A stretch of DNA of 64,000 bases from the NCBI GenBank assembly GCA_000310025.1, contig FN649729.1, positions 2,544,356 to 2,608,355 of the forward strand, written 5' to 3'. This stretch comes from Ectocarpus siliculosus. Its lineage: Eukaryota; Sar; Phaeophyceae; Ectocarpales; Ectocarpaceae. Each line of letters begins with the position of its first letter. Positions within the stretch are counted from its first letter, which is position 1. This document shows positions 1 to 64,000 of the stretch, in pieces. Under the pieces are notes generated by a model. The model saw nothing but the letters and a program-made list of their open reading frames with translations, was not told the DNA's origin and did not search any database. The position numbers and the translations under genes are program-made.

Positions 1-2070
1 GCCACCACCGCCGTCGCTGACGTGCGATGCGGCGGAACTAGGTGTAGTGGCGCCTGCGGCGTTGAGGGCGCTCCACATATCGCGACGTGCGCCCCACCGT
101 TCTTCAACGAGCTGAACGACGCGCCATAGGCACTACACTCATAACCGCAGCCAGGAAACTTCTTGAGGCTCACCCTCCGCGGCCTCGTTTGTGCCATGGG
201 CTGCTGTGGTTCAATGAGATAGAGCCGGCGGAGGGTTGGGGTGTCGTGTGGGGGGGCGCATAGCTTGGTATTGAAGTAGTGCTGACATAATGGGGTAATC
301 TGTTGATCCTAACAGCGTGTCCCCCTAAACGGCGCCACACTCCAGCCTGTTCACCACGCATGGACGTGTGCGCACATGGACAGGAGGGGGCGCATGGATA
401 CAAAGGATAATGCATGGTGCCGAGCATGCGTCAGCCGATGGCGAATGGTTACGAGGACCGAGACCGGTTCTTCAGCCGCATAGCCGAGAACCGAGACAAC
501 CATGTGAGCGAATCACGATTTTTTTCGTGTCCTCCCGCGCTTCTGCACGCTGCTGTCACAGGTCTCAGCCCCCATCCACAGCAGTACGCCTCCAATCAGC
601 GTGTACTGCTGTTTGTTTCTGCACACATGAACAACCGACTTGTGCACCGTGTTCGATGTTGGGTTAGGGTTCGATGTTTGTTGGAGCGTGAGTGTCCCTA
701 AGCATACCAGCTCTGGTCATGCACGCAACGCGGGGTGAGGGAAAAGGTAATATCGCCGTTGGTCATTTTTTTTGCAATCACGGATAGGCACGCACATGCA
801 CTTCGCCATCGCACTGCTGCAGCGTGTATCATTCTTTCCTAAGCCCAAAGGTAGCGGTGGGCAGCGCTGGGTGTCGTATGATCGGCTGCTGACCATTCCG
901 CGCGGGAGGTTAAGGGCTACACAGCCTTCTCACGGTGGTAGACTTTGGTGTAGATAGAGGGTCTACACCGAATTAGTCCCTATTAGTGTACGTTTCCCAC
1001 ATCCTCCGTAAAACACGAAGAGTATGTACGAACCAAGGCCTATATAGTCGTCCACGGAAAACAACATTTGACGAGTACGAACGCTGGACGCAGACATGCA
1101 GACCCGGCTGGTGCTTAGGAAATTGGATAACAATAGACCATTCCCCAAACTCTAAGGGTCCCGAATGATGCAAACACCCACTGACGTATGATACGAGTAC
1201 GACAGCACGCCTGGACAGTGCAACCTCCCGATGGGTTGCGAGTCGAAAATATACAAGTAAAAATTGTAACGGGTTTTGGGGTCCAAAACATGAATCGCTT
1301 TCTCTGACGCTCTGAATTCACTGCTAGTCTATCTTAGACTCTCTTCTTAGCTAGAGATGGATTCGTTGGGTCATATCATATATGTTCAGAAAATTATATT
1401 AATAAAACATGTGTGTTGTGTGTTGCCGAGACCGGGAATGATGTGTGTGTGTCTGCGGTGCCCCTTTTCAAATGCGTCCGCCCAAATACCAACGGCGGAG
1501 ACCTGCCAGAAAAACACCGCTGGCAATATCGGTCATTTCTGTCCCAAAGGTCGCCTCGGACGAACAAACACCTACTACCAATGTTGCGCAAATGGCCTTA
1601 GACAGAAAGATGCCCGATTATCAATGTTCCACAGACCACCTCGGGCAATCCATAGCCATTCGTATGGCATTCAGATTGCACGATGGATCTTGAGGGTGCG
1701 GACCCTCACCTGCAGTTTCCCATGCTTTCGGAACAGACGGGCATCGTTCTGACGTCTCAATGCTATGTACAGCAGTAGTCCCTAAGTCCCTAACACGAAC
1801 TTCAACTTTGCAATGGGCATTGGTAAAGTACACTCAAGCGATAGAAGCATTCGTACTTTTTCTTCTTCTTTTCTTGTACTGGACTATTTTGTTTGTTGTA
1901 CAAGTAACAAAAATCCAAAGTTTCCATGATCGGTGCGTTGTTTTTTTCTCAGCGTCGTGCAATCGCTCGCCCCACCCTCGACGCCCCTCCTCCACACAAC
2001 ATTCTCTCTCCTTTCCCTCAACCCTTCGTTTCCGAATTCCTCACCTTTCCTTTTCGGTACGTCTCATTCG
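1..2070. other. Left flank, no gene confidently supported
   Basis: No recognisable protein family is seen. One stretch on the + strand, 414-503, reads as a plausible exon of 30 codons starting MVPSMRQPMANGYEDRDRFF and ending at a good donor (CAT|gtgagc), but no partner exon was found and it may be chance. A telomere-like GGGTTAGGGTT lies near 661. The CT-rich stretch 1960-2065 just before the next gene looks like a 5' leader or core promoter region rather than coding sequence. Confidence 0.35.
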
Positions 2071-5000
2071 ATGGGCGGTGGCAGCAGCAGCTCGGGGCGT
2101 GCCCGCTTGCCGCTCGGGGACCTCGGCAACGCGGGCTCCAACGCTGTCCGCGGCCGCTCCAAGAACAGAGCAACCTCCCGGAAGTACACCGAGGATGCTC
2201 CCATCAGCAGCAAGCGCAGCTCTTCCACAAGCCACAGGCAGAGGCTACGGTCCACAACGGCAAGCGCCGAGAACTCGGACCCCGTGGGGAGCGCCATCGC
2301 CCTCGCCATGGTGCGTAATGTTTGTCGTTTGCTTCGCCGATGAACGTATGTTGCCTTTAGTGTGTGTTGATTGCCGAGTGCTTCCCGAGCGTCGTGGGGT
2401 TACCCAGCCTCCTTCGTGTGCCATGGACCAACCGCATGAAATTTTCTGTGCTCTTTTGTGCCGAACAACCCTCACCATTGTTCGCGTTCATGCCAGCTGG
2501 ATGGCTTCTCTTGGCCCCTCCAACCCCCCCCGCCCCTCCCCCACCCAACCCAACCCCGACCCCCACAACCATAACCACCACAACCACCCACCCACTACGG
2601 TGACTTTTTTTTGTTTTTTATTTTTTGGATGCCGCTGAGGCTGCTGCAATGTAGCTTCACGGCTCGGTCGACGCTAACTTAACGCGCACGACTACCTAAC
2701 GCACTGCAAATAGTGTCGGTGGCGGTGATTTTCATTGCTTCATTGTGAATATGTTGATGGTATAGGTAAACATTTTGAGCTGCTTTCGGCAACGTAGTGA
2801 GGAAGGATTGGCCATCGGTGATCGCCCCTGTGTGAACAATGGTACGTCTTGCGGAGGACCTGTGATCAATGCTTTATATCAACTACTTCAGCAAGACAAT
2901 ATTCTGCCCCCGTACCCCACCTGGCCACCTAGTAAAAAATCTCCAATTTGTTGGTGCATTTTGACCCCCCCCCTCGCTCCCCCCCCCCCCCCATCCGATG
3001 TTTACCATCGCGGGTGGGTTCCCGTCACTCGGCAGAAATGTAAAAAAACCAATTCACTTCGTGAACTCGGCCACCAGGTTACCGAGTTTTTTTTTACCTC
3101 TGTTTCTTTATTGGCGGTAACCATGAGTGGTGGTCGAGTAGATTATGTTGTGCGGGGTCGAGAACCCTCACTCCCCGCAAAGGCGACAATCGCACCACGT
3201 TGTGTTAAATCGGTCAAGTACCCTCGAGGCAGTTACACAGTGCTTACAAATGTCTCTGGAAGTGAAAGCACCAGAAACAAAATTGAGTCATACGCAGCAG
3301 TCATCCATGCGCAAGGAAGTTAGCGAAGATGCCGAACACCGTTAGCAGGATGCAGCGCACCCTTCATGCGACGCGCCGAATACCTCGCCGCTTCGCGCTT
3401 GGTGATGTGAGCGTCTGGTCCGGTGAGAACCCGGCGTGCTCCGTCCCGGCTCTCTAGGGATGCAAGGGTCAATGGCCTAACGACTACGGCATGCACGACA
3501 ATGAGTACACCCCCACCCCCCCACCCCCTCGCTCACGTCGTTGGATCTTTCCTTGTTGTACGGGAAGGGGTTGGATTTTCTTGCTAGTTTTTTAGCGTGC
3601 TCTCACTCACTCTCCATGGGAGCAACTCCCCCCTTTTCTCACGTTGCCTTTGTTATTTTCAAAAACATCGCCTGACCTTGTGAAGCATCAAGACGCGGTC
3701 ACTTTCGGCCAACATATCCACTGCCGCGAAGGGTTTCCTCAAGAAGTCCAAGGACTGGCCTCAAGCTCTGAAGCTACAAGTAAGGTCAGCCTGCTCAAGA
3801 CCCAAAACCTGCGGGTGCGTCTTTGGTGTGTCACTCTCTCGTGCGCTTGAGGCATCAAATCGAAGGTTGTCCCGGTTGGATCTAGCAAGCTCGTTTCGAA
3901 TGGCCCTTCATCTCCCGAGTTTTTGGAAGCAGCATGCCGCAGCAGTTTAACCCCCCTTTGCACGTGGCGCTCCACACCCCATTGACCACCCTCCCCCCTC
4001 CCCCCATACGCTACAGTTCTACGCTGGGCCGGCTGCGACAAGGGAGGCTACCAAGGGAGATACTACCGCCATAAGCGCCATTCTTCATCTGGTCTTCTAG
4101 TACTCGCCGGTGTTCGCAGCCAACCCGAGCTGGCGCACCTCGGCTTCTCTCGAGGAGTATCCCATCCTCAAGATGGCCTACAGGGTGTATCGGGCCCGCG
4201 GAGGCGTGTCAAGTGCACGCATGTTTGTCGGTGAGGCCATTTGTTGTGCACATTGCGTATGCATAGGTATGATTGATGGACGTGAAGCTGAGAAGCTTGG
4301 GGTGCCTTGATAGCCCCAGTTGTGGAATGGAATGATCCGGCTTGTCACCCGCACGAGCAAAGCATGTATAGCCCACACGAGCATACGAGCAGATACACTC
4401 GACAGTAAGCGTAGCCCTAATGCGGATTCTCTTGCTTCTCGTTTTTTTACCACAGGCAAGCTTGGCAAAAACCTGGCCGCCGCGTGGTCGGAGTGCCACA
4501 AGCATGTCCGGATCACGGTGTGCAAGCTCACCCTCCAGGCGGTCCGGTGCGTCGAGGCCGACGTCAAGGAGGGCGATGCGCCCTCGAAGCTAACGGCACG
4601 CAACCTGGCGAAGGCTTCTCGAAGGTCTCTCCGCAAATTGGTACGTACAACTCTCGTCAAACGCTGGCCCTAAGCTTTCTAGACGGTACTCAACTGCTTG
4701 ACGACATCGCAACAAAACGATGGTGACTAGGGACAAACCCTAACCCAGAGCCCCCCCCATATGTAACAAAATTAAGGGTTGCCCGGGGCCTTCGTGATGG
4801 CACACATATAGGACTGTGTTTCGGTTTGATGCTTGTGAGCGAGCCTGACTCGGATGCAGCGGTGTGGCTGGTAAACGCCACTCTAGTCAAGTCTGACTTG
4901 TCTGTTTACGTCTCTAGGGCGAGGGGATCTGTTTACATGGGTCGCGGTGGTGCCCAACTGTTTGTCCGAGCCATGTTTGGGGCACTTAGATTTCAGCTCT

Positions 5001-6605
5001 TTGGACCGGTTTGCACAGAGGATAGCAGCGTATCGGTCGTGTCGCTTTCTTTTCTGGCACTCGAGGCAACGTGGGGTGTTCACTCCATCCCGCAAGACTC
5101 GATGTCAACAGCGTCTAGCGTCCTCTTCCCCTGCATACCGCCGTCCTGTGTGTCGTCTACAGCCTGATGAGATGAAGACCGCGCTAGCCTGTATGGCCCT
5201 GGTTCCGGTGCTTTCACCGGCCAAGCACTACGCCACCGCTCTCGGCGGCTCCGGGACCCCTTCTCTCGGGACGCAAGTACCTTGGCACGACGTCTTCGGC
5301 TGCTCGGAGTATCTTTTTTATGACATGGCGAGTTGGGCATGTGCTGAGAGTGTTTCCGAGCCGAAGTTTGGCGTGACGATGGTCTGTTTTGGTCCCTCCG
5401 AATATTCAGGCTCCTGGCCCGGTTTGAGTTCCAATATTCGCCTTCTCTACCTTAGTTCGCTGGCATTTGCTTGCTGCGACTCGTATTGCTCGTGTGTTTT
5501 TTGACACGGTTGCTCCGCCTCGTCGAGACATGTGTAGTCCGGGTTGTCTCGGCCTCCGGGTGACTTGATAGAAGCAGATCCAAGTCACTTTGGGGAGATC
5601 GCCGCACTGCTCACTATCGCCTTCAGACTTGTAGCCAAATTATTCGTGGAACAGAGCCTTCGCCCGAAATCAAAGCTGCTCCTTCCCGACGTTGTCTTCA
5701 GGCATATTGTACTGTAGCAAAACGGACGTGGTGTCGTTATTAGGTCTCCAGTGCTTTGCTGTACTTTGTGCCCGGTTGTTCGGTCGTTTGGCGAGGTTAT
5801 CGTTTGGGTCATCCATCCCACCCTTCTCCCCCGTGGATGAAACTGGTCGCAGGTCATTCTCCCCCTCGCCAAGGAGTTTCTGGACGAGATTGGCGCGCAG
5901 CTCGCGTCAGCGGTTAGCGTCTACCGGCAATCCCAGGGAGGGGATGACTCCGAGTCCGACGAGGATGACGGCACCGAAGACCCACCGGGCTTCAACACCC
6001 GTCGCACCATCCGGGAGCTGATCAAGACGAAGGGAAAGCTTCCCCCGGGCGGCGGCGACAAGCACCACAAGGCCTTCCGCGCGCGGTAAGACTCCCTCGA
6101 ACCTTGTTGCCTCTGTACACTTTTCGTAGTCTTTGGTGAGCAAGTGCGTGTTGACACTCGTGGTAGCGGACGGTTATCACGAGGTAGTTTTTAAGTCGTG
6201 TATGTCCTGAGCCTTCATCCAAGGGTGCAGCGGTGCAGCAACCGCGGACTTGTCCTTCCGCAACTAGATTTTTCGGCTCAGCATTCTTACCGCTGACTCT
6301 TCTTCGGTTGCCTCGCCCAACCCATATGCATCACAGGTTTAAGGTCATTATGCTCGACTTAGTCCAGGAAGCTCGGGGCGAACTGCCGGCAGCTAACGAA
6401 TGTTCGCTGGAAGTCGCCGATGATTTTTTTTCCTTACAACTACACCAACGGCGTTCTGGGTGGCGACGACGCTGGCGGTGACGCTGGCGGCGTCGACAAG
6501 GAGAGCAGCGATGAAGGGTCCGTCCAGAACGACCAGGAAAACGCCGACATCGAGTCGGAGTACGAGGAAGGGACGGGTGCCGGCGACACTGAGACGGAGG
6601 ACTAG
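2071..6605 (+). CDS. Unknown 370-residue protein with acidic C-terminal tail, six exons
   Basis: I do not recognise the family. Exons proposed: 2071-2310, 3693-3779, 4101-4230, 4456-4640, 5853-6085 and 6368-6605. They join in register (1113 nt with stop) at donors gtgcgt, gtaagg, gtgagg, gtacgt and gtaaga. The start is the ATG after a CT-rich leader. Residues 1-80 are Ser/Arg/Gly-rich and probably disordered (MGGGSSSSGR...). The middle is helical and basic (KGFLKKSKDW, LEEYPILKMAYRVYRARGG, KLGKNLAAAWSECHKH). Exon 5 contains DDSESDEDDGTED. The tail after LGGDDAGG is strongly acidic and ends GDTETED. No signal peptide or membrane segment is visible, and charge suggests a nuclear or nucleic-acid-linked protein, which is inference only. 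A second acceptor at 6337 has the same phase but would end at 6481 with a basic tail; 6368 is preferred because the acidic frame then stays open. Intron 1 contains an interspersed repeat. Confidence 0.7.
2964..3475 (-). repeat. Interspersed repeat copy 1, inverted relative to those at 28.7-29.9 kb
   Basis: Read on the - strand, this block matches 29216-29700 over most of its length: a start near a GGGACGGAGCACGCCGGGTT motif, then CACCAGAAA/CTTTCACTTCCAGAGACA, an A-rich tract, GGTAACCTGGTGGCCGAGTTC and a final unit containing CGATGG next to a long G/C homopolymer. It sits inside intron 1 of the gene at 2071-6605. No coding capacity is evident, so it is probably a non-autonomous element. Terminal repeats and a target duplication were not identified. 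Confidence 0.75.
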
Positions 6606-9045
6606 AAGATTCATCTAGGCGACAACCGATGTTGTCTTGTGCAGTGCATCCTGTTCGTTCAACTTGTTTTTCCACAGTGGCTGTAAAAAGATACGTAGGG
6701 TGTCTCGAGGTGTCTCAAGGCTAGGAGGTTGGGTATGTGCATTCGTTGGCGATTATTTGCTTCGCAACGACCTTTAGTTCAGTGTATTCCAACTCTTCAA
6801 TTTCGCGAGACAAGAATAATCCTTTGGAGCTTCTTTGGAGCTTTTGGGTGGCTGACGACCAGTTATTGACAGTACTGTACCCTTTAGTATGCTACAATGT
6901 AACACATTTCCACTGGAGTATGTTTGAACTTCCCGAGTTTTTTGGTAGCCCAAGGCCAAGCCCTTAATCGACACTTTTGTTCACGGTGATCGGCCGACCG
7001 TCTGTAAAACCCTGTCGTTTCTACTCAAAACCAAATGGGCCGATCGATGACACCGTCCCCGGTTTGCTTGTTTTAAACTGCCTGTATGTTTTTCAGTCAC
7101 GACAACGGCGTGGCGAACATCTTTTTCAAAAGGCCGGCGAGACGACCGGCGTGTGTTTCTTCGGTTCTCTGGCATCGGTCTGGCGCTACCGTCGCGGCAC
7201 TTTTTTTCGACGGGTGGGGAAGGGGAGCATGTATACGCCCTATGCGTTTTGTGTTTTCGGTCAATATCCAGACTAATTCGTATGTGTGGACGGAATGGGT
7301 GTTGACGATGGCCTGCGCCGTTGCTTGTTTGCGTTGCGGAAAGTCCAATTGTTCGGGTGGTACAGGTTGGTCGGGATTTTGTGGGGAGCCTGGGTGAGTT
7401 GGGGAAAAGTGGGCCAGGGAGGGCGGCTGTGGGGGGGGGGCTGCAGCCTTAAGGTTGTTCACGGTTGTTGAAAGCTTCAACCTCGGGCGTTGACTTGAAG
7501 CCCGCGTTAGCGACCGCCGTTTTTTTCGATTCGCTGGCATCTGTGACGTGCTCACACGTCGCCGAAGGGGCACGATTGAGGTCGTTTTGTCAAGGCCAAC
7601 TGCTGTGTTTTATTTTTTTTCTTGGGTAGTCGGTCAATCTCCGGACCGTATAGTATATGCGGAGAAGTTTCTACGGGGGCTTGTTTCCTCACTCGTACCG
7701 ACTTTGGTAAAATTAACTTTTGTTCTTCTCTTGGCTTCCTTGGTGCAATTGCTTGTGTGTGCGGGAGGTCGAGAAGTGGTGAGCCGGTCGAAAAACTTGT
7801 GTGGAGCCGCTCATGGCTGTGTGGGGCTAGGTATGCATATTATTTTTTTTGTACGTCATCACGGTTCTTTGTTCGGGAAGCCGCGGCCATCTTGTCCGCC
7901 CTCGTTCCGCCGTAATTGTCTCGCGGTACACGTACAATCTTTTTTGCGTCGTGCGTGCCCTAAACGAAGCACGGGCCACGATTGTGGTTGCTGGGACCTT
8001 GGTTTGAGGCGTCGTTTATTTGTGTCTGCAGAATAGGCTACTATTGTATAGTTTGTTTTTTGCCGGGGTGTCACGCGCTCACCACGGTGTTGACGCACGG
8101 GAACCTGCATATGTGCAACTACGCGCTAACGGGTTAACGACCGACGAATTAATACGAAAGAACGCAAACCTGGTACTTGTTATTCGGCTGCGAACGTTTG
8201 TCCCGAGGGGCAGAACAACGTTGCATGATGAGAGGGCACAATGTGGCGACGTTGTGAGCCAAGGCTTTCTCTAACCCACGAGGTTATGCTGTGTGTGCTT
8301 ACCTGACCCGGCCAGGTTATGCCACCGGGGTCAGCAACCTGAGACGTTGTATTAACTGAAAATAGAGTGCTTTTTTTTCGGCATTGTACAATGGTGCATA
8401 CCGTAGTGCACCTGGGCCACCTGTGTACGTACGGTTGAATTTGTTGGGAAGGGGTTGCCGGCTAGTTGCATGCTTGATGGGTGTGGTACGCGGGCGCTTT
8501 CGGCGTTGGTAGTTGGTCATGCAGTTTCAGGGCTGCAAATAATGATATACGTGAGGAAAGGTCGGGGGACTCTCACAGCTGATACAATACGAGATGGTTG
8601 TGTGACGTCCTTTTGGGGCGAAGAGGGGGAGCGGACCTTGTCACATTTGCCTGTGAGATGGGCTTTGGGTAACGCTCTCTGCCTTGGTGTATCACCCTTA
8701 CATAGTGAAGGTTCAAGGTATGTGGCGAGGCTAACGCGCAAGGTCCATGTGTTTTTTCCGTGGTATGAGCCGCGGGGGTGCACCCGACAAAAGGGCGGAG
8801 AATTTATTTTCTGTGCCGTTGAACCTTTCTACACGCATTTGTATTGTCAGCCACTGGCCCCAATGGCGTGTGCTAAGTTCGTACGTAGTCGTACATAGGA
8901 ATGGCTGGGTTGATTCGCATACTGCAACGTATAGCTCTGCATAAAATGTATGTTTCGTACCGTGGGGGATGTATGCGACGGGTGGACTGTGATGATTCAG
9001 GGTCGACCAAAGTCTTCTTCAGCGTGACGCTGTCCAGGGTTTTAT
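6606..9045. other. Gene-free stretch
   Basis: No exon chain, RNA gene or repeat of clear identity was found on either strand. Several open stretches exist, for example on the - strand at 7097-7573, but they are low-complexity shadows of the G/T-rich sequence and have no domain signature. A run of nine or more G occurs near 7430. Confidence 0.4.
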
Positions 9046-9860
9046 TCATGACCAATGTACAGGGTTCGACTGCATCGACCTTATTAAGGTGGCCACATTG
9101 TTACGGCCCCACAGGGTCGAGTGATGACGAACATGTGCAAGGTCGAGGGTAGGAACCTTGGCCAGGGTTCTACCCATAATCATGTGCAGGGTAGGACCCG
9201 TGATCATGGACAGGGTTCGACGGCATCGACCTTATTAAGGTGGCCACATTCTTACAGCCCCACAGGGTCGAGTGATGACGAACATGTGCAAGGTCGAGGG
9301 GAGGAACCTTGCACAACGTTCTACCCATAACCATGTGCAGGGTAGGCCCCGTGATCACATGGACAGGGTTCGACTGCATCGACCTTATTAAGGTGGCCAC
9401 ATTCTTACAGCCCCACAGGGTCGAGTGATGACGAACATGTGCAAGGTCGAGGGTAAGAACCTTGGACAACGTTCTACCCATAACCATGCACAGGGTACGC
9501 CCCGTGATCATGGACAGGGTTCGACTGCATCGACCTTATTAAGGTGGCCACATTCTTACAGCCCCACAGGGTCGAGGGTAAGAACCTTGGACAACGTTCT
9601 ACCCATAACCATGCACAGGGTACGCCCCGTGATCATGGACAGGGTTCGACTGCATCGACCTTATTAAGGTGGCCACATTCTTACAGCCCCACAGGGTCGA
9701 GTGATCACAACCACATGTGCAAGGTCGAGGGTAAGAACCTTGGCCAGGTTTCTACCCTTAATCATGTACAGGGTAGGGACCTATGATCATGTACAGGGTA
9801 CCAGTGCATGGACCTTATTAAACTGGCCACATGCTTACGGGCCACAGGGTGTTCTGGGAC
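9046..9860. repeat. Tandem satellite, about 150-bp unit, six copies
   Basis: The phrase CAGGGTTCGACTGCATCGAC starts at about 9060, 9211, 9364, 9514 and 9640, and a diverged sixth unit starts at 9794. Spacings are 151, 153, 150, 126 and 154 bp, so the fourth interval is one shortened unit missing an internal block. Each unit carries CTTATTAAGGTGGCCACATT, CCCACAGGGTCGAGTGATGA and sub-repeats of the form ATCATG(T/G)(G/A)CAGGGT. Copies are highly similar, so the array is young or homogenised. The last unit is the most diverged, as expected at an array edge. Confidence 0.95.
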
Positions 9861-10147
9861 GGGACCCTGTGCAAGGGCACAATGGCCACGGGTGTCCTCC
9901 TGTCGTGCTGTGATGGTCCAAGCAAAAAAAAAACTTGTCCCAACCGAGAGGGGGACAGGAACTCTGCAGCTGCTTGCTGTGGCAAACAGTTGTTCCATTC
10001 CTTCGCTGCAACCGAAAACCGCATTCCCGCGTTTCGGTGGCTTGCCGCGAACCTCTATCCATTGCCGCATGTCTCCTTCATCGCATATCCGACGCATTCG
10101 ACACGTACGTGTTTGCTCACTAGTCTAACCCTCCTACGGTAGACCGA

Positions 10148-10226
10148 TCGCCCCGGTGGTCTAGTGGTAACCTCGAAACCGCTAATCGCAAAGTCGCGAG
10201 TTCGAATCCTCATCACGCGGTGAAAA
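10148..10226 (+). other. tRNA-like relic or tRNA-derived SINE head
   Basis: An A-box-like GGTGGTCTAGTGGTAA is followed about 35 bp later by a B-box-like GAGTTCGAATCCTC, the spacing of a tRNA gene's internal Pol III promoter. The cloverleaf does not fold well: the T stem keeps only one or two pairs, the anticodon stem is poor, and no matching 3' acceptor strand is clear. A functional tRNA is therefore unlikely. The A-rich downstream sequence (GTGAAAAAATACAAATTTG) would suit a SINE body. Copy number in the genome would decide between a SINE and a single pseudogene. Confidence 0.5.
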
Positions 10227-12640
10227 AATACAAATTTGACTAGACTATGCTTGTGAAAGCGAAGAAAATGATGAAAAGCTCTAGTGAGTACGAAACTTCG
10301 ACGATAGCACCGTTGACGAGGGAAAGGGAAGGCTGCACCCTTCTCGCAACAAAAAACAAATTCAGCGCGCACCGCAGGAGGAAGAAGGTGGGGCACAAAA
10401 AAAAGTAGTAAGCAAACAGTCCCGGTGTTTACCCCCTCCTGTATGATCCTGGATGGTTGTAGTTGTACAGCGCTGCACGGCTGAAAAAAAAAGTATGCCA
10501 AAAAAAGCTTCCAACGGGAAAGCAGTCCCTTGTGGAAACCCCTCTGATCAGGCCGCTCGTTCGGCAACAGACCTCCACACCTAGCACCGGCTCTAGAGGG
10601 CGAACGAGAGGCCAAACGGTCCAGTTTTCAATAGAGTTATGTAAACAACATGCCAGGTCACATCACCGTATGCTTTATACGTCCAGTGACGCACGGTAGG
10701 GTGAAAAAGTTAGACTATTTTAAAGCTAGAGCGTTCCACCATGCAGCAGCTCCAAGATCAGGGAGCGAGCTTCACACGCGAACCGACCCCTTGCGCGAGG
10801 TTGGTGTTTTGCGCCCTAATTATGCTGCCGCCATATACCTAGGTTGTATTGCCACCTAATGCAAAAGGTTGAGGCGATTACGTGCAGCAGGGGATAAGCA
10901 TGGTGTATTCAAAATTCAAATTTCAGGAGAGCCCGCGACTAGGGTCTGAACGCACGCTCTTGCATGTTGCGTATGCACATCCACTGGATACACCATCCCC
11001 ACGATACGATAGAAATACCGGATACAATCGTGTCAGCTCAGGGTCAGGCTATTACAACAAGTTTCAGTTAATTTGGGCGTCAAGGCGGTAAGTACGACCG
11101 TCTTCAAGTTCAAATTTATCTCGGTGCTTGGCCAATGTACGAGCCAAACATGACCCGGGGCGCTCAGCTACATGTACTCCACACAGACCGTGCAGAAGAG
11201 TTAAACACCGCAGCACTACAGAGTCAGGTATATAAACTACGCAGTTAAACAGGTTTCAGTCCTTTACGTTCTCAGGTGCATAAGCATGCCCGTAGAGAGG
11301 ACTACATCTTATGCATGGCTGTCAAGAGGCAACGAAGAGCCCAGACAACGAATAGGCGTGCCCCTGCGAAAGCTGTACGTGTAACGAAAGGTTTTCTCAT
11401 TCTAGTGGATACCCTGGAATAATGGCCGTCATAGGACGAGCTGCAGCCAGATGAACCGTCGGAGAAGTAGGCGGGGCCAACGGGCCTGTGGGGTGAACAG
11501 TCCCACAGCTCAACCGGGTACGCCACCGACCTCGCCTCGGAACCAGGCTGGGAGTCCTACTACACACGGAAGCGGGGGTATGTAGCCATACTAACCCTTC
11601 GCCAGCTCACGGAAGGCACGCTAACCCGGCGTCAACCAGTGGTCGACAGCACAGGAGCAGACGTCATAAGTGAACGTCCACGGAACCGGAGTAGGAGAGA
11701 GGGCAACCTATCTACCGAGGTGCGCACCTCGTCGCCGCGACAAAGCGCGACGCGAGAGATTCCGGTGCACGCGTCCTTCGGACGGGAGGAAAGACCCAGT
11801 TGGGCAGGAAACGCAAGAGGAGGCCGTCTGTTAGGGGTACGGGTGGCACACCCAATCTTGAGAGCAAGATCGCGACGGAGGATTGCTACAAGCAATAGAG
11901 CGGGGCGAGGAGGGAGGCAAAGCCCCGCAAAGATCGCGCGATTGCAGAAGACGAACGGCGAAAAATCAGAGGCCGGGGGGAATCACTGCATTGATTCTCG
12001 GCGTAGGAGTCACGGCGGGAACTCAAGACAAGCCAGTTATCAGCGAAGCAAGCGGAATGCGGGTAGGAGACAAGCTGCCCCAGCGGTGCTATCTACAGGC
12101 CAACCAACAACAAAGAAGCGAAAAAAGGCGCGCGGGCGGAATGCGGATGGGTTACACACAACCCTGGCACCGAGTGCAGTAGATGCCCCGGGAGTGTAGT
12201 GCACTCGTCCGATGACAAGCTATGTTCGGCGTGCCACAGGTCTCCGAATGACAGGGGTTTCACGTACCTCCGCGCGGATCGGTTATAGGCGGAGCAGTAG
12301 CCTTCGTGGCCGCGTGGACACCAGGAGGGAAACCCCTGCCTCCAGCTCTTGTACGAGACTTAAAGACCCAGCCAGGACTGCATCTGCCAACGCCCAGACT
12401 GCTTCCTAGAATTATTTGCCGCGGAGAAGAGGAGGGCAGACTTTCGCGTTTGCGGTAATTGTGGGTGTACCGGAATTCGGACAAGAGCCGCCTAAGATGG
12501 TATCCCATGGATGCTGCAGGTGATCATGTCGCGGAGGGGAGTGCACCAGTGAGCGAAATGTTTGGTGGTGCGGCCGTCGCTATCAGGACCAGTTGAATGA
12601 CATGAAGAGAGATGACAAACAGCCAGAGCACCCAGGAACA
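10227..12640. other. Mostly gene-free, patchy coding potential on + strand
   Basis: 10227-11600 shows nothing recognisable. From 11639 to 12480 several + strand frames are open and alternate: a 186-codon Arg/Lys-rich frame at 11639-12199 containing TTKKRKKARG, a stretch near 12285-12420 reading GGAVAFVAAWTPGGKPLPP, and a Cys-rich stretch CICQRPDCFLELFAAEKRRA ending at 12494. Frames change repeatedly, so this is either a multi-exon gene I cannot resolve or a decayed one. No function is proposed. Confidence 0.3.
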
Positions 12641-12651
12641 CTGCATGTGGA

Positions 12652-13445
12652 TTGGGGGGCGAGGCGCCGACGCCTCCAGGCCCGTTGAGCACGGTGCGCG
12701 CGATGGTGGATGAAGTCCTCGGTCGGGGTGAGATCCTTTGCTGGCAGGACGTCACCGATTGGCTAGCTGCTGAACGCGCGAGGGTTGGTATGGAGGATTT
12801 ACAAGGGAGATACCCAAGAAAAATCGCCCTGGACTTTTTCGCCAGCATAGCCGCGGCGCCCGTGAGCAATTCACGATTAGTTAGAGTAGATGGAGCAAAG
12901 GGAGACGCACGCGAGCGCTAATTTGCCTCTTCCAAGCTCCCTTCGGGACGAGCATCCAACCCGAACGCAGATAAGGAGGGGTCTCTCGAGTCGATGCTGG
13001 GGCTAGTTGAGAAGGACAAGGAGGGCGCAGACGCTGGGATGTGCGTCGAGCGGGCAGCTGGTAGAATTGTTCGAGCCGATGTGGAGAGTGAGCCTCGAGG
13101 ACGCAGCAGAAAGCGCACGGTGTGGAACAAAACGACGTTGAGGTGGGGACCCCCGAGTCACCTGCGAGCAACGACTTTTCCTCAGGTGAGGCCGCGGAAT
13201 CGAAGCACGCAGAGCTGGAGGACCCCGAGTCGGACGAAAACGGCAACGGTTCGGTCGGTGCACTCGACGATTTGATGAAGTGGGATTCGGCCGAATCTAG
13301 CTCCAGCGGTGAGGAATCTGACGGGTTGAGCGAGAAGGGCGTCGACCCGGTGTGGAGTGACGGAGACACAGATGGTGGTGTCGCGGACATCGTTAACGAC
13401 GCCTGGAACCGAGATGTGGCTACTTCTTCAGGCAGGTGCATGTAG
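12652..13445 (+). pseudogene. Partial or broken gene, unknown family, acidic Ser-rich C-terminus
   Basis: An exon ending at 12861 (donor CCC|gtgagc) encodes a helical stretch, MVDEVLGRGEILCWQDVTDW to LDFFASIAAAP, with ATG at 12703. After a good acceptor (cctcttccaag) it continues in phase at 12937 as LPSGRASNPNADKEG, then VERAAGRIVRADVESEPRGR. From about 13095 the convincing frame shifts to an acidic Ser-rich tail, EQNDVEVGTPESP through DSAESSSSGEESDG, ending RCM-stop at 13445. No intron of plausible size reconciles the two frames, so there is a frameshift, a sequencing error or an unrecognised splice. The general plan (helical middle, acidic tail) resembles the gene at 2071-6605, but I see no clear sequence similarity. 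Confidence 0.45.
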
Positions 13446-15387
13446 CATTCCTTGAGGGACTTGGCTTGGGGTTGGCGGTGTTGTGACGGGCATTCTTGCA
13501 CGTCAGATCTCCACATCGCAACGAAAGATCGATAAACGGCGCTGCCTTTCTCTTGCTCTAGCCTGTAAGGGCGCATGTGATCTGATATATTCTAACCCAT
13601 GTTTCCAATGCCATATTTTGCGCGTCGTTCTTGGTGGTTCAACAGGTCCGTGCTTCACTTGCGTTCCGTTGGATGCTTGCGGCAATTACGACGACCCGGG
13701 GTGGCAGATTATCAGTCGTAGGAGCAGAAGCCGTACGCTGAACAGCCGGCTAGAGTACACGTTTTCGCCCGACCAATTTTCGTACCTAGGTGCTCAGGGA
13801 GACGGACGGGCGAAGGAGGCTTTTTTTTTTCAACCACGCTGGGTGTCCGTGTTTGATGGCATCGCATTTCGCGTTGTTTCGGCAAATTGCCTGGAACCTA
13901 TCGGGACGAGGGCGTGTCGGGCCTGTGTCGTTTGTACTGACCGTAATCATGTTCTTTGTTGTATCATTCTGTTCGGGCATGGATGATATTTATTGACGAA
14001 CTTGGTGTTCACACCTCGAGGGAGCGTTGTTTCTTATTTTGAACGCAGTGATTTCCAGAGCCAAGTAGACGATCAACGGCGGAGGCGACTGTTGCCCGCT
14101 TGTTTGCTCGTGTTACTGTCGTAGAGAGAAGGTCGAAGTGTTTTCGAGCCCACGCTCCCAACGTTGCTTGCTCCAGCTTTACTTCTGGCGCAGCTAATCT
14201 GAGCAAATATATTTGTGCGGCGAGAAGGGCAGCCCTTGGATTTAGAAGGGTTGGGGCAACTCGGGGCCCCCGGGGTTGCGTGCAGTGCTCGTGTGTAGTT
14301 TTTCCTCGCGTTTTCGACACACCGAATTATAGTGCGTATTCATACTTTGAGGAAAAAAGGTGTAGATAGGCCGGCCGTTGCCTGCGTGCGACATCAGATA
14401 GCACAACCTTATTAGTGACCACACTCACTGTTAGTGTAGCTGCCGTGGTACCGTCGCTACTCCACCCTTGTAATTTTTTCTTCGGGAATCAGGAGAGTTA
14501 TGCTGCTGGGTGGGTGAGGGTCCCGAGTCAACAGGCACAAGCGTGTGTGGTGCAACAACAGCAGCAGGAGAGGGGGGCACCCCGACAGCATTTTCAGTTC
14601 AAACCTAGGTGACGCCATTGAAGAGTACTCCACCTGTAGTTCGTATTGCAGCACAATTCCAAGTACAAGATCAGCAGCTAGCATGATCAATACTCGGTGT
14701 AGCCGGCACCGTGGCAGGGCATATGCTCGGTGCCTGTATGCGAACGCAAGTTTTCAACTTCATCCGTGCCTACAGTACCTCTCGACCCTCTGCACTAATC
14801 AAGTTGAATTCTTGTGCAATGTACTCTCTCGCGCTCAGTTCGTCTTCCCTAAAAAATTCGCGGCGATTGATTACGTCGTGGGCGCGTTCTCGCGCTTGGT
14901 AGTCTTTTCGGCGGGTGCATAGCAGTGTGGTTGCGCCGAGTAGATACGAGTGGCACAATTTATGGGGGTCGGGGTTGCGGGTTGCGCCGCCAAGCTTGAA
15001 GCCTGCAGTGGATGGAATTTAGCAAATCTTGGTTCCCTAGATAGCTGTTGGAATAGTCTACTGCTGTGAGCCTTTAGCCTTGGGTGGATGAACGCCTGTC
15101 GCGCTGCTCGTCTTGTGTAAACCGATAGTTTTGTTCCTCCGCCATTTTTTTTCCAGCCGTGCAGCACTGCTTTGTACGAGCAAATGAAAAGTGTAGTACA
15201 CGTCTCACCACGAGAAATGGGGGGACTGTCGCCATAATAAATAGGATGAAAACAACAACAACTTTTGTACCCAGTCCATCCGCAACAAAAAAATGTCGCA
15301 ATAAATAATGTTTGTTTGTGAGCCATTGGTGGATTGGTGGAGGGGCTACTGTCCTCAAAAAGTTTTTGAGCTCGTTGCCACACAAAG
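13446..15387. other. Gene-free stretch
   Basis: Nothing with domain signature or a consistent exon chain was found. Open frames at 13483-13986 (+) and 14871-15464 (-) show no recognisable motif and no codon-usage contrast with other frames. Confidence 0.35.
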
Positions 15388-15665
15388 GGTGACTTGGCTT
15401 CAGTATAACAAGTGTCCTCGAAAATTTTGGCGACACTTTTTATACTGAAGCCAAGTCGGCACATTTTTCCAGTACCAGCCGATGTAAAGTTTCACGCAAT
15501 TTCACGACCTAGGGGGCACGCGGGTTGGCAGATCTGTACAGCAAGTCACAGGCGAAGGAGAGGCATCACACGGCACATCACACAGCATACCACCTCAGCC
15601 AAGCATGGTTCTCACGTGCGTTTCACACAGCGGCGCCTAGGGTGCCTACTGCTGTACGGTAAACA
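15388..15665 (+). repeat. Short interspersed repeat with terminal hairpin, copy A
   Basis: This block matches the reverse complement of 52397-52656 at roughly 85% by eye. It opens with a perfect 17-bp inverted repeat, GACTTGGCTTCAGTATA at 15391-15407 and its complement at 15441-15457, forming a stem with a 33-nt loop. Then come CAGTACCAGCCGATGTA, a GGGGGCACGCGGGTTG segment, a CATCACAC-rich stretch and TTCTCACGTGCGTTTCACAC. No open frame is shared between the two copies, so it is likely a non-autonomous element or a structured SINE-like unit. Confidence 0.85.
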
Positions 15666-18600
15666 GGCATTTGAGTGCAGTGTCTCCAAAATGTAGGACG
15701 GTAGCGGGACGATTGATTGCTGCCACCAAACGCAACAATTTTCGCCGGAGCACCCAGCATCGATTCCTCCATAGTACTCACGACGAAGTCTAAATTTTAT
15801 CCGTACCGATGTGCACTCACGCTCTACTGTAGCTTCTTCTCCACAGCCCTGTTTCTGACGTCGCGTGGTGGGCCGTTGTCTCTGTCTACATGTACAGTGC
15901 TCCTCTCTCTCTCCGGCGTCCGGGACGATCGATTGCTGTCGTCCAGCTCTGTCGTCAGCTTTGGCGAAGTTTCCCCGGTGTCACGTTGCCCCGTTCGTCA
16001 CCCCACCATACGCTGTTGGGCCTCAGCTGCTGCGAATACCCTGTGCGTGTTGCCGTGCAGGATGCTCTCCTGACGGCCCTCACGTGCTGATTGTGCGCTG
16101 AATGGGCTCGTGTGGTGGGTGTGTGGTGTGGTGGGTGCTCGCGCGCTTGGCACGGCGATCGGGATCGGGATCGGGATCCCGAGAACGGTCCAGGAAAGGT
16201 CCGGGAAAGGGGAGACGGCCTCCAGCCCCCGGAAGAAAGTTATTTTTTACTTTCCTCATCATTTGTGATACGTAGTGGTACGCGTACTATACTTTTCTAG
16301 GCGAAACACACTGAGCAAGCGAACGTCTTCGACAAACACGAACACCCTCCCTGATATCTTCGGTGACGTCGGCAGGCTGGCCTGTAGCATCGGCGCCACC
16401 ATCTCCAGCACGGGTTCCCTCGAGGGATAGTTCGTTATACCCTTGTGTGTGTTGCAGGTGCTTGTATCACGGCAGACGAGATCAAGACTCGAGCTGCCCA
16501 GCACCATCAGCCATGCTCGGCGGGAGAAAAAGAGAGCCGAGCTCCGTGGATCAACCATACATCCACTACATATAGGTATGTACCTAGACCCATCCCGGGT
16601 ACTACGGGTTCCTATCTGCGTAGCCAACCCCTACGACAGTCCCGTTATAATTACATTCGTTGTGGCATCCTAGAAAAAAAAAAAAAACAGTTCCCGAGCA
16701 TGTTCGGGCTGCGGACATCACGCACGCGCACACCAACATTCAAAGCCACACAGCTGTGTATTCGGAAGCAAGGGTGGCAGGCGCAGCACAAGGTCGACAG
16801 CTGTTGGCCTCTTCGCTACTTTCTTGCACCCTCACTCGTGGAGCGTTGGTGGTGGTGGTGTCTCTGAGGTCACGACGGAAGCTACGAATTGTAGCCTAGA
16901 GATATCCGCGCCTTTTCAGCAGCAGGCAACTACCGGCTGGAGCGACCGGCCTGGAGCATCAAGACAGTAGTTCCTGCACCTACAAGGTGAGACGCTTGCC
17001 ATGCCACACGGGCTTATACTCTAGGAATGATCGCGAGCCCCTACTGTACTGTAGTAGCAATCAGCCATTACGGCAAATTTGGTCGAGTACGTGCTCTTGG
17101 ATTTACGGTACACCTGCAGCTAGAAGGATGCAGTCTTGACGCGGTGCTTGTGTTCTCTGACACTCCACATCAAACAGAGAACGTGTTCCCTGACATGGTT
17201 CAAACAAGAAGAACGATATGCATCATATAGTGCTAGTCGTTGTGTTAGAGAGGGGGGGCGACGCTTGTTTCCTTACTCTTGCTTGGATGTATTGGGCTGA
17301 TGGATCCTGTCTCTCGTGGCGCGATTAAATTATTAAACAGCCCATTCGAGCAGCCAAGTGCCTGCAGCAGCTGACAACAGCAAGCAGCCAAGAGGACTAA
17401 CAGGACCGCAACCCCAGACACCAAGAGGTGAGCCCCTTGCCCCCCCGAGAGCACACTAGATCTTCGCTAGCGGCGCTTTGGGTGCCAACTTGTACGGACA
17501 CAGAGGTACGCTCGCACAACCTGGCGCGACATGTAGATCCCGGATGCCATCCATCATGACACGCGCTGCTGAGAACCTGAACAGCAACCTGGCGCGTGTC
17601 CGCTTTTTCTCCGCATGCTGCTGCAACCGACCAACAGTTTTCCTGTCGAAAACGATACTGGTATTGCACACCAAGCAAACACTCCTAACTGCGTTACTTA
17701 GCGCTCCATCGTTGTGGTTGGGTGCAAGCCCCGTGCCTCCCTCGAACGGTCGAGCAGGGCTCTCCATTGCCCGGCAAACCTTCATTGATCCGTACCACAA
17801 AAAAACCTGTTGTTTTTTCTCCAAAAAAATGATCCGTACGTCCTGCACCCTACACCACGAGCCTGGCGTGTGCCTGTCCCTCCGCCCCCATCCCCAAGAA
17901 CAGACTATTTTCCAAGGACCTGTTTTTTTGACGATTGCGTTAATTTTTTTTCACAAAACAGTGTGTGTTTTTTACAACAACGATGCACGCACTACAGCAG
18001 TATGTCCATCCACCACGCGTGCGTGCCTCCCTGGTATCAAGCGCGTGCCTCCGCTAAAAATTAATACAGCAGTATATTTTGTGAGGCTACTACAGTACAG
18101 CAGTAATTATTTTGTGATTGGTCAATTGTGGGCGTGTGGCATGTTGATACACCCCATCGACCAGAGCAGTTATACTGTCGAAATAATTGTGTTGGCGATG
18201 GAGAACTGCTGAGGTGTTTGTTCACCTTCTGTTTCCAGGAAGCTGTTCGACTTGGAGAGTCTCTCATGTTTTCTGCGGCAGCTGTAACATTCTCCCCAGC
18301 ACGGTAGCACGTGGAACAGCGAAGAACACCTTGATCATGCAACCGAGGTTTCGAAAATACATCTGGTCGAACCCCGTAAAGAACAGAACACAAACTGAGA
18401 AGTCCCGCGAAGTCGCTCGTTCTATTGAACAACAATTTACCGGTGTTGTTGTTGGTTGGGCACGTACGTACGTGTGGGCACGCGTCCACGCACCCGCGCA
18501 TCCTCCCCACTCGGGTCAAAACAACCGTCCCCACTCGAAAAGTAGTCTAAACCGCTGGGTAAAGCGCGGGTGCATGTACAATACCATTCAATCTGAGGGG

Positions 18601-20700
18601 TGGGGCGCCGTCTGGCTCTGATGACAGCTGGTGCTGGTGCTGGTGCTGGTGCTATGGCCACACGTCTCATTCATTCATTCCTTTCAACAAACATCTCGTG
18701 TTTTTTCTGCTGTAATACTCTACATTCTTTCGAGTTCACGTCCTGTGCCGTTCCTGCTGCTGCTGCTGACTGTGCTGTTTTACTGCTCGGGTCTAGGCGG
18801 TGCGCTCGTTGTGGGTTAGATACCCCCTTGGCTCTCACGCTTCGCGAGGCACAAACAAACGGTGTGGTATGCTCCGGAGTAGCTAACATGCACCCACCGC
18901 ACTACCCATCACAGCATCTGCTCGTACCCGTTGAACTGAACATAGAACGACGTTTATGTGTGAACATACAAAGAAGGGGTGCTTCGCCCACCCTCCCACC
19001 GGGGGGGTGGTCTCGCGTAATATACATGGGTAAAAAATATTGAAGCTCGAAGTTTGTTCGCAACATCGACAAGTGGTAAGTATGCATAGATCAGATTGTG
19101 ACAAACATGTCAACGGCAAAAGAAACACCCATGCAGGAGCACCACGGCTGAATCTTAACACAGACGCGCAGCACACGTCGGCCGTATACTTGCAGACCTA
19201 CCGCAAGTAGGGTCAGCGCAGAATTGGCAGCACGCACACTTTGGTAAGCGCAGCAGTACGCAACAGCAACAGATATTCCTTTACGCGTAGGTAAGGCAAT
19301 GAAGTCTTCGCATGACGCGAGAAAACACCTTTACTCTCGTCTATGCAAATAATTGTGCGCGTCCCTATCCATAACGAAAGGCAGGCGGAGTTGCGGCCGC
19401 TGTCGTGCTCCCAGAACATCAATCTGTAAACTGTTGAACAGATACCACCAGAATAACGTCCTTTCGTCACCGCATACACTCAATATCCTATTCACCTTCT
19501 CACATACAACGCTCCTCTGTTGCATGGCGCTCATGCACTACACACAGGCGTTGCTCCATTTTACACAAGCCCTTCGGCACCAGTCATCAAGTTGTTGCAT
19601 TCGTTCCCCCTACTTGACATCTGCAGTCCGTACAGCAATAATTTAATGGCACAACATGCCTCGGACCTTTCAATAGTATGAGTTGTTACACGACGAGCAG
19701 ACGCCGGGCGCACTTCTTCTGCGGGTGAGGCGTTCCTCTCAAATATTCGACTAGACGCCCAAGGACCCGATGCTCTACGAGAATATATCTTGTGACGACT
19801 TCCGGCATCGTCTCGGGGGGTTAATGCGTGGTTGTCCGGGGCGTTGTCGATACATCTACAAGTGAATCGAGAGTGAGATGATGCCATCGTCGGGCCCGTG
19901 TGTGTGTGATTTGTGCCATAGACAGCTGCGTGATTGAGGGTATATGACGATTGAATTTGCGTGGTACGTTTCTGCGTGAATGACCTTTTGTTCCCTCCCT
20001 GTTCAATCCCTGCGTATTCCATTGCACCCATGTTCTTTTTTGCATCTTACGCATGTTCCCATGCCTCCTAGGGGATTCAGTTCCCGCTCCCACCTCCTCT
20101 GAAGCAAGATCTCCGAAGCAAGCATCTCCCAGATGTCCTGAAGATACGCTTGTGAAACACCCTACGTATGCATGGATTTCCGCAATCAGTGACCGATCAG
20201 GACCTGACGAAGAAATTCCTCGGTAACATTCATTCTGCCTTAGCAAGTCTACCGTCTCCTCCTCTTGCGGCCTTCAACGTATCGCCAACACATTGTTATT
20301 GTTTGTGACCTTGTCCCCTTCTTCTCTCAGTAACGGTGAAGGCGTTCCACCGAACAGTATGTGATGAGGTTGAGGCAGACACGCTCGCCACAGGAGATTC
20401 ACAGTGTCGTGGACGAGCTGAGTGCCCACCACGCACCACGCTCTCGCACCTTTGATGTGCGGAATGAGTGGTAGAAAATATGCTTGACGGCGGATGTGCC
20501 GACTGCAGTGGAGAAATGATTCCCATAGCAACTTAATCTAACAAGATTAGAATTCTCAAGCCAACAAATGCTTTTTCGCTATCGTGGAGGGGAGGGTAGA
20601 GAGGGGCCCTTCTGTGTGACCACGGGTTGGAGTAAACGGCACTACGCAGTGTGGTGAGCGCCGATTTGAAGTGAAGACAACAAAATAAAACAAAAAAATG
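15666..20700. other. Long gene-free stretch
   Basis: Scanning both strands gives only unconvincing open frames, for example 15717-16073 (+) and 17478-18212 (+), with no family signature and no paired splice sites. A short GCTGGT microsatellite lies at 18626-18652. Similar short phrases, AAGGTGAGACGCTTGCC near 16985 and AGAGGTGAGCCCCTTGCC near 17427, hint at a diverged duplication but are too short to call. Undetected terminal exons or non-coding RNA cannot be excluded. Confidence 0.35.
18626..18652. repeat. GCTGGT microsatellite
   Basis: About four and a half copies of the hexamer GCTGGT. It lies in a stretch with no supported gene. Confidence 0.9.
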
Positions 20701-20867
20701 TATATATAGTCTAGATCGTGGATTCCCATTCTGGTACAGTGCCCCTTTTCGTTTTTCTTCCCGTTCCTTCTTCTGACCGTTTCTCCAATGCTCCTCTCCT
20801 GTTTCTACTTCATGATGTTCCCGATGTTCGATGCCCCGCCACTACGCGCAACGGCGGGTTTCTCAGC

Positions 20868-23704
20868 ATGCGGAAGGACAGTGTCGCCCGCCGCGTTTGG
20901 TATGTGGCTTCGGTGATGATGCTGTTGACCGGCGACAGCTGCGGCGCGACAAAGCAGCTTTCGCCTCTCGGAGACAAGGCGGCGCTAAGCTTGCAACACC
21001 GAGAGCTTCAAGACAGCTGCGAAGCCTGTGATGCTGAGATAATCTTGGAGGACGATGACGCGGAGATGAGCTGTGCGATATGCACCGAAGGTACTTAACC
21101 ATCAGTCAGACATCAAAATGTCTCCACCGCAGGGCGAACAAAGTATGTCCATCAGTCCGTCAAGCAGGCGTCGCCTTCATCCTTTTCCGCTAGTTCTTTC
21201 TCCGTACGCTAGAAGACGCTATCCATAGGTTGGATGTGTTTCGTTTTTTGGATAGTGATACCTACAAGTATGTCTGAGCCCTGAGACGCAAGAGTTCAAC
21301 CACTAGCGCACTCAAAAATTATGACTGTTTTTCTCGCCGGTCTTCGCCCACTGTGGCGCGCGTCAGTCTCTCGATCACAATGCCCTTGTCGCGAGCTCGA
21401 GACTCCAACGGCGAGTGAGTTACAGCACCATGAATGCACGCAACCACTATTATTTCAGCCATTCGGCTACATACACAGGCGTTGGGATGTGATGGATCGG
21501 TTTCAACGGTGTTGAATCGGTTTTTACCGATGTTGCATGTAAAGCTTCTTTTTCGGCTGTCTTCGCAGACCTGAGGGTGCTAATCTTACGACCAAAACCT
21601 TCCTGGCGTGAAATCGAGACTCCAAGGGCGAGGCAAGTTTACAGCACGTTTAAATATCCCAAATCTTCTGCATCATCGGTATTGTCAACTCAAAGAATGG
21701 CTAAGCTCGTTGGGCAAGGCTGTGTTGGAGAACACCAACGCTGAAGGCGAATCATTTGATGACAATAATAATGTCGAAAGACTCCTGTCCATCCTGACAT
21801 TGAAACACCCTGACATTTCCATTGCTCGCGGCTTGCTCATGTTCTGTTTTGCTGCGCTGTAGACTTGTCTAACGTAAGGAAACCTAAACAAACCGCAATA
21901 TTACACGTACGACTAAATAGACAATAGCTAGTCTAGAAACCGATTCATTTTTTTTGTCTGAAAGAAATATCCAAGTAGGGATAACAAGGCAGGTAGGATT
22001 GTGGCATGGTGGGATTGATTGTGGTACGACACGCTTGCTGTTGAGAAGCGCGATGACCACTAGACCATGACTGGTCACCGTGCTTTTCTGCAAAAGCTAA
22101 TGTCCAGGGTTCGAATCTCGCCTTGAACAAATTTTATCCTTGAAAGGATTTTACTTGCAGTCCAACAAAGCTTTCTACCATTTTTCTGGCCTTTTGAGTA
22201 TGCCGTTTTTATGGGAAGTTGGAACGACAATGGTTAACGTCGTCATTCTAAGCAGAGATATGCATAGAATTGTCCATGGATCAAAAACGTTCGGCAAACG
22301 GCCTAATGGAAGTATGACGTTCGAATTTGCCATTGTGTCGTAACGTTCAGTCACTCAGTTAACAGTTGGCGCCCGCGTTGAAGAAACGCCAGTTTCCGGT
22401 CCAGCCTCATATTTATATTGTGGGCTGAAAACGCCTGGTGCGTTGTCCCATTGCTTGTGTCAAATTTCTTATTTTATCGTGCTGCAGAAACCTGCTGAAT
22501 TTCTTATTCTCTTCGTGCTTACACAAAGTGCTATATATAAACAAATGATTTGTGTTGCTTTCCTCGCCTCCCGTACTCAAAACGCCGATTCTCACCACCG
22601 ACGGTGGTTGTACATTTATTTGAAGGCCACACCCTATTTAAGCGCAAAAAGTATTACGCTGAAACGTCTCGCTGTCGCTACAAGGTCTTGTCCCCCCCCC
22701 ATGCGTGGGGGCTGAAACGCTGAAACCAATAAAATGAATAAACACCGGTCCTGTTTTCTTATTTTTGAGACATTTATTATCTTGTGGCCCAGATTGAGCT
22801 ATGTTACTTCACGGCATCTTCTGATTTTTCGTGGAGATTTGAGCCTTTGTTTCTTAAAAAAATGTTTCTTACTATGTCAATCGCGGGCGCTAACTGTAGT
22901 CGGAACCTCTTTCCCAGCCTCGTGCCCTTGGTATGCTGTGCGCAGTCTTCACGCACCACCCTTCCTTTCAGTGTAATCCTGAGGGCGAGGGTACCTGTGG
23001 CACCCAGCCCGGAGGCCTCTTATCTACTAATTTTCAGTTTTTGTACCGCAGTTTACAACCAGCAGCATGCTTGTCGTCGGGGGGCAGTAGCAACCAATCG
23101 TGAGTGCGCCGAGTTTTGAGTGTTCGGGTCCATCCACCACACACAAACAAAATAATAGGCCGTACATGTGCGTGTTGTGTGTAAGGCGGGCGGGCAGGCG
23201 GAGCCAGCCGTGGTTGTAGAATAACGAGGGTGCCAAATTTGTGTCGCCAGCGAAACACCACGCCTCGTGACAATCCGTCGTTCCGTGCTGTCCGCGTTTG
23301 TTTCCTTCCGCAACTCGTCGCTCGCAGTACTTGATGCTTGCGTGGACGCGCACGGGGGTTCAGAGAGCGGTTCCGGCTTCGGCATTTGTCATCCGTGCGG
23401 GGACCTCTCTGTGGCCGAAGTCCTGGTATTCTACCAAGGCATCTGCGGCGACCCGCTCAGCTCAGTCACAATAGACTATATATCGGATTGCCTTTACGAC
23501 TCAGTACCATCCGAGTGCCCCGACGTGGCTGCGTTTGACGACGTCTACGCGACTACCCCTAGCCCTTCCACGGATGACGAAACGATCACGCCGCCTACGA
23601 CAACCACCGAAGACAACGGTGTCAGGGTTCGTGCTTGCAGGAGCGTCAGCGCGTTGGCGGTTGCCGTGGTCAGTGTTCTATTCTTCTTGACTGAGATGCG
23701 CTGA
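20868..23704 (+). CDS. Putative secreted Cys-rich surface protein with C-terminal anchor
   Basis: Two exons, 20868-21090 and 23328-23704, join at phase 1 (GAAG|gtactt ... ctcgcag|TACTTG) into 199 residues. Further phase-1 exons in the 2.2-kb intron are possible. Residues 1-25 form a signal peptide: MRKDSVARRVWYVASVMMLL. Cys pairs follow: SCEACDAEI, SCAICTEG, ICHPCGDLS, GICGDP, SDCLYD, SECPDV. Next is a Thr/Pro-rich acidic stalk (TTPSPSTDDETITPPTTTTE), then a hydrophobic end, SVSALAVAVVSVLFFLTEMR, which could be a membrane helix or a GPI-attachment signal. The protein should sit on the cell surface; ligand and function are unknown. The gene at 31212-34791 shares the order of parts and the intron phase. 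The long intron, not the protein ends, is the weakest part of the model. Confidence 0.65.
21321..21655 (+). repeat. Diverged tandem pair inside the intron of the 20868 gene
   Basis: Two segments about 218 bp apart share a T-rich start with GGTCTTCGC/GTCTTCGC, then CGAGACTCCAACGGCGAG (near 21398) versus CGAGACTCCAAGGGCGAG (near 21615), then TTACAGCAC. They may be duplicated exons of the flanking gene that have decayed, or a plain tandem duplication. No convincing phase-1 exon could be drawn from either. Confidence 0.55.
21640..21862 (+). other. Unassigned open stretch, AT-richer than its surroundings
   Basis: The frame reads YCQLKEWLSSLGKAVLENTN, then SFDDNNNVERLLSILTLKHP, and ends LLMFCFAAL-stop. 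Amino-acid composition looks like a folded helical protein and codons are more AT-rich than in the neighbouring genes. No start, splice sites or family could be assigned. It lies within the intron of the 20868-23704 gene model, so it could be an alternative last exon or an inserted gene fragment. Confidence 0.3.
22020..22135. other. Two tRNA-like half-sequences in opposite orientation
   Basis: On the - strand CATGGTCTAGTGGTCAT resembles a tRNA D-arm and A box, followed by a CGCTT...AAGCG stem around CTCAACA. On the + strand, 25 bp to the right, CCAGGGTTCGAATCTCGCC resembles a T-arm and B box. The halves face opposite ways, so no complete tRNA can be drawn on either strand. This looks like a rearranged tRNA-derived relic. 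Confidence 0.4.
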
Positions 23705-24760
23705 AGGCTTGAACCTCAATTGAAGCTGTTCGGTATTCATAGCAACCCACGTCTGTTTTTTCACGAAGGGGCAGTTGGTAAATGGGTCAAAACTTCATTC
23801 TTTTCTGATGCCCCTTGCCTCCGTTCCTGTATCATTTCAATTTGTAGGAGGTCGTTCAGCCGTCTGTAGCTGCGATGAGAATGCTTTTGCCTTTCATGCT
23901 ACTTATGGTTTCTTGGGTTCGGTAAGTTGATGCAGAGAATTCATTGTTCGTTCAATATTTTCTGGGTGCGGGAGATCGGGAGGAGGGGGGGAGGGGCGTC
24001 TTCTGTCGGGCTAAACTCGCATTGTCGACTGTCGACTGACTGACGTGGATTATTCTAAGGAAGTTGCGGTGGACCTGATACTCGTTTTAGATCGTTGGTA
24101 GAAAATTTTCTATTCACACGATATCTACATTTATTACGAAGGTCTTGGTGTGTTTAATTGGGGGGATATTTGGAGTATAACGGGGCTCCCCGATTCTCCG
24201 CATGGCGTGCTCACCCTCTCTCTCTCCCTTCTCAAGGCGTGGTATATTTCGCGGGATTTGATGCATCTCTTCTTTTCGAGCAGCGGCCTCGTGATTAACG
24301 GCGTCCGCACGACAAGACGAACAGTGCAGCACGCACAGTGGATTTTCACGATGAGGTTCGCATCGTTACTTTCTGATTCGAATGTTCAGGAGACGGAAGG
24401 CTCCGTGAAATACCCGTGCAAGGCACTCACTCGAGACTCACTCGTGATTCTTCTCCTCGGAGTTCTGGATGTGACACCTCTTGATTCACAACATCGGGGC
24501 TGCGAAGAGGACGTTGCGGCACGGCGGGTTGATTCCGGGAAACATGTATCAAATGGCGTGGCGGCCTTTCATGGTGTAACGTTTGTCCTGTACAGTACGT
24601 TGCTTTTACATTCATTCTTGCAATATTCTCTGCGGGGGCTATCGTCAGTTTCGTGTTGAGATGCACTCTGCGGTAGTACCGTCCTGATTTTCTGGTGTTA
24701 TTGGATGTGTATGGGTTACGTGTGTTCAGGAAGTCGTTTACATAGAAATTTCAGGTAGAA
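23705..24760. other. Gene-free stretch
   Basis: An open frame at 24150-24659 (+) has 169 codons but no domain, no splice partners and no signal. The stretch probably holds the 3' UTR of the upstream gene and spacer DNA. Confidence 0.35.
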
Positions 24761-24779
24761 GCACAAGAACATGCATGGT

Positions 24780-24905
24780 TGGATATGTGGAAGAATGGAT
24801 GATTGGACGCGAAGATGAATAGATGGATGGACGCGCTGAAGGATGGATGGTTGGATAGATGGACGCGTGGTTGGATGTTTGGGTGGCTGGATGATGGATG
24901 GATGG
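24780..24905. repeat. GGAT/GGACGCG minisatellite
   Basis: Imperfect tandem repeats of GGATGGAT mixed with GATGGACGCG. Open frames on the - strand here are low-complexity by-products (HPSIHPS-type repeats). Confidence 0.9.
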
Positions 24906-25084
24906 CAAGAAATTCCAAGGAAGCACAATGAACACACATCCACCCGCACCCGAGGGTGAAAGAAGAGAAAAGGTAAACGAGACGTTCCTGTTAGAGAGGT
25001 CGGACCAAATTGTGATCCAACCCGTTGTGCAGGATTGTGCTTTTGAACAATATTCAATCCTCGCTAGATTCTACCGTATGTAGT

Positions 25085-25790
25085 TACACCCGCACAGCCC
25101 GAACGAAATTCACCCCCCAACTAGCGGTTGATCCAGGTAGCACGTGCCAAGTCCCAAGGAAATGAATTCCCCACCCCGTGCTGCGTAGATGCTATATGCA
25201 GTACCTGCCAAAGTCACAATTAACCCAAGTACCTTGTCCGGGGATTCACTCCACATCCCGTGCTAGATGGATGTAGTGTACACCTCTGGCAGAAGGACGA
25301 GCGTTGCACAGGTGAAGGGGGGGGGGCAGTGTCGTGTGCAGCACGTGCCAAGTTCGGAAAAACTTCACTCCCCGAACCCTGCTCGAAGCAACTCCTATAC
25401 ATGTATCCATTGCGAGTGCCAAGTCAGAAGTATATTGACTACCTGCTTCGTGCCACATGTACGCGCCAAGTCCGAACGAATTTCACTCACCGACCCGTCC
25501 CAGATATACTATTACCGTAGAAATCACTTTCAGATGCTAAAATATTCATTACTCTACCCGATATGCGCGTCGTACTGCGTCCGAAACAATTCCACTCCCC
25601 GGCACTTTCTACATATACATGCAATGTGGCACATGGGAAGTCCGAAAATCATTCATTCGCCACTCGTTGTTACGTATATGGTATGTAGCACGTGCCACAT
25701 TCACTCCCCAGCCCGTTCTTCTCTGTACTTTGTTCGAAGTAGCACGTTGCAATCTCCAAAAGAATATTCACTCACCTCGACTGTGCGGAG
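25085..25790 (+). repeat. Degenerate tandem array with CACGTG cores
   Basis: About nine or ten imperfect copies of a 55-80 bp unit. The consensus runs (G)CACGTGCCAAGTCCGAA, then AATTCACTCCCCGACCCG, then a short AT-richer spacer often containing TATATGC-like words. Clear copies begin near 25140, 25341, 25410, 25462, 25570, 25625, 25685 and 25739. Divergence between copies is high, so the array is old. GCACGTGC is a palindromic G-box/E-box-like core; whether any protein binds it is unknown. Confidence 0.8.
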
Positions 25791-25950
25791 AGCTCCATGA
25801 GGGCCGTGACCACGACACCGTAGGTGCTAGGATCGCGGAAGGGCATCGCGGAGGCGGCGCTGCAAAGCTTGATGAATATCGCTTGAGCACCCTCGAGGTG
25901 GGTGCGAGAGAGCCGTGCTCGCCGAGAACCCACGCCATTCCTTGCATCAG
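25776..25950 (-). other. Candidate isolated exon, HEAT-like helices
   Basis: On the - strand an acceptor (accgagcag) at 25951 and a donor (CGAG|gtgagt) at 25775 bound 175 nt. One frame has GC-rich third positions and reads ARLSRTHLEGAQAIFIKLC, then MPFRDPSTYGVVVTALMELS. The HLEGAQAIFIKLC phrase loosely resembles helix-turn-helix pieces of importin-beta/transportin HEAT repeats, but the match is too short to name. The donor lies inside the last unit of the CACGTG array. No neighbouring exons were found, so this is a gene fragment, an exonised repeat or chance. Confidence 0.35.
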
Positions 25951-26099
25951 CTGCTCGGTTTTCGAAAACAGCGACAGCAACAGCACACAGGAACAACAGC
26001 AACGACATCACCAGCAGTTGCAGAAGGATGTGGAAATCCAACAAGCCAGGGCCTTTCCTACGTACTGAGCTCTCAATGATAGCACAGCGACAGCGGGAG

Positions 26100-26225
26100 A
26101 AGGGCTGGGTGTCATTCAATAGAATGTCCTACATCTGGATAGGTCGCTGCCAATGACAGTAACAACAGCGGGTGAAGGATGTGGGTGTCATTTTACAGCC
26201 AGGTCCTTGCATATAGTGTGAGTGT
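26100..26225 (+). repeat. Direct repeat, left copy
   Basis: Contains two sub-units starting GGGTGTCATT at 26107 and 26183. It is matched by 26815-26930 at an offset of about 711, sharing GGATAGGTCGCT, CAATGAC and CAGGTCCTTGCA/CAGGTTCCGTGCA. Confidence 0.75.
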
Positions 26226-26814
26226 TTTTGTTTTTGGCATCGACCGTGCTATCCGGCTGACCAATGAAAGTACGTCAGTCTCCGTGGTAACTTCTCCGCG
26301 CATGAGTCATATGCGGTTATGACCTGCGCTCTGACTTTCGCGATGGGTATTTTACCTCCCCGTCTTGCATTGGTGAGTTTACGGAAGGATCGTTCCACGA
26401 CGCAAACGTCGACGTCTCCTTCTTTTTTTTTTCCTTCGCACTCCTTCCTTGCCGCGGTTTTCACACCGACTTCGAACGTGGTGTGCAATTTCCTCTCTTC
26501 GTACCTTCCTCGTCGGCCTTCTCCATCTTGATGTACATTATGTATCCCTCGATTTTTCGGCTTTTCGATTCCGATAGACAAGACTACGGACTGACATGTC
26601 CCTTTCACCCCCGACGGGACCGCGCGCGCTCGTCGAGTGCCGAAATTCTTCACCACTTCCTTGCCTCTCCCAGCACCGACCCTTCTTCCCGCCCCTACAA
26701 ATCCTCTCCCCTTCTTCTTCTTTCCTTCCTCCCGGACACTCACCACCATCTGTCCTGGATGTTGGCCCCCAGCCCCATTGCGGGGCGGGGGGCCAATCCT
26801 TAACCCTAGTAGTC

Positions 26815-26930
26815 TATGGGTGTCAGTTTATAGAAGGTCCATATGGATAGGTCGCTTTCAATGACGGCAGTTGGAGAAAGGTGTTGGGTGTCATGTTTCG
26901 CAGACAGGTTCCGTGCACATGCGCGTACAC
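26815..26930 (+). repeat. Direct repeat, right copy
   Basis: Sub-units starting GGGTGTCAGT at 26818 and GGGTGTCATG at 26886 mirror the left copy at 26107 and 26183. The pair brackets about 590 bp of CT-rich DNA that has no supported gene on either strand. Confidence 0.75.
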
Positions 26931-27063
26931 GTCACTTTCAATATTCCCGGTGCAGGGACCGGAAACGCGTGGCGAGAGGGGCGCGACTACTGTGTTGTGG
27001 CAAAGAGAGACAAACACCGAAACATTCGTTGTTGGCAGAAGAGCGCAAGTGAACTCGTAGTAC

Positions 27064-27260
27064 CATTCCGGAGGAATATGGGGCATCGGATTTTCGGGGT
27101 TGATGTCAAAACCGCGCCGACCGTAGGTAGTGTTGACCGCAGGCACACTAGAACCCTGCACGCGTTTCACACGCGCAACATGGCGGGGCTTCCATGATTC
27201 CGGAGCTTTTCCCGACGCCGCAGCTGCCTCATTCGCCCCTCCAGCTCCATCGGTTGCTTG
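27064..27260 (-). other. Candidate exon, unknown family, IPPEW motif
   Basis: The - strand frame is open from an acceptor (tacgtcag) at 27261 and reads QATDGAGGANEAAAASGKAP, then PRHVARVKRVQGSS, then GRRGFDINPENPMPHIPPEW. Codon third positions favour it over the + strand frame. A weak donor (gtacta) falls within the Trp codon; without it the frame continues with less protein-like sequence. The IPPEW end faintly recalls the VPPEW motif of complex I subunit NDUFA12, but nothing upstream agrees and I do not claim it. No partner exons were found. Confidence 0.35.
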
Positions 27261-27299
27261 CTGACGTACATACCTACCTCGTCGACTACATGCAATACT

Positions 27300-28440
27300 C
27301 CATGCCACGCGTCCGTCTGTCGTGTCGTGGCCTCGTGGCTTTGCTTTGCAAGGTCTTGGTGGAAGACAAGTAGGCAGTCGGCGTTCGGCTGAGAGGGAGG
27401 ATGACATTCTACATACAGGAGACTTGCTCAGGTATACCTACCGACGTAGATTACACCTCAGACGAACTTGTAAGGCTCCCCCCCCCCCCCGACAGGGTCT
27501 CCCACACTTTCTACAGTTCTTCTAAAACGCCCATGGGACGCCCATGCAACCCTGTCAGTAGTGTGGGAGAGCGACATCGGGCTGGCCATCTCCGTTTCTA
27601 CGTATCCATCTTCGATCTCCGACCAGCAAACTGCGACACCGCAACTGACTGCGGCATCGTTTTGTGGTTGGTTGTTCGAAGAGAACCAAATGAAAAATTC
27701 TGCGGAGGGACAAACGGGCAACAAACTGGAGCGCGTTTGTTCTCTGGGCACCCACAACCTGTGAAACTGTTGATGATTGTCACGTTTCTCATATCGGCAG
27801 GCGGCAACTGGCCGCCCTTTTCTTCGTCGATCCCATCTCACCACAGCTGTCAGGGCGAAACAAGAAGAGGATGCCTCCAGCCCCACCAAAATGTAAGAAC
27901 ACACAGAAAACAGCCCATTCTGCATGCCACAGCAGCGTTGTCTTCATTGCGTAATAACGGCAGGTCATAGGAAGCATATCACCGTAAGGCGCTCGCCGTG
28001 CCGATGCGCAGACCTTTGGAGCAGAGAGCGGAGGCGGCAGAGGAACCTTAAGCTTCTGAGCGAAGGTGTGTCTCCTAGAAGGTAGGCGCGATCGGGATGA
28101 TCTCTGCCGAATAGTACATGTAGGGTTGTGTTGCTCGGGTCACATCAAGCTCCAGCCACAAGAGCGTTGGCGAGAGACATTGCATGTGATCTTCCTCATC
28201 GCTGGCTGCGGCCTATTGGCCCGCATCCAACCATCATGCCGAACTTCCGAGAACACTTGGTGCGGCCGTGAGCGGAGATGGGCTGATTCATCAGGCCTTC
28301 TGGAGTGGTGGGTAGCAGACAGCGGGTGGATGACGAGCCTTTTCGGGAACGGGAGACATACAACTATTGGGTCTGGCTGTCTTCACATTGGGCTTACAGC
28401 AGTACATACATGCAAGTACTTCTGTAGATAAATGCACAGG
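27300..28440. other. Gene-free stretch
   Basis: Open frames at 27401-27970 (+) and 27458-27925 (-) overlap on opposite strands and neither has a family signature. A short inverted repeat (CTCCCACACT near 27497 and AGTGTGGGAG near 27560) spans about 65 bp. Confidence 0.35.
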
Positions 28441-28660
28441 AAAAAATTGAGCCCGTGAGGCACCATGAGGCACCATCAAAATGATCGCATATCATGGCAC
28501 CATGAGACTACTTCCATGACACACCTTGGCGCTAGGCCTTGGTGTTTTGTTTCTCACTGTGACAGGAATTTGTGTCATCACCAAGTCGTGATTGTGTCAT
28601 GACAGGTTCACGATGAGTGCACCATGCATGACCGAGACATGCTCATGTCATCACCCAAGG
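28440..28660. repeat. CATGA-rich imperfect repeat
   Basis: Repeated short words GCACCATGAG, GTGTCATGACA and GTCATCACC(A)AAG occur several times in both orientations. The style resembles the larger CATG-palindrome array at 30425-30690. Confidence 0.55.
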
Positions 28661-28699
28661 GGTCTTCGTGAAAACAAATTCAAGACACATAAGCCTACT

Positions 28700-29215
28700 A
28701 TCGAAAATCGGGGTCCGTTGGGGGGGGGGGGGGGGGACTCCTAATCCTGCATGCCGGAATAAGCCCCGTTCTCACCGGAACAGGCTCTCCCATCACCAAA
28801 CGCGAAACGCCCTGAGGGGTTCGGCGAATCCCATGAAAAATGGGCTGCATCCTGGTAAACGTGTTCGGCATCTAATGGTTACTTTCTTTTCTACGGGTGA
28901 AAACTGCCTATGACTTAAATTTTCTGGGGCTTTCACTTCCAGATACAGTTGTAAGGACTGTGTAACTGCCTGGAGGGTGCTTGGCCAATTTTACACAACG
29001 TGGTGCAATTATTTTACTCGACCCGTACAACAAAATTTATTGGACCCCCAGTCATGGTTTCCGCATAAAAAAACAAAAAGGGGGAAAAAAAAAACGGTAC
29101 CCTGGTTGCCGAGCTCAGGATGTGTTGGGTTTTTTTTTAAACATCGCTGCCAAGGGAGGAAAACCCAACCCGGAGGGCAACCCCGGGGGGGGGGGGGGGA
29201 TGTACTCTTAGTCGT
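28700..29215 (+). repeat. Interspersed repeat copy 2
   Basis: Same family as 2964-3475 (inverted) and 29216-29945. Order of parts: a G homopolymer of about 20, GTTCTCACCGGAACAGGCTC, CATCACCAAACGCGAAACGC, a CTTTCACTTCCAGATACAG segment, CACAACGTGGTGCAATTAT, an A-rich tract, GGTACCCTGGTTGCCGAGCTC and one unit of the GACGAAAACCC-type minisatellite. It is directly followed by copy 3 in the same orientation. It is more diverged and lacks about 30 bp near its start that copy 3 has. Confidence 0.85.
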
Positions 29216-29660
29216 GCATGCCGTACATTGACCTCGCATCCCTACAAAGCCGGGACGGAGCACGCCGGGTTCTCACCGGACCAGGCTCTCACATCACCAA
29301 GCGCGAAGCGCCGTGAGGTATTCGGCGAGTCGCATGAAGGGTGCGCTGCATCCTGCTAAGGGTGTTCAGCATCTTGTGCTTACTTGCTTGCGTACGGATG
29401 ACAGCTGCGTGTGACTTAATTTATTTTCTGGTGCTTTCACTTCCAGAGACAGTTGTAAGCACTGTCTAGCTGCCTCGAGGATGCTTGACCATTTTAACAC
29501 AACGTGGTGCGATCATCTCCCTTGCGTGAAGTGAGGATTCTCCACCCCGCACAACATGATCTACTCGACCACCATTCATTATGGTTACCGCCAATAAAAA
29601 AACAGAGGTAAAAAAAAAAAACGGTATCCTGGTTGCCGAGTTCACGAAGTGGATTGGCTT
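29216..29660 (+). repeat. Interspersed repeat copy 3
   Basis: Contains CCGGGACGGAGCACGCCGGG, CACCAAGCGCGAAGCGCC, CTTTCACTTCCAGAGACAG, CACAACGTGGTGCGATCAT, an A-rich tract and GGTATCCTGGTTGCCGAGTTC in the same order as copies 1 and 2. Its right end has expanded into the minisatellite that follows. No protein-coding potential is shared among the three copies. Confidence 0.85.
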
Positions 29661-29945
29661 GTTTTACAACGTCGTTGCCAATCGACGAAAACCCAATCCC
29701 GATGGCAAACACCGAGTGGGGGGCTTGTTTTACAACGTCGTTGCCAAGCGACGAAAACCCAACCCCGATGGCAAACACCGGGGGGGGGGCGGCATGTTTT
29801 ACAACGTCGTTTCCAAGCGACGAAAACCCAACCCCGATGGCAACCACCGGGGACGAAAGGAAACACCGGGGGGGGCGGCATGTTTGATAATGTCGTTGCC
29901 AAGCGATGAAAACCCAACCCCGATGGAAAACATCGGGGGGGAGGG
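29660..29945 (+). repeat. Minisatellite of about 60 bp grown from the repeat's 3' unit
   Basis: Four to five tandem units of the form TTTACAACGTCGTTGCCAAG, CGACGAAAACCCAACCCCGA, TGGCAAACACCG plus a variable G run. Copies 1 and 2 of the interspersed repeat carry a single such unit, so the array arose here by local expansion. G runs of 8-10 separate the units. Open frames here are repeat artefacts. Confidence 0.9.
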
Positions 29946-30424
29946 GACTCTATTTTCTACTTCTAGTATATGTTTGCGTAAGGGGCACCGTGGATAGAAA
30001 AAACTCTGCAGTAGGGGGGTCAATGACTTGTGTTCGTGAACGAAGCCTATGCTATTTGCTATATAAAACAGACATCGAAAATGCCCTCCCGGGGGGGGGG
30101 GGGGCGGAGGGGGGTGGCCTATGTGTCCGGAATTTTTTTCACGTGAACCCTTGCATCACCCCATCGTGACCCAACCATGACTTGATGATCAACGTCGATG
30201 TACATGTAGCACAATGCCCGCACACCCACCCAGCATTATCCCATTTTCACCAACCCAGCGGCAATGCCAGCAGACCAACCTGTAAAACGTATCCATCCAG
30301 CGCCAACCTACAGTAGCACCTGTCGTGTGGGTTGTGGGTTAGGGGTAGGTAGCGTTAGGGAAGCGCCTGCCAAAGCAGATCATCAGTTGTAAATATATGT
30401 TGTTTGTGAGCATCAGAATTGCAG

Positions 30425-30690
30425 TGGCCATGACAGAGTCACGCCCGTGTCATGAGCTGGCCTGAGGCCATGACTCCATCTCGATTACTCTGTCATTACC
30501 CGCTCATGACTCGGTCCCGATCGGATCATAGCTCGGTCATGACCCGGTCATGATCCGGTGCCGTGACCTGGCCATGATCGGGCCATGACGAAGTCATGAC
30601 CGGGGCGTGATCGATTCATCGAGATGGGGTCATGACCTGGATCATGATCGATCTCGGTCATGCTTCGGTCATGCTTCGGTCATGACCAAC
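30425..30690. repeat. Array of CATG-centred palindromes (GGTCATGACC)
   Basis: About fifteen CATGA/TCATG words in 265 bp, many as full palindromes: GGTCATGACCCGG, GGTCATGATCCGG, GGCCATGATCGGGCCATGAC, GGGTCATGACCTGG, then three successive CGGTCATG(C/A) units at the right end. Spacing is about 10-20 bp. There is no coding frame. Confidence 0.85.
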
Positions 30691-30699
30691 GAAGTTCCG

Positions 30700-31211
30700 G
30701 TGCCTTGGCTGGCGCATGAAACATTGTTAAAACCCTAACGCTAACCATAACCCGTACCGCAAACCGACACGACCGATGCTAGCTTGACGCTCGGTGGATA
30801 TAAGTTGTAGGTTGGTGCGCTGGCATTGTAGCTAGATTGGTTACGATGGGACGCCTCGCAGGCGGACTTGCAGTCATTGGTGCTTACAGCAGGATGGCGC
30901 TCAACTCCATCACGGCTTCAAATAAAAAAAGCACAACAACAAATTGTTTGTGTGCTTCACGCCAAACGGGGAGCACCAAATAGAAGCAGCATTTCTAAAC
31001 GTTATGCGAAAATTTGACCGAGAAGGTACTTGAATTTCCGGGGTATGGGATGGTCGTCCGATAAATTGTTTTTCCTTCACCCCTACCTTTTCCCAGGACG
31101 GAAAAACGAACCATTTAAGCATCCTGCACCCCCAGGAAACTCTATTTCTGTGAAAAGAAGGTATTGTTCCACCACTAAAGCCGCTGATGTAAATAGTGTG
31201 TTTCTCGCCGC
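30700..31211. other. Spacer upstream of the 31212 gene
   Basis: Contains a telomere-like AAACCCTAACGCTAACCATA near 30730. No clear TATA or initiator could be assigned for the gene that begins at 31212. Confidence 0.35.
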
Positions 31212-34200
31212 ATGGCTCTTCCACACCATTCAAATATTGATACAGATGACGCGCCTTGCCTGAGGGCTTCGTTGTGGACGATCGGGGTCTCGCTCTTGGT
31301 TGGGTCCACCAACATCGTCATCAGCAACGCCTCGGAATGTCTGGTAGGGTGCACGCTGATGGGATTGGATCCTTTTGACACGGACACGCTGGTGGAGTGG
31401 AATGAGCGTGATACGTGTGATGGCAGCGTCGGGTGCGAAGTAAACACAGGTGACACCCTGGCAACCTGGGTGGGTTGCGGCAGCGCCGACGCCTCAAGCT
31501 GCCTGTGGGCTGCAACTTCGGGCACAGACGGCTCCAGCGATTGCAGTTGCTCCGTATGCGGCAGCGCCAACTCCTTTGCTTCCTCGTACATGAGCGAATA
31601 CCCCACGTGGACCAGAATTGCATGCTACATTGCCGACGTGGAAGCCGTGGGCTTTGATGCGAGCGTTTGTGTTGCCGCCGTGGTCGATGACGGTGCGATG
31701 GCTTGCGTGGATGAACCGTACGAAACCCCTGCGTTGGAGCAATTAAGCTGCCCGTCGGCAGGGTTCACGCTCACGACGTCTAGTAACTGTGACTTGGACG
31801 GAACCCTGAGAGAGGCAGGAGAGATGTTCGGTGAAACCATCGGGACTTTCGCGTGGCCTACAGACGACTCCAGCGGTTTATCACCTTCTACCGTCTCCAC
31901 CGACGACAGCGTTTTCCCAACTGCTGCCGACGATGACGACTGGCCCCCTTCCGACGATGACGACTGGCCCCCTTCCGACGACGACGACTGGCCCCCTTCC
32001 GACGATGTCTACTGGCCCCCTTCCGGCACCGAAGACAGGGGTATAATATTGACCGATGACGGTGAGTGGCGACGGTGAGTGGCGCTTACGGGGGTGCTGA
32101 TGACGATTGTGTCTTTGATACGTGATATTGGTGGTGGCTGCAACGAGGTCGTCGATTTTGTTGGACGGGCGACATACGTTAATACTTCCAAGTATGGTTG
32201 TTAGAGGTGTCGAGGGCAGCATGTAATGTTCGCTTGACTATATTGTCGAAGGACGCGCTCAGAACAGAGTCTTGTTCGTCCACGAATACCAACTTCGCAT
32301 TACTGGATACCCTGCGGTAAGCGCGGATCATGCCCGGATAATTCACATCCTTGTACGTAGTTCCGGGGTACGGAAATTTTGTTTTTTGGGACGCCGGAAG
32401 AGACTATCGAATAAAACGACAACGGAATAGACTAGACTCGGTGTTTTGTTGTATATACTGTAGTCCCACCCGCTCGGCCGAAGGAATACTAGAAGTAACA
32501 TAGAACAGGGGACTGGGCTAAACCTATACCGAACAAGCACCTGGGTGCATTGACAAACACCATTCTGTAAGTTTTTGCGCGCCGGGTCTCACACAGCCTC
32601 TCTTTGCGGTTTGTCGTTGTTCTAGTCCCCTTGCTTTATTGCCGGCTGGCTGTAGTTCGCTCATTGACACAATGCTAGAGTACCTCATACACTACAACAT
32701 TCTGAAGAGCCCCACGTGGCTACCCGCGGTATGGCTAGAACACGATTATGGCGTGTAGCTTAACGGGTAAATACACGTTTTCCTCGACACACAGTCAGCT
32801 GAATGGTATATCTCCCGACGAACTTTGAGCTTGTGCGTCGTATAATCAAGGAGTTTGTTGCTGAGCACGTCACCTCCTGTGTCACGATGACTCGCTCTAC
32901 ATGCACCAGGTTTCTGGCATATTTCAAAACCAACGTTTTACTCTGTCGTCCCTCGAGTGTATCAGGTGTTCCCACGCTAACGATGACCAACTCCATGCGC
33001 GAGTTCTATCGTATCCATCAAGGCTGTTTCTTCCTTGCGAAGCCTGTTTTCGAATACGCGCACCCCCTTTTCTCCCTTGAACCAATCATCAAGGGTATTG
33101 ATGATCTTGTTCGCGCTATATATGCCTCTCCGTGCTTTGTCGGGCCGTTGTTTTCGCCGGCCTGCGCTTGATGACCGCGTGTCCATTTCGCCTCTTTCCA
33201 AGAATACCGAGCCTACCTCATCGGCTCAAGTCGATTACCCCAACCCCCCTCCTCTAGCACCCACGTCACCGCCCACACCCGAAGGCAGGCTGTCGTTGAT
33301 TCCGTAGCTCGGGCTACTCCACTGAAGTCGACCGGGGGGCGCATCATACCTACAAGTGTCGACGTACTATCACCGATGGACAACATTCTCAGTGGACATG
33401 CACACGCACGATCAACAACGGGCTCAGGCATCCCCACAACAAGGCATGAATTGTGTCATGGCGTGCACAGACAATGATGTCAAACCATCCCTTCGGTGCC
33501 AGTCTCCCGGGCATGCCTGGCGAAGCCATCCCCAATGGTCTGCACCCCCATACCTCCTTCCCCTGGTTGAACGTCCGCGTTAAATATTGTGCGATACATC
33601 CGTGCCATACCGCGAGCGTTTCGATCATCCCCTAACCGTGTCCACAAGTGCAATATTTTCTTTTCCTGAGCTTAACCCCCCAAATGTTTCCCCCCTCGTG
33701 GCAGTGTCTACCCCATCAACACAAGCCGAACCGCCATCTTCCTCGCCAGTGTCACCAGAGGAGGCCGACTCCGGAGGTACGCGGAAGAATAATCTTTTGT
33801 TGTCGTTGTTTGACTTCTCCCCGCCCGATGTCGCAGTCGTCTGCTGCTGGACAGCCTGCCACATGCACCAAATACACACGTACTACAAGTAGGTAGCAGC
33901 TCGCGTAGGCACGCTTCAGTGGGCGTATTAAAAAAAGGTTGAGTTCTCGGTCAATAAAGCAAGTACTCGCTTGCCGGACTCTCTCGACAACAACGCTTGG
34001 TCAAGGCAGCCTGATGGGGACCATGTTTGACTCGCGTGAAGAGAAATACATTCCCCTCGTCTCCTCATTGTTCTAGAAACTCACGAGGTTTTCTAGGCCG
34101 TCACCGTTCATGGCGCCAACTTTGGGTAGGTGGTTCATTCATCACCGATTGACCCAGTGGGCTAGCACATGACGATGGTATAACAATGAGTTATTGGGGC

Positions 34201-34791
34201 GTCTCACGCTCATGGAATTTAGGTGAAGGGCAGCGGACTGAAGTCTCCTGTTTCGGTCGATTAGTTTCTGTTTTGGTCTTGAGTTTCAAGCACCCGTCAC
34301 ATTACCTTCCGTCCGCTTCAATACGAAGAGAAATATTTCCCTTTCGCAAGCTATCATCCCAAAGTACGACGCAAAAACCAAGCAAGTAGTACCTCCCATC
34401 ACTCGGGAACAAACCCCCCCGGCCAATAATAGGTCTAGAAGAAAACTGGAAGAAGGGCCGCACGCAAACACCCCCAGTATTTTGTAGGAGGAAACGAGTG
34501 CACTGCGCCGCTCTGAAGGTGAGTCACCTTGTGTCATAGAGACAATCAGTATTCGCTCGTGGTCAATAGGTATTGAAATCTAATCCAGTCGACAGACTGA
34601 AACCTTGTCATCTTGGAGTTCCCCAGCGTATCTCGATCAGTTTGTCTGACCACAAGTCCGTCGCTTCTTCTCGATTGCCCTCCACAGATGATGGCGGCAC
34701 AGACATGATGACGGAGGTCATCATTAGCGTGGTTTCAACGGTGGTCGGTGGGGTGATCTTGGCGATAATCAAGAAGAAATATTTCTCATAG
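31212..34791 (+). CDS. Putative Cys-rich surface protein, DDDDWPPS repeats, membrane anchor
   Basis: Three exons, 31212-32061, 33705-33776 and 34688-34791, join with phase-1 introns (GACG|gtgagt, gtggcag|TGTCT, GGAG|gtacgc, ctccacag|ATGATG) into 341 residues. The N-terminus has a hydrophobic signal-like segment (LWTIGVSLLVGSTNIVI) after about 20 residues. A Cys-rich ectodomain follows (ECLVGC, TCDGSVGC, GCGSADASSC, DCSCSVCGS, ACYIAD, VCVAAV, ACVDE). Near 31930-32025 a 24-bp unit gives three DDDDWPPS copies and a variant DDVYWPPS. Exon 2 is a Pro/Ser/Thr stalk (VSTPSTQAEPPSSSPVSPEE). Exon 3 is a membrane helix with a basic stop-transfer (VIISVVSTVVGGVILAIIKK). The predicted topology is type I at the cell surface. 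Ligand and role are unknown. A symmetric extra exon may lie at 33231-33284. Confidence 0.75.
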
Positions 34792-36690
34792 GCACGCGCG
34801 AGGATCGGTGGCGCTTTCTCATTTCGTTTCTCCGCGGGAGCGCATCCGTGAAAAGTGGCGAGGAGGATGAAACGTTGCCGCCGATAGAAGAAATGATAAT
34901 ATTATGCGGCCATTGTACTTGTGCGGGGGGACGTGTAGGTTGTAGAGGCGCAGCCCTCTTTTCCTCGCCCGTGCACCTGTAGACCGAAGTGGTCGCGAAG
35001 TAACGCTTACCGGGCTGGTTGGAGAGGTTGCGAGAAACGGTGTGCGTATCGAATGCGATGGTAGTGGTTATTTCGGGTTGATGAGAGGTTCAGAGTTGGC
35101 TCCACTGAGTCTGCTTTCGACGCCTGTGGTAACTGACAGGCCTTTGCACGTTGTTCGCTTTGTAAAAACAAGAGAAATGTCGATCGCATTTCCGTCGAAC
35201 ATCGAAGGAGAGCGTGACGTGCCCTTTTGAGATCTCAACAAGAACAGCCCCATTACGCCGAGAGAGGGCTGTTGTTCTTTTTCTGCCGTCTTCGGGCTTC
35301 TTTCAAAATTCCCTCAAAAGTGCAGGCGTCGTTGGTTGTTTTTTATGTGGGGGGAGGGGCGGCGTGTGTTCTATGATGTACCGAGCACGTCAAATGGCAA
35401 AGAAGAAATGCTGTCTCAATACTTGTGGGTGAAGGCTTTTTTAGGGCGAATAGGCTTTGGATGGAGGCTTCTTGAGGATTATTGTCTGTTTTCAGACTCG
35501 CTTTGTCCGATACTACCCACGTTTGTCCAGTTTGTACTGTTCGGACAAAAGTTGGTCGTTGAGTGTATTTCGGTGGGAATAACCGCAATTTCAGAAAAAT
35601 AGGTGACCTACGCGGCCTTGTGCGCCGCCACGGTGTTGGGCCTTGAGAAGTTCAAAGTGTATCCGTAATATTTGATTTTCATATCGCGCGTGGGCCTCAC
35701 TACGTTGTCCAGGCATCAAAGTAGAACTGGAATAGTTGGGCCCGCCAGCAGCAGGTTGACGCGAGGCGGTCGCCACGTGGCAGCTGTTCTAGGACCCAGT
35801 TTTTCCTAGAACCCGTCAAACAATCCATTGTAACCCGTCTTTTTCCAATGATTGCTTGCCGGTGAGGGCGTCGAAGGGACTGATCTACTTTCGTAGAGAC
35901 CAGCGTTGTGCATGGGTACCGTAGCGGGTCTGACCACCGTCGATGGCCATGTCGGTGGCCGGAGGGAGGAATTCGACAAGCAGTGGGCTAGCACGTAGTT
36001 CCTGCCATGCACGGGTACTTAGGACCCGTATATTGTTGCTGCCTTCCAAACGACTGAAGCCCGCAACTAGTCCTTGAATGTTCATAAATGGCACTTGCTT
36101 GGAACAGGGACGCGCCCGTTGAACTCCCCATCCGTTCGTAGAGTGCAAGCTAATCTCCTCGATATCCTTGGGACACCAAATGGCTCCATCGTCCTTACGA
36201 CCGAGGGCCCACAAATTATGCAGTCTCAGCTGGAAACGTCGCAGCATGACCTCGTCGGAAGAATCAGCCAAGCTACGGAGCGAGTGATTGGCTAACCAAT
36301 ATCATCAACAATCAAGCTAAGTGTGCAGAAGTGAGAAAAAGCGGTGCGCGTGTAGTTCACCTGAACGCGCGGATAGGCTTGTAGACTATGTACACAAAGA
36401 CCGTGGAAACATACCCTGTACCAAACGTCATTGAATATACTGCAGACACCTACGCAGTGTACGTGCTAGACGTGGGGGTCATGCGACAAGCGGCAGCCCA
36501 AGTCCAGCCAGTCTCTGTTCGAATGCGTAAGGTCCAACCATTGATGGTCGTTTCGATGTATTGGGGCGCAGAAGAGGCGAACGCTCCCTTCCGCCCCCCC
36601 CTGCGCTAGACACGCACAGGACGATGTTGACACACCATATCTCTCCTCGACCGAATGAAGCACGGAGCAAAGGAAGCGCCGTGAACTCGT
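34792..36690. other. Spacer with unassigned - strand open stretches
   Basis: On the - strand, 35885-36271 reads VMLRRFQLRLHNLWALGRKD, then IEEISLHSTNGWG and LLVEFLPPATDMAIDGGQTR. In another frame, 35591-35776 reads SRQPAAGGPNYSSSTLMPGQ and ARYENQILRIHFELLKAQ. Both look protein-like but no family, start or splice borders could be set. They may be remains of one gene or of a mobile element. The rest of the interval shows nothing. Confidence 0.3.
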
Positions 36691-36694
36691 GTAT

Positions 36695-38992
36695 TTACTG
36701 GACGTGAACCTGCTTGACACTACTCATATACTCGTGATAGTCCGGCGGGGCAGACGGACAAGTAGCGGTGGTAGTGATCGTTGACACCGGGGCGCGCGCG
36801 GCGGTGGTAGTGATCGTCGACACCGGGGGGTGCGCGGCGTACACCGATTCCACGTGGGGGTCAGCTGTCCCGGTGAAACGGTGGTCTTCGTTCGTAGCGC
36901 TGACAGAGTCGGAGATTGCAAAGTTTCTGCGGACGTTGACGTTGGTGAGGGCCAGGAGCTCGGCGTCCACCACGTTGATCTTTCGCTGGGCGTTCCTCTT
37001 CTTTTCCTGCCAAAAGGGTGAGCGAAAGGCGTTGGCACAAACAAGAACCAAAATAACAGAGAGAGTGAACTATTCACACAGAAACGAGCCGGATCGAGTT
37101 GAAGCTACATATTGAATTCACAGCGTCAGCGAGAATGACGCTCTTTCCCCGATGGTACATGCAAATCTCAAAATGGATGGGTTTGGGGGCAACAAGTCAT
37201 ACAACGAGCGGGTGCACAGCAGCACTGATCTATCTACTGTACGAAGCCCCGGGCAGCATACTGTTTCACTACTGTATTTTTCGCATGCGAAGTTTGGCAA
37301 CACACGGAAACAATGTACTTGTACTCATCATATGTTTCGCTTTGCAGGAGGTCAGTGGCCGTTCAAGTAGAAGCGCTGATGACTGCGACAGACTGAACCG
37401 TAAGAGTTGGTACTATCTAGAGACTGCGAGGGTGACAGTGGATCGGAAATTTCACTCTTTCGCCGATATCTCGATGAAAATTGAAAGCATTCGAGGAACG
37501 AGCAAAGCAATCGACAGCATCAGCTGGTGCCGGGTGTACGCCAAGGCTTGAGCCACACCAGAAGAGGACTTTTTGCGCGCAATGGGATTTTCGAGCAATA
37601 GAACCTCAACAAGAACAACGTTAAACCCAACATAAGTGCGAGTGAATCCATACCCCGCAACCTGCCTGCCTGTGGTGTTTATGAAACAAGCAAGAACCAA
37701 CCCCGGCGTTTACACCTTCATGAGCTCGGGAAGGCAGCACGAGCAGCAGGTCAAGACGTACACAACCATCGTCACCGGGAACGCTATCCATGCCGCATTC
37801 ACGAGCCCCCGGTACTTCTCTTCATCCTTCTCCAGCTTCTTCCTCTTCTTCTCCAGCTGCTCGACCTTGGTGCTCTTGATGCGGTCATGGTGCATGGACA
37901 TGTGCATGTCCGTGTTGGCCGCCTGGGTAAGGATGTCTGGAGTGCATTTTTTCGGAGAGTTGGGTTGGTAAGCCTTCGCGTTCAATCAGAAACTTCGCGT
38001 CATGCGGTGAAATTGAACCATCACCATAAGAAACATGGATGTTGGAATAGTGCCGTATTGAAGAAGCCGAGCATAAACCAAGCTACATGGTGTAACTCCG
38101 GCTTCAACGTTTGTCGTGGGTGCGAATGACCGGAAGAACTCACTCCTAGGAGAGTAACTCCCCTTGCCAGCCCTCCTATCCACCAAAAGAACTTCGCTTC
38201 ATCTTCCCATCACCTACATCATGTAGAATCTTTCTAGGGTCTCAGACGAGCCCACCCTTATCAAATACTCTCGGAAAGAGTACTCCGGGTCTCGGGAACA
38301 TGTACACCTCAAGTGTTTATCCTGAGGGACCCTCAGGTACTGACTAGTCTAATGGTTTGGTTTCGGCTGCTGTAGGTGCCACAAACGAAACGGGGCTCAA
38401 TCCGGTAGCGAGGAACCAGCCACAAACTCCCAACATATAAATGAGTACCACAACAAGGCGCAGCGTGGCGTTCTTGCTGAATGTACGTGTTCAGAAGAAT
38501 ATCGGCGAGCTACGGCATTTGACGTGAAAGGCCGATCTGGTAGCCCCGCAGATGTACGCAACAATCTGAATGCAGTCGGTCCTCAGACGTGATGCGAGAT
38601 CATATTGCGTACTTCATCGAATGTCAGACGAGCGTGTCGAATGAAATCATTGTCGTCCAAGTGGGAAAACGCTTGCAGAATCGAAACCAAGAACCAATCG
38701 CCGACTACGTTCAACAAGACCACCGTCCAACGAGTCTGCCCCTCGAGATTGTGTGTGTGGTGCCTTTGTCACATGAGGCGAACTAGCCCGACGTGACTGT
38801 CTGATTTGACTACATCCGTAGAGTCTCCTTGGACGGTACACACTCACTTTGCGTTGCACTTCTGGTGTCAGCAGCCTGGGCCGTCCGATTCGCCTGAAGG
38901 CTCCCCTGATGCTGGACGTGGTGCATCTCTTCCGCAGCACGAACATCTCTGAGCTTTGCCTCGTTGTTGGTCTCCGGCCTGTACTGCACCAT
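36695..38992 (-). CDS. Single-pass membrane protein with coiled coil, 225 residues
   Basis: Three - strand exons, 38848-38992, 37716-37936 and 36695-37006, join in register (678 nt with stop) at donors CAAA|gtgagt and GAAG-type AAG|gtgtaa and acceptors actccag and ttggcag. The ATG at 38992 starts MVQYRPETNNEAKLRDVRAA. Residues about 74-93 are a charged coiled coil (EQLEKKRKKLEKDEEKYRGL). Residues about 95-117 are a membrane helix ending in a Cys cluster (IAFPVTMVVYVLTCCSCCL). The C-terminal part has KKRNAQRKINVVDAELLA, then two copies of PVSTITTTA and a PPDYHEY motif. No signal peptide is seen, so the helix probably acts as a signal-anchor. The tail Tyr motif could be a sorting or SH2/WW-type site, which is inference. 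An alternative acceptor at 37923 is out of phase with exon 1. Confidence 0.7.
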
Positions 38993-41900
38993 GATGACTC
39001 GGCTTGATACTCAACAGGGTTTATTTTCACCTGCGATGCAGTTGGAATAGGAATGGCGTTCAGGTGGGATTCGGATACTCGCTACATGTAGAGTACAGAA
39101 ACGCCACGCAAGCAACCCGTCTGAGGATACAAAGGCAAGATGGAATGAAATGAATTGTGGCAATCAAATCACTATTGTCATGATGATCCGGTTCCTTAGC
39201 AATATTCTGCCGAGTGAATAACCGGTCAAACCACCCGGTGCCAGCATGACACAAAAACCATCAACGATCGTCGATCGTCCCACAATTATGTTGACCTTCG
39301 GGCGTGCTAGTGGAAGTAGCACCCCAGACATTTCCAAACGATACTTTGTTCAGATCCTGTGCTTCCTCCATGAAGTACGTGCTCCCGCAACCTACTAGTA
39401 TTCCTGAGAAGCCCCCCAAAAAATGAAAACGAATGAATGGATGAATGGCCGTGGCTCTCAACCTTCCGCCTACAATGAATGATGGAAATTACCGGCACGG
39501 AAGAATTGCGTGGACTCTCAATGATGATAGATGTTGCCATCGTCAGTACCACCCCTTTTCACACGGCTGCCTGCCTCATTCTCTCTGGACCAACCCAAGA
39601 ATGACGTGTGGGGGGATACGCAGCCTTCGCGCTCTCCGCACTCCTACTCTGCGTACTACTGGTGTGACAAGATAACACGATTTAACAATTGTAAGGTACA
39701 TCCGAACTATTGTGTTCTCTATCATGTATGCGTTCCGCGCACATTAAGGCCGTGCCCAAGCGCACATCAAAACACACTCCGTAGGGGATCGAAAGACTTT
39801 ACATACTGTACATATTCAGAATGATTCGTGAAAATACTCTTTCGGGGGTTGTTGAGAGGTTCGCTAGGCTCTTCGGGTGAAAAACACGTCGTCAGCTATG
39901 GAGCGGTTGAGGTTAGAGACCTCTCAGGGCGTGTCTTAACGTCTCTTTTCTGGACAGGGACCAGGGACCATAGAACTCGGAATTATTTTCTTATTGGCCA
40001 GCCACACAAAATAGCTTTCCTGGAACAAGAAATGCCACACACGTTCCCGGTTTGAGGTACATAGTTGCGCCGCACAATAATTTTAAGGAACAAGTTCCTT
40101 AAAAAATTAGCCAACCGGGGCTCTTCGGTGGCAATTGAGGACGTGGTGGGAAGTGTGCGATCGCTCTCGGGCATGTGGCTGCACAGGTGCTGCATGCTAC
40201 CAGTTCAAGCCGTATAGGCATTGCCACCACCATCAGGTGTCTTCCATGCAAAAAAACGGCGGCGGATTCCTGTGTGGCGGATGTATTGAGCCGCGGAGCG
40301 CGAAGCGCGACATTTTTCCCTTCATCCTCAGGAGTGAAAAAAAAGTTCTAGATGTCGGGCTCTTTCAGCCTTCGCGCCGCCGTAGAGCGACCCTTCCGCA
40401 CCCCCCGGGGAATGGTACGTCAAAATATTGTCCCTTTGTTTGACGAGAACGGGGTCTTAGTCTAGAGTACCGATTTACGATGTGCTGGGTTGTGAGGAGG
40501 AATCTAATTTGGGCACTCTTCGTCACACCGGTTTCATCGCGCTCTGACAACAGATGGTCGTCCTTGACACAAAAATCATCGAAACGTTCCCGGAGTTCGA
40601 CGAGAGAGAGAGGTAAAGGAACACAAAAGCGAAGATCTCCTATTGTACTCGCACAGCAGCAGTTAGTTGCTCGGTTTCCAGCCCGGGGGACACAGAGGAA
40701 GCACTCCGTAAGCTAAACACGCAACACCGCGGGGGGGGGAAGACCGCAATGGCGTGGGAAGGGAGCCACATGCACAGCTCGTGGCGGACATCATCGCCAC
40801 TGCTGTTGCGTTGGTGTGTGGGGAGAAGGATCATCGGAAAACGAGACCGTCGCGCCTGGGGCAAAACTACCAACAACGTATTCTGATTATCCCAGCAGAG
40901 ACAGACAGGCGCGGCGTTTTGTTGCAGTGTGTGGCAAACGCTCGCGTTTCTGAGAGTACTACAGCCTCCTCGTCAGTGATAGTCTCCACACAAGACGGAC
41001 TATGGACACAGCTCGTGGCGGATACCTTTATTATTCCTGTTGCTTTCGTGTGTCAGGGAGGGGTCACCCGGAAACAAAATTGCTGTGCCCAAGGGGCAAA
41101 AAAGAAGAGCCTTTTTGGTGCCCAGCGCCATCCATTCATGGCGTTTTTCGAATATTGACTGTTCCGCAAAGTAAGTAATGAATTGCGTGTGCTGCTGCGT
41201 TGCTATGGAACGCAGAGCGTGTCTCGCACCTTGCACAGCATCGCAGATGGACTACTCCAAGGCATTGAGTCGTACCCGCGGCTCATTACCCCGCCCCCCA
41301 TCCAGTATGGGGGAAGCGAAAGTGTCGAAGACACGGCAACCTGCCGACGACCACAACCATTATAACTCAAAAAGCAAGTCTTCCAGAGCACTCTCGAAAG
41401 TGCGGATTGCATAATGAGCACCACCACCTGTTCCAGCCGATACCTAGCACATGCCTTTGATATGCCCTCGCCAACAGGTTCCTTCAAAACCTACACCACC
41501 TCCTGCTTCCCCTACCCCACACTCGTCTTTTTGCATCTAGTGGTTGTATTTGTTGCCGATGAGGACCTACCTGCCCGACGCACGCGCGCCAGACACGCGC
41601 GCTGAAATGTTGCGTGTTGCGGGAAATGCGGTGTAGACTATGTATGAAAGGACACAACGACAGAACAGGGAACAGGGAATTCCGAGTTCCCTGTTCCCTG
41701 TCTGGTCTATTGTAATAGAACGCCCTCAAGCTGACATGGTCTCCATGTCCTGGGAATGTTCCTGCGGGTGGGTGCAGCCTGTTCTGGTACCTATGTAGCA
41801 TTTTCCCGCCCTGGCATGGGCTTTCACTTTCAGGTGACCTACCCCTTGCGCCCTCTTGCGCCGCGTCTTAGGCTGACACATACAGCAACCTCCGCTGACG

Positions 41901-42839
41901 GCTGTGGGCTGATTTGCGGCCTACTGGTACTGCTGTTTTCACCTTTCATCACCCTTTGACCTTCTTGATGACAACATGCCTAGAGATTCCCAGTATCACA
42001 TCAGATGTAATATCTATCCGCCGCCACAGCAGTTGGCAAGGCGCTCAAAATAACTGTGAGCGTTCGGAACGATGAATTAAATGGACGTAGCCTCAATGCA
42101 ATAGTGTCGCACCTCAGCTCCGAGACGATGACATCCTGCAACGAGCGCAAATGCTATCGCCCCCCCCGCCATGCGCAGATTCGAGCTTTGCGAATACTTC
42201 CGGTAGTAATTTATTTCTTGTGAAGACCACGGTAGCAGTGGAGAAAGAGGTGGAGATACCCTTTTGTTTGGTTCAGCCGCATGCGAAGGTCGGCCATGTA
42301 CAAAAAACATCTAATATCGCTCACCCTTTGCGTTGCTGTTGCCCGATATCGGGGCGGGTCATGACAAAAGACAAACAGGGTACACACGGCACCTTGGGAG
42401 ACCTTCGCGCAAGGGCACATATTCACATGTTGAAGGAGAATCTGCACAACACAGGCGATTAGAGAGGGAAAAAACACTTGTATCTACACTGTGGTAGCTA
42501 ATACTTGAAGTGGGAACAGGCCATGGTTGATGGAAGTACTTGCCAATGAGGTCGCCAAATGTCAAAAAGAGTCACGGGCGTGCATGCGTTTGAAGCGGCG
42601 CCGGAGAGGTGGGGAAAACGCGCACGCACATGATCAACACACGAACTACACACACTGTACTGTCTGTACCTGCAACCACAACGAGACATGCGCTGGAGCT
42701 GAGAGGCCCACTGGCTGTCAAAGGTGTCGGTGTCAGGCCAGGGAAACGTACAAGAACGTGAAAAGTTGAAAGTTGGTGTCGATGTTTTGTTTCCGAAGAT
42801 CTCCTTGAACATGCTATAATACTCAGTACTTTGCTGTAC
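38993..42839. other. Mostly gene-free stretch
   Basis: No gene is supported. A + strand frame at 40754-41158 carries an internal repeat (HAQLVADIIATAVALVCG and WTQLVADTFIIPVAFVCQ), reflecting a diverged tandem duplication of about 240 bp. The rest has scattered short frames without motif. Confidence 0.35.
41665..41701. repeat. Perfect 15-bp inverted repeat (hairpin)
   Basis: ACAGGGAACAGGGAA at 41665-41679 pairs with TTCCCTGTTCCCTGT at 41687-41701 across a 7-nt loop. Each arm is itself a direct repeat of ACAGGGA. It could be a cruciform, a transcriptional hairpin or the trace of a local inverted duplication. Confidence 0.9.
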
Positions 42840-42956
42840 CTGTCGCTCTCTGGTCTCTGGTCCTGCCTCCTTCTCCTTCACTCCCTCTATTTTCTGTGTC
42901 GCTTCGGGCTCCCCCGCAGTCTCTGGCGCTCGTCCGACGTCCTCGACGTTCTCCTT
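42840..42956 (-). other. Candidate acidic exon
   Basis: Bounded on the - strand by an acceptor (tatatcccag) and a donor (CGACAG|gtacag), this 117-nt, 39-codon segment is open and begins and ends in phase 0: KENVEDVGRAPETAGEPEAT, then QKIEGVKEKEAGPETRERQ. Charged, Pro-containing composition suggests a disordered linker. No adjoining exon could be linked, so the parent gene is unknown. Confidence 0.35.
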
Positions 42957-45134
42957 CTGGGATATACGAAGTACGTATTTGGAGCTCTTGCTCGTGTTGT
43001 GTTTTTCGTTGTTGTCGGGGAAATGAATTGGGGCGAGAGCCAGCGCGGGAGAAAAAAAGAGATTCATTCGCGATGCACCTTCTTTTCGTTCTTCGGTTCA
43101 GCGCCTGCCCCACTACCTGCCCAAACGATTTTCCTTACATACGCCTGTGCCACGAAGAGGGTAAGAGCGACAAGTTGCTGTACTTTCAAACCTACGCCGC
43201 GGGGGCGTGGCTAGGGTTAAGAACGGCGGAAGCCCCGGGTCTGTTGGCAATAGAGGGGCCCGAGCCGTGTGGGAAGAGTAGGAGATAACAGCAGATTTGC
43301 GGTGTGACGTGCTTCAACAACGATTGATACGATTGATACGTGTATGGTGGAGATCAATTTTTTCTTGAGTGGTTGTTTGCTGTTGGCAAAATTGACCGCA
43401 GCGAAAATGCATCTATCCATTCAGTCACGACCTTGCAGCCAGAGGCAGGGTGAATGTACCTGCCAGCATGATGTACCAAAGATATGCCATGCTGTCTACA
43501 GGTCGGTTTGTACGGGATTTTTTTTCCCGAAGGTTCTACTTGTACCGATGTCGTTTGCGCGCCGCCGCGAATCCATCGGAGATCGTATACATTGTAGATC
43601 GTACAGTAGATCGTAGATCGAAATGTCCGGGCAAACTGCAGCAGCAGTGCCGACCGACTCAACACAAGAAAAAAATCAGTATTACTTGAAGCTCATGTGG
43701 AGGTTACGGTATGTATTTGTTTCCTTGACCCCACGGCAGCATATGAAATGAACGCGCACGAACGAACGCAACGCAAGAGCATGTGTGATATTCATACTGC
43801 AGGTCGCCGCTCCGAGAGCCCTTCTACTGCTGTATGCTATGCATACAGTAAGATAACCTGGACATTTGCGAGGTTGGGAAAATGAATCCCCGACACGCAC
43901 AACTGCTGTCCACACACACAATGTCATGCATTTTCCTCGTCACACATTCCATGAATATCTCCCCGAAGGGAAATACATTAGCCGGTCTCTGGTGGCAGGT
44001 TACAGGCACCACCAAAGGCTTCAATAGGAGTGGCTACGAAGAAAAAACGAGGAGTGACTGTTTCCACTCGAATTATCACAGACCGGCGGGTGTCGTAGAA
44101 ACACGTATTTGCAGATGGAACCATGGTATCTTACAGCGGAAGGGGCAACCCGACAGCAGTTAGTGTGCTTCATTATCCGGCGGGTGGTTCCACCATACTG
44201 TAGAGTTCCACGGGTCAAGTCCCAGGTTGAACATGCCTCACACGCCCCATTCTTCAAGACGTTCCAGGAGATCATACGCAGGTCGTGTAGACGAAGGTTG
44301 CGTAAACGACGGAAGCGAATTCTGCACTGGTGGCCACCAACTACAACCTAGGGGGGGGGCGGTTGGGACGCCAGGTTCGAACTTGAACAATTTTTTCCTT
44401 AAGCTTGGAGCCCGTCGTCGTGGTTGGAATAACGCCACTATCCGAGATACGGACACATTGGGCTGCACCCTTCATACAACCTCGCCCTCCCAGGTTGCAG
44501 TTGGTGTCCTAACCTACTCACAGCCTGCCTCTGACGTACCTTGACGACAGCGACCACGTGCGAGCGTTCTTCCACCCTTTTGTCCAGGCCCACAGTCACG
44601 AGAGAGATAGATGCGGACTCATAGGCGCAGGAGCTGGACACGGAAGGGTGTGTGGTCGGCGATTCATAGTAGCATGGTCGCTCGGCAGGGGCCCTGGGGT
44701 ATCCTCGTGCAATTCTGCCAGAGAATAGATGCTACAGGGAAACGCAACATATCCCTCGCTTGACCACGAAACGAGAGCCGGCAGAAACGGAGACGACTGT
44801 GTGTAGCCGTCCGGGTACCTTCATTCACCACCCTTCAACATGGCGTGTAACTAATAGAAACCGGGTGGGTCTTTTCGGTCCTTCCATGTCCGAGACAGGA
44901 GTCTATTCCCCACAAACACGCAATCCATGAGTTATTATTCGATTTTACTGGCAAGAGGGCAATACATCTGGTACCAAGCAATCCAAACAAACTGGATTCA
45001 CTCCGGAATTGTAACTGAAATCGGACCCCTACAGCTTGGTTCAGACTCATGGAGTACAAACTAGGTCAAGTTAAAACACCTAGAATCCGGCCCAAGACGG
45101 GTGAACTCAGGCAGTGACACGCCATCGGATACCC
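42957..45134. other. Gene-free stretch
   Basis: Nothing beyond short frames. A small GTAGATCG/GTACAGTAGATCG direct repeat occurs near 43590-43620. Confidence 0.35.
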
Positions 45135-48100
45135 TCACCAAGAGTTGGCGCCATTGGAAATGTCAACGTAAGGGGGGTCGCCTCGCACTACCTTTTTGAT
45201 GGCAAATGCGACCGTAACCACGGAAACACTGCCCAGGACTCCAACCGCGACTCCGACCAATACACCCTCTCCCCAGCCCCGCCCCTCGACTGCTCCTGGC
45301 CCGCCAACGCCTTCGGAACTAGACTTGCTTAGCCGCGGCGAACTTAAAGTAATTGCGCCATCGCCAACACCGGCGCCGCCGCCACCACCCACACCGATCT
45401 TGTCTCCCCCGCGCTCACCATCACGGAGAGCATCCGCGGCGAGAAGAATCGGCGGGGTCTTGAGAGCAGTCCAGTCGAGCTTGGCGAGCTGCTGTCGGAA
45501 GAAGACCCCCTCCGCGGATGCCTTGTCGCCCTTGGGCACCAGACCATGCAAACTCCCGGTCAGGTCGCCGTCGGCCAGGAGGCTCTCGTCGCCGTATTCA
45601 GGGACTGGAAAGTAGCACTCCGACTCGATGAAGTTCTGGTCCCATGCACATTTCGATTTGTCGTGTTGGTGGTGGAAAACGGTCGTGCTTCCAATTTTCG
45701 ATAGGACGAAGGAGGGAGGGGCTTGTCGAGCATGACAAAGACGATACAAAAATAACATTTCTAGCCCCCCGAACCCTACCCGTTGCCGTTTCGGGAGAGA
45801 GTGGTCGGTGCACCGAATTTCCGTTCCTGCGGAGTGCTTGTTGTTTCGTATGTGGCTCCCGTTCTGTGTGGTCAGTCGCACGTTGCTATCTCCCTGTGGG
45901 CAGACGACTCCCGGATCATTCAAGTCGTAAGAGTACGTGGTTGGTGTTTTCTTCAACGCTTTGGTTCAAGCGTAAATTTTCTTGTATCGTTTGGTGCTGC
46001 GGGGTTGCCGAGGTAGCGTGGGAGGGGGCTGGGAATCCTTCGTCAGCATCGCTGCATGTGTATTTTGGTGGGGGGCCGACCTGGAACCACACGAACGGGA
46101 GCGGCACACAGCACGTTCTCCTCCCGCGTCCCATGTCCCACCGCCTCCTATTTCCGTCCCGAACTGTCGGTAGGACTGCGGAGGTAACGGTGGACAACCT
46201 TCCTTTTGTTAGCCGCTAAAAAGCATGTTGCGGGCGACCGCGTGCCCCTGTCCACTCCTCCCACCGTGCAAACCCGTACCCCACCCACCAGGTTCACTCC
46301 TCGCTGGATCTTGAAGAAACCCTGCTCTCCCCAGAAGGTCCCCCACGAGTTTCTCGCCTGCCAGAACTTCACGCCGTCGTTCGTGACGCCCCACCCGGTC
46401 ACCTGCGGGTTTAGTTCGCCACGGAATGCGCGCTCGTGGCCGTTGATTGTGTGCCCTCTCATGAGCTCTTCTGCGCATGTGCATACGTTGGCGTGCACAC
46501 TCTTTCGCCGCCTGAGCACTGGAGACAAGACGAAAGTAGGTCAGAACTGAAAAATTTACTTAAGGCATTTCTAATGAACAAGAGCGACAGCGAGGGCTTT
46601 CCTCGGTGGTCCATGTCGAGGGCGAGACTGTAGAGGCTGTCGACCGGTTGATATGTTCGTGTGTGTCCCACCTCCACGTCATGGTTGACGTCAGCCACGG
46701 TCAGGTTCCCGGTGACCTGGGCGGTGTGAACTCCTCCCTCATAATCGTAGTCGAATGCGTCGTCGCTGAACAAGGCTACAATCAAGCGATTGAAGCGAAA
46801 GCGTTGGGAACAAAAGTACAAGACACACAAGGAGAAAAAAACGCAAAACGACAGGGGGTTGGGTTTGCGAAAAGGAGGAGGTCTAAAGCAAGCCAACGAC
46901 TATTTCGTCGGAGTGAAACGTTCGAAAACAATAGCGCCGGCAGGACAGGAGCTGACAAGGATTGTGCGATGAGAGCCTTGACGGCCATCGACGACCATCT
47001 CAGCGCAGCTCTCGCGCCACACGTCACACCATAGGCAGCTGTAGTCTTGGATTAACTAATTACGGCGCAGCGATTCAGCTTGAACTTCAGAACCGACCTG
47101 ATTTTCTTCGAAAGTACCGCGCTGGTTTGTGACATCGATCATGCCGTTGTCGGCGTGAACCTTATCCAGCCATTGCGCGTGACCCGTGATGCATAGAAGC
47201 CAGAGGATAAAGCAAAAAAAATCCTTCGCAACCTGAAAGGGTGAACGCGAGACTCACCGCATCCGATTGGTCCGCGAGAAAAGATCTCGCTCATCATGGC
47301 CTCCTCCCCCCCCTCTATCGTGCCCCACTCCGTCACGTAGTACCGGCTCTGTCGCTCCACGGCCCAGCACTCGTGGCTGCCGTCAGCCTGAGGGGGGCAG
47401 CAGCAGGAAGGCGAGAGCAAGCGCGGTGGCGTCGTCTTAAGGGACAAACGTGCGTGGTCGGGGAAAGCGTCCGCCTCAGTTGGACGAGTACGGATGTTAA
47501 ATGTTCCCGGGCAGAGATAGGAACGGTTCTAAACGTGTTAAGAAAGCAAGTACAACAACAACAACAACAACAACAACGTACAACAACAGCAGCAGAAAAC
47601 AGCAGCAGCAGGCGTTTGTATGGTGTCAACATTCTCGCTGTCTAGATGGAAACGGTGTAGACCCTCAACCCCTCAACGTGTGCACGGCTGCAAGGCTATG
47701 TAGGCTGAAAGTTCGGTGTGAGACCCACAGCCCGACGTGCCCCCCACGAACGTCAAACGTCTCTGGCATTCCCTTCCCGTCCCCCCCCCCTCCCCTACTT
47801 TCTGTGCTACATCCATACTATTTAGCTTACACGTTTCGATCCCCTTGCCCGGTCGATCGATAGGCGAAGAGCGTGCGGAACACCTGCAAAAAAAACAAAA
47901 CGTGTGCGCATCTAACTGCTTCGCGGTTCCTGCCACCCCCCCAGCCCCTCGTTCCTACCTGAACCATGCAGTTCTTGCACATGGCTTCAGCATCGCACGT
48001 GTCGGACTCCTTCGCAACGTAGGCGTTGCAGGTTTCATCGGGCAGGCCCACCTAGAAAGAATCCGCAACACGCCAAATCCGGTTGTGTGCACGCTTCAGA

Positions 48101-50775
48101 CAAGCAGCCTAAAAACCTTGACGTTGTGGTCGTCATGTTGTTCTTGTTGGTTGTTGTTGTTGTCCGATGGTGTGGGCGCGTACAGGGAAAAAACGATGTA
48201 AAACGCGTACAACCAACTCGTTCGCGGGCGGCGGATAGGGGCATTGGCCTGTGAACGCTCTGATACGTGGTGTGCCAAAACTGTTGCAGCGCAGCGGCCG
48301 GAGAAAATACCTCATGCATGAAGTTGTACACGTCAGGTGCGTTCCCCCCTCCACAACCCTTGCCGAACCCGTGAGCTTCTCTGCCGTCAAAGATCAAGCC
48401 AGCCGACCGCGTGGGTGGGGTCAATAGCAGGTGGGCCCATACATCCACGGCGCCGAAAAAACGAAATACGCGGGAGGGGGATGGGGCAAAACGTCAGCCG
48501 TAGCAGGGAGAGAGCAATCAAAGATGATTTTCAACTGACGGTCTGCTTCCGAACGTGTGCTGCTTGCATGAATTTCTAAAACGTGGGAAAGGGAAGGGGG
48601 CATTGACGGTGGATTCACCCACTTTTTGTCGTCACTGGACCCTGTACTTTGCCGCTGGAAAGACAAGGGTCCACAGAGGTCGGCGGTACCGGTCTGTGAA
48701 GGGCGGGGAAGGGTGAGGTGCCAATCCGCTCGGAATGAAAATGGCAACAATGCACACAGAACACCGATGCTGCGGCAGTCGCAGTGAAGAACAAACCTGC
48801 TGTTTCGCGCCACCAAAGAAAGACCGAGGACAACAAAATGCGGGTGGACACCCTCCTAGGTTTTTAGATTATCTGGTTACTAAAGTACACGCGGGCATAG
48901 TTCGTTTCTAAGGAAGTTGCCAACAGAGGGTGCCGCCTCGTGTGTTGAGACTCCGCCCCCAGTGCCTGTATCCCTACTTGCTCCTCCTCATTTGTTGGGA
49001 ACGGCGGGTTGGGGGAGGCTGCCAGGCCGGGGTGCGTGTAGCTCGTGTGTTTGTGCTACTCCATCCTCCGACCGAGGCGCGAAGAGCGGCACGAGGAACA
49101 AGCACAGCGAAAAACAGGACCAGAGGAGGTAGTGGGGCAGCGGGTCCCCCGCGCTATCACTAATTGCGTGCCAAGAACATAACATGTCCGGCTGTGGCCG
49201 GGCGGGCGGCTGGCTGGGTAACTCTGCCCCCAACTGTCAACATACCCTCTCACGGAGGAATGCCCGCGCGTTCACCAACGCTCCTCCTTCTCACCCGCAA
49301 TTGATAAACGACTGCCTGGCGAGCATGACGTCTGGAGGTCGCCCCCCCTTTGCAACCTTGATGCGGTCCTGGACCACCGATAGAGCCGCGTGCACGTAGC
49401 AGGAGCCGCAGTCTGCGTGGCCCCGCGGGGACCGAGGTATGGGGCGGGAGTGGTGAAACGTTGGAAGGCGACCGACAAGAAACGGGACAGTACTGATGAT
49501 ATTCGTCCTACGCAGTACAACCGGCGCCGTTGCTGCTTGGCACAGTCCGATCATACGGTGTGGAGTGTTCTGAACAGCCCTCTTGACAACTTTTCAATCC
49601 CCCCTCGATGGGTCTGTTTCTTAGACAACTGTGGCCTCAGCGCTCTTGCAACCGTATAAGACGTCATACGTACGTGGGGGGTCCGCGCCGAACGAGGGTC
49701 ACACATGGCGACCCGGCGACGCGTCCACGCTGTGCTGCATCAACCAAGAAACGATTCTCGTCGACTCATGCGCAGATTCAAAATACTGGTAGTTGTGCTT
49801 GCAAGCTTCCTTTCACAAAACGCTGGGCTGGAGCTGTGCGAAGTTCGGCACGTTCGCACCCCGACCACAAACCACACCGTCGTGTAGGGCAGTTGCTCGT
49901 AAAGTATAGGTGCCGAGTCACTCTGTTTCAGCCCGAACGGATGGGCGCAAAAGCTATGCTGTAAGCAACAGAGGGGCATGGCACAGGAGAAAGGGCGCAG
50001 AGTTCTATCGTCTCCGTTGCTGTGTACGCACATGTGGGGATGTGCTGGTTCCAGCTCGGCAGCAGGTAGCTCCTCTGTACCAGCGTCATCAGCGGCGGTG
50101 GTTTCAGACCGACCAGGAAACCCAGCACCCATCAGCAGAGCAGCGTCAATAAAGCGTCAACACATGTTCCTTGCGTACCGACCATCCACACAGCCACAGG
50201 GGCGTAAAGTGTCAAGAAGTAGAGGATGGCGCGATATTGTAACACAAGAAAATGAAAACAGCAGGCTCGGGTCTACGGAAATTCGGGTAAGGCATCGTCC
50301 TGGCAACGAAACAGAGGATTCCATCACGCTGTTAGACGAATTGCGAGGTGGGTCCTGACATCGCCTTGGGATCAGCGGAACCACTCTGCCTTCGACAACA
50401 CGCGAAATTTGAGAGGTACTAGCCTAAATAGCTGGGAAGATCGAGTGACGACTCACTCCGATACCCGGCAGGGCCGTTGGCGGGTGCGCTATGCTAGGGA
50501 GCAAGTGCACTCGTCAAACCCCTCGGTGAACGCACCCCATCCACGTCGCTCCAGTCGAACGTGTCCGGCAGGGAGGACTCGGGAATTGTCGGAGACTGCT
50601 TGGCGTGCCCGTGAGGCGGTGCCTCCAGCATGTTCACCTTTCTCGCCGAACCGCGCGGTTGCGTGTGGATCGGGGCAGGACAGGCGGAGACAGAGCGGGC
50701 GGGGAACGTAGCGAGTAGGGGAATGGCGAGGAGCATCAGCGCGATCGGGTACGGCGTGGTAATACATGCTACCAT
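45135..50775 (-). CDS. Cathepsin X/Z-like papain-family cysteine protease with membrane anchor
   Basis: Nine - strand exons: 50536-50775, 50032-50074, 49295-49412, 48311-48380, 47959-48051, 47258-47387, 46672-46775, 46289-46402 and 45135-45635. They join in register into 470 residues with GT-AG borders throughout. Residues 1-30 are a signal peptide (ALMLLAIPLLATFPARS). A short pro-region precedes LPDTFDWSDVDG, the mature start typical of cathepsin X. The HIP mini-loop signature is present just before the active site (NQHIPTYCGSCY). The catalytic triad is visible: Cys99, His263 (VNHDVE) and Asn284 (ARNSWGTFWG). Cathepsin X enzymes are lysosomal carboxypeptidases, so vacuolar or endosomal protein turnover is expected. 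Unusually, after the protease domain come a Gly-rich linker (GVGGGGGAGVGDG) and a membrane helix at about 429-450 (GVLVGVAVGVLGSVSVVTVA) with a short KKVVRGD tail. The residue after Cys99 is Tyr rather than the usual Trp. ATG 50775 is chosen because it starts the signal peptide; the frame is open further upstream. Confidence 0.95.
47552..47577. repeat. ACA microsatellite in a cathepsin X intron
   Basis: Eight to nine ACA triplets, followed to 47612 by CAG-rich sequence. It lies between exons 47258-47387 and 47959-48051 and is intronic. Confidence 0.9.
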
Positions 50776-52396
50776 ATCTGAACCCACCCGGCGAGAAGAA
50801 AACGGTGTTGGAAGAATGCATACGTCAACAGCTTCGAAACCACATTCATGTATTGGGGTCATCAATTCGCATTGCTTTGCGGTATCACCGTGAGATTCTT
50901 CTTGCTGACCAATTTTCTGAGCAGTTCTCTCCGTCCTGACTAATGAAAGCCCGCGCGGCCACGCATGTGGCGGTGTTTGCACTTCTGGAGAGAACAGCCG
51001 CCCAGGATAAACAAGCGATGACGGACGTTTAGGATCAACCGAACTATGCCATCGGCGTCAAGAACTGCCACAGCTACGTTGAACTGCCGAACATGTGATC
51101 GAGAGGCCACGCACGTCCATTGCAAGAAGGCACACATTGAGTAGGAAAAAATGGGAAAACAGCCATGCTTAGCCTGAAACTAGGCTCTTCCCCGGAGGCG
51201 ATCTCCAAAAACACCGATTTCAGAAAAAAAATGCCGAAAAAGAAAAAACCGTTTCGCAGTTGACGTTGCATTTTATCGCCGAATATTTTCACGACTAGAC
51301 ACCTAACAGAGAAATATTTGGAAGCACCGAACGTCGCCGAAAAGGTTTTTGCACCAATATATTTCGTCGCTTTCCGTGAAATGCCGAAACAAAATAAAAC
51401 ACCTCCGGGGGAAGAGCCTACAGTGGTGGCTACAGGATTGTGACGCCTCTGGCCGATGTAAGAGAAAAAATGCCTTTATCCAGCCGTATTCTCTTTAATC
51501 GAACCCGTGACGGAGGAAGAGCGCACATTATACACACCCAAAACCGAAAATACCAATCCCTGAGCAGCGGGCGGCCGCTGCTTGAGTTTTCCGATCACAC
51601 GCCAGGCCCGGCAGACTACACGACCCACCAATGTAGCGTCTGTGGGGGCTAACTCCATAGGTTTGGTGTGGTCGACCCGCATGGCGACAGCGACGAGATG
51701 CACCGTGTCTGCGACCCAGCTAGCTGCCCGTGCGCCCCCCCGGTCCCGGCCGTAGAATTATCTCCTACCATTGTGCCACGTTACGCTGAGCCTCTCTCGT
51801 GCACGTCTGTTTTTCTTTCCTTGACAAGATTTTCGCTTTGTCCAGGCCACCTTGGCCTTACAAACGTGGCGCTGTGCATGCCGCACTTCTTGCTCGGCGT
51901 TATCCTCGAGTAAACAACAATACAGTAGTAGTGTTCTGCTACCCCCAAGTACAATGGCGGACGCACTAGGGCTGCCCCCGAGGAGCCACCCATTTCTCCT
52001 TGTTCACACTGATCGAGCTCGTCGTCCGAATTTGAGACTAAAGACTCACGAAAATTTTCGTGGGGGTTACTTTACTTGCTCGCTGTTTACGTTGTTCACG
52101 CCACGTAGTGTGTCCCAAGCAACACAACAAGGCGCTGGCGCAGTGTTTAACACGGTTTATTTCATGTCCTCCATCATGAGCATCTTCACATGGCAGTGTA
52201 GGCAAGACATCCGCTCTAAAACGCCCTACCTTCTCATTGGCTACAGTTTCAGGGGACTTGTCTTATAAACCGGCCAAGAGAAAACCGGATTAAAGAGTGA
52301 AATATTGGCTTGTCTCGACCTTCTCTCGACCCTTCTAGTACTGGAAGCCCAAAATGGGGGCATTTGGAGGACACATCACCCAAAAGCTTATGTTAC
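50776..52396. other. Spacer upstream of the cathepsin X gene
   Basis: No gene is supported. A + strand frame near 51480-51652 ends with HTPGPADYTTHQ, which has the PGPxxY form of the sperm-tail PG-rich repeat, but only one copy exists and nothing else agrees. The promoter of the cathepsin X gene should lie at the left end, yet no clear TATA or initiator could be assigned. Confidence 0.3.
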
Positions 52397-52656
52397 CGCA
52401 CCGTAGTTACCCTAGCCTCCGCTGTGTGAAACGCACGTGAGAACCCTTGGTCTATCATGCTTGGCTGAGGTGGTATGCATACGCTGTGTGATATGCTGTG
52501 TGATGCCTCTCCTGGGCCTCTGACTTACGGTACACTTCTCTCAACCCGCGTGCCCCCTAGGTCATGAAATTGCGTGAAACTGTACATCGCCTGGTACTGA
52601 AAACATTTGCCGACTTGGCTTAGTAGGGGACACTTTTCATACTGAAGCCAAGTCAA
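52397..52656 (-). repeat. Short interspersed repeat with terminal hairpin, copy B
   Basis: The reverse complement aligns with 15388-15665: the GACTTGGCTTCAGTAT hairpin arm, CAGTACCAGGCGATGTA, GGGGGCACGCGGGTTG, the CATCACAC stretch and TTCTCACGTGCGTTTCACAC. In this copy the second hairpin arm keeps 10 bp (AAGCCAAGTC) and the loop is shorter. It also has short insertions in the CATCACACAGC region, so the two copies are unequal in age or have diverged independently. Confidence 0.85.
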
Positions 52657-52787
52657 CCTTTGTCTGGCAAGGACCTCAGATCTTTTGGAGGGACTGTTGC
52701 CCCTCGGCCAATGGCTGACAAACATTTTGCCGACATGTCTCTAATTTGCGGAGGGACTGAGTACTGGGAGGGTTAAACCGTAGCCAC

Positions 52788-53355
52788 CACTGACCTCCCC
52801 ACCCCCCATTGAACGCTGATGTTATTCTACAGGGTTGAGACCCGCTCCCCGCGGCGGAACATACTTGGGTAAGCCTACGACGTTCTTCAAGACTGAGAAC
52901 TCCTCATTCATGGGCTTACTACAAGTCTATCTTAGTGCCGTCCTCGCACGACTCTAGCAACCGGTCCCTCAACCACAGGGCTGCAAAGACTGGGTGATTG
53001 GTGTTTCCCGCCTTCTTGAGGCCACCCTGAACGTCGATCAGTTGCGTGACTTCCTCACTGAGCTCGGGCCACTGAGCTCGGGCCCGAGCTCAGTGAGGAA
53101 GTCACGCAACTGATCGATGTTCAGGGTGGCCTCAAGAAGGCAGGAAACACCAATCAATCTGTCTTGGCGGTCCTTTTGGTTGAGGGACCGGTTGCTAGAG
53201 TCATGCGAAGATGGCACTAAGATAAACGATAAGCACATGGATGATGAGTTCTCAGTCTTGAAGAACGTCGTAGGTTTACCCCAAGCATGTTCCCCCGCGC
53301 GGGGATCCGCTTTCAACCCGGCAGCATGAGAATCAGCGTTCAATGGGGCGTGGGG
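52788..53355. repeat. Large inverted duplication, arms about 270 bp
   Basis: Arms about 52788-53070 and 53083-53355 are reverse complements at roughly 85-90% by eye, around a centre at CTGAGCTCGGGCC. The inner arms share AAGTCACGCAACTGATCGA and GGTGGCCTCAAGAAGG; the outer ends share CATTGAACGCTGAT. The right arm runs into the gag-like part of the adjacent element, so the left arm is an inverted copy of that element's start. Confidence 0.85.
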
Positions 53356-56300
53356 AGGTGCGCCCATGGGAATGTCGCCCATGCAAGGGGGGGTGGACCC
53401 CTCGGGGTTCGTCCAACACCAACCCCCGGTGTTTGGACAGCCGCAGTTCTTTCGGTCGCATCAGGGGGGCAGAGGCCCTCAACGTTCACACAGGGGCGAA
53501 GGCAGAGGGGCGAGCCCATATGGCGCCCCGGGACGTTACGGCCGCGGGGGAGGCGGCCGCGGAGGTGGCGGTAGGGGTCCGGGTCAGGGGAAGCCTATGC
53601 CCTTTCGCGATTTTGTTCCACTGTCAGCAACCGGGGCATGCCAAGAAAATCTGTCCCAGCTCATAGGGAAGATAGAAAGGTTCGAGAAGGGTACTCGTGA
53701 TTGAGCTTTGGTGGAAACAACGGTTTCGGAGATATGGGGTTCAGATGATAATCAGGTCGATGAAGACGATGTGATTCCTGTCGCTCTACACAAGGAAATG
53801 AGGCGAGGTAACAGTCCCTTGATACGCGGTGGCCCTTTCGTTTCTAAAAAGGGGTAATCAGGGGCTTGCCCGCTACGGCTTGCGTTTTGGAGGCGGAATC
53901 TTTCGCAAAAAAAACAAACAAGCAGAAGAATCATCACACAAATACTTCCCCCCTTTGGATCTGTCTATCCGAAGCACCGTAGGTAGCAATCAGCTGTCAC
54001 CTGTACACCTCGTTCAATCTTGATGGGGACTTGCTCGGCGGTTTGGAGCGAGGACCTCGTGGAAGAAGTAGTTCGGGCCAGCGTGTTCCATATGGCCATT
54101 AGAAACTCGTGGAGGCGTTTATCACATAACGATTGTTCAATTATACTTTTGAACGATACAGGTCGGCCCAGAAGCAGAGCTATTCTGCTGGAACGAGTGA
54201 GACGGACGGCGAACATACGCACTCGCTCAATGAGCGGGAATGAAACCAGCGAGTACCATTTTTTTAAGCATCCAGCCGACGACCTCAACAGAGGCGTATT
54301 GTAAGCTGAACAGCCTTCGATCATCGCAGGGGTTGCACCCACACGTGGGATGCCGATGATTTTTTCCCAGGTCATGTGTCATGCGCGGTCGAGTTTTTGG
54401 GAACAAGAGATCCTCGCCGCGTGCCCCGGTCGAGCAACAGCAGATGTGGCTGGGTTGGTTGAGAGGAGCGAACGATCACGAGTTTTGTGGATGAGACAGC
54501 CACAGGTGTTTCCCAAGGACCCTCTTACAAAGGAGGAGTTCTCACACCGGTTGAGTTGCGGAATCACGTGGCTACCGAACACCACCCTTTTTTCGTAGAG
54601 TATGCGATCGCCGGTTATGTCCGAACGGGGGTGGTAGTGCCTTGGCGAGAGGTAGCCGATACCGAGATTCACCACAAGCCACGAATGGTAGCGTTGCGGG
54701 GAGTAGAGCCTTTAAAACCTAGTATGACGTTTGATGCACGGTTCCTGAACCTGATGGTGAAGGACTGGACATTCCCCCATGGACGGGGTCAGCAAGATGG
54801 CCCAATGTGCGTGGGAAGGAGCGTTCCAGATGAAGTGTGGCCATAAGGCGGGTTTCCACGCCGTACCGCTCGCGAAGGATTCTTGGCAGTACTTTAGTTT
54901 CCAGCGGAACGGGGAATACTACGTCTTCATGACGTTATGTTTTGGATGGAAAATCTCTGCGTTCATCTGTCACTCACTATCAGAGGCTGTGGCCGGTTAC
55001 TTGTGTCAACCTCCCAGTGTTGACGTGGATAGATGATTATTACTTCACGAACTTCATACCGACCATGTCACTCACTTCAGAGGAGCGATTCAAGGCGGCT
55101 CAGGCAGCGGGGTAGTTGGTGATGAGCGCGTTTCAAAAGGCAAGATATTTGATGTCGATCCCCAAGTGCGAGCTAGATCCCACTACCAGAAGTTTTTTCC
55201 TCTGGGTGCTGATCAGACTCCGTCGCACAGCATTTCGCCATTCCAGCGGAGAAGTTGGGCAAGTTGTAAGAGCTCATCGACGAAGTCATCTCGCAAGGGT
55301 TCATTGCTTTCCCAACGTTAGAAAAGGTAGCGGGGAAATGCACTAGCACATCTGCGGCATGCCCAGCGGCCAGGCTGCGCACGCATCACACGCAAGTAGA
55401 TCGGCTAGTTTCAGCGCCCGGGAGGGCGGACGGAGAATATCGATATGGTTATTGCCCCTAATGGTGGCCTGAGGTTTGAGATGGACAAGTGGTTAGAGGT
55501 CCGTGACAGGGTGAAGGGAGCACCGTGGCATGAGGCCATACACCAGCGACTCATTATGGCAGGCGTTTCCGATGCTTCTTCTACCGGATGGGGAGGACTG
55601 ATCCGATGCCTAGGGGTAGAAGTGTTTCAGACTGCGGGAGATTCCCGGAACACTTAGTCACGGCACACATCAAAGTGCAAGAAGAACACGCTTTGCAGCA
55701 ACTTCTCACGTTATTCTGTGGAGATAGGTCCGAACAAGCGCAGGGTACGACGATCTTCGTAGACGTAGACAATACCGTCCTCTTTCGCGCGATGAAGCGA
55801 GGCAGGGCCAAGGATACAAGGATATTATGATGCACGAAATTATCTCAGACTTGTTTTGGCCCCAAGTACAACGCTAGTTCACGCTCAAGCTACAGTCGGT
55901 GCCTTCAGCAGCGATTGCAGAAGCTGCCGATTTGTTTGGGCAAGAGGCAGACGCGCATACACGATTAGAAGGGGAAAAATTCGAGGAAATCTGCCGATGA
56001 GCGGGACGAACTTTTGACATGGATTGGATGGCGACTCCGGCTTCGGTTCAGTTTAGAGGATCCCCGGGAGTACGAGGCCTCTCCCACTATATTCACGATT
56101 CCATGCAGAAGGATGCCAGGAAATGTACGTCTTAGGACAGGACCTGTGTAAGATCGCAGGATCAGACGATCCATGTTTTAGATTTTGCTTTCCCCCGACT
56201 ACTACGGTAGGAGTAGTCCTGCAACGCATGGCGGAATGTCGAGCGCGAGGAGTGGGACATTTGGTCGAGATAGCAACATGCGTGGGGTGGGACATGACGA

Positions 56301-56720
56301 AGGGATACTTGTTTCCTTCCGTTGGCTAGGAACCCAAGCAGGGAAAGTCCGTAAGAGATTCGAAGGTGGTCACGACACAGTAGTGCATGGAAGCTGCGCT
56401 CCGCATGTATGCTCAGCGAGCAGGGGAGCGGCAAGATTTCTCTTTGACTTCGTTTCGGTCGGGAGGAGCGATTTCATGGGCATTTGCAGGAGATTCTCTC
56501 TTTCATCCATTATGGTGAGGGCCTATTGGAAAAACCGCAGACGGCATGGAGATATATGTGGCTGATGGAGGTAGTGACGCCAGATTCCGAGGGCGAGGGC
56601 AAGGGGTAACAGAGGCACAGTATAGAGAGCTCAACGAGTTTTCTTTGAGTGAGCAAAGCCGACATTTGGCGGCTTTTGGTCGATCACCGATGCTTTGAAT
56701 GATTTATGGAAAACTAGAAG
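52788..56720 (+). mobile_element. Decayed retroelement, DIRS/tyrosine-recombinase-like
   Basis: A fossil element whose parts run in order on the + strand: a gag-like, Gly/Arg-rich region about 53090-53700, a reverse-transcriptase region about 54640-55060, an RNase H-like region about 55440-55650 with DASSTGWGG, and a recombinase-like region about 56110-56340 ending in a KGYLFP-type phrase. The reverse transcriptase shows AGFHAVPLAKDSWQYFSF, FGWKISAF and a IDDYYFTN catalytic-type motif. The part order and the YLFP phrase point to DIRS-type elements, but another reverse-transcribing group is possible. The left end carries a large inverted duplication. It is clearly broken, on the order of ten or more interruptions, so moderately old. 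Exact ends are uncertain. Confidence 0.75.
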
Positions 56721-56974
56721 GAACAACCTAATTAAAGACATAGGAAAGAAATGCTTCTACCCGAGACAGTTTGGGATATAGAGTATGGGAGGATGGCAGA
56801 CATCGACCCGGCAAGGTGGTGCCACGGTGAATCCCACACTATGAGAAAGAAGAACTACTACCTCGATTATACTGATGTATCTGAAACGTTCCTGAATAGT
56901 CTGTGGACCGAACTGGCCTCCTACATACAGACTCGAAATAAGCCCAGTACCCAGTCGATTTCCCTCGACTGTGG

Positions 56975-57204
56975 GTATCCCGTAAGAGTCGGAGAGACGG
57001 CCCTCCGAGTGTAAAGCGTTTTTTTGTAGCGTATTTCTCCACAACTAGGAGGGTGCGAACACCAACCGATACCTCTCAGGAAAGCCCTCGACGAGATGTT
57101 TCCAAAACTACCCTTTTCGGCAGTGGTACCACCCTGGTTGTGGAGAAATACGCTATACAAAACGCTAACACGGGGGTGCCATCTCTCCGACTCTTACGGG
57201 TATC
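56975..57204. mobile_element. Small terminal-inverted-repeat element (MITE-like), about 230 bp
   Basis: Left arm starts GTATCCCGTAAGAGTCGGAG. The right arm ends with the complement of GATACCCGTAAGAGTCGGAG. Similarity continues inward for about 70 bp, including GCGTATTTCTCCACAAC, to a 90-bp centre. There is no coding capacity. A candidate TCGA lies near both ends, but a target duplication cannot be proved. The length and long arms fit a MITE of an unassigned DNA-transposon family. Confidence 0.75.
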
Positions 57205-57624
57205 TCGAACGGGTACAACACAGTCGTGCCGTGTTTGTGTTTGTTTCCCAATACATCTACGTACTTGTACTTCTACGGATGTACGGGATAGCCACTCTAA
57301 CCTATCACACACGCGTTCTAGTTCAAATTTACCACGCGTAATTAATATCTTTGTTCACGGCTGGGGTCAGAGGGGTGTTGATCATGCATGCCGCCTGAAG
57401 ATGGCTGCTGCTGCTGGTGTGGATGCAAGACACGTTATTTTGCTACATGTACGTGAAGTGGCATCAGTAGTCTCAGCAAGCAAACTGTCCATGTCTCCAT
57501 TTTTACGGTAACACCCGCCTTGGGTTCGTTCAGTGCTGTATCCTCAAGCCTCGTCAATGTACGGATGGGCCACGAGCTACTGGAGACGCGGATTTTGAGC
57601 AAGATCTTTTGTCCGAGAGCGCAC

Positions 57625-57720
57625 CTGCGTCCGCTCGCAGCAGCTCCCGTGCGCACTGCTTGCGCCCAGCAGGCAAAGCAACGATCCTGCGGCCGTCCAA
57701 CGTTTGAGATTGACCTTCAT
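57625..57720 (-). CDS. First exon of a secreted protein (signal peptide), rest not found
   Basis: On the - strand ATG at 57720 opens MKVNLKRWTAAGSLLCLLGA, then SSAHGSCCERTQ, ending at a donor (ACGCAG|gtgcgc) in phase 0. This is a textbook signal peptide: basic n-region, Leu-rich core, small residues before an Ala-His-Gly cleavage site, then a Cys pair. Downstream exons should lie below 57625 but none could be linked, and the decayed mobile element lies about 400 bp away. It may be an orphan exon of a gene disrupted by that element. It is divergent from the MMSDH gene. Confidence 0.5.
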
Positions 57721-58139
57721 TGTTGTCACACGATCGATGGGCCCGAATGGGCTTATGGAAAGAAGGGAGGATGCCGCCAAGAGAGATCCTGCGCGTATAC
57801 AACACGGCCACCGGTGGAAACCGCACGGTTGTTGGTGTGAAACTTGTTGATTGTTATACTCCTGTAGCAGGTGCTATGAAATCTACGAGGTCTCCCAAAT
57901 GGGCAGGTGCTATGAAATCGCGGCGCCCCCGTTGCTCGCTCTTGTCACACACTGTACTGCTGTAGACAACACACCACCCGCTGTCACCTACCACCCTTAG
58001 CTGTAGGATGGCACCTAATGCGAAGAGGTGAGCGGAGAACAATCGCGGCATCGAGGTTGCCCTAGAGTCACGGTGTTTTATCCAGAATCGTGACCCGTCC
58101 AGGTGACATCACCCCGCGCTGCCTTTATTCGTGAAGGAA

Positions 58140-58439
58140 TCAGGCCCCGCAGTGTATGCACGGATGCACCGGCGGTGGCTTTTTGTACAGAAAGAGGATC
58201 CTCTGTTTTGCCCGACCTGACTGTATGTTGCCGTACGTGTGGGTGTCCGCGTGATAGTGCACTTTGCGCTGGTCACTCTCGAACTTGCAGTCCAGCACGT
58301 CTTGCCGTACCGCCCGCGGACGGGTGTGTGTGCCATGGTCGAGATGCTTGGGAGGCCATCTTGCCGAGAGCTCTCTCTCGCCAGCTCTCATGTGCACTTC
58401 GACCCACCCGGGCCTGCCTTGCTTGCACTTGCGAGGCAC
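58140..58439 (-). other. Candidate last exon, unknown family
   Basis: The - strand frame reads PGWVEVHMRAGERELSARWP, then RQDVLDCKFESDQRKVHYHA, then RAKQRILFLYKKPPPVHPCI and stops after HCGA. Third codon positions are GC-rich as in the supported genes. No acceptor or upstream exon could be fixed and the overlapping + strand frame (58103-58522) is also open, so support is weak. Confidence 0.3.
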
Positions 58440-59022
58440 TGCTGCTGGCTACATACGAATGGTCCCGATCTCTGACAGCGACACTGATGTCCAGCTCTAC
58501 TTCGTTATCGCCGCCGAAATAGCTTGTTGAGTTCGTGTTGGATCTCTACAGCTGTAGACTTCAGGCTGGGGACAGAAGATATCACACCCCTTTTATTGCC
58601 CGATTTTCAGAGCTCGACAACTCCACGAGCACAAAGAGCGGAGGTGCCGAGAAGGGCGGGTGTTGGAAACATTTCGGGAACGGATCATGTGATGTAGACT
58701 TTCTCTTCGACGTGGTAGGAGTCGAGGGTTGATTATCTTTCCCTGGGGTGTGATATCTTACGTCGTCTACATACTGTAGGAAGTATCTGCAGCTGTGAGT
58801 GACGAGGCATGCGCGCATCTTGTGCACAAATGTTCTTGATCGAGGAGAGAATCACAACTATCTGAGCGGGAGTGGGTCGAGTGCTGCCGTGCAACACGAG
58901 CCTGCAAAATGTCCAATCGTTTTCATTTTTTTCACAAGGGTTTCTCCCTCGTTTTCGTTCCTCCCTCCCTCCCTCCCTCCTGCCCTCACGCTCGCTGTTT
59001 GCACGGTGCCTCTACACTACAG

Positions 59023-62000
59023 GCTCAAGACAGAGGGCGCCCCCCCGGCGGGAGTCGTCGTCTGCGACAACTTGATCGGCGGAGAGAGCACCCCCCCGCT
59101 TTCCGGAACCTACCTGGATGTAGTGTCCCCATCAGATGGCACCGTCCTCGGAAGGTGCGTGTGTCGGTTTGGGTGCTTGTATTTTTCCAGGCACAGCTGC
59201 GAATGGACCGCGGCAGTTATCGCCCGCGCTTGAGAACCTGGGAGCTAAGGTTGCCCCATAGAGAGGTCTCGACAAAAAAGAAAGAGGTTCTTGAGTGCGG
59301 GCCGTATAACTCTTCATGACTGACTGACTCACTATAACCACGTTAGAGCGCGGGCAAAAAGAAAAAGCGGACGAGCGTTTCGATCCGCGGGCTCCCCTGG
59401 ACGGGGTCTACCAGTTCTCTCGCGTGAAAAAATGCTCTTACTGGGAGGAGAAGAAACGACACCGCTGTTGAGCACGCCTCCTGCGCTGTTTTCCGTGCAG
59501 TTGGCCGCTCTCCGTCCGACTATTCTTCACTCTCCACACGGCTCTCTCCATCATAGCTCAGGGCGCTCCGGGTGTGATCATTCGACAGCGCTCCCACCGG
59601 CTGACCAATGAAAAGACGTCAGCCTTTGCAGTGCGAAAAACGTTGGATTCCTTTTGAAAATCCTCTGTGTAGGGTGTTCCATTGTTCTAGGCCAGAGACA
59701 AAGACAACATCTCACGGAGGTGAGGAGGGATATTGCTCCGCTGAGGGTGATAACTTCACGTGGTGGTGTTGCTGCCCCCCCCCCCCCCCCCCCGGGAACA
59801 AATTTCTTTGAACCAAATCCCCCTGTCCGGGCCAAAAGAGGGCCAGGGCCCCACCGCCCCTGGGGAAGAAGCCCTCCTGGGGGGGAGCGGCCTGACCGCC
59901 AAAAACCCCCCGGCCCTCATGTTCCCGTTCCCCTCCCCCCCAAAAAAGCCTGCCCACCAACTGGTGAAACCGGGAAAAAAAAACAAAAACTACCTACTGT
60001 AAGAAGATCCTCCGGGTCTGAAAAGAAGAAAAAGTGGCGGCCCCTTTGGGGGAAAGCTGATGTTTGGGGGGGAAAGGAAAAAGGAAAGTTTACCTAAGTT
60101 TTCCAGTGAAACAAGGTGTGGGGGTGGACCCCGGTGGGTATTTTATGTCCCCCTCCAAACCGAATAAACTCCCCGGGGGTAAAAAATAAAGGTTTTTATG
60201 AGAAAAACCTAACCCCCGAGACCCCCGGAAAGGGGAAAAAGAAGATTCCAAAAAACTTCCGGGNNNNNNNNNNNNNNNNNNNNNNNNNNNNNNNNNNNNN
60301 NNNNNNNNNNNNNNNNNNNNNNNNNNNNNNNNNNNNNNNNNNNNNNNNNNNNNNNNNNNNNNNACCCCGTTAGGGGGGGGGCAAAAAAAAAAAGGGGACG
60401 GGGGTTTGGATCCGGGGGTTCCCCTGGAGGGGGTTTCCCAGTTTTTTCGGGGGAAAAAATGTTTTTACTGGGGGGGGAAGAAACGACCCCGCTGTGGGGC
60501 CCCCCTCCTGCGCTTTTTTCCGGGCAGTTGGCCGTTTTCCTTCCGATTTTTTTTCCCTTTCCCCCGGGCTTTTTCCATCATAGCTCAGGGCGCTCCGGGG
60601 GGGATCTTTGGACAGGGCTCCCCCCGGGTGACCAATGAAAAGACGTCACCCTTTGCAGTGGGAAAAACGTTGGATTCCTTTTGAAAATCCTTTGTGTAGG
60701 GGGTTCCATTTTTTTAGGCCAGAGAAAAAGACAACTTTTCCCGGGGGGGGGGGGGGATTTTGTTCCGCTGGGGGTGATAACTTCCCGGGGGGGGGTTGCT
60801 GCCCCCCCCCCCCCCTCCCGGCGACGAAATTCGTTTGACCAGAGTCGCCATGTCGGGGCAGAAGGAGGTCGAGGTCGCAGCGGCCCGTGCGGAGGAGGCC
60901 TTCGTGGGGTGGAGCGGCATGACGGCCAAGAGCCGCGCGGCCATCATGTTCCGGTTCCACTCCCTCCTAGAGATGCATGCCGACGAGCTGGTGAGACGGG
61001 GAGAAAGAACGAGAGACTACGTACTGTAGGAGGATCGTCGGGGTCTGAGAGGAGGAGAAGGTGGCGGCACGTTTGGGGGAAGGCTGATGTTGGGGGGGGA
61101 AGGGAAGAGGGAAGGTTGACGTAGGTTATCGAGTGAAACAGGGTGTGGTGGTGGACCCGGGTGGCTATGTAGTGTCACGCTCAGACCGGAATAAGCTCCC
61201 AGGGGGTAAAACATAAGGCTTTTGATGAGAGAAACGTAACGCCGGAGACACCGGGAAGGGTGATAGAGAGGATGCAAGAGAGCTTCGGGGGGGAGGTGGG
61301 CCGCAAAAATATGGTGCGTAATGGCACCGCCTCGTTGGGTGGTGTGTGTCGTGTGTGTCTCGTGTGCGTCTCTCCCGCGAAAATCGCCAGGCGGACCTTG
61401 TCGTGGCGGAGAACGGCAAGAACAAGGCGGAGGCGCTGGCGTCTGTGGCCAAGGGGAACGAGACTGTCGAGTGGGCGTGCTCCATGCCTCAGCTCATGCA
61501 GGCAAGAGAGAGAGCGATACGCATGTATGCATGGAACAGATTTGTAAAAACTGTTGGTGCGGCAGTAGTAGGGATTTGTGCTTCGCTGATTGGATACCCG
61601 CGGGACATCCCAACGGTGAGGATTAACGGCAATGTATATGCGTCCGGTTTCTACTGACGTTTACTGTGGGCCAAGATGTCTTCACCGAAAGATCGAAAGA
61701 GGCCTACGACCATGCGTCTTTCTTCCGAAAACAGGACTCGTGATATGCACAGAGCACGCCTCCAGTTTATTTTAGCGGGGGCAGGCGCGCCGTCTGCGTA
61801 TATTCTCCCCCCCTAAACCAAGACAAGATTTGCGTAGGGTTCTGCGTACCTGCACGTGGCAAGACAATTCAGGAAGGCGCACGCGCTACACACACATCCA
61901 TACCCTCATCACTTAGCACAGACAGATGTGTGCTTGTGTTGTGCTGCCGCTTCTCGTAAGTCCTGGTGCTGGGTTTGCTGGTGTTTCTTTTGTCAGGTCG

Positions 62001-64000
62001 CACTGTACGGTCGCGCGTGGTGCTCCTCGTGTTGGTCTCCTTCTTTCAGGCCCTGGTGGAAAGCGCCGGTCATCGCACACTCTCCCCCCGAGCCGAGCAC
62101 TAAAGAGAGAGCATGAGTCATTTTTTTTGCGGTTTCATGTACATCAGACCCATCTACGACCCGCTTGCACCCCGGGTACGCCGCACCAGCGCCTACAACA
62201 GAGAAGTGCCCTTGTGCCTTCACAGCGGACACGGCACTCCTGGTTTTGATGCTGGCGTTTGCTTCCCCTCTTTCATGCTCTTCTGTGTGCCGCGTGTTTG
62301 TTGTCTCTTTTCTGCGGGTGGGGGGTTACGGGAAATGCACAGGGGAAGATCCTCCAAGTTAGCCGGGGCATCGAGTGCCGGGACCTGAGGGAGCCGCTGG
62401 GGGTCGTCGCCTGCTTAGTGGTGAGCCCCCCCCCCCCCTTTCCTTGGACATTTCTCGAGCACGCCCTTTGATGGGGTGCTTGTCAGGTGATCCTAACTCC
62501 CAGTCTTGGATCCAATCGTTTGGTCTTCTACACCGTTGATGCCAGTGGCTGTACTTGCCAATCAGGAAGCCACAATGTCCTGAAAACGGGGCCGATATTT
62601 TATATTGGGTGTGGGGTGCATGTCAGGTATCAAGCATGCAGAATCCCCCCCGTGCGCCCCTCCTCCAAAAGGAGGCCTCGCTATCTATATTTTTGGGATT
62701 TTTTTTCATGAAGTATGCACTCTGTTTGGATAGAGACAGAACCTACTTTTTTGTGACCCTCCTACATCTTCCCACCGCCAGGCGGCTGAAAAGTGTTGCT
62801 GGAGTAAACGTAGTGGAGGTACGATTTCATCTCGACCCTGGTGCGAGCTGCAAAAAAATCCTCTGCTCCCCCCCCTCCCTGAACATCTTCCTGGTTGTCA
62901 CTCCCTCTTTTATTCGTCATGTCCTTGTTCTGTCTCTGCTCGCTCCCCCGCTTGGTTCCCTCCCATTCCTTGCTGGCATCGTGCGATATTTCCACCTCAC
63001 GTGCGCTCCTCCTATCTGTGTGCCCCCTCTCTGCTCTTTGTTGCACGTGCTCTGCGATGCGGCGGAATGGCCCACGTCGTCCTCGCGCGTGGGCGGTGCC
63101 CCCACCCTTGTCTCGTCTACTCAGCCGTTCAACTTTCCCATCATGGTGCCCATGTGAGTCAAAGGGCAGCGCGGCTAATCTCTTCTGTGGCTGTAGGTCT
63201 CTGGCAAGCGTGTGGGGTGTACGCTGCCGTTCAAATGGATGTCTGTGCGGTCCTTTCGCTACGGAATTCGGAGAGGCAGTGCATCGCGCCTTGGTGGGCT
63301 GGGTTGGTTGGTTTCAGATTGGCACAGTATATCTGATCGACGAGGGGGGTGTCAACACCCCTGGTGCCCTAGTACGAATCCTGGCAGAGAGGGCTTTGGA
63401 ACATCTTGGGTGTTGGCACTTGCTCTTTCGACACACTCTCCTCTTTTTCGTCGCGGCTACTTTGGAGACAGCAAGCTGGTGCCAACGCTGCTGCTGACGA
63501 TCGTTTGTCAGGTGGACGGTGCCGATCGCCCTGACGGCAGGCAACTGCGTGATACTGAAGCCCTCGGAGAAGGTTCCGCTGACCATGCGGAAGGTCGGAC
63601 AGCTGCTCGGGGAGGCCGGGTAAGATTTGTTGGTTTGGTTATCGTTGTTGCTGTTGTTGTTGTTGTTGTTGGTTTTGTTGTTGTTATGGGGGGGGCGAGT
63701 ACATCGACGCCCCCTCCAAGCGCTTGTTCGAAGCGGCGGCACTGGCCCGCGTATCTATCAAGCCAAGGCATCACCCCGATACCCCGTCCAATCCACGACG
63801 CGTGGTCAATGGTGTAACCACTTAGGCATACCAAACATGCGTATGAGTACGCCGCGGTGCCCCCCCCACAGACTGCCTCCAGGGGTTTTCCAGATCGTGA
63901 ATGGCGGCAAGGAGGCCGCGGAGGCTTTGTGCGACGCCGAGGCGGTCAAGGCCCTGACGTTCGTGGGGAGCAGCGGCGTGGCCAAGTCCGTGGCGGCGCG
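59023..64000 (+). CDS. Methylmalonate-semialdehyde dehydrogenase, partial (N-terminal part)
   Basis: Seven exons are visible: 59023-59154, 60843-60990, 61391-61501, 62343-62420, 63125-63153, 63512-63619 and 63872-64000 (cut by the window edge). All phases match. The protein reads VVVCDNLIGGESTPPLSGTY, VEVAAARAEEAFVGWSGMTA, VVAENGKNKAEALASVAKGN, QVSRGIECRDLREPLGVVAC, PFNFPIMVPM, WTVPIALTAGNCVILKPSEK, and the nucleotide-binding loop FVGSSGVAKS. PFNFP and KPSEKVP identify the CoA-acylating aldehyde dehydrogenase ALDH6 family. The enzyme converts methylmalonate semialdehyde to propionyl-CoA in mitochondrial valine and pyrimidine catabolism. The catalytic Cys lies beyond the window. The first exon(s) with the expected transit peptide were not identified; the first exon shown starts with one base completing a codon. 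The 61502-62342 intron has a GC donor. Confidence 0.93.
59337..60263 (+). other. Left contig end: first reading of a duplicated locus
   Basis: Aligns base for base, at offset 1,027, with 60364-61290. Sequence is credible to about 59760 and then decays: bases are replaced by neighbouring ones, giving runs of C, G and A. The MMSDH exon truly at 60843-60990 appears here as an unreadable ghost at 59816-59963. Confidence 0.9.
60264..60363. other. Assembly gap of exactly 100 N
   Basis: A placeholder-size gap between two contig ends that overlap each other. Confidence 1.
60364..61290 (+). other. Right contig end: second reading of the same locus
   Basis: Matches 59337-60263 at a constant offset with no indel. 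It is corrupted from 60364 to about 60830 and clean afterwards, the mirror image of the left copy. It contains the good version of the MMSDH exon at 60843-60990. Confidence 0.9.
63643..63687. repeat. GTT microsatellite in an MMSDH intron
   Basis: About a dozen GTT triplets with few interruptions, starting 24 bp after the donor of exon 63512-63619. Confidence 0.9.

Follow-up and report, generated by a model that had tools for sequence, protein, structure and literature searches.

A stretch of Ectocarpus siliculosus DNA almost certainly printed twice around a scaffold gap, with a poly-C tract as its hinge

The window analysed here (64,000 nucleotides of Ectocarpus siliculosus, contig FN649729.1 of assembly GCA_000310025.1) holds a gap of 100 N's with a similar block on either side, and the question raised by this locus is whether the alga carries a duplication there or whether a single locus has been assembled twice. 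Our analysis indicates that a single piece of algal DNA has almost certainly been printed twice here, in the form of the two blocks, and that neither the duplication nor the gap nor the additional exon that comes with it is real.

The two blocks and the rule behind their differences

The blocks at 59337-60263 and 60364-61290 are 927 bp each and lie at an offset of 1,027, with 741 of the 927 positions identical, 186 substitutions and 0 indels. Such a pairing without indels had been claimed in a preliminary description of this DNA and is borne out both by the positional comparison and by blastn, in which the flanks of the gap give a single ungapped alignment of 927 bp (79.9% identity, E=0.0). 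The match extends all the way to the contig ends, as it would if these overlapped: position 60364, where the right contig starts, pairs with 59337, and position 60263, where the left contig stops, pairs with 61290. Past the blocks this offset leads into N's, and the outer bins mismatch at 31 to 50 of 50 positions.

The differences between the blocks hinge on a poly-C tract that both of them contain. On the left side of the tract the left block was taken as true, on its right side the right block, and errors were counted reading away from the tract; this assignment presupposes that the duplication is an artefact, but the rule described here could still have failed under it. At the left contig end, 335 of 469 positions have a differing preceding base and are informative, and all 114 errors equal the preceding base, with 0 errors at the other 134 positions. 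The right contig end has 438 positions (323 informative) and 70 errors, 69 of which equal the preceding base and one the next base instead, again with 0 errors at the other 115. Two more differences, bringing the sum to 186, sit in the tract of the left copy, and both equal the preceding base. At all other offsets from -8 to +8 the agreement is 0.16 to 0.39, except at +1 in the right block, where it is 0.79 (55/70) because of X-Y-X contexts. The differences between the copies are sequencing errors and not allelic variants, since 183 of the 184 outside the tract are directed by the preceding-base rule.

The errors set in as a step at the poly-C tract, and their frequency is level beyond it: at informative positions, whether a base is wrong shows no correlation with how far it lies from the tract (Spearman rho -0.04, p 0.45 on the left; rho 0.07, p 0.21 on the right). 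The last error of the right block is at index 430 (59767 / 60794), the first of the left block at index 452 (59789 / 60816) and the 14-C run at indices 438-451, and the two error zones abut at this run with no overlap. The substitutions toward neighbouring bases reported earlier can accordingly be sharpened to the preceding base, but the rise toward the gap from both sides that was reported with them is not seen, and the clean limits proposed at about 59760 and 60840 were slightly conservative. Which of the two registers is called depends on the bases: across eight contig ends, G after A was called A in 127 of 177 cases and A after G was called G in 24 of 203. In dye-terminator chemistry, G peaks that follow A are weak.

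Read in this way, the stretch around the gap consists of the following parts, where a ghost is the blurred copy of a cleanly printed sequence and the same-neighbour fraction is given as a measure of blurring.

59337-59788, plus strand: clean part of the left copy (left contig), through the first 14 C's of the tract; under the rule no error is charged here, and 69 of 70 errors in the opposite block are explained by it; 59337-59770 has a same-neighbour fraction of 0.266
59775-59793, no strand: hinge in the left copy, printed as C19
59789-60263, plus strand: tail of the left contig, blurred by stutter and a ghost of 60816-61290; all 114 wrong bases past the tract repeat the true base before them, as do both tract errors, with 0 errors at 134 same-base positions; same-neighbour fraction 0.522
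60264-60363, no strand: scaffold gap of 100 N, the only N run in the window and a negative gap, the true ends overlapping by 927 bp
60364-60801, minus strand: blurred (stuttered) start of the right contig, a minus-strand read and ghost of 59337-59774; in the minus-strand direction the wrong bases repeat the true base before them in 69 of 70 cases, with 0 errors at 115 same-base positions; same-neighbour fraction 0.542
60802-60819, no strand: hinge in the right copy, printed as C14 T C3; the T reads C in the left copy, as the rule predicts
60802-61290, plus strand: C14 tract plus the clean remainder of the right copy, in the right contig; within it 60820-61290 occurs once in the genome, and 60816-61290 has a same-neighbour fraction of 0.289

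The genome was searched for extra copies in one assembly of 189.5 Mb and 492 contigs. In this genome EsV_1_7_cys has at least 150 matches (scored out of 880 candidates), whereas it gave a signal in 0 of 14 control genomes, as would suit a brown alga such as Ectocarpus. The clean right part (60820-61290) has one match, itself, and the clean left part (59337-59760) has full-length matches, among those listed, only to itself and to its ghost at 84%. The list for the left part is a lower bound, with 40 of 181 candidates scored, and it holds at least 43 other pieces, each shorter than 65 bases and all in query bases 237-305, which points to a small dispersed element within the clean left part. This corresponds to a stretch of about 50 bases at ~59573-59641, with at least 43 matches elsewhere in the genome at 81-93%.

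The MMSDH gene and its extra exon

The duplication falls within a gene for MMSDH, a member of the aldehyde dehydrogenase family, and affects the following features.

59155-60842, plus strand: MMSDH intron as printed, 1,688 bp, or 661 bp if the locus is printed once; GT at 59155-59156 and AG at 60841-60842
60843-60990, plus strand: true MMSDH exon, within the frame 60781-61026
59816-59963, plus strand: ghost exon, a stuttered copy of 60843-60990; the acceptor AG reads CA, the donor GT survives and 21 of 49 residues are common to both

The frame 60781-61026 matches Pfam Aldedh with E=1.3e-9. When the exon is joined with its neighbours into a fragment of 131 residues, the best NCBIfam match is the MMSDH model TIGR01722 (E=3.7e-26, 91.8 bits compared to a cut-off of 448.5 for the full-length protein), and the joined exons match the solved MMSDH structure 1t90 (E=9.2e-22). 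The donor GT at 59155 and the acceptor AG at 60841-60842 preserve the reading frame. NCBIfam models gave no match to the frame holding the ghost exon. Both statements made earlier about this gene, that the intron is really about 660 bp and not 1.7 kb and that the ghost exon is an artefact, agree with the length obtained from a single copy and with the loss of the acceptor, and a metabolic gene model thereby loses a duplication, a gap and an exon that are all false. Elsewhere in the window, three frames (54761-55033, 55409-55654 and 56182-56562) had no match in Pfam.

Other gaps and the origin of the duplication

Six complete 100-N gaps were compared, only 100-N runs being counted as assembly gaps: the one in the window, one among loci taken at round coordinates (L022) and four in loci fetched for poly-C (L033, L034, L040 and L041). 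A C or G tract of at least 14 lies within 500 bp of all six, four of the six having been chosen for poly-C and L033 and L034 because of a close tract pair. A ghost overlap was found at five of the six gaps, on both sides in four and on one side in L040; at L041 the contigs stop at the tract and nothing is repeated. The overlay seen in the window recurs at the four further gaps L022, L033, L034 and L040. The share of ghost bases explained by the true base and the two preceding ones, {i, i-1, i-2}, with the register fitted for each end, was taken as the three-register coverage and is given below as left end / right end.

Window: 1.000 / 1.000
L033: 1.000 / 0.982
L034: 0.991 / 0.969 (right end 64 bases only)
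L022: 0.993 / 0.939

Wrong registers at these four gaps gave null means of 0.566-0.607 and maxima of 0.651-0.712, and L040 reached 0.990 against a median of 0.563.

We consider it highly probable that a single locus, Sanger slippage on the poly-C tract and blurred, unmerged contig ends scaffolded with 100 N together account for the duplication. In this scheme a single-copy locus would have been shotgun sequenced by the Sanger method, the polymerase slipping on the run of about 14 C's and yielding products that differ by one C. Past the tract each trace would then hold the same sequence twice, one base apart, and a base caller that keeps one base per peak position would leave substitutions copying the preceding base, without indels. 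Forward reads would be clean to the left of the tract and blurred to the right of it, and reverse reads the opposite. As the reads would be blurred past the C run, the two contig ends would never have been joined; both contigs would retain their blurred tails, the overlap of 927 bp at 80% identity would stay unmerged and the contigs would be set side by side with 100 N between them. The one-base-offset overlay that starts at a homopolymer in both read directions is, as judged from the assembled bases, probably the signature of polymerase slippage in Sanger reads. The Ectocarpus v1 reference is described as built from Sanger data in the part of PMC7386250 that deals with it, and we infer for this locus Sanger chemistry, contig tails made of few reads and mate-pair scaffolding with a default gap length. 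The fit is weaker in a few places: one of the 70 right-block errors is the next base, 55 of the 70 equal the next base as well, and the right end of L022 follows the overlay less well than the others. The proposal in the preliminary description of two unmerged, overlapping contig ends thus stands as the best reading, given the single-copy clean halves, the two-register overlay and its recurrence at other 100-N gaps, but it left out the poly-C tract as the hinge, and the likely cause is homopolymer slippage and not general read-end decay.

The same overlay would also arise from reading a mixture of two alleles, or of two template populations, whose tracts are one C apart in length. A length difference of one base yields a two-register pattern, and two registers are all that the window needs (1.000 and 0.998). 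This explanation is nevertheless very improbable: shotgun clones are single molecules, the pattern recurs at C or G tracts on several contigs, and at L022, L033 and L034 two registers cover just 0.784-0.982, so that a third is needed, as it is at L040, where two cover 0.929. The tracts at L022, L033 and L034 are printed 20-47 long, and a third register there is what stronger slippage on longer runs would give.

A genuine duplication in tandem, some 1 kb long, with copies that have diverged to 80% identity and a gap between them, is suggested by the position of the blocks, which are similar and stand in tandem on one scaffold and within one intron and exon region, but we regard it as extremely unlikely. 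The indels and undirected substitutions expected of a real duplication at this divergence are absent: there is no indel in 927 bp at 20% difference, and the errors split at the tract into two one-sided zones that obey the preceding-base rule. The similarity spans exactly from contig end to contig end, and the copied exon has no acceptor and shares fewer than half of its residues with the original. A real dispersed repeat of the same genome has 2-9 gap openings per pair (21 pairs among seven copies, leaving aside the copy at 28.7 kb of the window). A resolution that simply fades as long Sanger reads near their ends could explain errors that copy neighbouring bases and sit at contig ends, but is extremely unlikely as well: it would hardly produce the step at the tract in both directions, the lack of a distance trend and of indels, and the one-sided choice of the preceding base, and among the few contig ends examined we saw none that was free of homopolymers and had the same overlay.

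Slippage at a single locus with unmerged contig ends gives an assembly artefact of a known kind. The locus, which occurs once in the genome but has been printed as two copies separated by a gap, fits the class of homotype false duplications. As outlined in portions of PMC9516828, this class likewise consists of one sequence printed twice on one scaffold, with a gap between the copies, because accumulated sequencing errors block their collapse, but there it is defined by read depth and k-mers, whereas here the error process was read base by base in the assembled sequence alone and has a homopolymer as its hinge. The stutter at homopolymers described in sections of PMC10643650 is similar in that extra peaks stand beside the true peak, are ascribed to polymerase slippage and are worse at homopolymers; in contrast to those peaks, which are less than one-third of the main peak, the stutter here, seen in assembled sequence only, has taken over 114 of 469 and 70 of 438 called bases. 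Among the listed titles and abstract openings of open-access papers, we found no account of this artefact in a brown alga.

Poly-C tracts, gaps and probable stutter without a gap

A search for runs of 18 C's matched 9,226 forward and 9,030 reverse positions, overlapping positions being counted. The rows listed, all on a single contig, represent 23 separate tracts, of which 12 in 10 loci were taken, and in nine of the ten loci an N run lies within about 400 bp of the tract (the exception is L037), although some of the long N runs may not be assembly gaps. In a separate sample, made up of the window and 24 loci of ten kb each taken at round coordinates, 5,022 of 254,181 non-N bases (2.0%) lie within 500 bp of an N run. 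This was the case for five of six C or G runs of at least 18, although three of the five are at one gap (L022) and one is in the window, for one of four runs of 16-17 and for 5 of 13 runs of 14-15 (two at L022 and two in the window), compared to none of five A or T runs of 14-15. Among shorter runs there was no contrast between C/G and A/T (7/32 and 8/33 for lengths of 9-11; 1/7 and 1/6 for lengths of 12-13).

We lean towards the view that slippage on poly-C and poly-G is a main maker of gaps in this reference. Many 100-N gaps would then be negative, with mirror-image ghosts hinged on C or G, and a silent form without a gap would create false exons, false introns and inflated repeat divergence; both could be flagged in one pass from the bases themselves by an equal-neighbour fraction of about 0.5-0.75 compared to 0.27. 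A 2024 paper (PMC11541908) counts 11,588 gaps in the V2 reference of Ectocarpus, with a contig N50 of 33 kb, and ascribes the trouble mainly to highly repetitive regions; homopolymer slippage would add a second cause beside repeats. At two loci where a long N run follows a poly-C tract (L036 and L039), the same-neighbour fraction of the bases in between is raised, to 0.47-0.59 and 0.49-0.70 respectively, and stuttered tails may end contigs at larger gaps as well.

The silent form appears to be present in the window at about 28737-29184, where no gap is found. This stretch lies between a G17 run (28720-28736) and a G15 run (29185-29199), so any read would need to pass through a G run before arriving at its middle, whichever side it came from. 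The same-neighbour fraction of the stretch rises to 0.51 in a 200-base window, compared to a mean of 0.268. The stretch is one of the copies of a dispersed repeat some 450 bp long, which has at least 43 matches, this copy included. Compared to seven other copies it has 63-80 mismatches, whereas those seven differ among themselves by 22-46, and its mismatches equal the preceding base of the other copy in 28-39 cases, the converse holding in 5-13. Judging by this excess, stutter probably makes up part of the apparent divergence, and another part is real. Two of the other copies (L047 and L048) lean likewise when compared to the remaining five (14-24 versus 2-7) and look partly stuttered, and a third (L044) leans in some comparisons (17 versus 5 with the 29.2-kb copy). 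Of the two forms, the silent one is of more consequence than the one at gaps because it is unmarked and its substitutions mimic evolutionary divergence.

Several minor features of the window were also noted. The repeat of about 450 bp occurs there as a tandem pair (28755-29180 and ~29256-29708), with at least 43 matches genome-wide. Weaker rises of the same-neighbour fraction (0.41-0.44) are found near homopolymer runs at ~2421-2640, 2901-3120 and 29601-29960. A short dispersed element at ~58566-58770 has at least 49 matches besides itself on both strands genome-wide, which suggests an inverted repeat or a small transposon.
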